Below, piece by piece: positions 1 through 64,000 of a stretch of 64,000 bases of DNA. Numbering within the stretch: the first letter of the stretch is position 1; each line of letters opens with the position of its first letter. Under the pieces are notes generated by a model. The model saw nothing but the letters and a program-made list of their open reading frames with translations. It had not been told where the DNA came from and ran no database searches. A program made the translations under genes and the position numbers. The DNA comes from Neptunicoccus cionae (GTDB lineage Bacteria > Pseudomonadota > Alphaproteobacteria > Rhodobacterales > Rhodobacteraceae), in NCBI RefSeq assembly GCF_002860325.1, contig NZ_PKOJ01000007.1, positions 186,001-250,000 on the forward strand, in the 5' to 3' direction.

Positions 1-187
1 GCGCGGCGACAACATCAGGTCCGATGGTGATGTTGGGCACGAAATGTCCGTCCATAACGTCAATATGTACCCAGTCACAGCCCTGTTCCTCAATCGCGCG
101 GACCTCTTCACCCAATCGGGCGAAATCCGCAGAAAGGATCGAGGGCGCAATTTTCAGGTCACGGGCAGGGTCAAATTCCACAGGCAT
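1..187 (-). CDS. rpe: Ribulose-phosphate 3-epimerase, 5' part only
   Basis: Interconverts ribulose 5-phosphate and xylulose 5-phosphate in the pentose phosphate and Calvin pathways. The visible N-terminal 62 codons carry the family motifs [10 protein letters not shown] and [12 protein letters not shown], the latter containing metal and phosphate-binding residues of the TIM barrel. The ATG is at 187 on the minus strand. The gene runs off the left edge of the window, so nothing can be said of its C-terminus or of downstream operon partners. Confidence 0.9.
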
Positions 188-385
188 GGCAGCAGTCCTT
201 CGGTTAAGCAGCTCGCCTTCTGATACGCAGAAAAGGCCAGCTGTAAAAGACCCGACGCGAGGTTTTTATACAAACTTCTGGACGGGCGGGCATCCCCACC
301 CCAAGCTTAACCTGTGTGTTAGGAGACGTGTAATAAACAGTACATAAACCGCGCGTATAAAGCGGACACATTTTGGGAGAAGACA

Positions 386-1714
386 ATGAAAATGAACAAG
401 ACAAGCCTCGGCGTGGTGCTTGCCACTGCTGCGGTCGTAACAGGAGCCCCGTTGATGGCGGAAAACCGGATTGACACCCAAAGGCCGGACGCGCCTGCTC
501 TTGCTGCTTACGGCAGCCATAAAGTTGGTGTGCGCCAGATCGAAATGACCAATCCTAACCAGATCAATATTCTGGCCATTGATCCGGCGGCCGACAAACC
601 GGGTGAAATGCCCCGCTATGATCGCGACCTGACCGTCGAAGTCTGGTATCCCGCCGCCGATGATGCCAGCGGCGATACTGTCCTGAAGGCAGAAATCCGC
701 GATGGTAAAACTGTGGTGGACCTTCACGGACAGGCCATGCGGGATGCAGCGCCGAAGGACGGTAAATATCCGTTTGTCCTGATCAGCCACGGCTATCCGG
801 GGAACCGGTTTCTGCTGTCCCATCTGGCAGAAAACATTGCGTCTAAAGGCTATGTCGTCGCCTCTGTCGATCACACCGACAGCACCTATTCGGATAAAGC
901 CGCATTTGGATCGACACTGGTTAACCGCTCGCTGGATCAAAAGTTCGTTCTGAATCAGATTGCAGCCCTGTCTGAAGGGGGGGACGGCTTCCTCTCCGGT
1001 CTGGCGGATACGGACAACAGCGCATTGATCGGATATTCCATGGGCGGCTACGGCGCGGTGATTTCTGCGGGTGGCGGGGTCACACAGGCAGCGGTGGATT
1101 ACGCTTGGGGCGGTCCGCACGGAACGCTCGGTGTACATCTGTCAGGGTCCGAAACCCACAATGCCCTGCCCGACCCGCGCTTTAAAACCGCGGTGGCTTT
1201 TGCCCCATGGGGGCTGACCTACGGCTTCTGGGATGCAGAGACCCTGAAAGGCGTGCAAATCCCGATGTTGTTTATCGCCGGTTCGATTGATGATGTATCA
1301 GGCTATGATCCGGGCGTGCGCTCTATCTGGCAGGGAGCTGTGAATGTAGACCGCGCGCTTTTGACCTTCGAGAATGCCAATCACAATGCCGCCGCCCCTT
1401 ATCCCGCCCCGCAAGAAGGCCGCGAGGTGGATGTGGAACTCGGATTTGCAGCCTTTGACCACTACGCAGATCCGGTCTGGGATACAGCGCGGATGAACAA
1501 TATCGCGCAGCATTTCGTCACCGCATGGCTTGGCAAATATCTCGGGAATGATGGGGATATGGAGCCGTTTCTGTCGCTGGAGCCAAACGCCAAGGATGGC
1601 GTCTGGTCCGCAAATGAAGATGGCAGCTTCAAGGAAGACCATACCTATTGGGCAGGTTTCCCCAATCGCACAGCCGCAGGGCTGCGCTATGAGGTTCTGC
1701 CAAAGGCCGAGTAA
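386..1714 (+). CDS. Secreted alpha/beta hydrolase (dienelactone hydrolase / PAF-acetylhydrolase-like)
   Basis: Predicted exported serine hydrolase of 442 residues. A Sec signal peptide (basic MKMNK start, hydrophobic stretch, cleavage near residue 25 at MA-EN) is visible. The nucleophile elbow is G-Y-S-M-G-G at about residues 216-221 (Ser218), and SHGYPGN near residue 134 is the likely oxyanion-hole strand. These are family features of alpha/beta hydrolases; the substrate cannot be deduced. A second possible in-frame ATG (MNK) lies two codons downstream. The gene stands alone, divergent from rpe and convergent with the helicase gene that ends 15 bases past its stop. Confidence 0.8.
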   Translation: MKMNKTSLGVVLATAAVVTGAPLMAENRIDTQRPDAPALAAYGSHKVGVRQIEMTNPNQINILAIDPAADKPGEMPRYDRDLTVEVWYPAADDASGDTVLKAEIRDGKTVVDLHGQAMRDAAPKDGKYPFVLISHGYPGNRFLLSHLAENIASKGYVVASVDHTDSTYSDKAAFGSTLVNRSLDQKFVLNQIAALSEGGDGFLSGLADTDNSALIGYSMGGYGAVISAGGGVTQAAVDYAWGGPHGTLGVHLSGSETHNALPDPRFKTAVAFAPWGLTYGFWDAETLKGVQIPMLFIAGSIDDVSGYDPGVRSIWQGAVNVDRALLTFENANHNAAAPYPAPQEGREVDVELGFAAFDHYADPVWDTARMNNIAQHFVTAWLGKYLGNDGDMEPFLSLEPNAKDGVWSANEDGSFKEDHTYWAGFPNRTAAGLRYEVLPKAE

Positions 1715-1729
1715 ATCCCGGCCCTTTTA

Positions 1730-3085
1730 TCAGGAGGCTGCCTGCGCCCCGGATGCTTTGCTGCGTCTGGGGCGTTTGCCTTTCGGTGCGGCTGCACCTT
1801 CGCTATTGGCGCTGCGCCGCTTGTGCCAGGGGCGTTTGTTTGGGTTACCACCCTCCCCCGCCGCATCACCGGATTTCGCAGGACCACGGCCCCGACCGCC
1901 GCCATTGCCGCGACGGGCACCGCCCGCAGGTTTACCCCGTGGCGCATCCATCACCGGCGCAGGAGATCCGTCCGCCATGCTCGCTGGAATGGACTTCTTG
2001 ATGATCTTCTCGATGCCGCGCAGCAGCTTTTGTTCTTCCGGCGAACAGAATGTCACGGCAAAGCCGGAAGCACCGGCCCGCGCTGTGCGCCCGATCCGGT
2101 GAACATAGGCTTCGGGAACCTGTGGCAGATCATAGTTCACAACCAGTTCGACGTCGCGGATATCAATACCGCGTGCCGCAATGTCTGTGGCGATCAGAAC
2201 CGGTTTATCGCCCTTGCGGAAGGCATCCAGCGCACGTTGGCGCTGGCCTTGGGATTTGTTCCCGTGGATCGCATCCGCGCCAATTCCCTCAGCTCCGAGC
2301 TTTTTGGCGACTTTATCCGCACCGCGTTTGGTCCGTGTAAAAACGATGACCCGTTTGCCCGGATGTTTCTGGATCAGCTTGAAAATCGCAGTCGGCTTGG
2401 CCGAAGCATCCATATGCACAACTGATTGCTCAATCCGCTCTGCTGTGGAAGACACCGGTGTAACTGATACTTCGACCGGATCGGAAAGGTGATCTTCAGC
2501 CAGTGCCGCAATTTCTTTTGGCATGGTTGCCGAAAACAGCAAGGTCTGACGGGACTTTGGTGTCAGGGACAGAATCCGGCGGATCGCGGGCATGAACCCG
2601 ATGTCGAGCATCTGGTCTGCCTCATCAAGTACAACCGTTTCGATGTGCTTCAGCGTAACGGATTTCTGCGCGATAAGATCTTCAAGCCGGCCCGGTGTGG
2701 CTACAAGGATATCAATCCCCTGAGCCAGCTGGCGCTGCTGCTTGCGGATCGGAACACCGCCGATCACAAAGGCGCTTTTCAGCCCGAGACCTTTGGAATA
2801 GGTCCAGATCGCATCATTGATCTGTGTCGCGAGTTCACGCGTCGGCGCAAGGATCAGCGCGCGCAGTTTGCGCGGCTCGGACGGTTTGGTGGCAGACAGA
2901 CGGTGCAGAACCGGCAATGAAAACGCTGCGGTTTTGCCGGTGCCGGTCTGCGCCAGACCGATAAGGTCCTTGCCGTCCATGACGGGCGGAATGGCCTGTG
3001 CCTGAATAGGAGTGGGGGTGGAATAGTTGCTGTTAGACAACGTTTTAAGGATCGGCGTTGACAAGCCGAGGTCGGTGAAATTCAC
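1730..3085 (-). CDS. rhlE: DEAD-box ATP-dependent RNA helicase, RhlE-type
   Basis: Unwinds RNA duplexes in ribosome assembly and RNA decay. All core motifs are visible in order: Q-motif PTPIQAQAIP, motif I AQTGTGKT (about 45-52), PTRELA, DEAD within VVLDEADQMLD, SATMP, and motif VI HRIGRTARAG. The last 70 residues or so form a basic low-complexity tail with GARRGNGGGRGRG and KGKRPRRSK, typical of RhlE-like helicases and probably used for RNA binding. At 451 residues the length is normal for the family. The symbol reflects subfamily resemblance only. Confidence 0.88.
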   Translation of the reverse strand: MNFTDLGLSTPILKTLSNSNYSTPTPIQAQAIPPVMDGKDLIGLAQTGTGKTAAFSLPVLHRLSATKPSEPRKLRALILAPTRELATQINDAIWTYSKGLGLKSAFVIGGVPIRKQQRQLAQGIDILVATPGRLEDLIAQKSVTLKHIETVVLDEADQMLDIGFMPAIRRILSLTPKSRQTLLFSATMPKEIAALAEDHLSDPVEVSVTPVSSTAERIEQSVVHMDASAKPTAIFKLIQKHPGKRVIVFTRTKRGADKVAKKLGAEGIGADAIHGNKSQGQRQRALDAFRKGDKPVLIATDIAARGIDIRDVELVVNYDLPQVPEAYVHRIGRTARAGASGFAVTFCSPEEQKLLRGIEKIIKKSIPASMADGSPAPVMDAPRGKPAGGARRGNGGGRGRGPAKSGDAAGEGGNPNKRPWHKRRSANSEGAAAPKGKRPRRSKASGAQAAS

Positions 3086-3251
3086 GCAATTCTCTTTTCA
3101 TGTGATGCGCTGGGGCGATCAAATGAAAGTCCGGCGCGGTTGCGAGCATAAGAGCCCATTCGCGCCCTTATGCACAGAAAGCATAGCAAAGGTCAAACCC
3201 TATCGCTGCATTGCAGCAAACCGGCTCTTTTTGGCGCAACTATCTCGGGGT

Positions 3252-3268
3252 CCGGGGCAGCGCCCCGG
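3252..3268. terminator. GC-rich hairpin just after a dehydrogenase stop codon
   Basis: CCGGGGC at 3252-3258 and GCCCCGG at 3262-3268 form a seven-base-pair stem with a three-base loop, seven bases past the stop of the minus-strand dehydrogenase gene. No clear T-run follows. It may act as a weak terminator or a 3' end stabiliser. Similar GGGGCGCTGCCCCGG hairpins are common in intergenic DNA of Rhodobacterales, as far as I recall. Confidence 0.5.
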
Positions 3269-3274
3269 CCTGAC

Positions 3275-4138
3275 CTATTTCAGACGCCGCATCAGGCTTG
3301 AGGTATCCCAGCGCCCGCCGCCCATTTTCTGGACATCGTGATAAAACTGGTCAACAAGAGCCGTGACCGGCAGGCTCGCATCATTTGCATTCGCTTCTTC
3401 CAGCACGATTCCAAGATCCTTTCGCATCCAGTCCACCGCGAAACCGAATTCGAATTCATCCTTCAGCATGGTCTTGCCACGGTTTTCCATCTGCCAGCTT
3501 CCTGCCGCGCCCTTGGAAATCACGTCTAGTACCGCCTCTCCGTCAAGACCGGCTTTCTGCGCAAAATGCATCCCCTCGCTCAGCCCCTGAACAAGGCCGG
3601 CAATACAAATCTGGTTCACCATTTTGGTCAGTTGCCCTGCCCCCTGTTCGCCCATCAGACGGCAGGATCTGGCAAAACAGGCAATATATTCTTCAACACG
3701 GGCGAAGGTATCCGCATCGCCTCCGCACATTACTGTCAGCACACCGTTTTCCGCACCGGCCTGTCCGCCCGACACAGGCCCGTCGATAAAGCCGATTTTT
3801 TGACCGGCGGCGGTTTCAGCCAGTTCCCGCGCGACTTTGGCGGATGTGGTTGTGTGATCGACAAACACCGTACCTTCGGCCATTCCGGCCAGCGCGCCAT
3901 CTTCCCCCAAAACCACCGAACGCAAATCATCATCGTTTCCGACACAGGCAAAAACCACCTCAGCACCTTCTGCGGCGGCGCGGGGGGTATCGGCAGAACG
4001 GCCACCGTGTTCTTCAACCCAGGCTTCGGCTTTCGCGGCTGTCCGGTTGTACACCGTTACCTCGTGCCCCTTGGCCGCAAGATGCCCCGCCATCGGGTAA
4101 CCCATTACACCCATTCCCAGAAACGCCAGTTTTGCCAT
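3275..4138 (-). CDS. NAD(P)-dependent beta-hydroxyacid dehydrogenase (3-hydroxyisobutyrate dehydrogenase family)
   Basis: Oxidises a 3-hydroxy acid such as 3-hydroxyisobutyrate or tartronate semialdehyde-type substrates. The N-terminal Rossmann motif GMGVMGYPMAGHLA, the signature DGPVSGGQAGAENG and the catalytic lysine in GQLTKMVNQ are all present. I start it at ATG 4138 (MAKLAFLGMG), preceded by GGGAGAATGG, rather than at the upstream ATG which would add 13 unconserved residues. The product is 287 residues, the usual length. Substrate cannot be fixed from sequence; the gene is isolated between two unrelated genes. Confidence 0.85.
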   Translation of the reverse strand: MAKLAFLGMGVMGYPMAGHLAAKGHEVTVYNRTAAKAEAWVEEHGGRSADTPRAAAEGAEVVFACVGNDDDLRSVVLGEDGALAGMAEGTVFVDHTTTSAKVARELAETAAGQKIGFIDGPVSGGQAGAENGVLTVMCGGDADTFARVEEYIACFARSCRLMGEQGAGQLTKMVNQICIAGLVQGLSEGMHFAQKAGLDGEAVLDVISKGAAGSWQMENRGKTMLKDEFEFGFAVDWMRKDLGIVLEEANANDASLPVTALVDQFYHDVQKMGGGRWDTSSLMRRLK

Positions 4139-4270
4139 AATCCATTCTCCCGTTACTCTTTCGTCGCCGGACAGCAACGAAGCTGTTGAATTCCGCCGGT
4201 TCTCGGGCGGCTTATATTGTCAGTTCGGGTTTGGACTGTTACGTCCAACGGGTCAAGATACGAGGATTGT

Positions 4271-6730
4271 ATGGCTGTTGCGTTTCGCTGGTTGCTGCGG
4301 GGATTTCTGGGGCTCGTCCTGATCATCGCGCTTGTTCTCTCGCTTATTTACTATTTTGCGACCCGCTCTTTACCCGATTACGATGCAAGTTTCCGCTTGC
4401 GCGGGCTGGACGGGCCTGTGGAAATCGTGCGTGACACCAATAATGTCCCCCATATTTTCGCAGATCAGGCCGAAGACGTGTATTTCGGTCTCGGATTTGC
4501 CCATGCGCAGGACAGGTTGTGGCAGATGACAATGCTCCGGCGTACGGCGCAGGGCCGTTTGAGCGAACTTTTCGGGGCCGAGACAGCCAAAATTGACGAT
4601 TTCGTAAGGCGCCTAGATCTGGCTGAATTGTCCCGCGCTTCTTTTGAGTACCAGACCGAAGAGGTAAAAGCGGCACTACGGGCCTATGCTGCGGGTGTGA
4701 ATGCCTGGCTTGGCGTTGTGCAAAAGGATGCTCTGGGCCGTGGCGCGCCGGAGTTTTTCCTGTTTTCGCCTGAAATAGAACCCTGGACGCCGGCGGACAG
4801 TCTTTCGATCCTGCGGGTCATGGCCTTGCAGTTGTCAGGCCATCTGCGAAATGAAGTCGTGCGGGCACAGGTTACTCTTGCAGTGGGTAAAAACCGGGTG
4901 CGCGACATCCTTCCCGATGCCCCGGGCCAAGGGCGGGTCGCATTGCCGGAGTATGCCGATCTGTTTAAAAATCCCCCGACGGAATTTGCTGCCCTTACGC
5001 CACAACACCCGCTGGACCCTGTCGCGCCGTTTGATATGGCCGGAGCCAGCAACGCCTGGGCCGCGGCGAGCACGCGATCTGCCACAGGGGAACCGATCCT
5101 TGCCAATGATCCTCATCTTGCGCTCTCGGCGCCTTCGATCTGGATGCTAGCACGGATGGAGTTTCCGGACGGTGGTGTGATCGGTGGCTCTATACCGGGA
5201 ATGCCGCTGATCCTGTCGGGACGCTCGGCTGCTCTCGGCTGGGGGCTGACCACCAGCAATCTGGATGATCTGGATGTCTATGTTGAAAAACTGAACCCCG
5301 ACAATCCAAATGAATATCTGACACCAGACGGCTACAAACCGTTCCGCACCCAGCAGGTTCTGATGCGGATCAAGGATCAGCCGCCCCGTACAATTCAAAT
5401 GCGCTGGACCGAAAACGGGCCTGTGATCCCGCCTAGCCACTATGATCTCGGCACGATTACACCGCCCGACCATGTGACCAGCATCCACTGGGCCGCGCTT
5501 GATGCGAATGACCAGTCGATGACCGCTGCAATTAATCTGATGCGTGCAAAGTCTATCCCCGCTGCACGGGCTGCCCTGTCGTTTTTCAAATCACCAAGCC
5601 AGAATGTTACCCTTGCAGACAGGAACGGCGTCATGTTGCAAATGATTGGCAAGCAACCGGCCCGCGATCCGGGCCACCGCAGTCAGGGACGCTATCCGTC
5701 ACAAGGCTGGCTGCCGGAAAACCGCTGGAACAGCTATCTGCCGTTTGAAGACAACCCGAGCGTGCGCGATCCGGCCAGCGGCATTGTGGCGAATACCAAC
5801 AACAAGATTACAGATGAACCTTTCCCGCGCCATGTGTCCCACAGCTGGGGCGATACCTACCGCTTCTTGCGGCTGTCCTCGCTTATGAACGACCGCGAGG
5901 TCCACACACGGGACAGTTTCATTGAGGCACAGTTGGACACGGGTTCTTTCGCGGCTGTGTCCCTGTTGCCGCTGGTGGCCAAGGAACTGTGGTTCACGGG
6001 CGAATCCGCCCCAGCGGGTACGCCGGAACGTCAACGACAGATCGCGCTTGAGATGCTGGCTGCGTGGAATGGCCAGATGGACGAACATATTCCCGAACCG
6101 CTGATCTATGCGGCCTGGATGCGCCAGTTGCAGAACCGTTTGATCCGCGATGAACTGTCAAACCTCGCCGATCATTTCCCCCGCCCCGATCCTGTGTTTC
6201 TTGAACGGGTCTATCGCAATGTGGAAGGCGCAGGTGTCTGGTGTGATATCCGGCAATCGACCAAAGTAGAAACCTGTGCAGATATCGCGCGGATGTCCCT
6301 TGATGCTTCCATTTTGGAACTGACCGAGAAATACGGAAGCCATATTGACAGTTGGCGTTGGGGACAGGCCCATCAGGCCCGGCATGATCATCAGGTATTG
6401 GGTGAAGTGCCGATCCTGTCGTGGTTTGCAAACATCCGGCAGGAAACTTCGGGCGGCGACCAGACACTGATGCGGGCGCGTACCAACGGCACCGGCTCCG
6501 AGCCTTATGCAAATGTGCATGCTGCCGGCTTCCGGTCAGTCATTGATTTTTCCGATCCGGACAGTTCGGTCTATGTGATTTCCACCGGTCAGTCTGGGCA
6601 TTTCCTGTCCCGCCATTATGACGATCTGGCCGGATTGTGGCGGCGGGGAGAGTACATCCTGATGTCCCTTGATCCCGATCTTGCGCGCGGCGGTGCTGTG
6701 GGGATCAACCACTTGCTGCCGGTTGAATAG
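4271..6730 (+). CDS. Penicillin acylase family protein (Ntn hydrolase)
   Basis: Amide hydrolase of the penicillin G acylase / acyl-homoserine-lactone acylase superfamily, normally exported and self-cleaved into two chains. An N-terminal membrane anchor (FRWLLRGFLGLVLIIALVLSLIYYF) is followed by the family motif DTNNVPHIFA and, near residue 265, GASNAW, where the Ser is the expected nucleophile freed by autoprocessing. The 819-residue length fits the family. I start at ATG 4271 with a GAGG element upstream; the GTG/ATG start at 4217 would place extra polar residues ahead of the anchor. The natural substrate (AHL, beta-lactam or other amide) is unknown. Confidence 0.83.
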   Translation: MAVAFRWLLRGFLGLVLIIALVLSLIYYFATRSLPDYDASFRLRGLDGPVEIVRDTNNVPHIFADQAEDVYFGLGFAHAQDRLWQMTMLRRTAQGRLSELFGAETAKIDDFVRRLDLAELSRASFEYQTEEVKAALRAYAAGVNAWLGVVQKDALGRGAPEFFLFSPEIEPWTPADSLSILRVMALQLSGHLRNEVVRAQVTLAVGKNRVRDILPDAPGQGRVALPEYADLFKNPPTEFAALTPQHPLDPVAPFDMAGASNAWAAASTRSATGEPILANDPHLALSAPSIWMLARMEFPDGGVIGGSIPGMPLILSGRSAALGWGLTTSNLDDLDVYVEKLNPDNPNEYLTPDGYKPFRTQQVLMRIKDQPPRTIQMRWTENGPVIPPSHYDLGTITPPDHVTSIHWAALDANDQSMTAAINLMRAKSIPAARAALSFFKSPSQNVTLADRNGVMLQMIGKQPARDPGHRSQGRYPSQGWLPENRWNSYLPFEDNPSVRDPASGIVANTNNKITDEPFPRHVSHSWGDTYRFLRLSSLMNDREVHTRDSFIEAQLDTGSFAAVSLLPLVAKELWFTGESAPAGTPERQRQIALEMLAAWNGQMDEHIPEPLIYAAWMRQLQNRLIRDELSNLADHFPRPDPVFLERVYRNVEGAGVWCDIRQSTKVETCADIARMSLDASILELTEKYGSHIDSWRWGQAHQARHDHQVLGEVPILSWFANIRQETSGGDQTLMRARTNGTGSEPYANVHAAGFRSVIDFSDPDSSVYVISTGQSGHFLSRHYDDLAGLWRRGEYILMSLDPDLARGGAVGINHLLPVE

Positions 6731-7027
6731 CAAGCCATTTGTACGTTGGGATCGAGCACCGTCATCGGGCGGAATTGTGCCGGTTTGCCACATTATGCCA
6801 GCGGATCTTCGGCCCGTTGAAGTGTGATCACCCTTCATTTTCGACGCTTCATATATGAAGCTTCATTTATGAAGCGTGTTATATGAGGCGTCTTGTATGA
6901 AGCTTCATATTTGCAGGGTGATAAACGGGAAAATCATTGGACTTCAGGATAATACTGTCCTGCACATTTACTGCTCGTATGTTGCGGCCCAACAAGACAG
7001 CCCCCTTACAGCGTGGACAAAAGAAAA
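6731..7027. other. Convergent intergenic region with a cluster of ATGAAGC palindromes
   Basis: No credible gene lies here. The stretch separates the acylase gene (plus strand) from the TRAP operon end (minus strand). Its notable content is the group of short inverted repeats at 6844-6908, listed separately. The remaining sequence looks unstructured. Confidence 0.6.
6844..6908. repeat. Cluster of ATGAAGC/GCTTCAT inverted repeats
   Basis: The perfect 12-base palindrome ATGAAGCTTCAT occurs twice, at 6855-6866 and 6897-6908. It is nested within a nine-base inverted repeat ACGCTTCAT (6844-6852) / ATGAAGCGT (6869-6877), and a near copy ATGAGGC starts at 6883. Seven half-sites thus fall within 65 bases. 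The region could form a cruciform, bind a dimeric regulator, or be the remains of a small repeat element. It is between convergent genes, so a promoter role is not obvious. Confidence 0.65.
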
Positions 7028-7051
7028 CCACCGGACCTTCCGGTCCGGTGG
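7020..7051 (-). terminator. Intrinsic terminator of the TRAP operon
   Basis: CCACCGGACC (7028-7037) and GGTCCGGTGG (7042-7051) make a perfect ten-base-pair stem with a four-base loop. Read on the minus strand the stem is followed by TTTTCTTTT (7027-7019), the classic U-tract. It lies about 45 bases past the dctM stop. Confidence 0.9.
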
Positions 7052-7069
7052 CGGCTCGTCTTGTTCAAA

Positions 7070-7090
7070 CAGGGCGGTCAGACCGCCCTG
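7070..7090. terminator. Second hairpin next to the dctM stop
   Basis: CAGGGCGGTC (7070-7079) and GACCGCCCTG (7081-7090) are a perfect inverted repeat four bases past the dctM stop codon at 7095. It has no T-run of its own and forms a tandem with the terminator at 7020-7051, perhaps protecting the mRNA 3' end. Confidence 0.7.
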
Positions 7091-7094
7091 CCGT

Positions 7095-9749
7095 TTAGAA
7101 GTTCAGGGAGATATCCCGATGCTCTGCCGAACAGGACGCAAGATAAAGCGCCTGTTCGCGGTTCAGTTTCGGTTGGACGCGGGTGCCAAGCGTACCCCTG
7201 ATCGCGTCAAGGTAGCTCGCCAGACCTACACGCAACTCGGCTTCAGCCGCATCGCGCCATGCCTTGCCCTCGTCGTAAGCCACGAGCGCATCTGCATATT
7301 CCTCAAGCGCTCCGTCCACGTCCGGTGTGCGGGATTTCAGCTTGCGCCGTGTCTTGCTGAGCGCAGAGCGTACCTCGTCTGTTCCACCAATCTCGGAGAA
7401 CTTGCGGGACAGATCGTTGACCTGTTCCTCTGTTTCCTCGGGCGCGCCGTTGGCGATGATGGTTTGCAGATCCCGCAACTCTTGTTCCAGCGCCAGATAG
7501 GCTTCTGTGCCGTTCATCGCTTCCAGCGCTTCTGCTGCCGTTTCATAGGCTGCATCGGCTTTCCGACGATACGTGTTGCGTGCATCGGTTTCCGCTTTCG
7601 TAAGCTTGGCAAAAGTATTGTGGGTCTCTTCCCAGCTTGCGGGAATACTGGCTTGCAGTTCAGCGATATTTGCCTCGGCTTGTGCGATCTCTGCTTCCAG
7701 TTCCGCCCGCCGCGTGTCGTTGTCTTCTTGCAAACGACCAAGCAGCTTTCGTGCTTCCTGAAGGATTTCATCCTCGTGGCGGATCTTCTTCTCGATGCTG
7801 CGAACCAGTCGGAGGTTCGGGCGGTAGTCCTCGCTCGCCACCTGAACCGATTGTTCCGCTACGAAAGCAGCTTGCAGTGAATCCAGAGCCTCTTGCGCAC
7901 CAGCGACATCGCTTTCCAGGGACGACGCCATCTTCTCCGGCAGGATAGAGAAGTTAAGCCCCTGTGCCGTTTGAACAGCTTGCTCGACCGCTCCGTTGCT
8001 GCTGGCGATCACACCACCCACGTATTCCTCCATGCAATATTGCAGTTTCGGGTTGCGGGGCGGCGGCGATGTCTCGGACAGATAGCTCACACGATTGGGC
8101 AGGTAGTTCACCAGTGGCGGATAGAACCCGACGATACCCAGCGCAATCAATTGCAGTGTGATGAAGGCAATAACCCCTTTGTACATCTGAACGGTTTTCA
8201 CAGCTGCCGGAGCAACCCCGCGCAGATAAAACAAAGCAAACCCGAAAGGAGGTGTAAGGAACGAAGTCTGGATGTTCAGACCGATCATTACCCCGAGCCA
8301 GACTGCAGTGATGTTTGCTTCCGGATCAGCCAGCAAGATCGGTGCCACGATGGGCACAACCACAACTGCGATTTCGATGAAGTCGAGGAAGAACCCCAGA
8401 ACAAAGATCACCGCCATCACGATGATGAACTGGGTCCAGAACCCACCCGGCAGGGAGTTCAGGAACTCGCGTACCAGTTCCTCGCCGCCAAAGGCGCGGA
8501 AGGCAGCTGTCAGCATCGCAGCGCCCAGAAGGATGATGAACACCAGCGATGTGGTTTTTGCCGTTTCCAGCATCACGCCGTGCAGCGTGTTGTCAATTTT
8601 CAGGGTGCGCCAGCCGGACCAGATCAGCGAAACGATCAACGCAGCAGAGGCCGCCAAACCGATCATCACACCAAGACGGTCGTTGGCTGTCTGCACACCT
8701 TTGATGTTCATTTCAAAGTTGGACAGGCAGAAGGCTATTACACCAAGCGACACCAGCGCGATAATCGCTGGAACATAGGTCGTCTTGCGCCCCGCTGCCA
8801 GACGATACCCCGCCATGATCATCGCACCGGCGGCACCGATGGCGCCTGCCTGATTCACCGTGGCAATACCGGCAATGATCGAACCGAGCACCAGAAAAAT
8901 CAGCGCGAGTGGCGGGATCAATGTCAGGGCCACATTGCCCCAGAATGCCGCGTTGAACTTGCCTGCGTATTTCACTGCGGGGGCCGAAGCTGGACGCAGG
9001 ATTGCATAGACAAGGATATACAGCATATAAAGCGCGACCAGCACCAGACCGGGAATAAACGCCCCAAGGAACATTTCACCGGCAGAGGTTGAAGCCACAT
9101 CAAAAACGGATGGCATCGACAGTTCGCCGGTTGCCTCTTTATACAGCGCCTTACGCGCCGTGGAGGCTTGGTCGGTGGCGCTGGCAAGCTGGTCTGCCAG
9201 AATAATCAGAACGATCGAAGGCGGAATGATCTGCCCCAAGGTTCCGGATGCCGCAATCGTCCCTGTTGCCAGTGATGGTGAATAGTTGTTGCGCAGCATG
9301 GCTGGAAGGGAAATCAGCCCCATTGCCACCACAGTCGCGCCGACAATCCCTGTTGTCGCGGCCAGCAGTGCGCCCACAAAGACAACCGAAATCCCCAGAC
9401 CACCCGGAACTGGACCAAACAGTTGGGCCATCGTCACCAGAAGGTCTTCGGCGATTTTGGAGCGCTGCAGCATGATGCCCATGAAGATGAACAGCGGAAT
9501 CGCAATCAGCGTATCCCGTTCTACCTCCCAATAGACGCCGCGAAGGTTCGTGACCCCTGCGGACAACCACTGTTGCGGCCCGCCGGAGTGGAAATAGGCA
9601 TCGGTACTGCCATCAAACAGATAACCGGCACCGGCAGCCAGTCCGATGGTTATAATTGCGGCGCCGGGCAGTGCAAAGGCCACCGGATAGCCCGAGCCAA
9701 GGGCCGTGGCCATGATAAGGACCAGTATGGCGAGAAAGAGAATTTCCAT
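7095..9749 (-). CDS. dctM: TRAP transporter large permease (DctM/TakM) with long C-terminal helical tail
   Basis: Membrane permease that couples uptake of an organic acid to the sodium gradient. The first 550 or so residues are hydrophobic with many transmembrane segments and the DctM pattern (for example GATVVAMGLISLPAMLRNNY and GTLGQIIPPSIVLIILADQLA). Classical DctM is about 430 residues; this one has 884. Extra length comes from enlarged internal loops and from a soluble, charged, Glu/Ala-rich region from about residue 560 onward that looks alpha-helical or coiled-coil. It follows dctQ by 12 bases and is the last gene of the operon. Ligand class is inferred from the dctP gene upstream. Confidence 0.9.
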   Translation of the reverse strand: MEILFLAILVLIMATALGSGYPVAFALPGAAIITIGLAAGAGYLFDGSTDAYFHSGGPQQWLSAGVTNLRGVYWEVERDTLIAIPLFIFMGIMLQRSKIAEDLLVTMAQLFGPVPGGLGISVVFVGALLAATTGIVGATVVAMGLISLPAMLRNNYSPSLATGTIAASGTLGQIIPPSIVLIILADQLASATDQASTARKALYKEATGELSMPSVFDVASTSAGEMFLGAFIPGLVLVALYMLYILVYAILRPASAPAVKYAGKFNAAFWGNVALTLIPPLALIFLVLGSIIAGIATVNQAGAIGAAGAMIMAGYRLAAGRKTTYVPAIIALVSLGVIAFCLSNFEMNIKGVQTANDRLGVMIGLAASAALIVSLIWSGWRTLKIDNTLHGVMLETAKTTSLVFIILLGAAMLTAAFRAFGGEELVREFLNSLPGGFWTQFIIVMAVIFVLGFFLDFIEIAVVVVPIVAPILLADPEANITAVWLGVMIGLNIQTSFLTPPFGFALFYLRGVAPAAVKTVQMYKGVIAFITLQLIALGIVGFYPPLVNYLPNRVSYLSETSPPPRNPKLQYCMEEYVGGVIASSNGAVEQAVQTAQGLNFSILPEKMASSLESDVAGAQEALDSLQAAFVAEQSVQVASEDYRPNLRLVRSIEKKIRHEDEILQEARKLLGRLQEDNDTRRAELEAEIAQAEANIAELQASIPASWEETHNTFAKLTKAETDARNTYRRKADAAYETAAEALEAMNGTEAYLALEQELRDLQTIIANGAPEETEEQVNDLSRKFSEIGGTDEVRSALSKTRRKLKSRTPDVDGALEEYADALVAYDEGKAWRDAAEAELRVGLASYLDAIRGTLGTRVQPKLNREQALYLASCSAEHRDISLNF

Positions 9750-9761
9750 GATATTCGGTCC

Positions 9762-10751
9762 TTAGTGGGCCACAGGCGCGAGTTCTCGCTTGCCCGGTTC
9801 GCTGCGGTAGTCAGCGACTGCTTCGAAAAAATAGCTTACAAACTGGATCAGCATCGTGATCGCAAACATCCCGAGGAAACCGGCCATCTGATATTTCACA
9901 AACATGCCAACGCCCCCTGTCTGGGTGATTTCAAAGTTCATAAGCGGTGCGTTAATGATGGACTGTTTTCCGTTCAATCCGATGTAAAGGATGACCCATG
10001 CAGTCGCCGCCCCGAGGAACAATGATCCGAAGGCATTTACAAAGCCACGCGTCCGGTCGGTAAAGCCCGCATATAGCACATCAACCCGAACATGGCCTTC
10101 TTCATAAAGCGTATAGGCCGAAGCAAAGAGAAACAGCGCGGCATACCAGTAGCGCACCAGATCCCCCATCAGCGCCTGTTCGTAAGAAAAGACAAAACGG
10201 GAAATCACGATCAGAAGCTCTGATGCAACGATCATGAGCGTTAACCACGTAAAGCCGAGTGTGCGTGTGAACAGCGCGATGATGAAGCTCAGCCCGATGA
10301 GGGGAAGGTGAACATAGCTGCCAACATAGCGTGACAGTCCGAGAGAACGGACCGTATCTTCGCTAAAGAAGAAATCCAGCCCCTTTTCAACACGCAAAAT
10401 CGCAATAAGCGAATCCGCGATACCGACCAGAAGGACCGACCAGAAACAGACGCGAATGATATAGAGGTTGAACCGGTGTATCCGGTCCGCATCCCAGCGC
10501 AGAGCCACATCTTTGGTCATCAGGACGAAGATGACCGCACAGGCGATGAAGGCAGCATACATGCCAACAGCCAGTGCACCGCCCTGCCCCTGGATGAAAT
10601 CCATCACCCGGGCATAGCCGAAGCCTACGTTCAATATGTTGTTAATCAGGAAAGCAGCAAGACAGGCAAGAACCGTCCAGCCGATGATACGCACCAGCGG
10701 TGCTGGCGTTCCATATTTTCTAAGTACGACGGGTTGTTCTGCGTCGGCCAT
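9762..10751 (-). CDS. dctQ: TRAP transporter small permease (DctQ/TakQ)
   Basis: Small membrane subunit that pairs with DctM. It has several hydrophobic helices (GWTVLACLAAFLINNILNVG at the N-terminus, MYAAFIACAVIFVLM, and FLGMFAITMLIQFVSYFFEA at the C-terminus). With 329 residues it is longer than the usual 160-200 residue DctQ, as seen in the TakQ-type systems. It is followed by dctM after 12 bases and separated from dctP by a hairpin terminator. Confidence 0.85.
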   Translation of the reverse strand: MADAEQPVVLRKYGTPAPLVRIIGWTVLACLAAFLINNILNVGFGYARVMDFIQGQGGALAVGMYAAFIACAVIFVLMTKDVALRWDADRIHRFNLYIIRVCFWSVLLVGIADSLIAILRVEKGLDFFFSEDTVRSLGLSRYVGSYVHLPLIGLSFIIALFTRTLGFTWLTLMIVASELLIVISRFVFSYEQALMGDLVRYWYAALFLFASAYTLYEEGHVRVDVLYAGFTDRTRGFVNAFGSLFLGAATAWVILYIGLNGKQSIINAPLMNFEITQTGGVGMFVKYQMAGFLGMFAITMLIQFVSYFFEAVADYRSEPGKRELAPVAH

Positions 10752-10846
10752 ATGTCCCCCCCGGGATCAAGTATTAGTGTTGCCTGTATCCGGTCATTCC
10801 GCCCGCATCTGATGTGCGGTGTCGGAGAAAGCGTTTGAATACGGGA

Positions 10847-10871
10847 AAAGAGCGGGGCCGTTAAGCCCCGC
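10847..10871 (-). terminator. Intercistronic terminator/attenuator between dctP and dctQ
   Basis: On the minus strand GCGGGGC (10871-10865) and GCCCCGC (10858-10852) form a seven-base-pair stem with a six-base loop followed by TCTTTT. It lies just after dctP and before dctQM. Such partial terminators are a plausible way to make more binding protein than permease. Confidence 0.75.
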
Positions 10872-10894
10872 CCCTGATCGCCTGTGTCGCACCC

Positions 10895-11983
10895 TTAAAT
10901 CAGGCCGAGCACACGGTTGCGTTGGTTGATGAACGTCCCTTCGAAGGCCGCTAGCATCGCACCTTGTGCGCGCAACGTTTTCTGGAAGTGGTCGTCCACC
11001 TCTGTCGCCAGCGAAGAGTGGGCACGCGCGTCCTCGAAGACCTCTGCGGAGGCTTCGCCGAAGGCATCCCAGACATCATCGTTAAACGCACGAACCTGAA
11101 CGCCGTGGTCATCGACCAGTTTGCCAAGATACTCACCGTTTTTCGCGATGGCTTCTTCGTGGGACAGGGCCAGCTCTTCGGAACAGGCTGCTTCGATGAT
11201 GGCTTTCTCATAATCGGACAGACCGTCCCACCATGCTTTGTTCATACCAAAGGCAATACCACCGCCCGGCTCGTGCATACCACCGGTATAGTAGTATTTG
11301 GCCGCTTCGTAGAACTTCATGAAGTAGTCGTTGTAAGGACCAACCCATTCTGTCGCTTCGATGGAACCGGAAACAAGGTTTTCGTAGATCTGGCCACCAG
11401 GCAGGGACACTGTAGAAGCGCCCATTTTGGACAGAACCTGACCACCAAGGCCCGGAATACGCATTTTCAGACCGTTGAAATCATCCGGAGAGTTGATTTC
11501 TTTGTTAAACCAACCACCGGCTTGCGTGCCTGTGGAACCACAAGCCAGAGCCTTCAGACCGAATTCACCGGAAAGTTTGTCCCAGAGAGCCTGACCGCCT
11601 GCGTGTTTGATCCAGGCGTTCCACTCTGGTGTGGACATCCCGAATGGCACGGAGGTGAAATAGTTGAATGCTGGGTGCTTACCGCCCCAGTAATAGTCCG
11701 CACCGATATAAGCTTGGCTGTTGCCGGATGCGACTTCGTCAAAGGAGTCAAACGCACCAACGCGTTCGCCTGCTGCGAAGTATTCCACGTTGAACGCGCC
11801 ATTGGACAGAACGGCGATCCGTTCGGCAAGACGCTGTGCAGAAGTCCCCAGACCCGGGAAGTCCCGCGGCCAGGTAGATACGATTGTCAGTTGTTTTGCG
11901 TGGCTTGCCGCGACTGCAGGGCTGGCCAGCGCCGCAGCACCGGCACCAAGCGCCGCACTCGTTAGAAACTTACGACGTTCCAT
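10895..11983 (-). CDS. dctP: TRAP transporter periplasmic binding protein (DctP, TakP-like)
   Basis: Captures the transported organic anion in the periplasm. A twin-arginine signal (ERRKFLTSAALGAGAAALA, cleavage near AVA-AS) precedes a DctP fold with the signature GLKMRIPGLGGQVLSKMGA, which holds the conserved carboxylate-binding Arg. The segments EWVGPYNDYFMKFYEAAKYYY and GGMHEPGG resemble the 2-oxoacid binding protein TakP of Rhodobacter sphaeroides, so alpha-keto acids are the best ligand guess. It is the first gene of the P-Q-M operon and 362 residues long, close to TakP. Confidence 0.87.
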   Translation of the reverse strand: MERRKFLTSAALGAGAAALASPAVAASHAKQLTIVSTWPRDFPGLGTSAQRLAERIAVLSNGAFNVEYFAAGERVGAFDSFDEVASGNSQAYIGADYYWGGKHPAFNYFTSVPFGMSTPEWNAWIKHAGGQALWDKLSGEFGLKALACGSTGTQAGGWFNKEINSPDDFNGLKMRIPGLGGQVLSKMGASTVSLPGGQIYENLVSGSIEATEWVGPYNDYFMKFYEAAKYYYTGGMHEPGGGIAFGMNKAWWDGLSDYEKAIIEAACSEELALSHEEAIAKNGEYLGKLVDDHGVQVRAFNDDVWDAFGEASAEVFEDARAHSSLATEVDDHFQKTLRAQGAMLAAFEGTFINQRNRVLGLI

Positions 11984-12001
11984 TTAAAGATTTCCTCCAT
12001 G

Positions 12002-12362
12002 TTATTTTTTGCATTTTCTAACGGATCGGTAATCTCTCCCAAGCGATCCGCTGTATGCGGGACCACCATGCAATGGACGCCCTGAAAAAAGCAACAAATA
12101 ATCAAAGCAACCATAAGAGGTGTAATAAAATAAGGGGAAAGCAGTGGATGGTGACACGTCGGGTGGAAAATTAGTGTCCGACAATGCAAAAAAAATCGGC
12201 AATTCCGACAGGCTTCAGGCTCCGAATCTGCATTGGTATGCAAAAACGAATCTCAGGAGATTCTCTCTCCCGCTCTGGACAGGTTTTATTGGGGTGAAAG
12301 CTGCTTGGTTTTCCGAATGTTTCAAAAATCGGTTCTAAAACGACATTTTCTTGGCAAAAGCC
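12002..12362. other. Intergenic region between dctP and the ilv leader
   Basis: No supported gene in this stretch of about 360 bases. It must contain the promoter of the TRAP operon reading leftward. Short reading frames here lack ribosome sites and family character. Confidence 0.5.
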
Positions 12363-12363
12363 C

Positions 12364-12392
12364 TTGACCCTCCCAATCACCGTCCATAATGT
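12364..12392 (+). promoter_or_regulatory. Candidate sigma70 promoter of the ilv leader
   Basis: TTGACC at 12364-12369 is followed, after 17 bases, by TAATGT (12387-12392), or after 15 by CATAAT (12385-12390). Either -10 element would put transcription start at about 12397-12400, directly at the ATG of the leader peptide, so that the leader would be translated from a leaderless or nearly leaderless mRNA. Confidence 0.55.
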
Positions 12393-12399
12393 CGCCGCC

Positions 12400-12441
12400 A
12401 TGAGAACGGAAATGGTATATATTCTAGTCGTGGTGACTTAG
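12400..12441 (+). CDS. Branched-chain leader peptide of the acetolactate synthase operon
   Basis: The 13-codon frame reads MRTEMVYILVVVT then TAG. Six of the 13 residues are Val, Ile or Leu, clustered just before the stop, as in ilv/leu attenuator peptides whose translation senses charged tRNA. There is no Shine-Dalgarno sequence, and the predicted transcription start nearly coincides with the ATG. It is followed by alternative hairpins and a terminator before the acetolactate synthase gene. The small size makes independent proof from sequence impossible, but composition and position are both as expected. Confidence 0.75.
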   Translation: MRTEMVYILVVVT

Positions 12442-12509
12442 CGCATGGCGCGGAAACGGTAACAATCGTTCCTACACCCATGCGCGCCCCCCTGATCGGG
12501 GGTTTTTTT
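12441..12509 (+). promoter_or_regulatory. Transcription attenuator of the ilv operon
   Basis: GCGCATGG (12441-12448) pairs perfectly with CCATGCGC (12478-12485). A competing pairing is GGCGCG (12447-12452) with CGCGCC (12483-12488). Then comes the terminator CCCCC (12488-12492), TGATC loop, GGGGG (12498-12502) and seven T (12503-12509). The first arm begins at the last base of the leader stop codon, so a ribosome stalled at the Val codons would cover it. Which structure is the antiterminator is not resolved by eye. Confidence 0.7.
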
Positions 12510-12545
12510 ATGCCTGATCCTATGATGTGAAGCTGGAGCAAGATT

Positions 12546-14300
12546 ATGACACGTCAGATGAGTGGAGCCCAAATTGTTGTTAAAGCCCTGAAGGATCAGG
12601 GTGTGGACACAGTCTTCGGATACCCCGGTGGCGCGGTGCTACCGATTTACGATGAAATCTTCCAGCAAAACGATATTCGCCACGTTCTGGTGCGCCATGA
12701 ACAGGCAGCCACACACGCGGCGGAAGGCTATGCCCGTTCGACAGGTAAACCCGGCGTGGTTCTTGTAACATCTGGTCCGGGCGCGACAAATGCTGTGACC
12801 GGTATGACAGATGCGCTGATGGACAGCATTCCGATGATCGTGCTCACCGGTCAGGTGCCTACCTTCATGATCGGGAACGACGCCTTTCAGGAAGCCGATA
12901 CAGTTGGCATCACCCGCCCCTGCACCAAGCATAACTGGCTTGTGCGGGACACGAACGAACTGGCAAAGACCATGCATCAGGCGTTCCATGTTGCGACTTC
13001 GGGTCGTCCCGGTCCGGTTCTGATCGACATTCCCAAGGATGTGCAGTTTGCCAATGGGACCTATGTTGCACCTGCAAAGGCGGACAAAGGCCATTACAAC
13101 CCGCGCGTCAAAGGTGACATGGACAGGATCACCGAACTGGCGGCACTGATGGAAACCGCGAAAAAGCCGGTGATCTATTCGGGTGGCGGTGTGATCAACT
13201 CCGGCAAGGCAGCATCCATGCTGCTGCGCGAACTAGCCGAAGCGACCAAGTTTCCGGTGACGTCTACCTTGATGGGGCTTGGCGCCTACCCTGCCAGTGG
13301 CGACAATTGGATCGGTATGCTGGGGATGCATGGCACCTACGAAGCAAACATGACGATGCACGACTGCGATCTGATGATCTGCATCGGCGCACGGTTTGAC
13401 GACCGGATCACCGGACGGGTGGACGCCTTCAGCCCGAATTCGAAAAAGGTCCATATCGACATCGACCCGTCTTCCATCAACAAGGTGATCCACGTTGATG
13501 TGCCGATCATCGGCGACATCGGCCATGTGCTTGAGGATCTGTTGAAGATCTGGAAATCCCGCGGACGCAAGACCGAGGCCGGGGCGATCTCCAAATGGTG
13601 GGGCAAGATCAACGAATGGCGCGCCAAGGATTGCCTTGCCTACAAGCAGGAAGGCAAAATCATCAAGCCGCAATATGCGTTGCAACGGCTTGAGGCGCTG
13701 ACCAAAGATCACGACCGCTATATCACGACCGAAGTCGGTCAGCACCAGATGTGGGCTGCACAGTTCCTCGGGTTCAACGACCCGAACCGCTGGATGACAT
13801 CAGGCGGGCTTGGCACCATGGGGTACGGCTTCCCTGCCTCTATCGGTGTTCAGATGGCCCATCCTGAATCACTTGTTATCAACATCGCAGGGGAAGCAAG
13901 CTGGCTGATGAATATGCAGGAGATGGGCACTGCCATGCAGTACCGCCTTCCAGTGAAACAGTTCATCCTGAACAACGAACGCCTTGGTATGGTGCGCCAG
14001 TGGCAGGAACTGCTCCATGGCGAGCGGTATTCCAGCAGCTGGTCTGAATCCCTGCCCGATTTCGTAAAACTCGCCGAAGCTTTTGGTGCCAAGGGTATTC
14101 AGGTGTCTGACCCGGATGATCTGGACGATGCAATTCTTGAGATGATCAATTACGACGGTCCGGTTCTGTTCGACTGTCTGGTTGAAAAACACGAGAACTG
14201 TTTCCCGATGATCCCGTCAGGCAAGGCACACAATGAAATGCTACTGGGCAACGCCTCTACCGAAGGTGCGATTGAATCCGGCGGCGCGGTGATGGTTTAA
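12546..14300 (+). CDS. ilvI: Acetolactate synthase, large catalytic subunit
   Basis: Thiamine-diphosphate enzyme that condenses pyruvate with pyruvate or 2-oxobutyrate, the first common step to valine, leucine and isoleucine. Seen are YPGGAVLPIYDE, the ThDP-activating Glu in RHEQAATHAAEGYARSTG, the FAD-domain segment MLGMHGTYEANM, and a variant of the ThDP-magnesium motif (INIAGEASWLMNMQE, GEA in place of the usual GDA) with NNERLGMVRQWQ. The length of 584 residues is normal. Expression is governed by the leader and attenuator upstream. The regulatory subunit gene is unusually 1.25 kb away, beyond an RTX gene. Confidence 0.95.
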   Translation: MTRQMSGAQIVVKALKDQGVDTVFGYPGGAVLPIYDEIFQQNDIRHVLVRHEQAATHAAEGYARSTGKPGVVLVTSGPGATNAVTGMTDALMDSIPMIVLTGQVPTFMIGNDAFQEADTVGITRPCTKHNWLVRDTNELAKTMHQAFHVATSGRPGPVLIDIPKDVQFANGTYVAPAKADKGHYNPRVKGDMDRITELAALMETAKKPVIYSGGGVINSGKAASMLLRELAEATKFPVTSTLMGLGAYPASGDNWIGMLGMHGTYEANMTMHDCDLMICIGARFDDRITGRVDAFSPNSKKVHIDIDPSSINKVIHVDVPIIGDIGHVLEDLLKIWKSRGRKTEAGAISKWWGKINEWRAKDCLAYKQEGKIIKPQYALQRLEALTKDHDRYITTEVGQHQMWAAQFLGFNDPNRWMTSGGLGTMGYGFPASIGVQMAHPESLVINIAGEASWLMNMQEMGTAMQYRLPVKQFILNNERLGMVRQWQELLHGERYSSSWSESLPDFVKLAEAFGAKGIQVSDPDDLDDAILEMINYDGPVLFDCLVEKHENCFPMIPSGKAHNEMLLGNASTEGAIESGGAVMV

Positions 14301-14368
14301 CCCGCGCCCTTTGCAAAAAAGGGGATCGGGAAGTAAACTGAACGGTATAGATAAAGGAGGAAAATAAT

Positions 14369-15421
14369 ATGACAGTCTATGCATTGACCAGCTATTTTCC
14401 GCTGGAAGTTCGTTCGACCGATCCCCATCTTGCCAAATTAGACGACATTTCTTTCGGAGCGGTTTACCTAGGTGAGACTGATAAACTGCCTATTGCGATT
14501 GGTACTGCGATAAGTTCGAGCGACCCTGTTTCGGTGTTAATGAGTAACCTAATTCAATATGTGATTTACGATGAAACAATCACCGTGGACTCGATACTTG
14601 AAGCCGGTGATCCCAAAAACAACAACTTTACGATCATCAACCGTTACGAAGTGAATGACGATCTTTCTTTGGAGTTTCTGGGGAGCGTGAACACTCATGT
14701 CCATTCTGGAAGCGACGGGCGAGACAGGTTGATTGGTTCTCTCGAAGTAGATCTTATGGAAGGTGGCGATGGCCGTGATATCCTCAAAGGCAAAGCGGGC
14801 TACGACGAACTGAATGGCGGTCGTGGCAACGACCGCATATTCGGCGGCTCGGACGCAGGAATCTATAAAGGCGGCGCTGGGAACGACATTTTAATTGATG
14901 ACGGTTCAAGCTGGAGCGAATTTTATGGCGGGGCAGGAAACGACAAGATAACCGGCGGCGGGATGCTATATGGTGGGGGCGGACGCGACAAACTAATCGC
15001 CAACCATCTGACAGCTGATCTATACGGCGGGCGGGGAAACGACATTCTGAGAACGGGCGATAGTGCAATTAACATGGACCTGTTCGGAGGCAACGGGCGC
15101 GACAAGTTCATAATCGAAATGAAAACGGATTCTCTGCATGTGACTGGCGGCAAAGGTGCTGACAGGTTTGTTGTCGTCGCTCCCGAACATTCCACGAGTT
15201 ACGATGTCTACATCAAGGATTTCGAAGACGGAAAAGACAAGTTTGACTTCAGTCGATTTGGGGAAGACTTTGACGTATCGGCCCTGAACATCAGAGAATT
15301 TCGCGGAGACCACGATATTTCCTATGTAAAGCGAACCGTCGAAGACCTTTTCAGGATTTCGTTTCACTTTTCAACGGAAGATGAAACCGTAGTGATTGAC
15401 CACAATGATTTCATTCTTTGA
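14369..15421 (+). CDS. RTX / hemolysin-type calcium-binding repeat protein between ilvI and ilvH
   Basis: Predicted secreted calcium-binding protein of 350 residues. Residues about 115-260 contain RTX nonapeptide-like repeats (GGDGRDILKG, GGRGNDRIFGG, GGAGNDILID, GGAGNDKITGG, GGRGNDILRTG). The N-terminal 110 residues match no domain I know. There is no N-terminal signal peptide, as expected for type I secretion by a C-terminal signal (here ending DFIL). A strong ribosome site AAGGAGG precedes the ATG. Base composition is visibly more AT-rich than its neighbours. It lies in the middle of the ilv operon, which suggests a later insertion. No type I exporter is nearby. Confidence 0.8.
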   Translation: MTVYALTSYFPLEVRSTDPHLAKLDDISFGAVYLGETDKLPIAIGTAISSSDPVSVLMSNLIQYVIYDETITVDSILEAGDPKNNNFTIINRYEVNDDLSLEFLGSVNTHVHSGSDGRDRLIGSLEVDLMEGGDGRDILKGKAGYDELNGGRGNDRIFGGSDAGIYKGGAGNDILIDDGSSWSEFYGGAGNDKITGGGMLYGGGGRDKLIANHLTADLYGGRGNDILRTGDSAINMDLFGGNGRDKFIIEMKTDSLHVTGGKGADRFVVVAPEHSTSYDVYIKDFEDGKDKFDFSRFGEDFDVSALNIREFRGDHDISYVKRTVEDLFRISFHFSTEDETVVIDHNDFIL

Positions 15422-15550
15422 AGCTGGAGCGTTCTAAATCTGGTATGCCTACATCCCATCCGACAGTAGCTTTGGAGAACTACAATCCTTGATCTCCAAA
15501 TGAGTAAATGATCCCTAACGACTAACCCCTCACAACAATAACAGGCCAAA

Positions 15551-16117
15551 ATGAACGCACTACGGATAAAGAAAGGCGCCTCTCGCAAGAGCGCTTATGA
15601 CCTGAAAAGCACCTATGGTGACGAAATCGAAACCCACACGCTCGCCGTGTTGGTGGACAACGAAGCGGGCGTTCTGGCCCGTGTGATCGGCCTGTTTTCA
15701 GGTCGCGGCTATAATATCGAAAGCCTCACCGTGGCGGAAACCGATCATGCAGGGCATCTGTCGCGGATCACGGTTGTCACCACGGGGACACCGCAGGTGA
15801 TCGAACAGATCAAGGCACAGTTGGGCCGTCTGGTGCCGGTTCACGATGTGCATGACCTGACGGTTGAAGGCCCGAGTGTTGAACGGGAACTGGCGCTGAT
15901 CAAAGTGGCGGGTGTCGGGGAAAAGCGGGTCGAAGCGATGCGCACATCCGAAGTGTTCCGCGCCAATGTCGTGGACAGCACGCTTGAAAGCTTTGTTTTC
16001 GAGATCACCGGTTCTCCGGAAAAAATCGATGCCTTTGTGGAAATGATGCGCCCACTCGGTCTGGTGGAAGTGGCCCGCACGGGTGTTGCTGCGATCATGC
16101 GCGGCAACGCGACCTGA
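15551..16117 (+). CDS. ilvH: Acetolactate synthase, small regulatory subunit
   Basis: Binds valine and modulates the large subunit. An ACT domain starts near residue 27 (HTLAVLVDNEAGVLARVIGLFSGRGYNIESLTV) and the conserved C-terminal domain includes RELALIKV and FEITG. The 188-residue length includes about 25 extra N-terminal residues. It belongs functionally with the acetolactate synthase gene upstream but is separated from it by the RTX gene; the 130-base gap before it could hold its own promoter. Confidence 0.93.
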   Translation: MNALRIKKGASRKSAYDLKSTYGDEIETHTLAVLVDNEAGVLARVIGLFSGRGYNIESLTVAETDHAGHLSRITVVTTGTPQVIEQIKAQLGRLVPVHDVHDLTVEGPSVERELALIKVAGVGEKRVEAMRTSEVFRANVVDSTLESFVFEITGSPEKIDAFVEMMRPLGLVEVARTGVAAIMRGNAT

Positions 16118-16131
16118 TCAAATTTGAAGAC

Positions 16132-16164
16132 AAAAAAAACGGGCATGTTACCGACGTGCCCGTT
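16132..16164 (-). terminator. Intrinsic terminator of the cold-shock gene
   Basis: AACGGGCA (16138-16145) and TGCCCGTT (16157-16164) form an eight-base-pair stem. Read on the minus strand it is followed by eight consecutive T (16139-16132), a strong U-tract. It lies between convergent ilvH and the cold-shock gene and may serve both. Confidence 0.88.
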
Positions 16165-16179
16165 AACCGTTCCAGGTTC

Positions 16180-16425
16180 CTAGCAAAGGGCGTTCTGGCC
16201 CCGCAGCCTGTGAATAGCGGCAACTTTGGTCGAGCTCACACCCTCAAACGCGTTGTAGTCGATCTCTGCACCGCTTGGCACGCCACTCAACCCAAAGGCG
16301 TCCAAAGCATCTTTTGGCAAGAACACATCTGCGCCGGTATCTGCCTGACGGATAAAGCCGTAACCACGGCTGGCATCATACCAAAGCACGCGTCCTTTTT
16401 TTACTTCTACTCCCATGCGCGCCAC
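16180..16425 (-). CDS. Cold-shock domain protein
   Basis: Single-domain OB-fold RNA/DNA-binding protein of about 81 residues. The RNP1-like motif is YDASRGYGFIRQ and the second strand is DVFLPKDAL, both diagnostic although the second motif is diverged from the usual DVFVH. I chose GTG at 16425 because GAGGGGG lies seven bases upstream; ATG at 16416 would be three codons shorter. The longer frame to 16497 adds residues with no domain similarity. It is monocistronic with its own terminator. Confidence 0.85.
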   Translation of the reverse strand: MARMGVEVKKGRVLWYDASRGYGFIRQADTGADVFLPKDALDAFGLSGVPSGAEIDYNAFEGVSSTKVAAIHRLRGQNALC

Positions 16426-16655
16426 TTTGAATCCCCCTCTTAAAAGTTTTGGATACCTGTCAAAATTTGTATTTTCTTCCCACAGGTGATGTTGCAAGCA
16501 GCACCTTTCAGTCCCTTATTTATATAGGATGTTCACATTTTTTGATAGAGTCGCGCCAAAAGTATTATCCGTTTAAGTTCAGGAAGTTGACCCAACAACA
16601 AAAAATAAAGTTTACGCGCGGAAACGTTTAACGATGCGCTAGACAAGAAAACGAA

Positions 16656-17528
16656 TCACTTTTCTTTCAGAAAAGTTATCAAGGCTCTCAGGGAAGCAGG
16701 CATGTTCCTTTTTTGTGGATAAACAACGTTTACGTCGCCTTGCGGGAAGTCGTATGCGGTCAGAACCGCTACCAGTTCTCCGGTCTCAAAGCCGTCACCG
16801 ATCAGGAAATCCGGCAACACAGAGAGACCGAAACCGGCAACTGTAAGGCGACGGTTATACGCGCCAGAGTTGCTGGAGAACCGCCCTGTAATCCGTTTTC
16901 GAACTTCCTGCCCGTCTTTGCGGGCGACCCATTCTGAACCCGAAGTCAGGTTGTTATACCGCAGGCATTCATGGGCAGACAGTTCGTCAAAACTCCGAGG
17001 AGCGCCAAATCGTTCGATATAGGATGGTGCGGCACAGCATTGCAGTCGGGTCACGCCCAACTTGGTGGCATACAAGCCACTGTCATCAAGGTGTCCGATC
17101 CTTATGGCCGCGTCGAACCCGTCCGAGATCAAGTCCACGCGCTTGTCCGACAGCTGTATCACCAGTTCCACATCTTTGTACCTGCTGGCGAACTCTTCTA
17201 GTTTGGGGGCCAGCACTGCTTCGGTGTAGGCAATCGGCAGGGACAGGCGCAATCGCCCGCCCACCGTGGCGCTGCTGCATTTGGCAGCCTCGTTCGCAGC
17301 GTCAATCCGCGCCAGAATATCAAGACAACTGTGATAATAGTCCTGCCCCAGATCCGTAGGCACAACCGAACGGGTAGACCGGTTAACCAATTGGGCACCA
17401 AGGTCGGTTTCAAGATCAGTAATCCGGCGGGAACAGACAGATTTCGCAATTCCAAGTCGCGCAGCGGCAGCGGTAAAACTGCTTTCTTCGACCACAGCGA
17501 TCAGGGTTTTCATGTGAATGATGTCCAT
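16656..17528 (-). CDS. LysR-family transcriptional regulator
   Basis: The N-terminal winged helix-turn-helix (MDIIHMKTLIAVVEESSFTAAAARLGIAKSVCSRRI) is followed by a LysR effector domain, 290 residues in total. It resembles the CrgA/AaeR-like branch that often carries SVCSRRI or SVVSRRI in the recognition helix. It lies directly downstream of the molybdenum hydroxylase operon on the same strand but is separated from it by a strong terminator, so it is probably transcribed on its own. The target is unknown. Confidence 0.88.
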   Translation of the reverse strand: MDIIHMKTLIAVVEESSFTAAAARLGIAKSVCSRRITDLETDLGAQLVNRSTRSVVPTDLGQDYYHSCLDILARIDAANEAAKCSSATVGGRLRLSLPIAYTEAVLAPKLEEFASRYKDVELVIQLSDKRVDLISDGFDAAIRIGHLDDSGLYATKLGVTRLQCCAAPSYIERFGAPRSFDELSAHECLRYNNLTSGSEWVARKDGQEVRKRITGRFSSNSGAYNRRLTVAGFGLSVLPDFLIGDGFETGELVAVLTAYDFPQGDVNVVYPQKRNMPASLRALITFLKEK

Positions 17529-17547
17529 AGCCGGCCCTCGGGTTCTC

Positions 17548-17589
17548 CAGACAGAAAAGGGCCTCTGCCAACGCTGGCAAAGGCCCTTT
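17548..17589 (-). terminator. Intrinsic terminator of the molybdenum hydroxylase operon
   Basis: AGGCCCTTT (17581-17589) and AAAGGGCCT (17556-17564) form a nine-base-pair stem extended by inner TGCCA/TGGCA pairing; on the minus strand the stem is followed by TCTGT. It lies about 18 bases past the FAD-subunit stop and before the LysR gene. Confidence 0.87.
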
Positions 17590-17606
17590 CCGTGATTTAG
17601 CAGTTC

Positions 17607-18401
17607 TTAGCTGTTGTCAACGGCACGCCCTGCCATGACCGACACAAGATGGGCACGATATTCTGCCGATCCGTGAATGTCAGAGAGCATGTCATCCGCA
17701 TCGGTTGCGACACCCTGCGTGGCATCGGCCGACCAATTCGCCCCCAACGCCTCTTCCAGCGCGTTGTGGCGGAACACACCGTCATTGCCAGCGCCCGTGA
17801 CCGCAACACGCACGCCATTTCCGGTTTGAGCTGCCATCACACCAACCATCGCGTAACGGGACGCGGGGTTCGGGAATTTGGCATAACCGGCTTTGGTAGG
17901 TTTGGGGAATTTAACCGCCGTCACCATTTCGCCTTCATCAAGGGCCGTTTCGAACATTCCAACAAAGAACTCGTCCGCCGGAATTTCCCGCGTATCTGTC
18001 ACGATGGTTGCCCCAAGGCCCAGACAGGCCGCTGGATAATCCGCCGCCGGGTCATTGTTGGCGATGGACCCGCCGATGGTGCCACGGGCCCGCACGGCGG
18101 GATCCCCGATGCCACCCGCAAGACTGGCCAGCGCAGGGATAGCCTGCGCCACCTCGGATGATCCGGCCACCTGCGCATGGGTACAGGCTGCGCCAATTGT
18201 CACCACCTCCCCGTCTACGCTGATGTTTTTCAGGGCATCGATCCCCGAAACATCCACCAGATCGGAAGGGGCAGCGAGTCGCTGCTTCATGGTCGGGATA
18301 AGAGTCTGGCCGCCAGCCAGAAACATGCCGTCTTCGGTTCCTGCAAGTTTCGATGTCGCATCCGAAACAGAGGACGCACGGTAGTAAGTTGTATCATACA
18401 T
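17607..18401 (-). CDS. coxM: Molybdenum hydroxylase FAD subunit (CoxM-type, form II)
   Basis: Transfers electrons from the iron-sulfur clusters to FAD in xanthine dehydrogenase-family enzymes. The FAD motifs [12 protein letters not shown] (about residues 30-41) and a [17 protein letters not shown] segment with its pyrophosphate loop are visible. I prefer the second ATG at 18401 (MYDTTYYR) since AAGGAG sits nine bases before it; the ATG at 18407 is only three bases from that site. It ends the S-L-M structural gene set and is followed by a terminator. Confidence 0.88.
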
Positions 18402-18414
18402 GGTCATTCACTCC

Positions 18415-20778
18415 TTATTCGGCCGCTTGCGCCGCAGAGACTTGTTGCAGGGCTGCCCAGACCCGCGACGGGGTAGCTGGCATGGACAGGTTGTTGTTGC
18501 CGATGGCATCGGTGATGGCGTTGATCACCGCTGGCGGGGACCCGATGGCTCCGGCCTCGCCGCAGCCTTTCATGCCAAGCGGATTGCCCGGACATGTGGT
18601 GCTGTGATGGCTGACAGTGTAGTTCGGCACATCGTCGGCGCGGGGCATACAATAGTCCATGTAAGAGCCGGACAAGAGCTGCCCGTCATCGTCATAGACC
18701 GCATGTTCCATCATGGCCTGTCCGATCCCCTGCGCAATACCGCCGTGAACCTGACCTTCCACAATCATCGGGTTGATGATGGTACCAAAGTCATCCGAAG
18801 CGGTGAATTGCACGATTTCGGTCACACCGGTTTGCGGATCGACTTCCACTTCACAGATGTAACAACCGGCAGGAAAGGTAAAGTTGGTCGGGTCATAGAA
18901 TGCCCCTTCCTTCAATCCCGGCTCCATGCCTTCGGGCAGGTTGTGCGCGGTATAGGCGGAGAGGCCCACTTCATGCCACCCCATTGCCTTGTCGGTGCCT
19001 TTGACTTTTACCTCGCCGCCCTCAATGACAATGTCATCCTCAGAGGCTTCCAGAACATGGGCTGCGATCTTTTTGACCTTGGCTTCAACCTTGTCGAGCG
19101 CCTTGGAAATCGCGGACATCCCCACCGCGCCGGAGCGCGAACCGTAGGTGCCCATGCCGAATTGCACTTTATCCGTGTCGCCGTGAACGATCTGGATATT
19201 GTCGGTCGGCAGGTCGAACCGTTCTGACACAAGCTGGGCAAAGGTGGTTTCATGCCCCTGCCCGTGGCTGTGCGATCCCGTGAGGATTTCGATGGTGCCT
19301 ACCGGGTTCACGCGCACTTCCGCGCTTTCCCACAGGCCGACACCGGCGCCAAGTGATCCGACCGCTGCCGAAGGTGCGATGCCACAGGCTTCGATATAGT
19401 TGGAATAGCCCAAGCCGCGAAGTTTACCCCGTTTGGCAGCTTCTTCCTTGCGGGCGGGAAATCCGGCCACATCCGCAGCCGCTTTGGCCTGATCGAGGTT
19501 TCCGGCAAAATCACCGCTGTCATAAGCCATGATCACCGGCGTCTGATGCGGGAATTCCCGCACAAAGTTCTGACGCCGCAATTCGCCCGGATCAACACCC
19601 AGTTCCCGCGCAGCCGTTTCGATCATCCGTTCGATCAGATAGGCCGCTTCCGGCCGCCCTGCCCCGCGATACGCATCGACCGGAACTGTATTGGTGTAAT
19701 AGGTCTGCACATCGCAATAGACATTGGCGATATTGTACTGACCCGACAGAAGCGTTGCATAAAGATAGGTTGGCACCGAAGAAGAAAACAGGGACATATA
19801 CGCCCCGAGGTTCGCCTTGGTGTTCACCTTGAAGCCGACGATATTGTTGTCCGCATCAAAGCCCATTGTCGCGGTCGAGACATGATCCCGCCCGTGAGCA
19901 TCCGTCAGGAAAGCTTCGGAACGGGTTGAGGTCCATTTTACCGAACGGTTGGTCTTCATCGACGCCCAGAGACAGACGATCTCTTCGGGATAGATGTAGA
20001 TTTTGGCACCAAAACCTCCGCCCACATCTGGTGCGATCACCCGCAGCTTATGCTCTGGCGCTACATTGTAGAAAGCCGAGAGCACAAGCCGCGCGACATG
20101 GGGGTTCTGGGAGGTTGTATAAAGTGTGTAGTGATCTTCAGATTCATCGAAAGTCGCCACAGCAGAACGAGGTTCCATCGGGTTCGGCGACAGACGATTG
20201 TTGGTGATGTCCATCGTAGTGGTGTGATGGGCAGAGGCGAGCGCCGCATCGGTTTCATCCTTGTTGCCGATCTCCCAATCAAAAATCAGGTTGCCCGGCG
20301 CGTTTTCGTGGATTTGCGGGGCACCCTCTTTCATGGAGGCGAGCACGTTGGAGGTAGCGGGCAGAACTTCATACTCCACCATCACCGCTTCGGCAGCGGC
20401 CTGTGCCTGCGCCTTGCTGTCGGCAATCACAACGGCGACTGCATCGCCCACGTAGCGCACCTTATCTGTGGCCAGCGCCGACCATGCGCCCATATTCATC
20501 GGGCTGCCGTCTTTGGATGTGATCCCCCATCCGCAGATGATGTTTCCGATGCCGTCCCCTGTCAGTTGATGACCGTTCAGTACCGCTTCAACGCCTTCCA
20601 TTGCTTCGGCGGCGGAGGCGTCAATGCTTTTCACATTCGCATGGGCATGGGGCGAACGCACAAAAGCCGCATAGGCCTGATTGGGTTGGACAATATCGTC
20701 CGTATATTTCCCCTTGCCGGTAATAAAACGTTTGTCCTCTTTGCGCAGGACACGGGCGCCAATTCCTTGATCTGTCAT
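18415..20778 (-). CDS. coxL: Molybdenum hydroxylase large subunit (form II CoxL-type)
   Basis: Binds molybdopterin cytosine dinucleotide and holds the active site. At about residue 367 it reads [11 protein letters not shown], the form II signature; true CO dehydrogenase (form I) has AYRCSFR with the copper-binding Cys, absent here. The catalytic Glu lies in [13 protein letters not shown] near residue 740. The 787-residue length is normal. The order S-L-M is also typical of form II. The substrate is therefore uncertain, and CO oxidation should not be assumed. Confidence 0.92.
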
Positions 20779-20792
20779 GATATTGCCCTCCC

Positions 20793-21272
20793 TTATGCCA
20801 TTTTCGATGCGCCGTCGGCGATCGCTTTGACAATGTTATGATACCCAGTGCAGCGGCAGATATTACCTTCCAGTTCCTCGCGGATGGCATGTTCGTCCAG
20901 CGTCTTGCCAGCTTCCTTATAGCGCGAGACCATATCGGTGGCGGTCATGATCATGCCGGGCGTACAGAAGCCGCATTGCAGACCGTGGTTTTCCTTGAAG
21001 GCGATCTGCATGGGGTGCAGATCGTCCTTGCCTGCTGCGACACCTTCAATGGTTGTTACTTCAGCACCTTCGGCAGAGGCAGCAAGCATGGTGCAGGCTT
21101 TGACCGCCTGTCCGTTCACATGAACAACGCAAGCCCCGCATTGGGACGTGTCACAGCCCACATGGGTTCCGGTCAGGCGCAGGTTCTCGCGGATGTAATC
21201 CACCAGCAACGTGTTGTCGGGCACCTCGGCGCTGCGCGCCTTCCCGTTCACGGTCATTGTTACTTTTGTCAT
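20793..21272 (-). CDS. coxS: Molybdenum hydroxylase iron-sulfur subunit (CoxS-type)
   Basis: Carries two [2Fe-2S] clusters. The plant-type cluster ligands are in [11 protein letters not shown] (Cys40, Cys45, Cys48) plus Cys60; the second cluster uses CGFCTPG and [12 protein letters not shown]. The length of 159 residues is typical. The start has GGAGGAAATC just upstream. It precedes coxL by 14 bases and follows coxG by about 53. Confidence 0.93.
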
Positions 21273-21325
21273 GATTTCCTCCCAGAATTGACGGGCAAAC
21301 CGGCCCGGAATATGTAATTTACGTG

Positions 21326-21769
21326 TTAACTTTCTTCCAGTTCATCCCGCAGGTTGGCAAAGAACTTGTCAGCAAGTTTCGCTGCTGTTGACTGGATCAG
21401 CCGAGAACCAAGCTGGGCGATCTTGCCGCCCACCTGCGCTTCGGCCTGATAGGTCAGGATGGTTTCGTTACCGTCTTCGGCCAGTTGCACATCCGCGCCG
21501 CCCTTTGCAAATCCGGCGATGCCGCCCTTGCCTTCCCCTTCTATTTTCAGGGAATTTGGCGCGACCAAATCTTTCAGCGCAACCTCGCCTGCGAATTTGG
21601 CTTTCACGGGGCCGATTTTCAGGGACACTTTGGCAGACATTTCCGTCTCGCCGGTTTTCTCCAGTTCTTCGCAGCCCGGTATGGCGCCGCGCAAGATTTC
21701 AGGGTCCTGAATTGCGTCCCAGACCGTTTGAATGGGGGCAGCAATGCGGTATTCACCTGACATATCCAT
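21326..21769 (-). CDS. coxG: CoxG-like SRPBCC protein
   Basis: A 147-residue START/SRPBCC-fold protein. The start [36 protein letters not shown] is diagnostic of the CO dehydrogenase subunit G family. In carboxydotrophs CoxG is reported to help anchor the enzyme to the membrane or pass on lipid or quinone; a longer CoxG has a membrane helix, which this short version lacks. It sits immediately before coxS, consistent with a role alongside the enzyme. Confidence 0.88.
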
Positions 21770-21902
21770 GTGATGTAATCCTCCCGTATTTTTAAAAATT
21801 AGACTGCAGAAGGCTTCATTCTGTCAACGATCGCGCCGTGTCCGGCACGGGCGCAAGGATAGAATACTGTTGCAAACTGTCTCATGTTTGCGACAACCGG
21901 CG

Positions 21903-22862
21903 TCAGGAGGACAACTGGTGCTTTTTCAGAAGGCGGTAAAAGGTTGCCCTGCTGACGCCCAACTGTTTCGCAGCAAGGGTCGCGTTGCCCCGTGCCGCGG
22001 CCATGGCGCGGCGGATGGCGGCCCGTTCTGCATCTTTCAGACCCATTGCGGGGGCTTCTTCCGGCAGGATTTCTGTACGTGGCAGGGGAATATCAAAGGT
22101 TTCGTGCTGAAGCCCGTACAGCCGCCGCGCCGCGCGGTTCGCCCCGATCACCAGATCATCCCGATCCGACGCCAGCAGCGGCGTGCCAAGGGCCGTAACC
22201 TCATCCGCGACGATGATCCGCGCCCCGTCAAAAGACGCACGGAAATATTCGGTTTCGATCCGGTTGGCCGCACTGATGACCAAAGAGGCCATCATCTGGG
22301 CAAAACTGTCGTTCATATCATCCCGCGCGCTGGAAATATCCAGAACCGCAATCAGATCGCCGCTGGCATCGAAAATCGGCGCACCGGCGCAGGACATGCC
22401 GATGATTTCCTCGAGATAGTGCTGGTCTTTGTAGATCAGCACGGGGCGTTCTTCCAAAGCACAGGTGCCAACCCCATTAGTACCCACGCGCTGCTCGCTC
22501 CAGATTGCGCCAGAGCGGGCGCCCAGCACATTCAGCGGACGTTCATCCACGTCATGAATTAGACGGTGCAGCACCACGCTGTCCTTATTGGTCAGCATCA
22601 CGCAGCAGCCGGTTTTCACCACCGCCGTAAACAGGTTCTCCATGATTGGTTTGGCAATATGCAAGAGCCGGTCAAGCCGCTGTTGCTCAAACCGCAGTTC
22701 GGACTGGCTGAGCAGATCCTGCGGCCGGCGCAAATCCGGCTCCAGCCCGTGATGGAACATGGACCGCGCCCAGGACGCGGCAATGGCAGAGCGTGCAGGC
22801 GCGCGCCCTTCGACTTGTGCATGTACTTTTTCCACATGGCTGGCGTATTGCTGCGCTGGCAT
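21903..22862 (-). CDS. GAF-domain transcriptional regulator with Fis-type HTH (AcoR-like, no AAA+ domain)
   Basis: Probable regulator of the surrounding operon. A GAF-like sensor covers roughly residues 60-190 (VLTNKDSVVLHRL, GTCALEERPVLIYKDQHYLEEIIGMSCAGAPIFD), and a Fis-type helix-turn-helix ends the protein (RGNATLAAKQLGVSRATFYRLLKKHQ). The AAA+ sigma54-interaction domain that normally lies between them in AcoR is absent; instead there is a PAS-like stretch. It therefore cannot act as a sigma54 activator. ATG 22862 follows GGAGGATCCATC; the longer frame to 22946 would overlap the upstream gene. Confidence 0.85.
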   Translation of the reverse strand: MPAQQYASHVEKVHAQVEGRAPARSAIAASWARSMFHHGLEPDLRRPQDLLSQSELRFEQQRLDRLLHIAKPIMENLFTAVVKTGCCVMLTNKDSVVLHRLIHDVDERPLNVLGARSGAIWSEQRVGTNGVGTCALEERPVLIYKDQHYLEEIIGMSCAGAPIFDASGDLIAVLDISSARDDMNDSFAQMMASLVISAANRIETEYFRASFDGARIIVADEVTALGTPLLASDRDDLVIGANRAARRLYGLQHETFDIPLPRTEILPEEAPAMGLKDAERAAIRRAMAAARGNATLAAKQLGVSRATFYRLLKKHQLSS

Positions 22863-22914
22863 GATGGATCCTCCCACCGCAACCAGACCACGGGTCTGCA
22901 CAGAAATCAAGCGG

Positions 22915-24525
22915 TCAGGTAGAGTGCCGACCCGCAAGCCAGTCATCCCAGGCTTCGGGCGTGTCCAGATCGACCAAGACCCCCGCCCCCCGAGGCACCA
23001 GATGCAAATTGTCGGATTCCGCTTCGATCAGGGATTTCGCGCCGCTGTCTCCCTCAAGGCTGGCCAGTGATTCAAAATAGCGTTTGTCAAACAGCACCGG
23101 ATTACCCCGTTTCCCGTTCGGGGCCACTGGTGCCACGATTGCAGCCCCCCGCGCAGGGTCATACCCGTTGATCAGCGCGTCGATGTCACCGGCGGTAACT
23201 TCTGGCATATCGGCAAGGGCTATGATTACGGCTCCGGCCTCGGGGGGGAGCGCGTTGATACCGGCCCGCAGGCTTGCCGCAAGTCCGCTTGACGCATCGC
23301 GGGCCGGCACCAGTTGCGCCTTGCAGCCCTTCAGAACCTTTTCTACGGCAGCGTTTTGCGGATTGATAACGATGCTGATCCCACCGGCGCGGGACTTGAG
23401 CAAGCGTTCAGCTGTGCGCCGAACCAGCGGAACCCCGTCAATTTCGCGCAGCAGTTTGTGCTGCCCCTTCATCCGGCTGGACTGACCTGCGGCCAACAAC
23501 AGGATATGGGGGGCAGCAGATTTACCTGATCTGCGAATGCGGCGGGGTTGCGGGCGGGCCGGAACCTCTTTCAACAGGCCGCCCACCCCCATCACGGCAA
23601 TGTCGTCATGGGTCACGGGAAGTCCGGCCATCAACCGTTCCAGCACCCAGTCCACCCCATTCAAGGCGGGGGAACGGCAACATCCGGGCAGTCCGACCAC
23701 CGGCTTGCCCGCAAGCTCCCCGAGAAACAACAGGTTTCCCGGATCAACCGGCATGCCAAAACGGGTAAGCCTGCCGCCCGCATCTACCAGCCCGGCAGGA
23801 GCCACATCATTACTGTCTGACGTAGCAGACGCCCCGAGGATCAGCACCATATCCGCAACACCGGCCCGCCGGATCGCATTTGCGATGTCGTTTTGCGTGT
23901 GGGGTACCGTTTCGACGCTCTCAAGCGACAGTCCCAGCGCAACCGCCCGTGCGCGTACAGCCGCTTCACCCTTTTCCAGCAGGGACGGTTTGAAACCGGA
24001 GGTGCGCGTCAGGATCAGTCGCGCGGTTTTCGGGCGGAACGGATGCAGCGTCAGACTATCGGCGGACAGCTTCGCTGCAGCTTGTTCCACCTTGCCCCGC
24101 GGCACCGCGTAAGGAATGATCTTGATCGTGGCAACCATTGTGCCCTCGCTCACACGGGCATAATCCGGCAGGGTCGCGATGGTGATGGAGGGGTCTACCG
24201 TGTTAAACGCCGTGATCGAGCCGGCATCCAGCCGCAGCACTCCGGCCCGCGCTGCGATTAGATTGACCCGTCCGTTCAATGGCTCTGTCACGCGGATCAG
24301 CGGCGCGGCGAGCCCCGCAGCCAGTTCTGCCGCCGCAGCATTTTCTTCAACATCGTCAGGCGCGAACTGCGCCACTGTCAGTTCTCCCACCGAAAGCGCG
24401 TCCAGTCTTGCTATATCCTCGGCACGGATCACATGGCCCTTGGCCAGCCGCAGCCCGTCCTGATGAAAGGAATGGGCCAGCGTGTGACCGAGCGTGTCGC
24501 GCAGGGGAAGCGGTCCGAATTTCAT
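22915..24525 (-). CDS. Molybdopterin-binding / molybdenum cofactor cytidylyltransferase fusion
   Basis: Two domains of cofactor maturation in one chain of 536 residues. Residues 1-340 resemble the MoeA/MogA molybdopterin-binding fold (VLILGASATSDSNDVAPAGLVDAGG). Residues 345-536 are a MobA/MocA-like nucleotidyltransferase with the LLLAAGQSSRMKGQHKLL NTP loop and ALADMP. It likely makes the cytosine dinucleotide form of the cofactor needed by the large subunit of this operon. Its start overlaps the XdhC stop by four bases (ATGA). Confidence 0.85.
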   Translation of the reverse strand: MKFGPLPLRDTLGHTLAHSFHQDGLRLAKGHVIRAEDIARLDALSVGELTVAQFAPDDVEENAAAAELAAGLAAPLIRVTEPLNGRVNLIAARAGVLRLDAGSITAFNTVDPSITIATLPDYARVSEGTMVATIKIIPYAVPRGKVEQAAAKLSADSLTLHPFRPKTARLILTRTSGFKPSLLEKGEAAVRARAVALGLSLESVETVPHTQNDIANAIRRAGVADMVLILGASATSDSNDVAPAGLVDAGGRLTRFGMPVDPGNLLFLGELAGKPVVGLPGCCRSPALNGVDWVLERLMAGLPVTHDDIAVMGVGGLLKEVPARPQPRRIRRSGKSAAPHILLLAAGQSSRMKGQHKLLREIDGVPLVRRTAERLLKSRAGGISIVINPQNAAVEKVLKGCKAQLVPARDASSGLAASLRAGINALPPEAGAVIIALADMPEVTAGDIDALINGYDPARGAAIVAPVAPNGKRGNPVLFDKRYFESLASLEGDSGAKSLIEAESDNLHLVPRGAGVLVDLDTPEAWDDWLAGRHST

Positions 24526-25496
24526 TGCTTGCGCAATGTTTGGGTCATCTCTGCCATAACCGACAGGGCAATTTCTGCCGGAGTGGCCGCGCCGATGTCC
24601 AGCCCGACCGGGCCGCTGATCCGGTCGATCTGTTCTGACTCAAAGCCCAGTTCTTCCAGTTGCGCCCGCCGTTTGGCATGGGTGCGACCGGACCCGAGGG
24701 CGCCAATGTAAAACGCATCCGATTTCAAACCGGCCGCCAGCGCGGGCGTGTCGAGTTTGGGATCATGGGTCAGTGTGACAAGGGCGGTGCGGGCATCAAG
24801 GCCAAGCTGTTCAACGGCAGCATCCGGCCAGTCGTTCAGTATAGTTTCATCCGGAAACCGCGACTGGCTGGCAAAACTGTCCCGCGGGTCCACCAAAAAC
24901 GGCGCATATCCCGCAATTCTTGCCATCGGCAGCAGGGCTTGGGCGATATGAACCGCCCCGACAACCACCAGCCGTAATGGCGGATTCTGGATCACAGTGA
25001 ACACATCCCCGTCCATGCCGGATTTATCCGAGGCAAACCGTGTCTGTGCATCCGCAGGCCCGATCAACCTGCGGTGCCAGTTTGTCAGGTTGGTCTGGAT
25101 GCCCACGGGACGGCGTGCCTTGCGGGCCTGTGCAATCGCTTCAATGTCCGACACATCCGGCCCCTGCCCGATGCCGACAGGTTCTACCAGCACTTTGATT
25201 GTCCCCCCGCAAGCAAGCCCAACAGCGAAAACTTCCTCATCCGACACGCCGTATTCCAGCAGACGGCAATCCCCCGCATCAAGCGCCTCCAGCGCCTCGG
25301 CTACCACAGCACCTTCGACGCAGCCCCCCGAAACCGAGCCCTGAAATTCACCATCATCGCGGATCGCCAGTTGGGCGCCCACAGGTCGCGGCGCACTGCC
25401 CCAGGTTTCAACCACTGTGGCAAGGGCGGCGCGATGGCCCTGATTGATATAGTCGAGCACCACTTCGGGCATATTGTCGGAATTTGTCTGTGTCAT
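24522..25496 (-). CDS. xdhC: XdhC/CoxI-family molybdenum cofactor insertion protein
   Basis: Chaperone that binds molybdenum cofactor, promotes its sulfuration and passes it to the apoenzyme. Diagnostic are the N-terminal XdhC/CoxI segment ATVVETWGSAPRPVGAQL, the Cys in GSVSGGCVEGAVV, and the C-terminal Rossmann domain (VVVGAVHIAQALLPMARIAGY; IGALGSGRTHAKRRAQL). The length is 324 residues. It overlaps its neighbours on both sides by ATGA, showing translational coupling with the VWA protein gene and the cofactor fusion gene. Confidence 0.9.
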   Translation of the reverse strand: MTQTNSDNMPEVVLDYINQGHRAALATVVETWGSAPRPVGAQLAIRDDGEFQGSVSGGCVEGAVVAEALEALDAGDCRLLEYGVSDEEVFAVGLACGGTIKVLVEPVGIGQGPDVSDIEAIAQARKARRPVGIQTNLTNWHRRLIGPADAQTRFASDKSGMDGDVFTVIQNPPLRLVVVGAVHIAQALLPMARIAGYAPFLVDPRDSFASQSRFPDETILNDWPDAAVEQLGLDARTALVTLTHDPKLDTPALAAGLKSDAFYIGALGSGRTHAKRRAQLEELGFESEQIDRISGPVGLDIGAATPAEIALSVMAEMTQTLRKQ

Positions 25497-26734
25497 AGCA
25501 TCGCCATCAATCGTTGTTTTTCACCGGATCCGCCCGTGGACAGGGCCTCTGTCAGATCACGCAGAGCATTCAGACTATGACAGGAATGGAAACTGTCAAC
25601 ATGAGGCAAGAGCGCACGGATGCCTGCGGCTTGCGGTGAAAACCCGTCCCAGCGCATCAGCGGGTTGAGCCAGATCACCTGACGGCTGGACAGGCGCAGG
25701 CGGCGGGCCTCGCGGGACAGTTCTTCGGGGTCCTGCCGTTCCAGCCCGTCCGTCACCAGCAGCACCACCGCCCCGCGTGAAAGCACACGCCGCGACCAGT
25801 TCTTGTTAAAATCCGCAAGGGATTCCCCGATCCGCGTGCCCCCGTCCCAGTCCTTGGCCAGTTGCCCGACCGTTTTCAGTGCAGCATCCGGATCGCGCTG
25901 AGACAGGCTGCGGGTAATGTTGGTCAGACGGGTGCCGAAAGTAAAGCTGTGTACCTGCGCCCAACCCTGCCCCTTGGCCAGAGAAACCGAATGCAGAAAG
26001 TGCATGAACAATCGCGAATATGTAGACATGGAACCGGAAATATCACAGAGCGCCACGAGATCGGGGTTGCGATGCCCTTGGGTTTTGCGGGGCAGTTTCA
26101 AAACCTCCCCCCCTGTGCGCATGGCCCCGCGCAACGTGGCACGGGCATCGATGCGGCTGCCGGAATGGCTTGGCGTCAGGCGTCGACTGCGGATCGGTTT
26201 GATCGGCAGCCGCATCTGCGCAATCGCCTGTTTCGCCTCGGCCATTTCCGCGTTGCTCATCTGTTCGAAATCCATGGATTGCAGCTTTTCGTTGGCTGAG
26301 AGGCTGAATTCTGCGTCCAGTTCCACTTCCTCTCTGGCATCTTCAACATCCGGCTGTGCAGGAGGCGGTGCGCCCTCCAACATAGCCTCCGCCGCCCGTT
26401 GCTCTGCGGTTTTCGGGGCTTTGGGTGCGTTTTGTGTCTGGATCATCGGCAACATGGTCTGGATCATGGTCTCGATAAACTCGGGGTCGCGCCAGAACAT
26501 GGAAAACACCCGTTCGAACACATCAAGATGTTCGGCGCGGGACACCAGACAGGCCCGCAGTGTAAAGAAGAAATCCCGCCGTTCGCTAAAACCCGCAGCT
26601 TCCACAGCGCGGATCGCGCCCAGTGTTTGGGCTGGTCCCACCGGTACACCGGCACGGCGCAGGGTGCGCACGAAATAGATGATGTTGCGCGACAGCCGCC
26701 CCTGCGGCGGAAGGTTTCCGTTTGCGCGGTTCAT
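25493..26734 (-). CDS. coxE: VWA-domain protein CoxE
   Basis: Partner of the MoxR-type ATPase in maturation of the molybdenum active site. The C-terminal von Willebrand A domain carries the MIDAS motif DISGSMSTYSR. The N-terminal region is helical and charged. Start ATG 26734 (MNRANGNLPPQG) is chosen because it lies seven bases after the moxR stop; the longer frame would overlap moxR by 71 bases. The product has 413 residues, usual for CoxE. Confidence 0.88.
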   Translation of the reverse strand: MNRANGNLPPQGRLSRNIIYFVRTLRRAGVPVGPAQTLGAIRAVEAAGFSERRDFFFTLRACLVSRAEHLDVFERVFSMFWRDPEFIETMIQTMLPMIQTQNAPKAPKTAEQRAAEAMLEGAPPPAQPDVEDAREEVELDAEFSLSANEKLQSMDFEQMSNAEMAEAKQAIAQMRLPIKPIRSRRLTPSHSGSRIDARATLRGAMRTGGEVLKLPRKTQGHRNPDLVALCDISGSMSTYSRLFMHFLHSVSLAKGQGWAQVHSFTFGTRLTNITRSLSQRDPDAALKTVGQLAKDWDGGTRIGESLADFNKNWSRRVLSRGAVVLLVTDGLERQDPEELSREARRLRLSSRQVIWLNPLMRWDGFSPQAAGIRALLPHVDSFHSCHSLNALRDLTEALSTGGSGEKQRLMAML

Positions 26735-26741
26735 CCCCGGC

Positions 26742-27638
26742 TCATTGTGTAGACAGGCGCGCGCGGGCCGTATCAAGTATCCGCGTCGCCTCTGATCCGG
26801 CCAGTTTCGCAATATCGTCCTGATACTTCAGAACCGCCCCGAGCGTATCGGCAATCACCTCGGGCGAGAGCGCCACAGCGTCCAGCGCCACAAGGCATTT
26901 GGCCCAGTCAATGGTCTCCGCAACACCCGGATTTTTGAACAAATCCGCTTCACGCAGGGACTGGACAAAGGCCACAACCTCGCGGCTAAGGGTTTCGCTG
27001 GCTTCCGGCGCACGGGCTTGTAGGATTTCAAACTCCCGCTCGAACGACGGGTAATCCACCCAGTGATAGAGACAGCGCCGCTTCAACGCGTCATGCACTT
27101 CACGGGTACGGTTGGAGGTGAGGATCACAATCGGTGGCTCGGGCGCCTTGATGGTGCCCAGTTCGGGGATCGTCACCTGATAGTCCGAAAGCGCTTCCAG
27201 CAGAAATGCCTCGAACGGTTCGTCGGTACGGTCGATTTCATCAATCAGCAGGATCGGCGGGCCGTTTTCATGGGGCTGCATCGCTTCAAGAAGCGGTCGG
27301 CGGATCAGGTACTTGTCGCTGAACAGCGCCTCCTCCGCCAAACCGCCCTCGCCTGCGGCACGCAGGGCAATCATCTGGGCGGCGAAGTTCCATTCGTACA
27401 CTGCCGAGGCAGCGTCCAACCCTTCGTAACACTGTAAACGGATCAGATCCCGCCCCAGCGCCTTGGCCAGCGTTTTGGCCAGTTCGGTTTTCCCGACACC
27501 GGCTTCGCCTTCTAGAAAAACGGGCCGTTTCAGCGTCAGGGCCAGATATACCAGTGTGGCAAGCGACCGGTCGCAAATATAGTTTTCATCCGACAGCATT
27601 GCTTGGGTTGCGTCGATGGATTGGGGCAGTGATGGCAT
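26742..27638 (-). CDS. coxD: MoxR-family AAA+ ATPase CoxD
   Basis: AAA+ chaperone of 298 residues that in the CO dehydrogenase system is required to assemble the sulfurated metal site. Walker A is GEAGVGKTELAK (about residue 44) and Walker B is ILLIDEIDRTDE. With the VWA gene behind it this forms the typical MoxR-VWA pair. It is the first gene of the operon as read; the promoter must lie within 27639-28010. Confidence 0.9.
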   Translation of the reverse strand: MPSLPQSIDATQAMLSDENYICDRSLATLVYLALTLKRPVFLEGEAGVGKTELAKTLAKALGRDLIRLQCYEGLDAASAVYEWNFAAQMIALRAAGEGGLAEEALFSDKYLIRRPLLEAMQPHENGPPILLIDEIDRTDEPFEAFLLEALSDYQVTIPELGTIKAPEPPIVILTSNRTREVHDALKRRCLYHWVDYPSFEREFEILQARAPEASETLSREVVAFVQSLREADLFKNPGVAETIDWAKCLVALDAVALSPEVIADTLGAVLKYQDDIAKLAGSEATRILDTARARLSTQ

Positions 27639-28010
27639 TGCGATATCCTTGGTTCAGCAAAATGTAGCAGCTTCCAGCGCAAGGGAAAGAGGCCGCCTGC
27701 CTAAAGTCAGCGCACTGACCACGAGTTTACCGGCAAATCTGTTGCAAACCCGAGACTCCTGCCCAGCACCGCAGGTGTTGCGGCCTCCGGCGGGAGTATT
27801 TGGGGAACATTGAAAACAGAGACTAGTGGGTTCGTTAAACCTGGCATCCGAATTCTGCGGACCATTCGAAGGGACGAGAGGCCTTGGGACTGGTGCGGGT
27901 TTGCACTTGATCAGAGTGCGCTGTGTATCCCGCCCGGCAATCTGTTCGAATTGCCGGACGGTTAACACCATTTTCAGAGTCATACTGGCTGGCGGCCTGC
28001 CAGAGTTTGC
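27639..28010. other. Intergenic region upstream of the molybdenum hydroxylase operon
   Basis: No gene is supported here. It contains one copy of a 33-base intergenic repeat (27783-27815) and a hairpin CCGGCAAT (27934-27941) / ATTGCCGG (27950-27957) lying 54-77 bases beyond the carboxynorspermidine dehydrogenase stop, without a T-run. The promoter of coxD and its operon should be in the left part. Confidence 0.55.
27783..27815. repeat. Intergenic repeat, copy A
   Basis: Thirty-three bases identical to copy B at 30636-30668, with core CCTCCGGCGGGAGTATTT followed by GGGGAACATTGAAA. A short CCTCCGGCGGGAG hairpin is possible. It sits between two minus-strand genes. Confidence 0.8.
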
Positions 28011-29252
28011 TTATGTCTCGTTCCAGGCCCGATCCCCGTTAACATCCTTGACGCGTGTGGGCAGGCCGATTGTATCGAGCAAGGTAAACAGCGGCTTGGG
28101 ATCCAGTTCCTCTACGTTCAGCATTACGCCTTTGTCATAGGTACCATCCGCGATCAGCATGGCCATTGCCACGGGCGGGACACCTGCGGTGTAGGAAATG
28201 CCCTGACTGCCCACCTCGTTATAGGCGTCCTTGTGATCGGCCACGTTGTAAACGAAGACTTCGACCTCTTCGCCGTTTCTGGTGCCCTTCACCAGATCAC
28301 CGATGCAGGTTTTGCCAGTATAGTTAGGGGCAAGGCTGGACGGGTCCGGCAGGACGGCCTTCACTACTTTGAGCGGCACAACTTCGAGCCCTTCGGCAGT
28401 TGTCACAGGCTGTTCGGACAGAAGTCCGAGGTTCTGGAGCACCGTGAATACATTGATATAATGATCGCCGAAGCCCATCCAGAAGCGGATGTCTGCCTCC
28501 GGATAGTTCGCCGCAAGCGAGTGCACCTCGTCATGGCCCGACATATAGGCTTTCTGTTTGCCAACCACGGGCAGATCCCACTCCCGCCCCACCTCGAACA
28601 TACGGTTTTCCTGCCACGCGCCCTGTTGCCAGCTGTAAACCGTGCCGGTGAACTCGCGGAAATTGATTTCAGGATCGAAATTTGTAGAGAAATACTTGCC
28701 GTGGTTACCGGCGTTGATGTCCACGATGTCGATTGATGTCACCTTGTCCATAAATTCGTCTACCGCGAAACGGGCGAACGCATTCACCATACCGGGATCA
28801 AAACCGGCGCCCAAAATCGCCGTAACGCCTGCAGCGGCGCAATCGTCCTTGCGCTTCCATTCGTAATTGGCATACCACGGTGGGGTTTCGCAGATTTTGG
28901 CCGGATCTTCGTGAATCGCCGTGTCGATATAGGCCGCACCGGTCTGGATGCAGGCCTCCAGAACTGTCATATTCACAAACGGCGATCCCACATTGATCAC
29001 AATCTGTGCGCCGGTGTCCTTGATAAGAGCCGCCACAGCACTGGTATCCATTCCGTCAACGGCATGGGCTTTAAATACGGCGTCCTGCTTCATCGCCTTC
29101 TTGTCATGCACGGTTTTCAGGATCGCTTCACATTTCGCGATCGTCCTGCTCGCGATATGCAGATCACCCAAAACGTCGTTGTTTTGAGCACATTTATGGG
29201 CGACTACCTGTGCAACGCCACCGGCGCCGATGATGAGAACATTGCGTTTCAT
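28011..29252 (-). CDS. Carboxynorspermidine dehydrogenase (saccharopine dehydrogenase family)
   Basis: Reductively condenses aspartate semialdehyde with a diamine (putrescine or diaminopropane) to give carboxyspermidine or carboxynorspermidine. The N-terminal Rossmann motif is LIIGAGGVAQVVAHKCA, and GAGFDPGMVNAFARFAVDEF is typical of the LYS1-like clade. The product is 413 residues. It lies 29 bases after the decarboxylase gene, which completes the two-step route and supports this call over saccharopine dehydrogenase. Confidence 0.9.
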   Translation of the reverse strand: MKRNVLIIGAGGVAQVVAHKCAQNNDVLGDLHIASRTIAKCEAILKTVHDKKAMKQDAVFKAHAVDGMDTSAVAALIKDTGAQIVINVGSPFVNMTVLEACIQTGAAYIDTAIHEDPAKICETPPWYANYEWKRKDDCAAAGVTAILGAGFDPGMVNAFARFAVDEFMDKVTSIDIVDINAGNHGKYFSTNFDPEINFREFTGTVYSWQQGAWQENRMFEVGREWDLPVVGKQKAYMSGHDEVHSLAANYPEADIRFWMGFGDHYINVFTVLQNLGLLSEQPVTTAEGLEVVPLKVVKAVLPDPSSLAPNYTGKTCIGDLVKGTRNGEEVEVFVYNVADHKDAYNEVGSQGISYTAGVPPVAMAMLIADGTYDKGVMLNVEELDPKPLFTLLDTIGLPTRVKDVNGDRAWNET

Positions 29253-29281
29253 GTATCCAAGAGACCTCTTTTGACTGTGAT

Positions 29282-30418
29282 TTATGATAATGCCGCAGCA
29301 AAATCGTCGTAGTTAAAGTCCCGCACCATGCGGGTCCGACCATCCAGTTCACGGATCGCAATGCTTGGCATCTTCACCCCGTTAAACCAGTTTTTCTTGA
29401 CCATCGTGTAGCCTGCTGCATCCTGAAACGAAAGCCGGTCGCCCGCTTTTAGAGGCGCGTCGAACCGGAACTCGCCGAATATATCTCCGGCAAGGCAGGA
29501 TTTTCCGCAGATCATCCACTCCTCCTTACCACTGTCCGGCGAAATCTTTGCCGGTTCGCGGTAAATCAGCAAATCAAGCATGTGCGCCTCGATGGAGCTG
29601 TCCACGATTGCAAGGTTTTTTCCGTTGTGCATGGTATCCAGAACTGTGACCTCCAGCGTGGCAGCCCCTGTAATGGCTGCTTCGCCGGGTTCGAGATAGA
29701 CCTGAATCCCGAAGGTTTCGGCAAATGCCTTCAGCCGCGCAGCGAGACGTTCAAGGGGGTAGTCCTGCCCTGTGAAATGAATGCCGCCCCCCAGACTGAC
29801 CCATTCCATCTTGTGGATCACATTACCGAAACGGTGTTCGATCAGGGTCAGCATTTCATCAAAGCGTTCGAAACTGTCGTTTTCACAGTTGTTATGGAAC
29901 ATCAGGCCGCTGATCTGGTCCGAAACCGCTTCAATCGCGGCAGGATCGTGTTCCCCGAGCCGGCTGAAAGGGCGCGCCGGATCGGCCAGATCAAAACCGG
30001 ATGTTGAAACCCCGGGGTTGACCCGAAGGCCGCGAATGTGATCGCGCGATTTTTCACGGAATTTGGTGAGCTGTCCGATGGAATTGAAGATAATCTTGTC
30101 GGAGCATTCCAGAACCTGATCAATCTCGTGATCCGCATAGGCCACGGAATAGGCATGGGTCTCGCCCGGGAACTTTTCACGCCCCAAGCGCACTTCATAA
30201 AGGGATGAAGATGTCGAGCCGTCCATATATTCGGCCATAAAGTCGAAAACGGACCAGGTTGCAAAACACTTGAGCGCCAGCAGGCATTTGACCCCGGACT
30301 CCGCCCGCAGCCATGCGATCTTTTCAAGATTGGGAAGAAGGCGGGACTTGTCGATAAGATAATAGGGAGTTTGCACAGCAAGATCTTTCTGCGGGTCCGT
30401 AACAACGGCTTGATCCAT
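29282..30418 (-). CDS. nspC: Carboxynorspermidine decarboxylase
   Basis: PLP-dependent decarboxylase of the alanine-racemase fold that converts carboxy(nor)spermidine to (nor)spermidine. Seen are the N-terminal TPYYLIDKSRL, the PLP lysine in CLLALKCFATW, the sequence SLGGGIHFTGQDYP and the C-terminal ICGKSCLAGDIFGEF with the catalytic Cys. The 378-residue size fits NspC, being shorter than diaminopimelate or ornithine decarboxylase. It is the first gene of the two-gene polyamine operon. Confidence 0.92.
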   Translation of the reverse strand: MDQAVVTDPQKDLAVQTPYYLIDKSRLLPNLEKIAWLRAESGVKCLLALKCFATWSVFDFMAEYMDGSTSSSLYEVRLGREKFPGETHAYSVAYADHEIDQVLECSDKIIFNSIGQLTKFREKSRDHIRGLRVNPGVSTSGFDLADPARPFSRLGEHDPAAIEAVSDQISGLMFHNNCENDSFERFDEMLTLIEHRFGNVIHKMEWVSLGGGIHFTGQDYPLERLAARLKAFAETFGIQVYLEPGEAAITGAATLEVTVLDTMHNGKNLAIVDSSIEAHMLDLLIYREPAKISPDSGKEEWMICGKSCLAGDIFGEFRFDAPLKAGDRLSFQDAAGYTMVKKNWFNGVKMPSIAIRELDGRTRMVRDFNYDDFAAALS

Positions 30419-30635
30419 GGGCAGGGGAAAGACTTTGCCCCTTCGTTTTCAAGGCGCTCCATTGCATACTCTGTGCGGTTCGCACAACCACAAAGGTGAA
30501 GAAATTCCGGTTGGGCGCCGGTTGGCAAGGAAATGAACAGCAGCATTTTGCCGGTTTCCCATTCCGGCTTTTGCGGGTTAGAATTTTCGGAGGATCACAG
30601 GGCTAGGGCGCAATCGCTTAAAACTTTTCATTTCC

Positions 30636-30668
30636 GCCTCCGGCGGGAGTATTTGGGGAACATTGAAA
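30636..30668. repeat. Intergenic repeat, copy B
   Basis: Identical over 33 bases to copy A at 27783-27815. Here the flank extends the stem to CCGCC-TCC-GGCGG (30634-30646). It begins 31 bases past the hflX stop on the minus strand. Confidence 0.8.
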
Positions 30669-30698
30669 GCCTTGGCGGCACCCAAGGCTTTGATCTGT

Positions 30699-31961
30699 TC
30701 AGCTTCCGTATTTTTCAAACTGGGCAGCTTGTTTAGCGGTCCATGTTACGGTGATTTCATAGCCCTGATCCCAGAGCTCTTCCCTATCGATGACATTCTG
30801 TTCGAAAAGCCATGCGCGGCGGGCACCTTCGGAGAAGGCCAGCTTCAGGGTTTGTGTGGTTTTCGGATCGTCGAGCGCTTTGGCGACACTCTCTAACAGG
30901 GTGTCGATGCCCTGCCCTGTTACCGCCGAGAGAATTTCGATGTTGTCTGTACGCTCCGCTGTGTTGCGGGCGGTCTCATAGGCCTCTGGTGGCAGAAGGT
31001 CTACTTTGTTCCAGACCTCTATCATCGTATCACTGGCGGTTTGGCTGATCCCGAGATCCGCTAGAATATCCTTCACGTCCTCGGCCTGCGCTTCGGTTTC
31101 GGGATGGGCAATATCGCGCACGTGAAGGATCAGGTCCGCATCCAGCACTTCTTCCAGTGTGGCGCGGAAGGCGGCGACCAGTTGGGTTGGAAGTTCCGAA
31201 ATGAACCCCACCGTATCCGAAAGAATGATCTTGCGCCCCTCGGGCAGTTCGAGTTCCCGCATGGTCGGGTCAAGCGTGGCAAAGAGCATGTCTTTGGCCA
31301 TCACATCCGCGCCGGTCAGTTTGTTGAACAAGGTAGACTTGCCCGCGTTAGTATAGCCTACAAGCGCGACAATCGGATAGGGAACCTTGGCGCGGGCCGC
31401 ACGGTGCAATTCACGCGTCTTGACGACTTTAGAGAGCTGCTTCTTCAGCCGCACGATCGCATCGTCAATGGCGCGGCGGTCAGCCTCGATCTGGGTTTCC
31501 CCCGCTCCGCCGACAAAGCCCAGTCCACCGCGCTGGCGTTCAAGGTGGGTCCATGCGCGGACCAGACGGGTTTTGGAATAGCTCAGCGCAGCGAGATCAA
31601 CCTGCAAAACACCCTCACGGGTGGCTGCGCGATCCGAGAATATTTCAAGAATCAGACCAGTGCGGTCCAGTACCTTTACCTTCCAGTGCCGTTCGAGGTT
31701 GCGTTGCTGGATCGGCGTTACCGGACCGTCGATGATGACAAGTGTCACCTCTTCGGCCTTGATCCGTGCCTCAAGCTCTTCCAGTTTGCCTTTACCGAAC
31801 AGCAAACCGGCCTGCGGTTTTCGCAGGTTTACAACTTCGCCGTAAGCCACATCCAGTCGCAAGGCATGGGCCAGAGACACGGCCTCTGCCAGAGCATGCT
31901 CTGGCGCGCGGCGTGTTTCCTGATTGGCAATATCGGGGTGAAGGACGCAGGCGCGTTCCAA
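30699..31961 (-). CDS. hflX: GTPase HflX
   Basis: Ribosome-associated GTPase that splits or rescues stalled ribosomes under stress. An N-terminal HflX domain with GLLFGKGKLEEL precedes the G domain: G1 GYTNAGKSTLFNKL, G2/G3 FATLDPT and LSDTVGFISELPTQLVAAF, G4 NKVDLL. The 420-residue length is standard. It starts three bases after the hfq stop, the conserved hfq-hflX pairing. Confidence 0.95.
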   Translation of the reverse strand: MERACVLHPDIANQETRRAPEHALAEAVSLAHALRLDVAYGEVVNLRKPQAGLLFGKGKLEELEARIKAEEVTLVIIDGPVTPIQQRNLERHWKVKVLDRTGLILEIFSDRAATREGVLQVDLAALSYSKTRLVRAWTHLERQRGGLGFVGGAGETQIEADRRAIDDAIVRLKKQLSKVVKTRELHRAARAKVPYPIVALVGYTNAGKSTLFNKLTGADVMAKDMLFATLDPTMRELELPEGRKIILSDTVGFISELPTQLVAAFRATLEEVLDADLILHVRDIAHPETEAQAEDVKDILADLGISQTASDTMIEVWNKVDLLPPEAYETARNTAERTDNIEILSAVTGQGIDTLLESVAKALDDPKTTQTLKLAFSEGARRAWLFEQNVIDREELWDQGYEITVTWTAKQAAQFEKYGS

Positions 31962-31964
31962 GGA

Positions 31965-32201
31965 TCAGCTTTCCTCGCCGTCGTACAACTGCACGGCCTG
32001 CGCCGGCATGATGGTCGAAATGGCGTGTTTGTACACAAGCTGGCTCTGGCCATCACGACGCAACAAAACACAGAAGTTGTCAAACCAGGTGATCATGCCC
32101 TGAAGTTTAACTCCGTTAATCAGAAAGATCGTAACCGATACTTTCTGTTTGCGAACATTGTTGAGGAATGCGTCCTGCAGATTCTGTTTGTCGCCAGCCA
32201 T
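31965..32201 (-). CDS. hfq: RNA chaperone Hfq
   Basis: Hexameric Sm-like protein that pairs small RNAs with mRNAs. Seventy-eight residues with the Sm1 motif ([29 protein letters not shown]) and Sm2 motif [12 protein letters not shown], a slight variant of the common YKHAIST[VI]VP. The short acidic C-terminal tail (DGEES) is typical of alphaproteobacterial Hfq. The gene lies between trkH and hflX on the same strand. Confidence 0.96.
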
Positions 32202-32331
32202 TTTTGTCAGCTTTCAGTTTTATGCCCCGCATTGATTGGCGCGGGATATTGTTTTCGTTCCGAGGGAGACTAAGAGACAAGGGCGGGGTTTGACCAGCAG
32301 AAAATTCCGCTTTTTGGCCAGTTGTGGTAAT

Positions 32332-33837
32332 TTATCGCCAGTAGTTGGGGTTTAGAACCGCGATCACGGCCAAAGCCTCCAAACGGCCGAGAATCATGGC
32401 CACACAGAGGATCAATTTGCCTAAATCCGAGATATTGGCGTAGCCGGTAAAGCTCTCACCGGCGGCATGGGCCAGCGGTCCGGTGTTGGACATTCCCGCA
32501 GTGGCAAAAAGAAGGCTGTCAGCAAAGCTGATTCCCGTAGCCGAGAGCGCCAGTGCCACCAGCCCGAGCGAAATGACAAACAGCATCAGGAAGATCCAGG
32601 CGATTTGTGCCCCTTCCCGACGGATCAACCGGACCCTGCGGGACGAACCGGCGATGGAATTCGGATGGTTAAGCCGCTGGATTTCCCGCTGGCTGTGTTT
32701 GTAGAGCGCATAAACCCGCAGCAGCTTCACCCCGCCAGCCGTGGTGGCGATCCCTCCGCCCATGACAGAGAGGCTCATTAGGATCAGACCGGTTGTCCCC
32801 AGACCGGACCAGTTGCGCGCCCCTTCCCAAGCCGCGCTTTCAAAGCCGGTGGTTGTCAGGAAAGACATCACCATGAACATCGCTCCCCAAATTGCTGCGA
32901 TGACACTTGGCACCTCTGCCCCTGCCGAAACCTCGTAGGCTGCGGTCCAGTGGCGTAAAAACAGTAGGAACGGAATAATGATCAAACAGGCCAGCGTCAG
33001 GTTGATTTCCTTGTCGAGCTTGATGTTTTGAAGGAACTCCCGGTCGCTTGCAAAAAAGAAAGAGTGGCGGGACACGGCGAAAAACAGGAACAGGAACATC
33101 AGGACTTCCCCGACATAGCCGCTGGAGCCTCCTTTCAGTCCACCGACCGGAGAAATCCCACTGGTCGAGACAATCGACATCGCATGGGAGACGGCCACAA
33201 GGGTGCGATCGCCTGCAACCAGCAAAGCCAGCGTCAAAGCCGCCGTGATCGCAAGATAGATCGGGAAAATCTGCTCCCCGTAGCGGGTCAGGCGCTGTTT
33301 CGCATCCGCGCTTGCAATCTGGTTGCTCGATTTCTGCAAACCCTTACCGGCTGCAAATATCTCAAACCCGCCGATGTTCAGCGGCGCAAAAATGGCCATA
33401 GCCACCACAAGGATGAAGAACCCACCGATCCAGCCTGCAATCGCCCGCATCAGATGCAAGGGAGCGGGTACAATTGACGGATCGTCAAAGAGCGTCGCAC
33501 CTGTCGTGGTAAGGCTGCTCAGCATCTCGAAATAGGCCTGAAAATAGGTGATCGAGTTGACAAGATAGTTGAAAGGCAAAGCCAGCAGCGCCGGTATCAC
33601 CAGAAATGACGCGAAAACTGTCACAAGATAGTTGCGCGCTGTATTCGGCGGAGAATACCCTGACACCGCAATCCCCACGAGCGACAGCAGGACCAGCAGG
33701 AACGTGGTGTAGTAGAAAAACGTCCGCGCGACGTCCCAGTCTTCCAGCCGGATGGCAAAGGCCATCGGCAGGTACATCATCGCAACCGCAAAGCCGAGCA
33801 GCTGAACGAAAAGAGGAAGGGAGCGCAGCCAGGTCAT
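32332..33837 (-). CDS. trkH: Trk potassium uptake system membrane subunit TrkH
   Basis: Potassium-translocating membrane protein of 501 residues built from four pore-loop repeats; filter-like segments such as SLTTTGATLF, IVSTSGISPVGGLKGG, FLTTTGFESA and AGMSNTGPLAHAAGE are visible in order. It follows trkA by four bases on the minus strand, the regulator and pore being co-expressed. Confidence 0.93.
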   Translation of the reverse strand: MTWLRSLPLFVQLLGFAVAMMYLPMAFAIRLEDWDVARTFFYYTTFLLVLLSLVGIAVSGYSPPNTARNYLVTVFASFLVIPALLALPFNYLVNSITYFQAYFEMLSSLTTTGATLFDDPSIVPAPLHLMRAIAGWIGGFFILVVAMAIFAPLNIGGFEIFAAGKGLQKSSNQIASADAKQRLTRYGEQIFPIYLAITAALTLALLVAGDRTLVAVSHAMSIVSTSGISPVGGLKGGSSGYVGEVLMFLFLFFAVSRHSFFFASDREFLQNIKLDKEINLTLACLIIIPFLLFLRHWTAAYEVSAGAEVPSVIAAIWGAMFMVMSFLTTTGFESAAWEGARNWSGLGTTGLILMSLSVMGGGIATTAGGVKLLRVYALYKHSQREIQRLNHPNSIAGSSRRVRLIRREGAQIAWIFLMLFVISLGLVALALSATGISFADSLLFATAGMSNTGPLAHAAGESFTGYANISDLGKLILCVAMILGRLEALAVIAVLNPNYWR

Positions 33838-33841
33838 GGGG

Positions 33842-35218
33842 CTAGAAAAAGTCTATCTGAACTTGCAGCAGCCGTTCCACGTCTTCGATGTAGCGGGCCA
33901 GAGAGAAGATCACCACCACATCACCATCTTCAATGCGGGTGTTTCCGTCCGGCCGAATGACCTTATCCCCTTTTTTCACCGCCGCAATAATGGCCCCTTC
34001 GGGGATATTGATATCACGGATCGCACTGCCTGAGATCGGCGACGTGGACATGACCTGCGCTTCGATCACCTCGGCCTCGGCATCGCCGATGGAGTAAACC
34101 TGCCGCACGCGGCCGTGCCGGATGTGACGCAGGATAGAGGAAACAGTTGTTGCGCGTGGATGAATAAACGCATCGATATTCAGTGGACGCATCAGCGGTG
34201 CCAAACCGTTGTCGTTTACAAGGGCCACCACTTGTGGGCAGCCTTCAGCCTTGGCGCGGGTGGCGGTCAGGAGGTTGGTTTTATCATCATCTGTTACCGC
34301 CAGAAGCGCATCCGCCTTATCAAGATTCGCCTCCATCAACATATCCATATCCAGCCCGTCGCCGTGCAGGACAATGGTCCGTTCCAACGCCTCGGCGGCC
34401 CGTTCCGCAACGGGGCGGGATTTCTCGATCACCTTGGCACGTACCCGATCCGAGCGTTTTTCAAGCTCGCTCGCCACGGCAAGGCCAACGTTTCCGCCGC
34501 CAATAATGATGACCCGTTCCCGTTTCTTCGTGGCTTTGCCAAAGATTTCAAGCGCACGGCCCACGTCTTCCTTATGGGTAAAGAGATAAACCTGATCGCC
34601 GACAAACAGTTGGTCCTCTGAAGTGGCTGTAAACAGACGATTGTCACGGCGCACGCCGCAGACCAGTGCCCGCAAGGTAGAGAACAGCTCTGACAACTGG
34701 CGCAGCGGTGTGTTCACAACTGCGCAATCCTCGGCGAGCGTTATGCCAAGCATCTCGACCTCCCCCATCAGGAAAGGCTCGTTGTCGAAAGTCGAAGGCG
34801 CTGCAAGCTGTCGCAAGGCGGCGGCGGCCACTTCCTTTTCGGGCGAGATCACCACGTCGATGGGCAAGTGGTCCCGTTGGTAAAGGTCGGTATAGATCAC
34901 ATCGAGGTAGGACTGCGCCCGCAGGCGGGCAATCTTGCGCGGGATCGAAAAAACCGAATGGGCCACCTGACATGTGACCATATTCACTTCGTCCGAATGG
35001 GTCGCAGCGATGATCATATCCGCATCCCGCGCCCCAGCGCGGCGCAACACGTCCGGATAGCTGGCAAATCCGGCGATACCGGAAACGTCTAGGGAATCCG
35101 TGGCCTGATTCACCAGGCCGGGATTGTTGTCCACGATGGTAACTTCATTGTTTTCCGCAGCAAGGTGGCGGGCAATCTGCCAGCCCACCTGTCCTGCGCC
35201 ACATACGATAACCTTCAT
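33842..35218 (-). CDS. trkA: Trk potassium uptake regulator TrkA
   Basis: Cytoplasmic nucleotide-binding regulator of TrkH with two tandem RCK units. The first Rossmann motif is VCGAGQVGWQIARHLA at residue 4 onward, the second is IIGGGNVGLAVASELEKR near residue 238; each is followed by a TrkA-C segment. The length of 458 residues equals the classic two-domain TrkA. It sits between ntrX and trkH, an arrangement conserved in many Alphaproteobacteria. Confidence 0.95.
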   Translation of the reverse strand: MKVIVCGAGQVGWQIARHLAAENNEVTIVDNNPGLVNQATDSLDVSGIAGFASYPDVLRRAGARDADMIIAATHSDEVNMVTCQVAHSVFSIPRKIARLRAQSYLDVIYTDLYQRDHLPIDVVISPEKEVAAAALRQLAAPSTFDNEPFLMGEVEMLGITLAEDCAVVNTPLRQLSELFSTLRALVCGVRRDNRLFTATSEDQLFVGDQVYLFTHKEDVGRALEIFGKATKKRERVIIIGGGNVGLAVASELEKRSDRVRAKVIEKSRPVAERAAEALERTIVLHGDGLDMDMLMEANLDKADALLAVTDDDKTNLLTATRAKAEGCPQVVALVNDNGLAPLMRPLNIDAFIHPRATTVSSILRHIRHGRVRQVYSIGDAEAEVIEAQVMSTSPISGSAIRDINIPEGAIIAAVKKGDKVIRPDGNTRIEDGDVVVIFSLARYIEDVERLLQVQIDFF

Positions 35219-35267
35219 GTCAGGCTCCTGTCGCTATGGGCCTGTGCTACCAGTTTGGACGGCTGCG

Positions 35268-36683
35268 TCAATCGCCAAGGGACTCCGCTGCCGCTTCTTC
35301 GATTTCAGCAATGCGGGTTCCGGCCTTGTTTGTAGTCACTACGTTGAGGGTTTTGAGCTTGCGATGCAGTGCGCTGCGCTCCATCCCGACGAAATTAGCA
35401 GTGCGCGAGATATTCCCGCCGAAACGGTTAATCTGCGCCATCAGATACTCCCGTTCGAACATCTCGCGGGCCTCACGCAGGGGCAACATGGCATAGGTAT
35501 TGGACAGCCCTGCCCCGTCCCCGTTGCCACCGCTATCGTTTCCGGGGATTTCCGAGGGTTCGATTTCCCCCTTGTCCGGCCCGAGGATCAGAACCCTTTC
35601 GATCACGTTGCGCAACTGGCGCACGTTTCCGGGCCATGTCATCGTCTGCAATAAAGCTTCGGTTTCTTCGCCCAGAGGCCGGACCGGCAGGCCCTGAGCG
35701 GCGTTTAGTTCTTCCATGAAATGTTGGGCCAGCAATGCGATATCCTCGCGGCGTGCTTCCAGCGACGGAACATTGATCGGCACAACGTTCAGACGGTGGT
35801 ACAGTTCCTCGCGGAACCGTCCGGCGGCGATTTCCTGTGTCAGATCGCGGTTGGTGGCCGAAAGGACGCGAATGTCCACGCGAACCTTGTCCGAACCGCC
35901 TACACGGGTGAAGGATTGTTCAACCAGAACCCGCAGGATTTTCGACTGCGTGCCAAGGGGCATATCCGCAACTTCATCAAAAAAAACAATGCCCCCGTGG
36001 GCCTGTTCCAGAAGGCCCGGTTCAAAGCCCCGTTCACCCCCTTCGCGGCCGAAAAGCACTTCTTCCATCCGGTCCGGCTCGATACTGGCAGAGTTGACCG
36101 AAACGAAGGGCGCTTTGGAACGGTCAGATTTTGAATGAATGTAGCGGGCAGCCACTTCCTTGCCACAACCCGATGGCCCGGTCAGCATCACGCGCCCGTT
36201 GGTTTTCGTCACTTTATCCAGCTGGCTTTGCAGGTTGCGGAACGCCGTTGACTGGCCGACCATAACCGAAGACGTCACGTCCTTGACCTTCAGTTGCGCA
36301 TTCTCGCGGCGTAAGCGCGACGTTTCCATCGCCCGTGCAATCACCACCATCAACTGGTCAATATTGAACGGTTTTTCGATGAAATCGTAGGCACCCTGCT
36401 TTACTGCTGCCACAGCGATTTCGATATTGCCGTGACCCGAAATAATCACCACCGGAATATCGGGGTTATCACGCCGTACGGTTTTCAGAATATCGATCCC
36501 GTCCAGACGGCTGTCTTTCAGCCAGATATCCAGAATAATCAGATCCGGCGCATCTTTATTAATCTCGGCAAATGTTTCGTCTGAATTTGCCGCCTTGCGG
36601 GTCGTATACCCCTCGTCCACCAGAATGTCGGACACAAGTTCGCGAATATCTTTTTCATCATCAACGACGAGAATATCACCCAT
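35268..36683 (-). CDS. ntrX: Response regulator NtrX
   Basis: Nitrogen/redox two-component regulator of 471 residues. The receiver domain (DILVVDDEKDIRELV, phosphoacceptor Asp in LIILDIWL) is followed by AAA+ (Walker A LTGPSGCGKEVAAR, Walker B GGIVFFDEVADMP) and a C-terminal Fis helix-turn-helix (ISRTANFVGMERSALHRKLKTL). Where sigma54 activators carry GAFTGA, this protein reads GGERGFEPG. It therefore probably does not use sigma54, as known for Rhodobacterales NtrX. It follows ntrY by 27 bases. Confidence 0.94.
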   Translation of the reverse strand: MGDILVVDDEKDIRELVSDILVDEGYTTRKAANSDETFAEINKDAPDLIILDIWLKDSRLDGIDILKTVRRDNPDIPVVIISGHGNIEIAVAAVKQGAYDFIEKPFNIDQLMVVIARAMETSRLRRENAQLKVKDVTSSVMVGQSTAFRNLQSQLDKVTKTNGRVMLTGPSGCGKEVAARYIHSKSDRSKAPFVSVNSASIEPDRMEEVLFGREGGERGFEPGLLEQAHGGIVFFDEVADMPLGTQSKILRVLVEQSFTRVGGSDKVRVDIRVLSATNRDLTQEIAAGRFREELYHRLNVVPINVPSLEARREDIALLAQHFMEELNAAQGLPVRPLGEETEALLQTMTWPGNVRQLRNVIERVLILGPDKGEIEPSEIPGNDSGGNGDGAGLSNTYAMLPLREAREMFEREYLMAQINRFGGNISRTANFVGMERSALHRKLKTLNVVTTNKAGTRIAEIEEAAAESLGD

Positions 36684-36710
36684 TTTACCACTCCTGACGA
36701 TCGCCTTTGA

Positions 36711-38957
36711 TCAGGCCACCTTTATATTTTCGGTTACGTTACTCAATTCATTTCCAAATGGCAAAACGATACGTGCCATTGCGCCCACCCTTCCTGTTTC
36801 ATCAAAAGCAGGTGCATCCAGCAGTTCTAGCGTGCCGCCATGTTCTTCTATAATTTTCTTCACAATCGGCAGCCCAAGCCCTGTCCCGCTATCGCGATGT
36901 GTCACATAGGGTTCAAACAGACGGGAGCGGTTTTCCGAGGGAAGCCCCATGCCGTTGTCCTGAATTTCAATTTGTGTCGCCCCGTTCTCGCAGCGCACGA
37001 TAACGCGAATCTCCGGCACAAATCCGTCCGGCTTTTCTTCCATTCCTTCAATGGCTTCGCCCGCGTTCTTAATCAGATTGGTCAGCGCCTGATTGAACAT
37101 GGTGGCATCAATCACTGCCTGAATGCTTTCAGCTTCTATATCAAGGCTGACCTTCGTCGGGCTAAGCGCTGACTGCTGGAGCACAACAACATCGCGGATC
37201 AGTTTTGCCAGATCGTGATCGCGCCTTTCAGGCTCCGGCATTCGGGCGAATTTTGAAAACTCGTCAACGATCCGCCGCAAGTCATTGGTTTGGCGGATAA
37301 TCACGTCAGCGTACTGCCCCAGATCATCCGCTTCGTCGCCCAGTTTGGGACCGAATTTCCGCTTCATGCGTTCAGCCGATAGCTGGATCGGAGTCAGCGG
37401 GTTTTTGATCTCGTGGGCGATCCGGCGGGCAACGTCCCCCCAGGCCGCCATGCGCTGGGCTGAAACAAGCGAGGTCACATCGTCAAAGGTTACAACATAG
37501 CCTTCGAGTTCCCCGTCCTCGGCCGCCCGCTTTGCCACCCGAACCAGAAGAATTTCCGGACTTCCGGTGCGGGTAAGCCGGATTTCTTCCTGCGCAACGC
37601 CGCTGGATTTCTCTTCAAGTTTGGCAAACAGCCCCGAAAATTCGGGCACTGCAGCGATCAGGTTTACGTTTACATCCCGCTCTTCATCAAGGTTGAGAAG
37701 CCGCGCAGCAGCGGTGTTCATCATGGCAATCTGGCCGTGTTCGTTCAGGCCGATCACACCTGCAGTCACCCCCGACAGAACACTATCGAACAGGCGGCGG
37801 CGGCGTTCAGTGCGTTCATTCGCTTCAATCAAATCGTCGTGCTGACGTTTGACCTGCTGGGTCATCCGGTTGAATATCCGGCCTAGCATGGCGATTTCGT
37901 CGTCGCCGTCTTCCTCGCGGACCTGCACACCCAAATCCCCTGCCCCCACACGTTCCACAGCACCAGCAAGACGGGCGACGGGGCGCGACAGCCGCTCGGC
38001 AAACCACAAGCCAAGCCAGATGGCGGCCAAAATCACAATAAGGGCAAAGGCCATGTAAATAAGAGCCAGATCAAACAGAAGCTGGTCGCGCTCCTGCTCT
38101 CCCTGATTGTAGAGCGCGACGGTTTCCTTGGTTTCATCCAGCAGGTTCAGGATTTCTCCATCCACACGGCGGGATACATAAATGTAGCGGTCCGGATAAG
38201 TGGTAAGCCGCACCAGTGCGCGGAACTCATTGTTGTTCCAATCCTGAATGACCACCGTTTTGCCGGCCTCAGCCTCTCGCAGGCTGTTCTCGGAGGGTGG
38301 TTCGAAATCAAAGAGATAGCTGCGCTCACCGCGGGCTTTCAGGTTGGCTGCCCCATCGATCACGTAGGCTTCCTTGAGGCCGCGCTGGATACGCTGCTGT
38401 CCAAGCGTCAGAGAAGAGCGTAGTTCCTGCTCTGCATTGATTCCAAGGATTCGCCGCTGCTGGTTCAGGAATTGCGCCAGCAACCGTGCATCTGCCACCA
38501 GATCGTTACGCTGCTCGTTTTCATAGGCTTGGGCCGCCGCAAGTGAATTCCCCACCACGTTCTGTACGCGGGTAGAAAACCAGTTCTCGAAACCGAAATT
38601 CAGCAGGATGGTGGAAATCACAGCAACCATAACGGTTGGCACCAGCGCCACAAAAGCAAACACGCCGGAAAGACGCATGTGCAACCGCGAACCTGCCGTT
38701 TTTCGGTTACGGGCAGTAACAATGCGCAGGATTCGCTGGCTGACCAACGCGGCCACCACCAGAACGTAGACAAAATCGCAAAGCAAAACAAAACGGATCA
38801 GGTCGTTAGAGACTGATCCGTTTGTAGCGCGCAGTACAAAATAGGTGGTAAAAACCAGTATAGGCGCCAGTAAAGCCAGTGAAATTGCAAACACTGTCTG
38901 CACCCGCCGCTTCTTGCGCCAGGCGTTTACACGCCGCCAAAGAATACCAAGATGCAT
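36711..38957 (-). CDS. ntrY: Sensor histidine kinase NtrY
   Basis: Membrane sensor kinase of 748 residues. The N-terminus has several transmembrane helices (VFAISLALLAPILVFTTYFVL and later LALIYMAFALIVILAAIWLGLWF) around a periplasmic region. Then come HAMP (LSRPVARLAGAVERVGAGDLGV), a PAS domain, the HisKA box with RIAHEIKNPLTPIQLSAERM and an HATPase with N-box and G-boxes (DNGMGLPSENRSRLFEPY, GTGLGLPIVKKI). It pairs with NtrX encoded just downstream. Confidence 0.95.
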   Translation of the reverse strand: MHLGILWRRVNAWRKKRRVQTVFAISLALLAPILVFTTYFVLRATNGSVSNDLIRFVLLCDFVYVLVVAALVSQRILRIVTARNRKTAGSRLHMRLSGVFAFVALVPTVMVAVISTILLNFGFENWFSTRVQNVVGNSLAAAQAYENEQRNDLVADARLLAQFLNQQRRILGINAEQELRSSLTLGQQRIQRGLKEAYVIDGAANLKARGERSYLFDFEPPSENSLREAEAGKTVVIQDWNNNEFRALVRLTTYPDRYIYVSRRVDGEILNLLDETKETVALYNQGEQERDQLLFDLALIYMAFALIVILAAIWLGLWFAERLSRPVARLAGAVERVGAGDLGVQVREEDGDDEIAMLGRIFNRMTQQVKRQHDDLIEANERTERRRRLFDSVLSGVTAGVIGLNEHGQIAMMNTAAARLLNLDEERDVNVNLIAAVPEFSGLFAKLEEKSSGVAQEEIRLTRTGSPEILLVRVAKRAAEDGELEGYVVTFDDVTSLVSAQRMAAWGDVARRIAHEIKNPLTPIQLSAERMKRKFGPKLGDEADDLGQYADVIIRQTNDLRRIVDEFSKFARMPEPERRDHDLAKLIRDVVVLQQSALSPTKVSLDIEAESIQAVIDATMFNQALTNLIKNAGEAIEGMEEKPDGFVPEIRVIVRCENGATQIEIQDNGMGLPSENRSRLFEPYVTHRDSGTGLGLPIVKKIIEEHGGTLELLDAPAFDETGRVGAMARIVLPFGNELSNVTENIKVA

Positions 38958-39005
38958 ATTATACTGCTCTACCGTTTCAGAAGTGCATCACTTACTGTTG
39001 CGGTT

Positions 39006-40391
39006 TTACGTCAATTTCTTGGTCCTTGTCACCTGAATATCGAGCTCGCGGATCTTTTTGCGCAACGTATTCCGGTTAATGCCCAGCAATTCAGCTGTCC
39101 GAATCTGGTTCCCCCGTGTCGCGCTCAACGACAGGGCGAGCAGTGGCAGCTCCACCTCGCGCAGGATGCGGTTGTAAAGTCCCGGAGGCGGGAGCGCATC
39201 GCCGTGCAGATCGAAATACCGTTTGATATGTGCTTCAACTGAGGCAGACAGCCGGTCTGCCACAACCGGTGTGCCGCTTTGTTCCTGCTCGGCCATTTCC
39301 TTTAGCGCCTTGCTCACAAAATCGCTGGAGATCTCGTCTTCTGGGCAAAGAATAACAAGACGCTGGATGAAATTCTGCAATCCACGCACGTTGCCCGGCC
39401 ATTTGGCCAGTCTCATCTGGTCCATGGCGGATTTTGTCAAAGTCTTGCGCGGCATCCCCTTAGAAGCACACACCTGAAGGAAATGCTGGCTGAGTTCGGG
39501 GATGTCTTCAATCCGGTCACGCAGCGGTGGCAACACGATCGGCATTACGTTCAGACGGTAGAAAAGATCCTCGCGGAACAGGCCGTCGTTGATCAAAGGC
39601 AGCATCGGCCGGTTGGTGGATGATACAAACCGAAGGCCCTGTGCCTGCACAGCATCCGATTGGGTCAGTCCCAGCAGATGCAGCTGGCTTTCCGGTGAAA
39701 GCTCGCTCACTTCGTCCAGATAGACCGTGCCACCCTGTCCCGCATCCCCGAGAACCGCATGATCCAGTTGCTCCGGCGTGGCGGTGCCACAGTTGATGCG
39801 CACATATCCGGCCTGCGCACGGTTGCCCAGATTGTGCAACGCACGGGCCAGAAGATCCTTGCCCGTTCCGCTTTCGCCCTGAACCAGCACGTTGAGATCC
39901 GTGTTCACGACCCGCGCGACAATCCGGTAAACCTCCTGCATTGCAGGGCTTCCCCCTACCAAGGGCAAGGCCGGATCCGCCGCCACAAGTGTATCCTGTT
40001 TTATCGGCTCCGGCTGGTTCGCATGGCCCGGGCGGCTTAGCGCCTTGGAGACTTTGGACAGCAAATCCCGCAGGTCAAAGGGCTTTGGCACATAATCGAA
40101 CGCTCCGGCTTCAGAAGCACGGATCGCTGTCACCACCGTATTCTGTGCAGAGATCACGATCACCGGTAGATTGGGACGGCGCTTCATGATGGCGGGCAGC
40201 AGATCAAGTCCGTTACCATCCGGCATCATCACGTCAGAAACGACGGCATCCCCTTCCCCTTCTTCCACCCATCGCCACAAAGTGGCTGTGTTGCTGGTGG
40301 CACGAACCTTACATCCGGCCCGTGTCAGTGCCTGAGTAAGAACGGTGCGTATGGTGCGGTCGTCATCTGCAACGAGAACAGTTCCATCCAT
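39006..40391 (-). CDS. ntrC: Nitrogen regulator NtrC (lacking GAFTGA)
   Basis: Response regulator of nitrogen assimilation, 461 residues. Receiver domain: VLVADDDRTIRTVLTQAL with Asp in DAVVSDVMMPDG. AAA+ domain: Walker A VQGESGTGKDLLAR and Walker B GGTVYLDEVSEL. C-terminal Fis HTH: QIRTAELLGINRNTLRKKI. The sigma54-contact loop GAFTGA is absent; the region between is shortened to AVLGDAGQGG. The same deletion is known in Rhodobacter capsulatus NtrC, which works with sigma70. Start ATG 40391 shares one base with the ntrB stop (TGATG); the codon at 40394 is TTG. Confidence 0.95.
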   Translation of the reverse strand: MDGTVLVADDDRTIRTVLTQALTRAGCKVRATSNTATLWRWVEEGEGDAVVSDVMMPDGNGLDLLPAIMKRRPNLPVIVISAQNTVVTAIRASEAGAFDYVPKPFDLRDLLSKVSKALSRPGHANQPEPIKQDTLVAADPALPLVGGSPAMQEVYRIVARVVNTDLNVLVQGESGTGKDLLARALHNLGNRAQAGYVRINCGTATPEQLDHAVLGDAGQGGTVYLDEVSELSPESQLHLLGLTQSDAVQAQGLRFVSSTNRPMLPLINDGLFREDLFYRLNVMPIVLPPLRDRIEDIPELSQHFLQVCASKGMPRKTLTKSAMDQMRLAKWPGNVRGLQNFIQRLVILCPEDEISSDFVSKALKEMAEQEQSGTPVVADRLSASVEAHIKRYFDLHGDALPPPGLYNRILREVELPLLALSLSATRGNQIRTAELLGINRNTLRKKIRELDIQVTRTKKLT

Positions 40392-41500
40392 CAATGAATT
40401 CCTTTTTTGGTGCGCCAGACAGGCAGGCGTAGGGTAAACGTCGTGCGGCCCGGTATGCTGTCACAATCGATCAGCCCGCCGTGCCCCATGACGATTTTGG
40501 AAACCAAAGGCAGCCCCAGACCACTGCCGTTGGATTTGCTGGTGACAAAAGGATCGAAAATTTCGGAAATCAGTGTATCCGGAATCCCGTGCCCGTTGTC
40601 GGTAATGTCAATCTGAAGCGGCAGGGTTTCGGTACGCCTGCCTGCTACGGCGAATTTCACGCCGGAATTATAAGAAGTGCGCAATTTGATTTTGCCATGC
40701 GGCTGATCAACTGCTTCGGCTGCATTTTTGATGAGGTTCTGAAACACCTGAAGCAACTGGTCTGCATCACCGGCTGCATCCGGCAAAGACGGATCATAAT
40801 CCACCGAAAACGTAACGTGTTTTGCAAATCCCGCCTGCGCTGCGCGCACAGCGCGGTCCAGTACATCGTGGATATTCACTGCAGAACGTTGTGTAGGTCT
40901 GTCATCCCCGAAATGTTCAACTTTATCAATAAGCTTCCCGATTCTCTTGGTTTCCTGCTCGATCAAATCGGTTAGCTCGCGGTCTTCGTCCGAACCGTTC
41001 ATCGCCAGCAATTGTGCCGCTCCGGAAATACCGGCAAGCGGATTGCGCAGTTCATGAGCAAGCATGGCGGACATGGCCACCACCGAGCGCGCCGCTGCCA
41101 TGTGCGTCAAAGAGCGGCTCATCTTCTGCGCGACGCCCGTTGGCTGGATAATCAGCAACAAATCGTCAGAATCACTGCCAACCGGCCCCACATGCACATT
41201 GCAGCGCACAGGATGCAGGCCGCTTAGGGCTACATCCACGTTATACTGCATGAGCGAACCGGACTTGATCCGCGCTTGCGCAACTGTCTCGGCAATCACC
41301 GAAGTTTCTCCGAACAGGCTTTCAACGCTGCGATTGCGCAGGATCTTGGCAGAGATTTTCACCATTTGCTCCCCTGCACTATTGCTCAGGCGGAGGCAGT
41401 TATCGGGGTCAACTACGAAGGCGGGAAAGGGCAGATTGGCCCAGATCTGTTCGAAATTGTCAGGCGCAAGCCCGTGGGGTATTGTTTCTGCGCGGTTCAT
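40391..41500 (-). CDS. ntrB: Nitrogen sensor histidine kinase NtrB
   Basis: Cytoplasmic PII-controlled kinase/phosphatase for NtrC, 369 residues. A PAS domain covers about residues 15-120; the H-box is AMLAHELRNPLAGISGAAQLL, and the ATPase motifs include NLIKNAAEAV, DNGHGIPDTLISEIFDPF and GSGLGLPLVSKI. It overlaps dusB upstream by ATGA (41497-41500), as expected for the conserved nifR3-ntrB-ntrC operon. Confidence 0.95.
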   Translation of the reverse strand: MNRAETIPHGLAPDNFEQIWANLPFPAFVVDPDNCLRLSNSAGEQMVKISAKILRNRSVESLFGETSVIAETVAQARIKSGSLMQYNVDVALSGLHPVRCNVHVGPVGSDSDDLLLIIQPTGVAQKMSRSLTHMAAARSVVAMSAMLAHELRNPLAGISGAAQLLAMNGSDEDRELTDLIEQETKRIGKLIDKVEHFGDDRPTQRSAVNIHDVLDRAVRAAQAGFAKHVTFSVDYDPSLPDAAGDADQLLQVFQNLIKNAAEAVDQPHGKIKLRTSYNSGVKFAVAGRRTETLPLQIDITDNGHGIPDTLISEIFDPFVTSKSNGSGLGLPLVSKIVMGHGGLIDCDSIPGRTTFTLRLPVWRTKKGIH

Positions 41501-42486
41501 GCGGCCTCGTCCTGACGGAACCCCATCGGCAACAGTTGAAGCAGCTGCAAAACACGGGCGTTGTCGGTTTCAGTGTAAATCTGCTTGCGCAGGTCGGCAG
41601 GCGTGGGCAGCACATCCATGTACCACCCCAGATGCTTGCGGGCGACACGATTGCCCAGCTCCGGCCCGTAGAAGGTGAGCATCGCTTCGTAATGCTCTGA
41701 AATAAAATCAATAAAATCCCGACCTTGCGGAATGTCAGGTGCATCGGCGCCAAACATTTCAGCAGCGATCAGTGCTGGCATCCAGGGCCGTCCCTGCGCC
41801 CCCCGTCCCACCATCACACCATCAGCACCGGACAGTTCCATCGCGCGGCGTGCCGTTGCCACATCAACAATGTCGCCATTGGCAACGACAGGTACAGACA
41901 CCGCCTGCTTTACCCCCGAGATTGCCGCCCAATCGGCGCTGCCCTTGTAGAACTGGCAACGGGTTCGGCCGTGGATGGTAATCATCTGCACCCCGGCCTG
42001 TTCCGCACGAGCAGCCAGTTCAGGCGCGTTGAGCAGATCGTCGTTCCAACCGAGCCGCGTTTTCAGCGTGACGGGCACATCCACGGCAGCGATGACCGCT
42101 TCGATCAGGGAAACCGCATGATCGAGATCTTTCATCAGCGCCGAACCGGAATAACCGTTTGTCACCTTTTTGGCCGGACAGCCCATATTTATGTCGATAA
42201 TCTGCGCCCCGTTGCCTGCACAAAGCTTTGCGCATTCGGACATCCAGTAAGCGTCCTTGCCAGCGATCTGAACAGAGGTATTGGCCGCGTGGAAACCAAG
42301 TTCAGCCCTAGCCTGTGCAGAAGGGCGCTTTTCAATCATTTCCTGACTGGCGACCATTTCGGACACAACAAGACCCGCACCAAAACGGCTCACAAGATTG
42401 CGGAAAGGCAAATCCGTGATTCCGGCCAGCGGTGCGAGAAGGACAGGAGGCGTTATTGCCTTATTTCCGATCAGAATTTGGGTCAT
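41497..42486 (-). CDS. dusB: tRNA-dihydrouridine synthase DusB (NifR3)
   Basis: Flavin enzyme that reduces uridine in the D-loop of tRNA. LLAPLAGITDLPFRNLVSRFG is the FMN-binding signature start, IIDINMGCPAKKVTNGYSGSALM contains the catalytic Cys, and TIHGRTRCQFYKGSADW follows. I start at ATG 42486 (MTQILIGNK) with an AAAGAGG element just upstream; the longer frame back to 42720 has no family similarity and overlaps ispDF. The product is 329 residues. First gene of the ntr operon. Confidence 0.94.
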   Translation of the reverse strand: MTQILIGNKAITPPVLLAPLAGITDLPFRNLVSRFGAGLVVSEMVASQEMIEKRPSAQARAELGFHAANTSVQIAGKDAYWMSECAKLCAGNGAQIIDINMGCPAKKVTNGYSGSALMKDLDHAVSLIEAVIAAVDVPVTLKTRLGWNDDLLNAPELAARAEQAGVQMITIHGRTRCQFYKGSADWAAISGVKQAVSVPVVANGDIVDVATARRAMELSGADGVMVGRGAQGRPWMPALIAAEMFGADAPDIPQGRDFIDFISEHYEAMLTFYGPELGNRVARKHLGWYMDVLPTPADLRKQIYTETDNARVLQLLQLLPMGFRQDEAA

Positions 42487-42622
42487 GCCTCTTTCTTGTG
42501 CATCTGAACGGAGAATGCAAGTGCAACCGCAGGAAATCTCACCATTGTGACCAAAGGCCCCTTTGGGTATTGGAGTGCAGTGAGGCGCCGGAGGCGCAAG
42601 GCAACAGGCAGGCATAGCGGAT

Positions 42623-43774
42623 TTGTCAGATATAACAGCAGAATTCCTAATCGTCGCAGCAGGCCGTGGAACCCGTGCCGGCAGTGGTATTCCCAAGCAA
42701 TACCGGCCTCTGCGGGGCAAGCCGGTGCTCTATCATACCATTTCGGCCTGTTTGGCAAGTAAGGCGATCACACGGCTACGCGTGGTGATTCATCCGGACG
42801 ACCTGCACCTGTATAACGACACGATCGCTTTAATTTCCGATCCCCGACTGGAACCACCCGTCTTCGGCGGGTCAAGCCGGAGCGAAAGCGTGCGCCGCGG
42901 GCTTGCCGCTTGTGACGGTAGCCACGTATTGATTCACGATGGCGCCCGCCCCCTGCTTGAATGCAGAAATATTGACGCGCTGCTAGAGTCACTCCGCCAT
43001 GAACGGGCAGCTTTCCTTGCGGTGCCTGTGGTGGATGCGCTTTGGAAGGCGGAAAACGGCACAGCGCAATCGCCTGTGTCGCGGGACGGCTTGTGGCGCG
43101 CCCAGACACCGCAGGCATTCCGGCTCGACGACATCCGCACCGCCCATGCAGCCACCAGCGACGATCTGCCCGATGACGTGGAAACCGCAAAGGCCTACGG
43201 GCTTGAGGTGAGCATTGTTGAGGGCAGCCAGACCAACATCAAAATAACACAAGCCGGCGACTTTGCACTGGCAGAGCAACTTATGGGGGCAGAAATGGAC
43301 ATTCGGACGGGCAACGGTTTTGACGTTCACAAATTCGGACCGGGCGATCATGTCACGCTGAACGGTATCAGGATCCCCCATGATCGGGGGCTGGTCGGGC
43401 ATTCCGACGCGGATGTGGCGATGCACACCCTGACAGATGCGATCTTCGGGGCACTGGCGGAAGGCGATATTGGTCAGTGGTTCCCGCCAAGTGAAGCAGA
43501 ATGGAAGGGCGCTGCCAGCGATATTTTCTTGCGCAAAGCTGTAGAACGCACGGCAGAGCGTGGTTTCACCATCACCCACATGGACTGCACGATTATTTGC
43601 GAGGAACCCAAGATCGGCCCGCACACGACAGCCATGCGACAAAAACTGGCACAGATTACCGGCGTCGATGTTGATAGGATCAGTGTGAAGGCAACCACGA
43701 CAGAACAGCTCGGCTTTGCAGGGCGTAAGGAAGGGATTGCTGCACAAGCAACAGCAACATTGGTGAAACTATGA
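42623..43774 (+). CDS. ispDF: Bifunctional IspD/IspF of the MEP isoprenoid pathway
   Basis: Fusion of MEP cytidylyltransferase and MECDP synthase, 383 residues. The IspD half (1-220) shows LIVAAGRGTRAGSGIPKQYRPL and VLIHDGARPLL. The IspF half (from about 227) shows RTGNGFDVHKFGPGDHVTLNG and HSDADVAMHTLTDAIFGALAEGDIG with zinc ligands. The start appears to be TTG at 42623, since no ATG or GTG is usefully placed, and IspD domains begin within a few residues of it; the ribosome site is weak. It divergently faces dusB and overlaps pgpA by four bases. Confidence 0.93.
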   Translation: MSDITAEFLIVAAGRGTRAGSGIPKQYRPLRGKPVLYHTISACLASKAITRLRVVIHPDDLHLYNDTIALISDPRLEPPVFGGSSRSESVRRGLAACDGSHVLIHDGARPLLECRNIDALLESLRHERAAFLAVPVVDALWKAENGTAQSPVSRDGLWRAQTPQAFRLDDIRTAHAATSDDLPDDVETAKAYGLEVSIVEGSQTNIKITQAGDFALAEQLMGAEMDIRTGNGFDVHKFGPGDHVTLNGIRIPHDRGLVGHSDADVAMHTLTDAIFGALAEGDIGQWFPPSEAEWKGAASDIFLRKAVERTAERGFTITHMDCTIICEEPKIGPHTTAMRQKLAQITGVDVDRISVKATTTEQLGFAGRKEGIAAQATATLVKL

Positions 43775-44262
43775 CAAGACTTCTGGCGACTTGGTTCTAT
43801 TCGGGGCTTTTGCCCCTTGTTCCGGGCACTTGGGGGTCTGCTGCGGCCCTGCCCTTCGCCGTTGCCCTCCACGCGCAGGGCAGCTTTCCCCTGCTGCTGC
43901 TGGCCACGGTTGTTGTGTTCTTCACCGGTTGGTGGGCAACCACCGTAGAAACCCGCGGTAGGGAGAACCATGATCCCGGAGAGATCGTCATCGACGAAGT
44001 TGCGGGCCAGTGGCTGACGCTGATGCCTTTGTCATTCGTGCTCTGGTCCCACGGTAGCGCTGTGACAATCCTGCCGTGGCCTGGGCTTGTGGGGGGCTTT
44101 ATCCTGTTTCGCCTGTTTGACATCCTTAAACCCTGGCCGGTCAGCTGGGCCGACCGCAAATCCACCCCTTTCGGCGTGATGTTTGATGACATTCTTGCCG
44201 GTATTTACGCCGCTCTGGTGCTGAGTGTCGGTGGCTATCTCGCCCATGGCGGTTTTTCGTGA
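43771..44262 (+). CDS. pgpA: Phosphatidylglycerophosphatase A
   Basis: Membrane phosphatase that makes phosphatidylglycerol from its phosphate precursor. The 163-residue protein begins TRLLATWFYSGLLPLVPGTWGSAAALP, with the family GLLP..PGTWGS motif, and has the acidic motif DPGEIVIDEVAGQWL expected to bind magnesium. Several hydrophobic segments are visible. Translation is coupled to both neighbours by ATGA overlaps. Confidence 0.9.
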   Translation: MTRLLATWFYSGLLPLVPGTWGSAAALPFAVALHAQGSFPLLLLATVVVFFTGWWATTVETRGRENHDPGEIVIDEVAGQWLTLMPLSFVLWSHGSAVTILPWPGLVGGFILFRLFDILKPWPVSWADRKSTPFGVMFDDILAGIYAALVLSVGGYLAHGGFS

Positions 44263-44738
44263 TGCTTCCGGTTGATCTCGCCCGAGACACGCTGGCGGCC
44301 TGTCGTGCCCGTGGCCAGATGGTGGCAACAGCGGAAAGCTGCACGGGCGGGCTGGTTACGGCCAGCCTGACCGCAGTGGCGGGGTCGTCGGATGTGGTGG
44401 ATCGCGGCTTTGTCACCTACACCAATGACGCTAAAATGCAGATGCTGGGCGTGACTAAGGCTTCACTTGACGCGTTTGGCGCAGTTTCAGAACAGGTTGC
44501 GGCGGAAATGGCGCAAGGGGCGCTTGCGCATTCAAAGGCGTTGATTGCTGTCAGCATCACCGGAATCGCCGGCCCGGGCGGATCAGAGCATAAACCCGAA
44601 GGCCGCGTCTGTTTCGGTCTTGCAACTCCGTCGGATTGCATAACCATAACAAGGGAGTTTGGTGCTTTAGGACGTGCCGAAGTCCGCCTTGCTGCCACCG
44701 AATTTGCCTTGAAAGCCTTGCGGGACCAGACGTTCTGA
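44259..44738 (+). CDS. pncC: CinA C-terminal domain protein (nicotinamide-nucleotide amidohydrolase)
   Basis: Stand-alone CinA C-terminal domain of 159 residues, which in other bacteria deamidates nicotinamide mononucleotide. ATAESCTGGLVTASLTAVAGSSDVVDRGFVTYTNDAKMQMLGV is the diagnostic stretch, and ITGIAGPGGSEHKPEGRVCFGL follows. The N-terminal molybdopterin-binding-like domain of full CinA is absent, as is common. It ends the ispDF-pgpA-pncC operon, with its stop directly abutting the convergent COQ10-like gene. Confidence 0.9.
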   Translation: MMLPVDLARDTLAACRARGQMVATAESCTGGLVTASLTAVAGSSDVVDRGFVTYTNDAKMQMLGVTKASLDAFGAVSEQVAAEMAQGALAHSKALIAVSITGIAGPGGSEHKPEGRVCFGLATPSDCITITREFGALGRAEVRLAATEFALKALRDQTF

Positions 44739-45185
44739 TCAGCCGTAAAGCTCTTTCGCACGGCTCTCAAACGCACCAACGATCCGGCGCATCGCCTCGT
44801 TGAAGACAACCCCGATCACTGCTTGCAACATCGCGGATTTGAATTCGAAATCCACAAAGAAATCCACCTCGCAGCCGCCATTGTCCAGCGGTGTGAAAGA
44901 CCAGTGGTTGTTCAGATAGCGGAAAGGCCCATCGATATATTCCACATCAATCTTCAGATCGTCGGGATGAAGTGTCACGCGGCTGCCAAACTGTTCGCGG
45001 AACACCTTGAAGGAAATCACCAGATCCGCGTCGATTATTTCGGTTTCTCCAACCTGTTTGCGGTCGCGTATACGCGCACCGGCACACCAGGGCAGGAATT
45101 TGGGGTAGGCCCCGATATCCGCAATCAGATCATACATCTGTTGCGCGCTATAGGGCATCTGGCGGGTTTCACTGTGCTTGGGCAT
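44739..45185 (-). CDS. COQ10/RatA-like SRPBCC protein
   Basis: START-domain protein of 148 residues homologous to mitochondrial COQ10, which binds ubiquinone, and to bacterial RatA. The start MPKHSETRQMPYSAQQMYDLIADIGAYPKFLPWCAGARI and the ending EAMRRIVGAFESRAKELYG fit the family. In Alphaproteobacteria a quinone-related role is more likely than the toxin function reported for E. coli RatA. ATG 45185 is chosen because the domain begins there; the longer frame to 45263 adds unrelated residues. Confidence 0.88.
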   Translation of the reverse strand: MPKHSETRQMPYSAQQMYDLIADIGAYPKFLPWCAGARIRDRKQVGETEIIDADLVISFKVFREQFGSRVTLHPDDLKIDVEYIDGPFRYLNNHWSFTPLDNGGCEVDFFVDFEFKSAMLQAVIGVVFNEAMRRIVGAFESRAKELYG

Positions 45186-45304
45186 AGGCGGACTTCTACG
45201 ATGGTGCGACGACAGGGTCACTAAGATTGTTTGTCGCGGGTACTGACATTTTGTGCACGACAAGTAAATTGGCGCCCTAACCAGATCAAACGGGGAATCG
45301 CCTG

Positions 45305-45847
45305 ATGGACCACAACAATTACGTCATCGACCAACTGATTTCGGCCAAATCCATCGCCGCACGGGTCGAGGCGCTGGCCGATACCATTTCCGAGCATTTC
45401 CGCGATACGGACAAGCTGGTGGTTGTGGGGTTGCTGCGGGGCAGTTTCGTATTCATCGCCGATCTGGTCCGTGAACTTGACCTGCCCTGCGAAGTGGATT
45501 TTCTGGAAACTTCCTCTTACGGAAATGAAATGCAATCTTCCAGAGAAGTCCGCATTCTCAAAGATTTGCGCGGTGAAATTGAAGGGCGCGACATTCTGGT
45601 GGTTGAAGATATTGTGGACACCGGCCACACGTTGAAACACGTAATCGGTCTGCTGAAATCGCGAAATCCGGCCCGTCTGGAAGTCTGCGCCTTGCTTGAC
45701 AAACCTTCCCGCCGGGAGGTGGATGTGAAAGCCACATGGACCGGTTTTGAAATTCCGGACGAATTTGTTGTCGGCTATGGCATTGACTATGCTCAGCGAA
45801 ACCGGAACCTCGGCTATATCGGTTCGGTGCGTTTTATTCAGGACTGA
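45305..45847 (+). CDS. hpt: Hypoxanthine phosphoribosyltransferase
   Basis: Salvages hypoxanthine/guanine to nucleotides. The 180-residue protein carries the PRTase loop [15 protein letters not shown], the flexible-loop ETSSYG, and the earlier [15 protein letters not shown] with the PPi-binding loop. It is monocistronic, divergent from the COQ10-like gene with about 120 bases between the starts, and its stop abuts the convergent LysR gene. Confidence 0.92.
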
Positions 45848-45848
45848 T

Positions 45849-46718
45849 CTAACCGGCGAGCAACGCGCCGTGACCTGCGATACGTTCCTCCAGAAACGCC
45901 CGACAGGCAACAATACGGGGAACGGCATCCAGATCTTTATGATTGGCGACCCAAATTCCGGTGTCCATGCGTTCAAAATAACCCGGCACCTGTCTCAGGG
46001 CCGGGAACTCCTTCGTTAGAAAACACGGCAAGAGCGTCACCCCAAGCCCCGCCAAGCAAAGCCCCCGCAGGGTGATGAAACTGTCAGCCGCACCGACGAC
46101 AGAGCTGTCGTCAATATGGGATTGCTGCCACTGACCGGCACGCGCGCGCAGCAAAGGCCCCGACATCGACAGCCACGGGGGACTGGCCGGATCGAATTGC
46201 AAATCGACATGGGCATATACACCGAATCCAAGCCGTGCTACTTCGGTTCCGACCAGCCTGTCGGGAAGTTTGTCCGCAGGGCGCACTGTCACTTCCGCGT
46301 CCAGTTGTTCAAAGTTCAGAGGTTGGTTAGAGGCCAGCAGGTCCAGTCTCAGCTCCGGATGGGTTGCCTGTAGTCCGGCTATCATATCGGGCAGAATAGT
46401 TGCACACAGCGAATCTGTTGAGGTGATACGCACAGGTCCGCGCACGCCTGCGCCCTGCCCTGACACCGCACGATCCGCAGTCTCCATAGCGCCGCGCAGG
46501 TCTTTCAGTGCCTCTATCAGACCGGTCTGATCCGCGCGGAGACGATAACCGTTACGGGCACGATCGAATATCCGGATGGCGTGGCGGTCCTGAAAACCGG
46601 TCACACGGCGCAAAACCGTTGCATGGTTCACCCCAAGCACCCGCGCAGCAGCATTTAACGAGCCCTGCTCTGCCACTGCGAGAATAAAACGGTAGTCATC
46701 CCAATTTTCGTGATCCAT
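45849..46718 (-). CDS. LysR-family transcriptional regulator
   Basis: Regulator of 289 residues. The N-terminal HTH reads DYRFILAVAEQGSLNAAARVLGVNHATVLRRVTGF; the pattern NHATVLRR is characteristic of one LysR subgroup that also includes putative amino-acid regulators. It is divergent from the cytochrome c' gene with about 108 bases between the starts, so it may control that gene, though this is only a positional inference. Confidence 0.88.
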   Translation of the reverse strand: MDHENWDDYRFILAVAEQGSLNAAARVLGVNHATVLRRVTGFQDRHAIRIFDRARNGYRLRADQTGLIEALKDLRGAMETADRAVSGQGAGVRGPVRITSTDSLCATILPDMIAGLQATHPELRLDLLASNQPLNFEQLDAEVTVRPADKLPDRLVGTEVARLGFGVYAHVDLQFDPASPPWLSMSGPLLRARAGQWQQSHIDDSSVVGAADSFITLRGLCLAGLGVTLLPCFLTKEFPALRQVPGYFERMDTGIWVANHKDLDAVPRIVACRAFLEERIAGHGALLAG

Positions 46719-46826
46719 TCGGACAGTCTAGTGCAAATTTGCACAATGAGCCGTCAATTATTTGTGAGTATCTTTTGAAAATGCACAAGCTAGACTGTCA
46801 GAGAAATCAACCTAAGGGAGCCAGAC

Positions 46827-47291
46827 ATGAAAACCATCCTCGCCACCACCGCTACCGCGCTTGTCCTTTCTGCAGGGGTTTTCAGCCCTGCTGTCGCCAA
46901 TGAAGCCGCCATCAAGGCACGTCAGTCCCTGATGCAGCTTTATGCGTTCAATCTGGGACAACTGGGCGCTATGGCCAAGGGTACAATGGAATACGATTCC
47001 GGCGCTGCGCAGGCCGCAGCAGACAACCTGTTGGCTGCTGCGAGCATGAACCAGATGGCGATGTGGCCGGAAGGGTCTGACAATGTGGCCATGGCTGGTA
47101 AGACAGCTGCACTTCCGGAAATCTGGACCACTTTCCCGAAAATCACCGAAAGCAGCCAGGCGCTTGTTGCTGCTGCCGAATCCATGGCGTCAGTTGCAGG
47201 AAACGATCTTGATTCCCTGCGTGGTGCGATGGGTGAAATCGGTAAATCATGTGGTGGCTGTCACAAAAGCTTCCGCGCTTCCAACGATTGA
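46827..47291 (+). CDS. Cytochrome c' / c556-type periplasmic cytochrome
   Basis: Small periplasmic haem protein of 154 residues. The signal peptide MKTILATTATALVLSAGVFSPAVA is clear, with cleavage after AVA. The haem-attachment motif CGGCH lies near the C-terminus (KSCGGCHKSFRASND), and the rest is helical with RQSLMQLYAFNLGQLGAMAKG, as in the four-helix cytochrome c' family. A good AAGGGAG ribosome site precedes the ATG. Family members bind NO or act in electron transfer or stress defence; the role here is unknown. Confidence 0.9.
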   Translation: MKTILATTATALVLSAGVFSPAVANEAAIKARQSLMQLYAFNLGQLGAMAKGTMEYDSGAAQAAADNLLAAASMNQMAMWPEGSDNVAMAGKTAALPEIWTTFPKITESSQALVAAAESMASVAGNDLDSLRGAMGEIGKSCGGCHKSFRASND

Positions 47292-47331
47292 TCCCCAGTA
47301 AAACGAACGGGATCAAGTAAACAGCACGGCC

Positions 47332-48294
47332 TCAGGCAACAGCAGCTTTTGTTGCCTCGGCCAGCCTTCCGGCGAACCAGTCCTGATAGGTCCGGATCAG
47401 GATATGGGGAATTAGCAGGCTCCCCGCGCCAAGAGAGATCACGGCCAACATTTGTGCAAAACTGCCATGCCCCGATTCTATCGCCAGCATTTGCACTGCA
47501 CTGAATGCGGCCAGCGGGAAACAGAAGTTTCCCCAATCCGCCGACCACCCGCCCCGCGCCATCCACGGGATCAGCGGCAGGAGCACAAGGCCGGTCAGAT
47601 TCGTGACAATCCAGAACGTTGAGAACCACGGCGCACCGTCCAGTTGGTGAACCCCGAGCGCAACAAGGGCCGGTGGCACCAGAAAAACGGCATAACTGCT
47701 GCGATGATGATGGGGTACGGTGGCCCGCCAACCATTCCAGACGCTTACGGCTAGGATTATCGCCCACAGGGGCACAGACAGCAGCAGAACCGCGCGGCTG
47801 AAACCGATGTGGCCCAATTCCGGTCCAGCCAGTGTCGCGACTAAAACCCCTACAGCAGGCAACAGGAACACCGGTGTCACTTGTGACAGAGTGCTGTGGT
47901 GGCGCAGCAGGATCAACACCACAGAGATGAAATAGATCAGATGCAATCCAAGCGCCATCCACCACACCAGAAATGCCCCGAGGCTGGTGTAAGGAAGCAA
48001 AAACGCCGCCATTGCCATAGCGCACATAGATCCTGCCGAAACCGAACCGCGCGCCGGATCAATCATCAGGTCATCCCAAAGTACACTTGGCCTGATGCAG
48101 AGTTTAGCGACATAGCTGCTGAGCGTGACAAGCAGGATCAGCGTCGCCCCGAGCCCGAGCCATTCCCCGACATCCGCCGGCACCTCCCAGATACGGGCCG
48201 CAGCACGCCAGGCCAGTGACAGACCAAACAGCCCGAGAAGGCTGGGGAACAAGGCAGGTGGCGTGCGGCGCCAGAAGTGATTGAACATGGCCAT
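47332..48294 (-). CDS. TDT/SLAC1-family membrane transporter (TehA-like)
   Basis: Polytopic membrane protein of 320 residues with about ten hydrophobic segments and the repeated helix-pair pattern of tellurite-resistance/dicarboxylate transporters. The beginning FNHFWRRTPPALFPSLLGLFGLSLAWRAAAR matches TehA/SLAC1 N-termini. I place the start at ATG 48294 (MAMFNHF); no good ribosome site is visible, and the longer frame overlaps the divergent agmatinase-type gene. Substrate may be a small anion. The end lies 40 bases from the cytochrome stop in convergent orientation. Confidence 0.8.
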   Translation of the reverse strand: MAMFNHFWRRTPPALFPSLLGLFGLSLAWRAAARIWEVPADVGEWLGLGATLILLVTLSSYVAKLCIRPSVLWDDLMIDPARGSVSAGSMCAMAMAAFLLPYTSLGAFLVWWMALGLHLIYFISVVLILLRHHSTLSQVTPVFLLPAVGVLVATLAGPELGHIGFSRAVLLLSVPLWAIILAVSVWNGWRATVPHHHRSSYAVFLVPPALVALGVHQLDGAPWFSTFWIVTNLTGLVLLPLIPWMARGGWSADWGNFCFPLAAFSAVQMLAIESGHGSFAQMLAVISLGAGSLLIPHILIRTYQDWFAGRLAEATKAAVA

Positions 48295-48368
48295 AATGTT
48301 TTTATTGCAGTGAATGCTGTCATAGGCCAACCATGATTTCAGATTTCGCGACGATAAGGAGCATGGGG

Positions 48369-49337
48369 ATGGCAGAACACGGGTATAACAGCGGGCGGTT
48401 GAACCTGCCATTCGTCGGCATTGCGACCTTTAACAAGAAGGACTATCTGGCCGATTGGGATGCACTGGATGCCGATGTAGCGATCATCGGCGCACCTTAT
48501 GATTTCGGCGCTCAGTTCCGCGCCGGTGCCCGTTTCGGCCCCCGTGCAGTGCGCGAAGCCTCTACCCTGTTTTCTTTCGGACATGCCGGTGCATATGATC
48601 ATGAAGACGACGTCACATATCTGGGGCCGGATGTGCATATTGTGGATATGGGGGATGCGGATATCATCCACACCGACACCATCCAAAGCCACGCAAACAT
48701 CGAATATGCCGTGCGCAAGGCGCTGGCCGCCAATGCCCTTCCGGTGACGATCGGCGGCGATCATTCGATCAACATCCCCTGTATCAACGCTTTTGACGGG
48801 GAAGATGACATTCACATTCTACAAATAGACGCCCATCTCGACTTTGTGGATGAACGGCACGGGGTACGCTTCGGCCACGGCAATCCCATGCGGCGCGCAG
48901 CAGAAAAGCCTTATGTCAGCGGCTTGTCCCAGTTCGGCATCCGAAATGTCAGTTCCACCGCCAAGGAAGGCTATGACGCGGCGCGTGGGATGGGATCGGA
49001 TATCCTTTCGGTGCGGCAAATCCGCAAGATGGGTGTAGAGGCTGCGGCCGCGCGAATCCCTGCGGGTGCGCGGGTCTATGTGACAATCGACATAGACGGT
49101 TTCGATCCGTCAATCGCGCCAGGCACAGGCACGCCGAGCCATGGCGGTTTTCTGTACTACGAAGTTTTGGAGTTGTTACAATGCGTTGCCCAAAACCACG
49201 AGATTGCCGGTATTGATCTGGTCGAAGTAGCACCCGACTATGATCATACCGGCGGTACAGCAATTCTGGCGGCCCAGATATTGCTGAATTTCCTCGGCTT
49301 TATCTTTCACGCCCGAAAATCATTTGATGCGGAGTGA
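48369..49337 (+). CDS. speB: Agmatinase / ureohydrolase family protein
   Basis: Manganese hydrolase of the arginase superfamily. Metal ligands are in GGDHSINIP, DAHLDFVDE and DIDGFDPSIAPGTGTPSHGG. Agmatinase (urea plus putrescine from agmatine) is the most common role of this clade in Rhodobacterales, but guanidinobutyrase or guanidinopropionase cannot be excluded. ATG 48369 (MAEHGYNSG) has AAGGAG at a suitable distance; the ATG six bases earlier is too close to it. The product is 322 residues. Confidence 0.82.
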   Translation: MAEHGYNSGRLNLPFVGIATFNKKDYLADWDALDADVAIIGAPYDFGAQFRAGARFGPRAVREASTLFSFGHAGAYDHEDDVTYLGPDVHIVDMGDADIIHTDTIQSHANIEYAVRKALAANALPVTIGGDHSINIPCINAFDGEDDIHILQIDAHLDFVDERHGVRFGHGNPMRRAAEKPYVSGLSQFGIRNVSSTAKEGYDAARGMGSDILSVRQIRKMGVEAAAARIPAGARVYVTIDIDGFDPSIAPGTGTPSHGGFLYYEVLELLQCVAQNHEIAGIDLVEVAPDYDHTGGTAILAAQILLNFLGFIFHARKSFDAE

Positions 49338-49349
49338 ATAATTACTCCG

Positions 49350-49388
49350 GGCGGGACGCTCCGCGGGGAGTATTTTTAGAACATTGAA
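49350..49388. repeat. Intergenic repeat, diverged copy C
   Basis: GCTCCGCGGGGAGTATTTTT followed by AGAACATTGAAG resembles copies A and B at 27783-27815 and 30636-30668 but with several changes. It lies between convergent speB and rlmE, nine bases from the rlmE stop. Confidence 0.6.
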
Positions 49389-49396
49389 GCCAGTCG

Positions 49397-50104
49397 CTAT
49401 CCGCGAAAACCGGTTGCGATTACGAACTTTTCGGAACTGTCAGACCGGCTTGCAGGCGGCTTCACGTGGGCAACTTTGGTGAATTTCTGCTTCAGAATCT
49501 GTTGGAGATCACCTTCGGCCCCGCCGGCGAGCACTTTGGCAACAAAGGTTCCGCCCTCTTCCAGCACATCAAAAGCGAAATAGGCCGCGGCTTCACAAAG
49601 TGCCATGATCCGCAAGTGATCGGTCTGTTTATGGCCGGAACTGGCCGCCGCCATATCGGACATAACAACATCCGCCTTGCCGCCCAGCCAGTCCTTGACC
49701 TTGTCGTCCGCGCCGTCTTCGAGGAAGTCGAGCACGTGGATTTCACAGCCCGGCACCGGATCGACTTCTTGCAGGTCAACACCAACAATGCGGCCCTGTT
49801 TTTTGCCGCGTCTTTCTCCGTGGGCATTGGTGCGTTCTGCAGCAACCTGACACCAGCCACCGGGTGCACAGCCCAGATCCACCACCCGCGCTCCGGGCAC
49901 GAGAAAGCGGAACTTGTCGTCCAGTTCGAGGATTTTATAGGCTGCGCGGCCCCGATAGCCGTCCTTTTGTGCTTTTTGCACATAAGGATCGTTCAACTGC
50001 CGTTCCAGCCAGAGCTTGGAGGACAGACGTCGCCCCTTTGCCGTTTTAACACGCACGCGAAGGTCGCGTTGACCGCGACCTGATGATTTCTTTTCGTTCG
50101 ACAT
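49397..50104 (-). CDS. rlmE: 23S rRNA 2'-O-ribose methyltransferase RlmE (FtsJ/RrmJ)
   Basis: Methylates U2552 in the A-loop of 23S rRNA. The protein of 235 residues shows the FtsJ core: [34 protein letters not shown] (catalytic Lys), [17 protein letters not shown] for [20 protein letters not shown] and FVAKVLAGG. An N-terminal basic extension ([17 protein letters not shown]) fits rRNA binding. It starts two bases after the ppx/gppA stop, so the two form an operon. Confidence 0.92.
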
Positions 50105-50106
50105 AA

Positions 50107-51216
50107 TTAATGTGGCCTGTTGCCTAGCACGCCAGCGGCGCTCATTTGACTGTAAAGCAATCCCTCGCGCAGACCTCGGTCCGCCACAGTGAGCCGGCTT
50201 GATGGCCAGACCCGCAGGATTGCCTGAAGGATGGCAGCGCCGGACATGATCAGTTCATGCCGGTCGGTGCCGATGCAAGGGGCCTTGCGGCGCCCTTCCG
50301 GACCGATGTTCAGATATTTCTGAACCACCTGGTCGATTTCCTGACGGCACATGGACACGCCGTCTACCTTGCAGCGTTCATAGCGTGACAACCCCAGATG
50401 GGACGCCGCCACAGTTGTCACGGTGCCGGAGGTGCCGATGATCTGGCAGTTCGCGCCATCCCCGATTTCCGGCGGTACAAATTCGTCAATCTGTTCTTCA
50501 AAGCAGCAGGACATCAGCGCGAATTTGGCGCAATCGTCATCCACATCGTGAAACATATCCTTAAGCGTTGCCACGCCGAGCGGTACTGATTTCCAGTCCA
50601 TCACACGGGCTGTGCGGGTGCAGGTGCCCCCGCCCCGTTTGGTCAGGTCCAGTTCCACCAGCGCCTTAGCGCGGTTTCGCGCGGAGACGCCGCTCAGGTC
50701 CAGCCAGACCAGTTCGGTCGAACCGCCGCCAATATCAACGATCAGCAGTTGTTCGGCATCCTCCCCAAGATGGGGCGCACAGCTTACCACAGCCAGTCGC
50801 GCCTCTTCTGCGGGATCGATGATTTCAAGGTCCAGACCGGTTTCCCGGCGCACAAGGTTCACAAAGCTGGTGCCGTTGGTAGCACGACGGCAGGCTTCGG
50901 TCGCCACAAGACGTGAATGCTTCACCCCGTGCTGGCGCAGTTTTTTGCTGCAAATCCGTAACGCGCCGAGCGTGCGCTTGATAGCTGCCGGTGCCAGCGT
51001 ACCGTATTCTGCAAGCCCCGCGCCCAGATGCACCGGCTTGGAGAAGGCATCGACCACTTCGAATTCCGTACCGTGCGGACGTGCGATCAGCATCCGGCAG
51101 CTGTTTGTACCAAGGTCCAGCGCAGCAAAAAGACCCCCGTCGGCTGATGGGGTTCCTTTGTTTTTCTGTCCTGTTCGACCGCTCTGGCGGAGCGGTTGCA
51201 TATTGTTGGCTCGCAT
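50107..51216 (-). CDS. Ppx/GppA-family exopolyphosphatase
   Basis: ASKHA-fold phosphatase that degrades polyphosphate or pppGpp. [18 protein letters not shown] is the phosphate-1 motif, [16 protein letters not shown] the phosphate-2 motif, and [11 protein letters not shown] follows. At 369 residues it lacks the C-terminal HD domain of E. coli Ppx, as usual in Alphaproteobacteria; the N-terminal 25 residues are basic and unconserved. It is followed directly by rlmE. Confidence 0.88.
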
Positions 51217-51344
51217 GAGCTTGCACCAAATTCTGTTACTTTCAACCTATGGCGCTCTGCGGGTATTTACAAGTTTGTTATTTTTGTGTGCCGAAGCGTC
51301 ACGGGTGTCGCTAAATTAACGGTCGCAGTCGAAAATGACCGACT

Positions 51345-51350
51345 TATAAT
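51345..51350 (+). promoter_or_regulatory. Candidate -10 box for the one-carbon cluster
   Basis: A perfect TATAAT lies at 51345-51350, about 53 bases before the first gene of the cluster. The -35 region at the right distance (51322-51327, GTCGCA) is poor, so an activator may be needed. Confidence 0.4.
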
Positions 51351-51402
51351 GGCGCGAACACAATAGAGCTTTCTACAAGCATGAGAATAAGGATTCTAGG
51401 AA

Positions 51403-51699
51403 ATGCCTGACGTCACAATCGTTTACTGGCGCGATATTCCAGCACAAGTCATCGTCGGCAAGGGCCGTCGCGGTGCCAAGGTTCAACTGCCAGAGCGGTT
51501 TGAACAGGCCATTGACCGCTGTGCCATGAAAATCGATGCCAAGGACACCGACAGCTATCTGGCGGAGTGGCGCAAGGCTGACCCTTATTTGGTGGAGGGA
51601 GAGCAAGGCGAAATTGCAGCCGCCGAAGCCGCCCGACTGGATGCGGAATACGACAAGGATCGCATAAAAACCCTGATCAACAACGACGGCTGGGATTGA
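51403..51699 (+). CDS. Small conserved 'virulence factor' family protein (one-carbon cluster)
   Basis: A 98-residue protein beginning MPDVTIVYWRDIPAQVIVGKGRRGAKVQLPERF. I recognise it as the small family annotated only as virulence factor (PF13769, from memory), found in Rhodobacterales ahead of metF-like and corrinoid methyltransferase genes. The C-terminal half is acidic and Ala-rich (EGEQGEIAAAEAARLDAEYD). Function is unknown; constant linkage suggests a part in methyl-group transfer. Its stop codon overlaps a potential TTG start of the next gene. Confidence 0.75.
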   Translation: MPDVTIVYWRDIPAQVIVGKGRRGAKVQLPERFEQAIDRCAMKIDAKDTDSYLAEWRKADPYLVEGEQGEIAAAEAARLDAEYDKDRIKTLINNDGWD

Positions 51700-51725
51700 C
51701 CCTGCCCCTTTTGAAAGCACTGCGC

Positions 51726-52655
51726 ATGGCACTTTTGAAGTTCAGTTCGAAAACCGATATCCGGGATGAAGTAAATCCCGACATGGAAGCCTTCCTGAAA
51801 GGTTATTCTATCGAGGTGATGCCACGAACCGCCGAAAAGATCGACGATTTCCGCGCTTTGCTGCCAAAAGGCACGCGGGTTTACATCGCCCATATCGAAG
51901 GCACCCCTATCGAGGACATGGTGGCCACGGCAAAGCGCCTGCGGGCAGAAGGCTATGATCCGATGCCGCATTTTCCGGCCCGTATCATCAAGGACGAGGC
52001 AACGCTTGCAGACTGGATTGCGCGCTATCAGGGAGAAGCCGGTGTCGATCAGGCTCTGGTCCTTGCCGGTGGTCTGGCCAAGCCTTACGGCGATTTTCAC
52101 TGTTCCATGCAGCTTCTTGAGACAGGGCTGTTTGACAAGGCAGGGTTCAAACGGCTGCACACAGCCGGCCACCCGGAGCCCAACACAGACATCGATCCTG
52201 ATGGCGGGCGCAAGAACGTGAATGAGGCGTTGAGCTGGAAACAGGCGTTTTCAGAACGAACAGATGCACAGATGGCCTTGGCCACCCAGTTTTGTTTTGA
52301 CAGCAAGCCGGTGATCGAATGGGCAAACGACCTGAAGTCGCAAGGTATTGATATTCCGGTACATATCGGGATCGCAGGACCGGCCAAACTGCAAACCATG
52401 ATCAAATTCGCCATTGCCTGCGGCGTTGGGCCCTCGTTGAAGGTCTTGCAAAAACGGGCTAAGGACGTCACCAAGCTGCTGATGCCGTTCGAACCGACCG
52501 GCATTGTGTCCGAACTGGCTGCGCATAAAGCCGCCAACCCGGAATTCAACATCGAGCAGGTGCACTTCTTCCCGCTCGGAGGGATCAAAACCAACGCAAC
52601 TTGGGCGATGGAGCATGGTGGTACCTCCGCCCTGCCCGCTGCACAACAAAACTAA
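51726..52655 (+). CDS. Methylenetetrahydrofolate reductase-like protein
   Basis: Flavin TIM-barrel enzyme of the MetF family, 309 residues, that would interconvert methyl- and methylene-tetrahydrofolate. Family features include YSIEVMPRTAEKIDDFRALL, THAGHPE-like RLHTAGHPEPNTDID, FCFDSKPVIEWANDL and GIAGPAKLQTMIKFAIACGVG. I choose ATG 51726 (MALLKFSSKTD); a TTG at 51696 would overlap the preceding stop. Position before a methyl-THF:corrinoid methyltransferase suggests it oxidises methyl groups released from methylated compounds. Confidence 0.88.
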   Translation: MALLKFSSKTDIRDEVNPDMEAFLKGYSIEVMPRTAEKIDDFRALLPKGTRVYIAHIEGTPIEDMVATAKRLRAEGYDPMPHFPARIIKDEATLADWIARYQGEAGVDQALVLAGGLAKPYGDFHCSMQLLETGLFDKAGFKRLHTAGHPEPNTDIDPDGGRKNVNEALSWKQAFSERTDAQMALATQFCFDSKPVIEWANDLKSQGIDIPVHIGIAGPAKLQTMIKFAIACGVGPSLKVLQKRAKDVTKLLMPFEPTGIVSELAAHKAANPEFNIEQVHFFPLGGIKTNATWAMEHGGTSALPAAQQN

Positions 52656-52666
52656 GGCCGAATTGA

Positions 52667-53731
52667 ATGACCCGTACTGTCGTCGAATCCAAAACAAAAA
52701 CTGCCATTATCGGCTTTGACCAACCGTTCTGCGTCATCGGAGAGCGGATTAACCCCACTGGGCGCAAGAAACTTGCTGCCGAACTGGAAGCAGGCGATTT
52801 CTCAACCGTTGAAAAAGATGCCATCGCGCAAGTGGCGGCGGGGGCAAACATCCTCGATATCAATGCTGGCGTAGTCTACAATTCCAACCCGAACCCGAAC
52901 GAGACCGAGCCACCGCTGATGCGTTCCATTGTAGATATGGTTCAGGGGCTGGTGGATGTACCTCTGTGTATCGACAGTTCCGTTCCCGGTGCGCTTCAGG
53001 CGGGTCTGGAAGCTGCCGAAGGCCGTCCGTTGCTGAACTCTGTCACCGGTGAGGAAGACCGTCTTGAGATGGTCCTGCCATTGGTGAAGAAATACAATGT
53101 TCCGGTTGTTGCCATTTCAAATGATGACACTGGGATTTCCGAAGACCCGGACGTGCGTTTCGAAGTGGCCAAAAAGATCGTGGAACGTGCAGCCGATTTC
53201 GGCATTCCGGCCCATGACATTGTTGTTGACCCGCTGGTAATGCCGATTGGCGCAATGGCAACTGCCGGTTTGCAGGTCTTTGCACTGGTACGCCGCCTGC
53301 GCGAGGAACTGGGCGTGAATACCACCTGTGGTGCGTCGAACGTGTCTTTCGGTCTGCCAAACCGTCACGGTGTAAATAATGCGTTTTTGCCTATGGCGAT
53401 TGCAGCGGGCATGACATCCGCCATTATGAACCCCGTGGCCGTTCCGGTGAATCAGACCAAGCTGGACGCGAAAAAAGCGGAACTGGCTGAAGCAGGAATC
53501 ATTGTTCCGGACGACATGGATATGGAGCTGTTCGCACAGATCACCGGACTCGGCTCTACCAAATTCGGTCCGGGCAGCGAAATGACAGCAATTCGTGCTG
53601 CAAATCTTCTGATGAACAACGATGCCCACGGGGGCGAGTGGATCAACTTTAACAAAGCCCCTGTAAAAGCGGGCGAACAGGAAGCCGGCGCACGGGGCCG
53701 GCGCACCGGCGGGCGCCGCCGCCGCGGGTAA
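52667..53731 (+). CDS. Methyltetrahydrofolate:corrinoid methyltransferase with Arg/Gly-rich tail
   Basis: Pterin-binding TIM barrel that passes a methyl group between a corrinoid protein and tetrahydrofolate, related to the MetH pterin domain and AcsE. Seen are CVIGERINPTGRKKLAAEL, ANILDINAGV, LCIDSSVPGALQAGL and GASNVSFGLPNRHGVNNAFL. The catalytic domain ends near residue 325; then follows a basic tail GARGRRTGGRRRRG not part of the fold. The 354-residue length is longer than AcsE (about 260). It lies 11 bases after the MetF-like gene. Confidence 0.9.
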   Translation: MTRTVVESKTKTAIIGFDQPFCVIGERINPTGRKKLAAELEAGDFSTVEKDAIAQVAAGANILDINAGVVYNSNPNPNETEPPLMRSIVDMVQGLVDVPLCIDSSVPGALQAGLEAAEGRPLLNSVTGEEDRLEMVLPLVKKYNVPVVAISNDDTGISEDPDVRFEVAKKIVERAADFGIPAHDIVVDPLVMPIGAMATAGLQVFALVRRLREELGVNTTCGASNVSFGLPNRHGVNNAFLPMAIAAGMTSAIMNPVAVPVNQTKLDAKKAELAEAGIIVPDDMDMELFAQITGLGSTKFGPGSEMTAIRAANLLMNNDAHGGEWINFNKAPVKAGEQEAGARGRRTGGRRRRG

Positions 53732-53844
53732 AACCACCTCCGGCCAGCGCACATTTGTTCCGCTGGCCGGAACACTCTCTTCTTGCTTCGCTTGTTCCCT
53801 ATTCCGCGCTGTGCAACTAGGTTTCTTGCGAAAGTGAGACGATA

Positions 53845-54336
53845 ATGACCAATTCCTATACAGCACCGGCCGGCACCTCTGTGGGCCACATCCATTTGAA
53901 AGTATCTGATCTCGACCGCGCATTAGATTTCTATTGCGGCGTTTTGGGATTCGAACTGACACAGCGGTACGGCTCAGAGGCCGCATTTGTTGCAGCCGGT
54001 GGCTACCACCACCATATCGGGCTGAACACATGGCATTCCAAAGGCCAACCCCCCGCGCCGCAAAATACAGCCGGATTGTACCACCTTGCCCTGCTTTATC
54101 CGACACGCGCCGATTTGGGCAGGGTGCTCTTGCAACTGGACAAGCACGGCGTCCGTCTTGACGGGGCAGCGGATCACGGGGTCAGTCAGGCACTCTATCT
54201 ACGTGATCCCGATGAAAACGGGATAGAGCTCTACTGGGATCGCCCGCAGCCGGAATGGCCGCGCAATAGCGACGGTGAACTGGCGATGGACAACAGCCGG
54301 CTGGACCTGAACGCCCTAAGGGAAGCCGCGGGCTGA
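53845..54336 (+). CDS. VOC-family (glyoxalase/extradiol dioxygenase-like) protein
   Basis: Metal-binding betaalphabetabetabeta-fold protein of 163 residues with one full VOC module. Probable metal ligands are His in GHIHLKVSDLD, His in GLYHLALL and Glu in NGIELYWDRP. It resembles CatE-type single-domain glyoxalases. The natural reaction is unknown. The gene lies within the one-carbon cluster with a 110-base gap before it, so it may be unrelated to that pathway. Confidence 0.82.
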   Translation: MTNSYTAPAGTSVGHIHLKVSDLDRALDFYCGVLGFELTQRYGSEAAFVAAGGYHHHIGLNTWHSKGQPPAPQNTAGLYHLALLYPTRADLGRVLLQLDKHGVRLDGAADHGVSQALYLRDPDENGIELYWDRPQPEWPRNSDGELAMDNSRLDLNALREAAG

Positions 54337-54399
54337 CAAGGGGCAGCGGCCTGTCTCCTTGGCACGGGTTGCCGTTACCTGTAGACCGGAGGCTGAGAA

Positions 54400-55086
54400 G
54401 TGGAACCCCTTTTGACAGAACCGATCCCACGATCCCGCCTCAACCGCGCCGCACATCTGGTGGTGCGGCTTGGGGTTATACTGCTGCTGGCGCTGGTGTT
54501 GCACTGGGCGCTGGACTGGCTCGGGGCGGAAGTGAAACGGGTCGAAACCGGCGGCAAGAAAGTTATGCTTACGGGCATGTTGGTCCTGATCCTGCTGGTC
54601 TATGCGCTCGTGATTGCAGTGCCTTTCGTTCCGGGAGTGGAGATCGGGTTCGCCTTGATGGCGATGCAAGGGGCAAAGATCGCCCCTTTTGTTTTTATCT
54701 TCACCTTCATGGGGTTGGCGCTTGCCTTTCTGGTGGGGCATCTTCTGCCCTATCCGGTACTCTCGAGGTTTCTCGAGAGTTGGGGGCTGCGTAAGGCGGC
54801 CCGGATGGTCAGGGACACGCAATCCCTTGATCTGGAACAACGCACCAGTTTGATGAAATCCCGGCTACCTGGGTTTCTTGGGCCGTTGTTTGTGAACTGG
54901 CGCTATGTGTTTCTGGCGATTCTGATCAACATTCCCGGCAATATGGTGCTTGGCGGTGGTGGCGGCATCTGCTTTTCCGCAGGGCTTAGCCGTTTGTTCC
55001 GTCCGGCTTGGGCACTGATTACACTGGCGTTGGCAGTGGCCCCGGTGCCCGCTCTGTTCTACTTTGCAGGCATAACACTGTTCTGA
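54400..55086 (+). CDS. Polytopic membrane protein of unknown function
   Basis: A 228-residue protein with about five hydrophobic segments. The first (LVVRLGVILLLALVLHWALDWLG) is at residue 25; later ones are MLVLILLVYALVIAVPFVPG, FVFIFTFMGLALAFLVGHLLP and a final pair around NIPGNMVLGGGGGICFSAGLSRLF. The PFVPGVEIGFALM and NIPGNMVLGGGGGI segments are loosely like DedA/VTT-domain proteins, but I cannot assign it. It is co-directional with the VOC and activator genes, so could be a transporter or anchor for the cluster. Confidence 0.75.
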   Translation: MEPLLTEPIPRSRLNRAAHLVVRLGVILLLALVLHWALDWLGAEVKRVETGGKKVMLTGMLVLILLVYALVIAVPFVPGVEIGFALMAMQGAKIAPFVFIFTFMGLALAFLVGHLLPYPVLSRFLESWGLRKAARMVRDTQSLDLEQRTSLMKSRLPGFLGPLFVNWRYVFLAILINIPGNMVLGGGGGICFSAGLSRLFRPAWALITLALAVAPVPALFYFAGITLF

Positions 55087-55208
55087 CCGGAAATTTCCGG
55101 AATTTATGCCGCAAATAGCCCAAAACTGACGCGGGCTGGCTTCCCATTTCCTGCCACCTGCCTATTGTCGCCCTGTTGGTTCCTCCCAAGTAGAACAGGC
55201 CGATTGAC

Positions 55209-57269
55209 ATGAACACTCCGAACGATCCACTGGTAATTTTCACCCCTTCCGGCAAAAGGGGGCGCTTTGCTGTTGGCACACCGATTTTGACCGCTGCACG
55301 CCAGCTTGGGGTGGATCTGGACAGTGTCTGCGGAGGCCGCGGGATTTGTTCGAAATGCCAGATACAACCGTCGTATGGCGAGTTTTCCAAACATGGTGTG
55401 ACCGTCGCGGATGACGCCCTGTCCGAATGGAATTCGGTAGAGGAGCGCTATAAATCCAAGCGGGGCATGATCGACGGGCGCAGGCTCGGCTGTCAGGCAC
55501 AAGTTCAGGGCGATGTCGTGATTGACGTGCCGCCCGAAAGTCAGGTCCACAAGCAAGTAGTGCGCAAACGGGCGGAGGCGCGGGACATCGTCATGGACCC
55601 GTCCACAAAACTGTTCTTTGTCGAGGTACAACAGCCCGACATGCATGACCCAACCGGCGATCTGGAACGGCTGGTCAAAGCGCTGCGCGAACAATGGGAC
55701 CTGCCCCATCTGGAGGCCGATCTTGGCATTCTCCAGACAATGCAGCCAATCCTGCGCAAGGGCGAATGGAAGGTCACTTGTGCGGTACATCTGGGCGACG
55801 ACATGTTCAGCCCGCGTATCATGCACATCTGGCCCGGTTTTTACGAAGGCTCCATCTACGGGCTGGCGGTTGATCTTGGTTCGACTACTATCGCAGGGCA
55901 TCTGTGTGATCTGCAAACCGGCGAAGTGGTGGCCTCTAGCGGGTTGATGAACCCGCAGATCCGCTTTGGCGAGGATTTGATGAGCCGTGTCAGCTATTCC
56001 ATGATGAACGAGAGCGGCGCACAGGAAATGACCCGCGCCGTGCGGGATGGCATGAACACCCTGTTCACCAATATCGCGGCCGAAGCGGGCATCGACCAGT
56101 CTCTGATCGTGGACGCAGTGTTTGTGTGCAATCCGGTGATGCACCACCTGTTCCTTGGGATTGATCCGTTTGAACTGGGTCAGGCCCCTTTCGCGCTGGC
56201 GAGTTCGGACAGCATTTCCCTGCGTGCGCTGGAATTGGGCCTTAACCTGCATCCGGCGGCGCGGGTGTATCTGCTGCCGTGTATCGCAGGCCATGTAGGG
56301 GCGGATGCGGCGGCTGTGGCCCTGTCCGAAGCACCAGACAAATCCGAAGACCTCGTGCTTGTGGTAGATGTGGGCACCAATGCGGAAATTCTGCTGGGGA
56401 ACAAGAAAAAGGTGCTCGCCTGTTCCTCCCCCACGGGTCCTGCTTTTGAAGGGGCGCAGATTTCATCCGGCCAGCGCGCGGCCCCCGGTGCGATTGAACG
56501 GGTGGAGATCGACCCCGTCACCAAAGAACCCCGCTTCCGCGTCATCGGCTCTGACCTGTGGTCCGACGAGGAAGGATTTGCCGAGAGCATCCTGTCGAGC
56601 GGAATCACCGGCATTTGCGGGTCCGGCATCATTGAAATGGTCGCGGAAATGCGGCTGGCAGGGATTGTGGACGGTCCGGGGCTGATCGGCTCCCCTGCGC
56701 AAGTGGGCACCGACCGCTGTTTCCTTGACGGGCGCACCCATTCCTATCTGGTCTGGGACGGTACTGCCGACGGCGGGCCGCGCATTACGGTCACAAACCG
56801 CGACATCCGCGAAATCCAGATGGCCAAAGCAGCGCTGTATTCCGGTGCGCGGTTGCTGATGGATAAGTTTGGTGTGGATACGGTTGACCGCATCGTGCTG
56901 GCGGGCGCATTCGGGGCCCATATCTCGCCCAAACACGCGATGGTGCTGGGCATGATCCCCGATTGCATCTTGGATAAAGTCACTAGTGCTGGCAACGCCG
57001 CTGGAACGGGCGCACGAATTGCGTTGCTGAATGTGGGCTCCCGACGGGAGATCGAGCAAACGGTGAAAGCAATCCACAAGATCGAAACCGCAATCGAACC
57101 CCGCTTTCAAGAGCATTTCGTCAACGCCAGCGCCATTCCGAATAGTGTTGAACCCTTCCCGATCCTTGAAACACACGTCACCCTGCCGGATGTGAACTTC
57201 AACACCGGCGGCGAAGGTGACAGCGCATCAGGCGGTGGTGGCGGCAGACGCCGCCGCAGACGCGGCTAG
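55209..57269 (+). CDS. RACo-like corrinoid activator: [2Fe-2S] ferredoxin plus ASKHA domain (DUF4445), Arg/Gly tail
   Basis: ATP-dependent reductive activator of corrinoid proteins, 686 residues. The N-terminal plant-type ferredoxin domain has Cys ligands in SVCGGRGICSKCQI and GRRLGCQAQVQ. A linker and a C-terminal ASKHA region follow: GLAVDLGSTTIAGHLCDL, LVLVVDVGTNAEILLG and GICGSGIIEMVAEM. In methanogenic and acetogenic methyltransferase systems such proteins (RamA uses 4Fe-4S, RACo 2Fe-2S) restore the Co(I) state. The last 16 residues are GGGGGRRRRRRG-like, matching the tail on the corrinoid methyltransferase. No corrinoid protein gene is in this window. Confidence 0.88.
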   Translation: MNTPNDPLVIFTPSGKRGRFAVGTPILTAARQLGVDLDSVCGGRGICSKCQIQPSYGEFSKHGVTVADDALSEWNSVEERYKSKRGMIDGRRLGCQAQVQGDVVIDVPPESQVHKQVVRKRAEARDIVMDPSTKLFFVEVQQPDMHDPTGDLERLVKALREQWDLPHLEADLGILQTMQPILRKGEWKVTCAVHLGDDMFSPRIMHIWPGFYEGSIYGLAVDLGSTTIAGHLCDLQTGEVVASSGLMNPQIRFGEDLMSRVSYSMMNESGAQEMTRAVRDGMNTLFTNIAAEAGIDQSLIVDAVFVCNPVMHHLFLGIDPFELGQAPFALASSDSISLRALELGLNLHPAARVYLLPCIAGHVGADAAAVALSEAPDKSEDLVLVVDVGTNAEILLGNKKKVLACSSPTGPAFEGAQISSGQRAAPGAIERVEIDPVTKEPRFRVIGSDLWSDEEGFAESILSSGITGICGSGIIEMVAEMRLAGIVDGPGLIGSPAQVGTDRCFLDGRTHSYLVWDGTADGGPRITVTNRDIREIQMAKAALYSGARLLMDKFGVDTVDRIVLAGAFGAHISPKHAMVLGMIPDCILDKVTSAGNAAGTGARIALLNVGSRREIEQTVKAIHKIETAIEPRFQEHFVNASAIPNSVEPFPILETHVTLPDVNFNTGGEGDSASGGGGGRRRRRRG

Positions 57270-57282
57270 GGTCACATATTTC

Positions 57283-57316
57283 AACCCTGCACCCTTTTAA
57301 AACAGGCTGCAGGGTT
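57283..57316 (+). terminator. Hairpin ending the one-carbon cluster
   Basis: AACCCTGCA (57283-57291) and TGCAGGGTT (57308-57316) make a nine-base-pair stem 14 bases past the activator stop. Only a three-base T-run follows (TTT 57315-57317), so termination may be partial. Confidence 0.6.
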
Positions 57317-57382
57317 TCCCGCGTCAAGCCCCCTATCCGCGATTGACGGCAATCTGCAAAGCCGCTAAATCACCCCGACAGA

Positions 57383-57456
57383 GCGGGTATGGTGAAAAGG
57401 TATCACGGCAGCTTCCCAAGCTTTAGTTACGAGTTCGATTCTCGTTACCCGCTCCA
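57383..57456 (+). tRNA. tRNA-Gly(CCC)
   Basis: A 74-base tRNA with encoded CCA. Acceptor GCGGGTA (57383-57389) pairs with TACCCGC; D-stem GTGA/TCAC; T-arm ACGAG-TTCGATT-CTCGT. The anticodon loop is TTCCCAA with CCC at 57415-57417, which decodes GGG. The anticodon stem GCAGC/GCTTT has one C-T mismatch and a G-T pair at its base. Its 3' 48 bases are repeated 1.8 kb downstream, marking the left edge of an integrated element. Confidence 0.85.
57409..57456. repeat. Left attachment-site repeat (attL) within tRNA-Gly
   Basis: The 48-base 3' half of tRNA-Gly, from the anticodon stem to CCA, matches 59225-59272 with a single difference (G at 57420, A at 59236). This is the standard footprint of site-specific integration into a tRNA gene. 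The span between the copies is 1816 bases. Confidence 0.88.
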
Positions 57457-57758
57457 AGGTTTCCGCTGAAAATTTGGAAAATATTTAATGGGGGGCTTGT
57501 AACCGCAATATGAGCCCCTAAGTGGTAGGATGCCCCGGGGCAAAGGACCCGGATGACCAGTGTTAAGGCCCGCAAGCGCTATCCGCGCCCGGGTCAGGCG
57601 GGTCGGCGTGATCCAGGTCATGTCGCATCCTTCCATGCACAACGTGGTTACAACATACCACGCTAGGTTTTCTCGTACCAAAAGCCGCTAAAGCGGCGGA
57701 TGGGAGCTAGGTCAAATAGCCCGGGCATTTGAAGAACGGAGTTCATTGATGCCCGGGT
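57457..57758 (+). ncRNA. Putative structured non-coding RNA upstream of the reverse transcriptase
   Basis: This stretch lacks a convincing gene and is dense in inverted repeats: GGGGGCTT/GAGCCCCT (57491-57498 with 57512-57519), the palindrome TGCCCCGGGGCA (57531-57542), GACCCGG/CCGGGTC (57546-57552 with 57589-57595), CGTGGT/ACCACG (57643-57648 with 57657-57662), GCCGC/GCGGC (57684-57688 with 57693-57697) and CCCGGGCAT/ATGCCCGGG (57720-57728 with 57749-57757). A possible -10, TATTTA, is at 57482-57487, giving a start near 57490. Position and density match the ncRNA templates of DRT2 and DRT9 systems. Transcript ends are guesses. Confidence 0.6.
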
Positions 57759-57761
57759 TTT
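57719..57761 (+). promoter_or_regulatory. Terminator-like hairpin overlapping the RT start codon
   Basis: CCCGGGCAT (57720-57728) pairs over nine bases with ATGCCCGGG (57749-57757), extendable by a G-T pair, and is followed by TTTT (57758-57761). The second arm contains the RT ATG at 57749, and the GGAG ribosome site (57738-57741) lies in the loop, which itself can form GAAC/GTTC. It may end the ncRNA, block RT translation, or both. Confidence 0.65.
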
Positions 57762-59122
57762 ACCTACATTCCGAAAACGAGTTTGACCCCTCGACCGACG
57801 ATTTCATTCTCAAGTCGGTATCGAAGGAGCGCAAATACAAGCACTTCGACTTACCGGTACCCGAAGATCAACGAGAGCAGACCATCGACTTCGGTTCGAA
57901 TATAAAGCCGCACCGCTTCTTGCCCCTACTCGGTTTCAACGACGTGACCCGACGGCTAGTTCGCGTCAAAGATGATGCTGGAAATTGGCTCCGGGACGAC
58001 GGCGGGGAGTTCGTCCGAAGGGAGAAAGTCAAAACCCGACCGATCCGCTTTGCAGGTCATGAGGACGCCGCGTACTTGCAGGGCTATGCCGCTCACCTTA
58101 ACGGTTACTACGAGAGCGCCCTTGCCTCCGATGGGAGTTCAGGCTCCGTCCTGGCTTACCGAAAGGGTGGCGGAACCAATATTCACCATGCGAAATCGTT
58201 GTTCGACGAGATCCTAGACAGGCAAGAATGCTCGGTCTTCGCAATGGACATTTCTGGATTCTTCGATTGCCTGGATCACAAGCTGCTTCGGGATGAGATC
58301 GCCGGACTACTAGGTGTCAGCCGCCTAGATTCCCATCATGGCCGTGTCTGGCAGAACATTACAAAGTACTCTTGGGTCGAAACCGACGACCTGGACAAGT
58401 TGCTCGGGCGAAGACGCAACGGGCATGGTCGGGTTTGTTCACCACAGGATTTCATTGCACATGTGCAAGGCCGGAAGAATGGCCTGATCCGGCGCCACGA
58501 GCTGGATTATGGCATCCCACAAGGCACGCCTGTCTCCGGTCTCTATGCCAACATATACCTGCGCTCCTTTGACCGGGAGATGATCGCCCTCTGCTCGAAA
58601 TATGGTGGCTCTTACCGACGATATTCGGATGACATTGCAGTCGTACTGCCCTTGGGCGCGAAAGCCAGTCACGTGGTTGCGGTGGTTGAAAAGATGCTGG
58701 CCGACTCCGGCCTCGCAATATCGGTTGAGAAGACCGAGACCGCCGACTTCTCAGGCGGGCTTCTGATCTCGACGAAGCCAATCCAGTACCTTGGCTTCAC
58801 CTTTGACGGGCGCCACACTCTGATCCGGTCCTCTTCCATCGACGCCTATCTCAGGAAAATGCGGCGCGGGATTCATGCGAAGTTGGTTGCTGCTAAGTCG
58901 AAAGAGGTACCGTCGTTTCAGGTCTATGAGCGGGAAATGCGGAGCCGATACACTCACGCAGGGAAACGCCGAAACTTCATCCGCTACGCGCACAAGGCGG
59001 CCAAGATCATGGGAAGCCGTGAGATCAAGCAGCAGGTCAAGAACCACATCAAATGGTTCGACCGCGCCTGGAGAGATGAGGTAACTCGTGTCTATGGCGG
59101 CCTCGTGACCACCGATCCTTAA
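57749..59122 (+). CDS. Reverse transcriptase, UG/DRT type (putative DRT2-like anti-phage RT)
   Basis: RNA-directed DNA polymerase of 457 residues. Palm motif A is AMDISGFFDCLDH (catalytic Asp167), the template-grip motif is GIPQGTPVSG (255-264), motif C is RRYSDDIAVV with Asp294 and Asp295, and motif D/E includes VEKTET and QYLGF. Retron hallmarks (NAxxH, VTG) and a group II intron maturase/X domain pattern are absent. The segment RPIRFAGHEDAAYLQGYAAHLNGYYESAL followed by VLAYRKGG is like, from memory, defence-associated UG2/DRT2 RTs. ATG 57749 with GGAG seven bases before it is preferred to TTG 57746. It is the only protein gene of a tRNA-integrated element. Subclass uncertain. Confidence 0.85.
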   Translation: MPGFYLHSENEFDPSTDDFILKSVSKERKYKHFDLPVPEDQREQTIDFGSNIKPHRFLPLLGFNDVTRRLVRVKDDAGNWLRDDGGEFVRREKVKTRPIRFAGHEDAAYLQGYAAHLNGYYESALASDGSSGSVLAYRKGGGTNIHHAKSLFDEILDRQECSVFAMDISGFFDCLDHKLLRDEIAGLLGVSRLDSHHGRVWQNITKYSWVETDDLDKLLGRRRNGHGRVCSPQDFIAHVQGRKNGLIRRHELDYGIPQGTPVSGLYANIYLRSFDREMIALCSKYGGSYRRYSDDIAVVLPLGAKASHVVAVVEKMLADSGLAISVEKTETADFSGGLLISTKPIQYLGFTFDGRHTLIRSSSIDAYLRKMRRGIHAKLVAAKSKEVPSFQVYEREMRSRYTHAGKRRNFIRYAHKAAKIMGSREIKQQVKNHIKWFDRAWRDEVTRVYGGLVTTDP

Positions 59123-59144
59123 CATTTTTTGGCACATCGCCATC

Positions 59145-59163
59145 GCCTACAAACTGCCTACAA
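59145..59163. repeat. Tandem GCCTACAA repeats near the right end of the element
   Basis: GCCTACAA occurs at 59145-59152 and again at 59156-59163, an 11-base period (one helical turn). They lie 60-80 bases inside the right attachment repeat. Tandem sites like these are common near the ends of elements moved by tyrosine recombinases, where they serve as arm-type binding sites. No recombinase gene is present. Confidence 0.5.
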
Positions 59164-59224
59164 TCATGGTTGGAATTCACCGCCAACCACTTGATGTAGA
59201 AAAAGTTAAAGGCGACTTCTCTCT

Positions 59225-59272
59225 CAGCTTCCCAAACTTTAGTTACGAGTTCGATTCTCGTTACCCGCTCCA
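59225..59272. repeat. Right attachment-site repeat (attR), truncated tRNA-Gly copy
   Basis: Second copy of the 3' half of tRNA-Gly(CCC) including CCA, 47 of 48 bases identical to 57409-57456. The lone difference (A at 59236) would break a pair at the top of the anticodon stem, and there is no 5' half, so this copy is not a functional tRNA. It marks the right border of the RT element. Confidence 0.88.
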
Positions 59273-59462
59273 GTCCCCTCCGAATTGATCCGTGTTAAAC
59301 CGCTGGGTTTACGCCCGTTTCCTGTGATTGCACTGCGGCTGCGCTACGTGATCACGCAACCACACGAACTTGTGACTTACAAAACCAATCCGCGTCTGCC
59401 TGACCGCCGTATCCCTTGCACAACACGCCGATAGATGGCGTTTCAATCTAGGGAGAACAATC
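59273..59462. other. Intergenic region after the integrated element
   Basis: Host DNA between attR and the fasciclin gene. No gene or RNA is recognised; it should hold the promoter of the fasciclin gene. Confidence 0.45.
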
Positions 59463-60029
59463 GTGAAAAATATACTGGTAGGTGCAGTGGTCGCAGGTCT
59501 TTTGGCTGGGGGCGCCGCGTTTGCGGAAAGCCATGGCATGAAAAATCCGATGGTTGGTGGCGCAGAAATGTTTGCGGACAAAAACATCGTTGAGAATGCT
59601 GTAAATTCCGCCGATCACACCACGCTCGTCGCCGCTGTCAAAGCTGCCGGTCTGGTGGATACGCTGGCAGGCGAAGGTCCCTTCACAGTCTTTGCACCAA
59701 CAAATGACGCTTTTGCCGCCCTGCCCGATGGCACTGTGGACATGCTGCTGAAACCGGAAAACAAAGAGATGCTGACCAAAATTCTGACAGCGCATGTTGT
59801 TTCCGGCAAATGGACGGCGTCGGACATCGTGGCAGCCACGAAGAAAAGCAAAGACGGGTTTTTTCACTTTAACGCGGTATCCGGCGATGCCTTGTCGGCA
59901 AAACTGACCCCGGGTGGTCAGGTGTTCATCTATGACGAAAGCGGCAATGCCTATAAGGTTACAACCGCAGATGTGATGCAGTCGAACGGCGTCATCCATG
60001 TGGTGAATGGAGTGCTTGTGCCGAAATAA
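59463..60029 (+). CDS. Secreted fasciclin (FAS1)-domain protein
   Basis: Periplasmic or surface adhesion-type protein of 188 residues. The signal peptide (MKNILVGAVVAGLLAGGAAFA, cleavage before ES) is followed by one FAS1 domain with GPFTVFAPTNDAFAALPDG and the closing NGVIHVVNGVLVPK. It resembles the bacterial MPB70-like single-domain proteins. The start codon is GTG at 59463 with GGGAG eight bases upstream. The gene is alone between the RT element and convergent pgi. Confidence 0.92.
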   Translation: MKNILVGAVVAGLLAGGAAFAESHGMKNPMVGGAEMFADKNIVENAVNSADHTTLVAAVKAAGLVDTLAGEGPFTVFAPTNDAFAALPDGTVDMLLKPENKEMLTKILTAHVVSGKWTASDIVAATKKSKDGFFHFNAVSGDALSAKLTPGGQVFIYDESGNAYKVTTADVMQSNGVIHVVNGVLVPK

Positions 60030-60071
60030 TCCAAGACGATAAACAGGCACGCATGACGGGCAGTCTGGCGG

Positions 60072-60099
60072 AGGCTCCGGTTGGTAACAGCCGGAGCCT
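60072..60099. terminator. Bidirectional hairpin between the fasciclin gene and pgi
   Basis: AGGCTCCGG (60072-60080) and CCGGAGCCT (60091-60099) form a nine-base-pair stem with a ten-base loop, followed by TTTGCC on the plus strand. It lies between two convergent stops and is nine bases from the pgi stop. Confidence 0.75.
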
Positions 60100-60107
60100 T
60101 TGCCGTA

Positions 60108-61712
60108 TTAAAGAGTTGCGAGCAACCCGCGGGTGGAGCCGTCCTTATCCTCGGACGTGGCCTCGCCTTCGATCAGGGGCAGCATCCGCGTGGCGAGCAC
60201 CTTGCCCAGTTCCACACCCCATTGATCAAAGCTGTTGATGCCCCAGATCACCCCTTCCACAAACACACGGTGTTCATAGAGCGCGATGATCTTGCCGAGC
60301 GTTTTCGGGTCAAGGATGTTGTACATCATGGTCACGCTGGGACGGTTGCCCGGAAACACGCGGTGGGCGGCCTGTTTTTCCAGTTCTGCCCCTTCAAACC
60401 CCTGTTCGCGCATTAATTCACGGGCTTCATCCATGCTGCGCCCGATCATCAATGCCTCGGACTGGGCGAGGCAATTGGCCAGCAGCAATCGATGCTGGTG
60501 GGCCAGTTCGCTTTCATGGCCACGCCGTGCGACCAGAAACTCGCAAGGAACAACGCGGGTGCCCTGGTGGATTAACTGATAGAAAGCGTGCTGGCCGTTT
60601 GTGCCCGGCTCTCCCCAGACAATCGGGCCGGAGTGACGGGGCAGCGGATTGCCCTCCATATCAACGCCTTTGCCGTTGCTCTCCATATCAAGCTGCTGGA
60701 GATAGGCCGGAAGCCGCAATAGCCGCTGGTCATAGGGCAGCACCGCGCGGGTGGCGTAGCCGCAGATATTGCTGTGCCAGATCCCTACAAGCGCAAGCAG
60801 GACCGGAAGGTTCTCTTCCAACGGTGTTTCGCGGAAGTGCGTGTCCATTTCCTCTGCGCCCTGAAGGAAGTCTGTGAAGTTCTCGGGGCCAATGGACAGC
60901 ATGACCGAAAGACCGATCGGTCCCCAGACCGAATAGCGCCCGCCAACCCAGTCGGCAAAGCCGAACACATGGTTTTCGGGGATGCCAAATTCCGCAGTTT
61001 TATCCCGCGCTGTAGACAGTGCCGCCAGATGGTCGCCGATCCGTTCTTCCGATACCGCTTGCAACAGCCACTTCTTACCGGTTTCGGCGTTTGTCATCGT
61101 CTCTATGGTTGTAAACGTTTTGGACGCAATGATCAGCAGGGTTGTGGCCGGATCAAGCCCCTTCAGCGTGTCGTGGATGTCTGCCCCGTCCACGTTGGAC
61201 ACAAAATGTACACGCGGGCCGTCGTGATACGGCGACAAGGCAATATTTGCCATGACAGGGCCCAGATCCGAACCGCCGATCCCGATATTCACCACATCAG
61301 TAAACGGCGCGCCGCTGGCAGAGGCCAGTTCACCTGAACGTACCCGAGCCGAGAAGGTTTTCATCGCCTCTAGCGTTTCCAGAACATCCGGCATCACATC
61401 GACCCCGTCCACCAGCACAGGCCGCCCCGACAGGTTTCGCAGGGCGGTATGCAACACGGCCCGATTTTCGGTCTGGTTTATTGCGTTACCTGCAAACATG
61501 GCGTCCCGTTTGGCTTCAACACCACAGGACCGCGCAAGGTCCAGAAGTAGGCTTTTTGCCTCGGCATCCAGATTGGTCTTGGAATAATCCAGCAGATAAT
61601 CCCCGCATCTGGCAGAGAATGATGCGAAACGTTCGGGATCGTCAAACAGTCCCAAAATGGAACGCGACGCATTGGTTTCAAAGTTTCCAGACAGGGACTG
61701 CCAAATGCTCAT
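60108..61712 (-). CDS. pgi: Glucose-6-phosphate isomerase
   Basis: Interconverts glucose 6-phosphate and fructose 6-phosphate. The 534-residue protein has the signatures VNIGIGGSDLGPVMA, FTTIETMTNAETGK, GGRYSVWGPIGLS and the C-terminal GINSFDQWGVELGK. It is the last gene of zwf-pgl-pgi, 11 bases after pgl, so hexose phosphate recycling is co-expressed with the oxidative entry steps. Confidence 0.95.
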   Translation of the reverse strand: MSIWQSLSGNFETNASRSILGLFDDPERFASFSARCGDYLLDYSKTNLDAEAKSLLLDLARSCGVEAKRDAMFAGNAINQTENRAVLHTALRNLSGRPVLVDGVDVMPDVLETLEAMKTFSARVRSGELASASGAPFTDVVNIGIGGSDLGPVMANIALSPYHDGPRVHFVSNVDGADIHDTLKGLDPATTLLIIASKTFTTIETMTNAETGKKWLLQAVSEERIGDHLAALSTARDKTAEFGIPENHVFGFADWVGGRYSVWGPIGLSVMLSIGPENFTDFLQGAEEMDTHFRETPLEENLPVLLALVGIWHSNICGYATRAVLPYDQRLLRLPAYLQQLDMESNGKGVDMEGNPLPRHSGPIVWGEPGTNGQHAFYQLIHQGTRVVPCEFLVARRGHESELAHQHRLLLANCLAQSEALMIGRSMDEARELMREQGFEGAELEKQAAHRVFPGNRPSVTMMYNILDPKTLGKIIALYEHRVFVEGVIWGINSFDQWGVELGKVLATRMLPLIEGEATSEDKDGSTRGLLATL

Positions 61713-61723
61713 TTTAAAATTCC

Positions 61724-62401
61724 TTAATCCGCGTAATGGGTTATGGCCTGTTCCTGAACGATCCGGACCGGCGCTTCAAGGGGGGATCGGGCCGACTGTG
61801 CCTGTGCAAGGGCGGTTTTCTTAACAGATCCCGCGATCAGGATATGAACCGCTTTGGCCGCCTGCAACACGGGCGCTGTCAGTGTCAGGCGGGGTTCGGG
61901 CGCGTTTGGCGCACGCATGGGTAAAAGAACCGGCGCTTGCGGGTCCAGCGCCTCTGCCAGCAGATCCGCTTCGGGGAAGATACTTGCGGTATGCATATCC
62001 GCGCCCATACCCAGAACACAAACATCCAGCGGGAGGGCGGATTCAATCCCTTCGCGCAGACTTTCAAGCACATCTTCCGGTGCCTCCGCTGCCTTATAGA
62101 AGGGTATTAGCGTTGCAGCGGCTGCATTGTCCTGCAACAGATTTTCGCGCAGAAGCCGTGTGTTGGAACGCTCGGACGCTTCCGGCACGAACCTTTCATC
62201 CGTCAGCATCACCTTGACCTTGGACCAGTCCAGATCCGCTGTGCGCAGCCGATGGAAAAACGGCGCCGGTGTGGTCCCGCCCGGAACCGCAAGTGTTGCA
62301 GTTCCGTTTGCCTCTAGAGCGGCGTGCAATTGTTTCTCTACGATGTCGGCCAAACCTTCAAACAGGGCGTCGCGGTTGTCGTATTCGATAAACTCGCTCA
62401 T
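61724..62401 (-). CDS. pgl: 6-phosphogluconolactonase
   Basis: Hydrolyses 6-phosphogluconolactone in the Entner-Doudoroff and pentose phosphate routes. DevB/SOL-family features are ATLAVPGGTTPAPFFHRL, VMLTDERFVPEASERSNTRLLRENLL and DVCVLGMGADMHTASIFPEA (commonly GMGxDGHTASLFP; here ADMH). The length of 225 residues is normal. Its start overlaps the zwf stop by four bases. Confidence 0.94.
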   Translation of the reverse strand: MSEFIEYDNRDALFEGLADIVEKQLHAALEANGTATLAVPGGTTPAPFFHRLRTADLDWSKVKVMLTDERFVPEASERSNTRLLRENLLQDNAAAATLIPFYKAAEAPEDVLESLREGIESALPLDVCVLGMGADMHTASIFPEADLLAEALDPQAPVLLPMRAPNAPEPRLTLTAPVLQAAKAVHILIAGSVKKTALAQAQSARSPLEAPVRIVQEQAITHYAD

Positions 62402-63852
62402 GGTTTGATCTCCCGCCAGCGGCGTCCGTCCTTATGCAGCAGCATCAGACTGTCATCCGGTCCCGAACCGCCCGGATCGTAAGGTACAGGGCGGCTGCCC
62501 GCCTCCTGCCAAGCCTCGATGATGGGATCGACCCAAGCCCATGCAGCCTCGACCTCGTCGCCGCGCATGAACAGGGTCTGGTCGCCCCGGATCACATCCA
62601 TGATCAACCGCTCGTAAGCGTCCGGCATGACAGAGACCTGATCGCCAAGCGCATCTGCAAAGGACATATCAAGGGGCACTTCGGTCAGGCGCATACCGCC
62701 GGGTCCCGGCTCCTTGATGGTTACACGCATGGTGATTCCCTCATCCGGTTGCAGCCGGATCACCAGAACGTTGCCCTTGCGGTTGAAATCCCCTTCAAAG
62801 ATAGAATGAGGCGGATCCTTGAACACGATGGCGATCTCGGACATCCGCCCGCGCAGGCGTTTACCGGTACGCAGATAGAACGGCGTACTGGCCCACCGCC
62901 AGTTCGCCACTTTCACCTTCATCGCAATGAAGCTTTCGGTTTTGGATTCTGGATCTTCCGCGTGTTCGACATAGCTGGCCATATCACGACCGGCAGAATA
63001 CTGGCCGCGGACCACTTCGGACGGGGCCACAGGTTCCAGCGCGCGGATCACTTTCAGCTTTTCATCGCGCACCGCATCGGCCCCGTATTTGCTGGGCGGT
63101 TCCATCGCAGACAGACACAACAATTGCATCAGATGGTTCTGAACCATATCGCGCATGGCGCCGGATTTGTCATAGTATCCCCCCCGCCCCTCTACGCTGA
63201 CGGTTTCAGCAACAGTGATCTGCACATGATCCACATGTTGAGCGTTCCACAAAGGTTCGAACAACGCATTACCAAACCGCACCGCCATCAGGTTCTGCAC
63301 GGTTTCCTTACCAAGGTAATGGTCGATCCGGTAAATCTGGTGTTCGTCAAAACAGGCCCGCAGCTCCGCGTTCAGTGCTTTTGCAGTCTCCAGATCGTGG
63401 CCAAACGGTTTTTCCACGACGATCCGGCTGTGTTCGTCGGTAATACCATGCCCTGATAGCTTGCGGGCGATTTCGCCAAACAGGCTCGGCCCGACCGAAA
63501 AATAAACCGCATGGATCATATCGGGGCGCAGTTTTGATTTCAGTTCCTTCCAGCCGGTATCTCCGAACACATCCAGAGACACGTACTCCAGCATTTCCAG
63601 AAACTGGGCCACCGATTTGCTGTCTTTGGCTGTATCGCCCGCAAATTCCTTCAGCGCATCCTTTACGAAGTCGCGAAACCCTGCGTCGTCAAGCTCCCCC
63701 CGCGAGGCGCCAATGACTTTGGCCGTTTCGGGCATCTGCCCTGCGCACATCCGACGGAACAGGCCGGGCAGGATCTTGCGCCGGGCCAGATCGCCTGTTG
63801 CGCCTATGATGATCAAGTCGAATGGATCAACCGGTATAGTTTTAGCGACCAT
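62398..63852 (-). CDS. zwf: Glucose-6-phosphate 1-dehydrogenase
   Basis: Oxidises glucose 6-phosphate with NADP+ or NAD+. The 484-residue protein shows LIIIGATGDLARRKILPGL, EKPFGHDLETAKALN and RIDHYLGKETVQNLMAVRF with the active-site His/Lys region. It leads the operon zwf-pgl-pgi. A perfect nine-base inverted repeat 34-66 bases before its ATG may be an operator for a sugar-phosphate-sensing repressor. Confidence 0.96.
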   Translation of the reverse strand: MVAKTIPVDPFDLIIIGATGDLARRKILPGLFRRMCAGQMPETAKVIGASRGELDDAGFRDFVKDALKEFAGDTAKDSKSVAQFLEMLEYVSLDVFGDTGWKELKSKLRPDMIHAVYFSVGPSLFGEIARKLSGHGITDEHSRIVVEKPFGHDLETAKALNAELRACFDEHQIYRIDHYLGKETVQNLMAVRFGNALFEPLWNAQHVDHVQITVAETVSVEGRGGYYDKSGAMRDMVQNHLMQLLCLSAMEPPSKYGADAVRDEKLKVIRALEPVAPSEVVRGQYSAGRDMASYVEHAEDPESKTESFIAMKVKVANWRWASTPFYLRTGKRLRGRMSEIAIVFKDPPHSIFEGDFNRKGNVLVIRLQPDEGITMRVTIKEPGPGGMRLTEVPLDMSFADALGDQVSVMPDAYERLIMDVIRGDQTLFMRGDEVEAAWAWVDPIIEAWQEAGSRPVPYDPGGSGPDDSLMLLHKDGRRWREIKP

Positions 63853-63885
63853 CTGGGCACCTCTGAACTGTTAATGTTAGCGATA

Positions 63886-63918
63886 ACGTAGTTGCGTCGC
63901 ATACAGTCACAACTACGT
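63886..63918. promoter_or_regulatory. Inverted repeat upstream of zwf (candidate operator)
   Basis: ACGTAGTTG (63886-63894) and CAACTACGT (63910-63918) are a perfect nine-base inverted repeat with a 15-base spacer. The half-site GTAGTT/AACTAC is like that of HexR-type regulators of central carbon genes, but the usual HexR site has a much shorter spacer. A regulator cannot be named from this alone. Confidence 0.55.
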
Positions 63919-64000
63919 GGGTTTTGCAAGCTTTCCTTTGAAAACTAACATACAATCGGATAGCGATCAGGCAAGCAATGACAGGCAGACCGTATGAACC

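Follow-up and report, generated by a model that had tools for sequence, protein, structure and literature searches.

A probable DRT2 phage-defence cassette with a predicted antisense neo layout, inserted at a tRNA-Gly gene of Neptunicoccus cionae

Introduction

What is a lone reverse transcriptase (RT) gene doing between two copies of the 3' half of a tRNA-Gly gene? The question is raised by a 64,000-nucleotide stretch of Neptunicoccus cionae DNA (hereafter the window). Very probably, judging from its sequence, the locus is a DRT2 phage-defence cassette that sits in the genome as a minimal site-specific insertion and whose neo gene would be made by template jumping. In the KpDRT2 system of Klebsiella pneumoniae, neo is an endless reading frame whose product arrests the infected cell (PMC12039810, PMC11100668). 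The defence type is a known one; new here are a different jump signal and an unusually small inserted cassette. With its empty site known, the 1.8-kb insertion illustrates how compact an inserted defence unit may be and prompts the question of what moves it.

A precise insertion at tRNA-Gly(CCC)

The insertion and its boundaries are as follows.

57383..57456, plus strand: intact tRNA-Gly(CCC) (ARAGORN), of which the 3' 48 bp (57409-57456) form the left att copy
57457..59272, equivalently 57409-59224, plus strand: whole inserted cassette, 1816 bp (empty site in relatives; ORF listing)
57749..59122, plus strand: Drt2 reverse transcriptase, 457 aa, from ATG 57749 to the stop ending at 59122 (ORF, profile models)
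59225..59272, plus strand: right att copy, 47/48 (98%) identical to the tRNA-Gly 3' part

The cassette is a precise, minimal, site-specific insertion at tRNA-Gly(CCC). Its empty site is present in two genomes of the same genus, L054 (G1034) and L055 (G417), in which window positions 55000/55009-57456 and 59225-62500 are contiguous and share a single 48-bp copy at the same tRNA-Gly(CCC). The original prediction had described a flanking 48-base repeat of the tRNA-Gly 3' half, and 57409-57456 does recur at 59225-59272. Both marks of a tRNA-targeted integrative element were found: att repeats taken from the 3' end of a tRNA, and relatives in which the site is precisely empty. Since the site is empty in same-genus genomes and the element upstream of the RT is kept in 11/11 close relatives, the insert is more than a chance arrangement.

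Apart from a conserved RNA element and the RT, nothing was recognised within it. Eleven other ORFs of at least 50 aa lie in or overlap the insert; a Pfam scan covering seven of these (the remaining four are 50-56 aa) gave nothing above the cut-off and one sub-threshold match, to MukB_hinge (E=0.058). No integrase was seen among the ORFs of 57457-59272, either in the ORF list or in the Pfam scan of seven.

Family of the reverse transcriptase

The assignment of the RT rests on curated HMM cut-offs, and by these it is a Drt2 protein, scoring 440.4 bits with the Drt2 NCBIfam equivalog (cut-off 390). PADLOC likewise ranks Drt2 first (E=9.8e-126), far ahead of Drt9 (E=1e-16), and the Drt3a model gave 56.7 bits, below its cut-off of 200. 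The original prediction of a single RT with the motifs AMDISGFFD, GIPQGTPVSG and YSDD, in a DRT-type cassette most like DRT2, agrees with these scores and with the one RT ORF found between the repeats, which carries all three motifs. DRT9 (UG28) resembles the window system in combining an RT-only protein with an ncRNA and, according to passages in PMC12489045, shares an ancestor with DRT2 and makes poly(dA); by the PADLOC scores the window RT is not closest to Drt9.

A conserved structured RNA upstream of the gene

The following features lie upstream of the RT or reach into its first codons.

57496..57530, plus strand: candidate ncRNA promoter, an invariant CTTG (11/11) followed by a C-rich -10-like block (alignments)
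57532..57534, plus strand: GCC, SL2-like, in a predicted pairing with the acceptor GGT 57666-57668 that closes the template loop (RNAalifold; 3 pairs, no compensatory change)
57535..57552, plus strand: predicted 5' handle hairpin CCGGG/CCCGG (RNAalifold; paired in 100% of cells, without compensatory change)
57672..57706, plus strand: predicted 3' scaffold stem-loop (covariation: 4 pairs with both sides changed)
57708..57766, plus strand: predicted long 3' hairpin (GCCCGGGCAT...ATGCCCGGGT plus an outer stem) with the RT ATG inside (helices 10-11 of the pair counts)

The 292 bases that separate the tRNA-Gly from the RT, described in the original prediction as inverted-repeat-rich non-coding DNA, hold a conserved structured element of about 220 nt (about 57532-57766), which enters the RT gene by a few codons. 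It is kept in 11/11 close relatives, with a mean column identity of 85% in their alignment (A1). A1 omits L009, whose 1000 bases upstream do not differ from those of L003, the window's own copy (L007/L031), L027 (a plasmid that also gives L010), clade B and all more distant Drt2 loci. Covariation among homologues had been named beforehand as the check on this region, and lack of conservation among close RT relatives as the contrary outcome: the region is conserved throughout and has one covarying stem, so that a predicted structured ncRNA lies directly upstream of the RT in all 11.

In the predicted helices, 98.5% of the alignment cells are paired. Cells changed on both sides number 18, against a shuffle mean of 7.7, a count reached in 0/500 shuffles; pairs with both-side changes number six, which is not above shuffles (73/500). 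An Rfam search of 57260-59400 matched the tRNA only and returned no family for the upstream element. The last base of the 5' handle hairpin is the first base of the predicted template. RT codons 2-4 (CCC GGG TTT) are identical in 11/11 (3/3 codons), compared with only 2/194 of the other degenerate codons for invariant residues. If the 3' hairpin does enclose the RT start codon, one transcript might serve as template RNA or as RT mRNA, not both.

An RpoH heat-shock promoter was considered for the ncRNA on account of the invariant CTTG and the C-rich block, but the region upstream of groES in the same genome lacks the CTTG...CCC pattern and the candidate was dropped.

A predicted antisense neo layout

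Between the 5' handle and the 3' scaffold lie the parts of a putative neo gene.

57552..57665, plus strand: predicted rolling-circle template, 114 nt (38 codons), with donor GAT 57552-57554 and acceptor GGT 57666-57668
57552..57665, minus strand: predicted neo repeat AWYVVTTLCMEGCDMTWITPTRLTRARIALAGLNTGHL, starting at the M in 'DM', stop-free over the repeat junction
57561..57566, minus strand: -35-like half TTAACA, which precedes the -10 only once repeats are concatenated
57652..57657, minus strand: -10-like half TATGTT in TGG-TATGTT (TGN-extended -10), with a 17-nt spacer to the -35 on joining
57628..57633, minus strand: neo Shine-Dalgarno GAAGGA, 6 nt ahead of ATG 57621-57619

From this anatomy and the comparison of relatives, the locus appears to have the published DRT2 neo layout. 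When the template ends are joined, the swapped promoter halves meet as a -35 and a -10 with a 17-nt spacer, followed by a Shine-Dalgarno and an ATG. Among the 11 relatives the template measures 111-117 nt and is always divisible by three, the antisense neo frame is open over the junction in 11/11 and the other two antisense frames in 0/11, and the sense strand at the Shine-Dalgarno, CATCCTTC, is identical in 11/11. The three indels within the template are all 3 nt long, and the BLOSUM z of the neo frame (3.24) is the highest of the six frames; codon-position bias is slight, with 15, 13 and 18 variable columns at positions 1, 2 and 3 (39 each). Stop-freedom alone is not rare, the antisense frame staying open in all 11 in 221/5000 column permutations. 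Promoter, junction, frame and donor/acceptor pairing combined were matched by 0/3000 permutations, of which three reach the promoter score.

In 10/11 relatives the -35 reads TTAACA, the exception being TAAACA in L002. The -10 resembles TATRNT and is weaker than its Kp counterpart. With 9/12 matches (TTAACA plus TATGTT), the promoter of the window itself is weak. It does not reach the threshold of the one-sequence neo scan, which returned 'none' for the window; the case for neo rests on comparison.

DRT2 defence depends on a match between the jump motifs (PMC11100668). The donor and acceptor here match each other as GAT/GGT, the sole one of 18 donor/acceptor positions at 17-nt spacing that pairs in 11/11 (the others in at most 2/11); the pairing includes one T-G wobble in all 11. 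The ACA-1/ACA-2 motifs of Kp and its near homologues are absent from the window ncRNA, and because the jump motifs are not ACA-1/ACA-2 the window system would be a DRT2 variant.

Other junctions were tried. Scans for an ACA jump motif gave no conserved in-frame ACA pair, and GAT/GGT was preferred. An AGG junction (A1 columns 40/142, counted from 0) was rejected because it cuts off the -35, and an ACC junction (A1 columns 30/154, from 0), worked by hand from the alignments, because in the window and in L022 its units are not divisible by three.

Comparison with KpDRT2 and other Drt2 branches

KpDRT2 (PDB 9c0i and related) is likewise an RT-only Drt2-equivalog protein, and its alignment to the window RT covers residues 26-432 with several small gaps. 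The two systems share an upstream RNA of 5' handle, template and 3' scaffold, antisense promoter halves that are out of order and stand 17 nt apart once joined, a Shine-Dalgarno and ATG, and a stop-free repeat divisible by three. They differ in the jump motif (ACA/ACA in KpDRT2; GAT/GGT, including a wobble pair, in the window) and in repeat length (114 nt in the window and 111-117 in its relatives, 120 in KpDRT2). The predicted pairing of the window's acceptor GGT with the GCC before the handle resembles the position of the KpDRT2 acceptor, which is in the right half of SL2 (PMC11100668). The conserved RNA of the window has a predicted 3' hairpin that encloses the RT start codon.

According to PMC11100668, the more divergent clades of DRT2 made Neo more difficult to annotate, and other mechanisms are possible there. 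Clade B (L011-L014, L023), alphaproteobacterial and of the same family, has an RT 35-36% identical to that of the window. It has the same neo architecture at corresponding positions and a WY-containing repeat, and in both groups the junction splits the 17-nt spacer into 9 and 8 bases. Unlike the window, clade B has the jump motif CGTT/CGTT, a perfect TTGACA/TATAAT and a 129-nt repeat (5/5); the window -10 TATGTT corresponds to its TATAAT. The layout recurs in a Drt2 from Photobacterium that served as a yardstick, with TTGACA/TATAAT, ACAGAT/ATAGAT and 111 nt. If the jump motif may be any self-matching triplet, the neo layout becomes visible in two alphaproteobacterial clades, with a Bacteroidota member as a candidate. 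We suggest 17-nt spacing, self-matching ends and frame as a rule for finding neo in other branches, its limit being that four of the more distant Drt2 loci scanned (L025, L028, L029 and L030) gave nothing upstream. With the same one-sequence scan, L024 gave an additional out-of-frame 85-nt alternative and its acceptor also differs, L006 gave a second in-frame alternative besides the first, and 9/374 unrelated window stretches passed.

Proposed mechanism and alternatives

In the mechanism that we favour, the RT would bind the ncRNA and copy the 114-nt template. At the template 5' end the nascent cDNA end, a copy of GAT, would re-pair with the GGT just past the template 3' end, and copying would restart, giving head-to-tail repeats. 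Double-stranding would then create the promoter TTAACA-17-TATGTT at each junction, followed by GAAGGA and ATG, from which an endless neo frame of 38 codons per repeat could be read. By analogy with KpDRT2, the product would arrest the infected cell, and the cassette would thus act against phages. A tyrosine integrase, either acting in trans or lost afterwards, would have made the insertion itself.

Whether the integrase was lost or never aboard separates two histories of the cassette. The 48-base att core is matched in 33 phage records, and in a viral contig (L101) a tyrosine integrase stands beside this core. That integrase had no match at E<=1e-20 in 33 same-genus genomes, in a search without a positive control, and viral contigs searched by protein had no match to the peptide patterns. 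Relatives at E<=1e-10 occur in 3/50,697 phage and 26/72,556 plasmid records, and tRNA-Gly(CCC) was found in six plasmid records. A Neomegalonema MAG has a similar 1812-bp cassette at the same tRNA-Gly, with att copies 46/46 identical. G1036 contig 136 (L063) has, within this same neighbourhood, an incomplete att copy without the tRNA, and no ORF of at least 180 aa was recognised there as an integrase by eye. Eight of the 11 set members have no bracketing exact repeat of at least 16 bases in the DNA examined.

The first history, to which we give somewhat less than an even chance, is that the cassette is what remains of a larger integrative element after the loss of its integrase, a CIME-like relic rather than a unit moved in trans. 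CIMEs are described, in passages of PMC5704250, as elements that keep attL and attR after losing their integration and transfer genes; like these and other integrase-less att-flanked islands, the window cassette has both flanks and no integrase was seen in it. Larger forms also exist: the relative L022 (in L061) is part of a 5.1-kb island that is bracketed by 50/50 tRNA-Phe repeats and holds an integrase-like and a resolvase ORF, which makes a relic more likely and a class of trans-moved cassettes less so. The window cassette differs from CIMEs, however, in being 1.8 kb long, a single complete defence system, and present with this content at one tRNA in two lineages. The Neomegalonema insert is close to it in length and content, which makes it less likely that both decayed independently to these two parts, and the near identity of the att copies (47/48 and 46/46) also speaks against a relic. 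The second history is more doubtful still, and we offer it tentatively: a class of minimal, integrase-less, complete 1.8-kb DRT2 cassettes at tRNA-Gly(CCC) of Rhodobacterales, moved in trans by integrases of temperate phages with the same core, and with the 3' hairpin of the ncRNA over the RT start codon controlling RT dose. If it were true, phages would be spreading a gene against phages.

The translated neo has a rival in which the cDNA made by the Drt2 RT from its ncRNA is the effector, as with the poly(dA) of DRT9, and the antisense frame a by-product of RNA structure. The missing ACA motifs, the permutations that reach stop-freedom alone (221/5000) and the latitude that PMC11100668 leaves to divergent clades would all fit. 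We nevertheless hold it improbable in view of the joint permutation result, the three-base indels, the coding score that peaks in the neo frame, the in-frame Shine-Dalgarno and ATG, and the matching layout that clade B has at equivalent positions.

Still less probable is a small basic protein encoded by the sense strand of the conserved region (MTSVKARKRYPRPGQAGRRDPGHVASFHAQRGYNIPR in the window) in place of an antisense neo. Its ATG-bearing frame is open in the window, but has a stop in L001, L002 and L008; taken as a circular unit, the sense frame is open in 6/11 against 11/11 for the antisense, and sense frames reach z values of 0.04 to 1.06. On these stops and low coding scores it was rejected.

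That the RT is of the group II intron, retron or DGR type can practically be dismissed, as it contains the generic RVT_1 domain but scores 79.9 bits with the group II intron maturase model (cut-off 300) and 46.1 with the retron St85 model (cut-off 235) while exceeding the Drt2 cut-off; a placement among group II introns or retrons, which the original prediction had recognised as contrary to it, is not seen.

Three features had no part in the original prediction: the predicted antisense neo layout, the precise empty site and the predicted RNA hairpin over the RT start codon.

Anatomy and family assignment of the cassette

The cassette occupies 57457-59272, between two copies of the tRNA-Gly(CCC) 3' end.

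57383-57456, tRNA-Gly(CCC) gene
57749-59122, reverse transcriptase (RT) of 457 aa, 3' of the tRNA-Gly(CCC) gene
59225-59272, second copy of the last 48 bp of tRNA-Gly(CCC), with one mismatch

The original prediction had quoted a set of RT motifs and a 48-base tRNA-Gly repeat around the gene, and all of these were found. The carrier is a minimal tRNA insertion with no integrase seen between the two 48-bp copies: 11 other ORFs of at least 50 aa lie in or overlap the insert, and none of the seven scanned passed a Pfam cut-off.

The proposed likeness to DRT2 was borne out by the family models. The RT scored 440.4 bits against the NCBIfam Drt2 model (cut-off 390), the next-best model being a group II maturase (79.9 bits, cut-off 300). 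Similarly, PADLOC returned Drt2 at E=9.8e-126 and Drt9 at 1e-16, and the best PDB matches were 9c0i and its kin, there named Drt2 (E=8e-70). Drt2-like proteins are uncommon in the genome draws searched, which overlap and each count the window's own genome: within the family they occurred in 13 of 394 genomes (E<=1e-20), within the order in 7 of 390 (E<=1e-45) and within the class in 3 of 385 (E<=1e-40). Drt2-like RTs of a third group in the same family are longer (L015-L019, open frames of 501-566 aa); the three scored, as partial sequences (L015, L016 and L019), reached 294-351 bits, under the Drt2 cut-off.

A conserved RNA reaching into the RT gene

We aligned the window with ten close relatives (L001-L005, L008, L010 and L020-L022), whose RTs are 61-76% identical to the window's. 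Mean column identity across the 11 was 85% over the ~220 nt ahead of the RT plus its first codons. RNAalifold predicted 63 pairs, with 98.5% of cells paired, falling to 34-46% in all slid versions of the alignment. Cells with changes on both sides numbered 18, a value reached by none of 500 shuffles. Pairs with both sides changed were not unusual in number (6 versus 4.6; 73 of 500 shuffles), so the covariation lies mainly in one 3' stem.

The longest predicted hairpin encloses the RT start codon. Further, codons 2-4 are identical in 11/11: all three degenerate codons with an invariant residue are fixed there, whereas elsewhere in the gene this holds for 2 of 194. Such a pattern suggests selection at the RNA level spanning the start of the RT gene. 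Upstream of the ncRNA, all 11 share a CTTG and, after it, a C-rich block (57496-57530), possibly a non-housekeeping promoter.

A predicted neo gene

Two reports on KpDRT2 (PMC12039810, PMC11100668) describe a template, bounded on either side by an ACA motif, from which head-to-tail copies are made; in the joined DNA a promoter spaced at 17 bp is restored, together with an endless reading frame. On the antisense strand, the window's clade carries TTAACA near the template 5' end (TAAACA in L002, from a Neomegalonema MAG) and TGG-TATRNT near the 3' end. For the two halves to lie 17 nt apart once joined, the unit must span 117 alignment columns, a multiple of three. Among the 18 junction positions giving this spacing, only GAT versus GGT pairs in 11/11, the rest doing so in at most 2/11; spacers of 16 and 18 nt give an equal promoter-letter score but break the frame. 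RNAalifold also predicts a helix of GCC (57532-57534) with GGT (57666-57668), the predicted acceptor of the jump, with no compensatory change.

The resulting units are 111, 114 or 117 nt long, each with exactly one stop-free antisense frame (11/11) and GAAGGA six bases ahead of an in-frame ATG. The three indels within the unit are each three bases long; gaps outside it, by eye, are of 2 or 3, 8, 3, 1, and 1 or 2. Stop-freedom alone could be due to chance, as it also arose in 221 of 5000 column permutations, and variable third codon positions were only slightly more numerous (15, 13 and 18 of 39 at positions 1, 2 and 3). The neo frame had the highest coding score of the six (z 3.24; next antisense frame 2.22). 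With the observed score as threshold, the joint pattern occurred in 0 of 3000 permutations, and the promoter score alone was reached by 3. An antisense ORF of 78 codons (57445-57681, minus strand), with no Pfam match, is the neo frame visible in the genome itself.

Other Drt2 loci served as yardsticks. In a second alphaproteobacterial clade (L011-L014 and L023; RT identity 35-36%), all five templates have a perfect split promoter (TTGACA-17-TATAAT), CGTT/CGTT ends, a 129-nt repeat and one open frame; being nearly identical, they count as one observation. At the Drt2 locus of L011 (L011:1501-2763), the predicted neo repeat reads RWYNVTVEVRAMLSVSFNLALVAAMLFGIVLPGHHKEVDKFNA. A one-sequence scan, passed by 9 of 374 unrelated window stretches, gave ACAGAT/ATAGAT and 111 nt in Photobacterium (L024), alongside an out-of-frame 85-nt alternative. 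In Salegentibacter (Bacteroidota; L006, Drt2 28% identical) it gave a candidate 141-nt unit (ATACC/ATACC, TTGACA/TATATT) about 420 bases before position 5001 and a second candidate of 111 nt. The scan detected no neo layout in L025, L028, L029 or L030, nor did it return the window's own ncRNA, which with a promoter score of 9 fell short of the threshold of 10.

Judged by family, RNA and predicted neo architecture, the system is a DRT2, and it counts as a variant on account of its predicted jump motif (GAT/GGT) and of the predicted RNA hairpin that encloses the start codon of the RT. Neo would be made from the window's template, and the cassette would defend against phage. Among openly accessible papers none combining DRT2 and alphaproteobacteria was found, and the titles and abstract openings listed by other literature searches yielded no report of such cassettes.

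Insertion sites, related islands and a possible mover

A query of left flank plus tRNA matched 22 of 33 same-genus genomes, own genome counted. In G1034 and G417 (flank identity 97 and 94%), window 55000/55009-57456 abuts 59225-62500, joined at one 48-bp core copy; G598 and G120, with neighbours as in the window, likewise have only one place for the core. As this empty site has a single 48-bp core, the insert is exactly 1816 bp. G1036, another genome of the genus, has a partial tRNA-Gly end in the corresponding neighbourhood (L063:5390-5431), with no tRNA and with about 4 kb of other genes separating it from the left-flank gene, an arrangement in which the neighbourhood may host other islands.

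Among the relatives, the Neomegalonema MAG (L002) has Drt2 (72% identity in the best segment) immediately behind tRNA-Gly(CCC), with a 46/46 repeat 1812 bp downstream. L022, the most divergent member (61% RT identity), sits in a 5.1-kb island (L061:5275-10464) between 50/50 repeats of the tRNA-Phe(GAA) end. This island contains a resolvase (92.8 bits) and, beside the tRNA, a 418-aa ORF with weak integrase matches, all under Pfam cut-offs (Phage_int_SAM_1, 21.4 versus 22.3 bits; Phage_integrase, 17.4 versus 27.1); it is possibly a larger form of the window's cassette. The other eight members had no bracketing exact repeat of at least 16 bases within the flanks compared, three of which were truncated: to 1.3 kb on the right of L001, to 1.4 kb on the left of L005 and to 0.26 kb on the left of L062. 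Of these eight members, L010 (L027) lies on a Ketogulonicigenium plasmid adjoining a recombinase gene.

The 25-base tRNA-Gly end was present in 40 stretches of a viral collection, within a complete tRNA-Gly in 36. In two of the other four (L076 and L093) the match starts within the first 50 bases of the contig, and these may be truncated tRNAs. In a third, L101, a 347-aa tyrosine integrase (L101:1582-2715; PF00589, E=2.8e-23) ends about 43 bases ahead of a core whose 47 bases match the tRNA-Gly end of the window exactly; the fourth, L097 (L097:1-220), appears to overlap the same sequence. Since this integrase had no match at E<=1e-20 in the 33 genus genomes, in a search run without a positive control, the shared core is its only link to the cassette. 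An integrase of this type could possibly move the cassette, which may itself still be mobile.

Two further loci had features of their own: a tyrosine recombinase gene lies 3' of the Drt2 gene on the Photobacterium plasmid (L024:3358-3954), and 22-base tandem repeats lie upstream of the Jannaschia Drt2 (L001:2602-2736).
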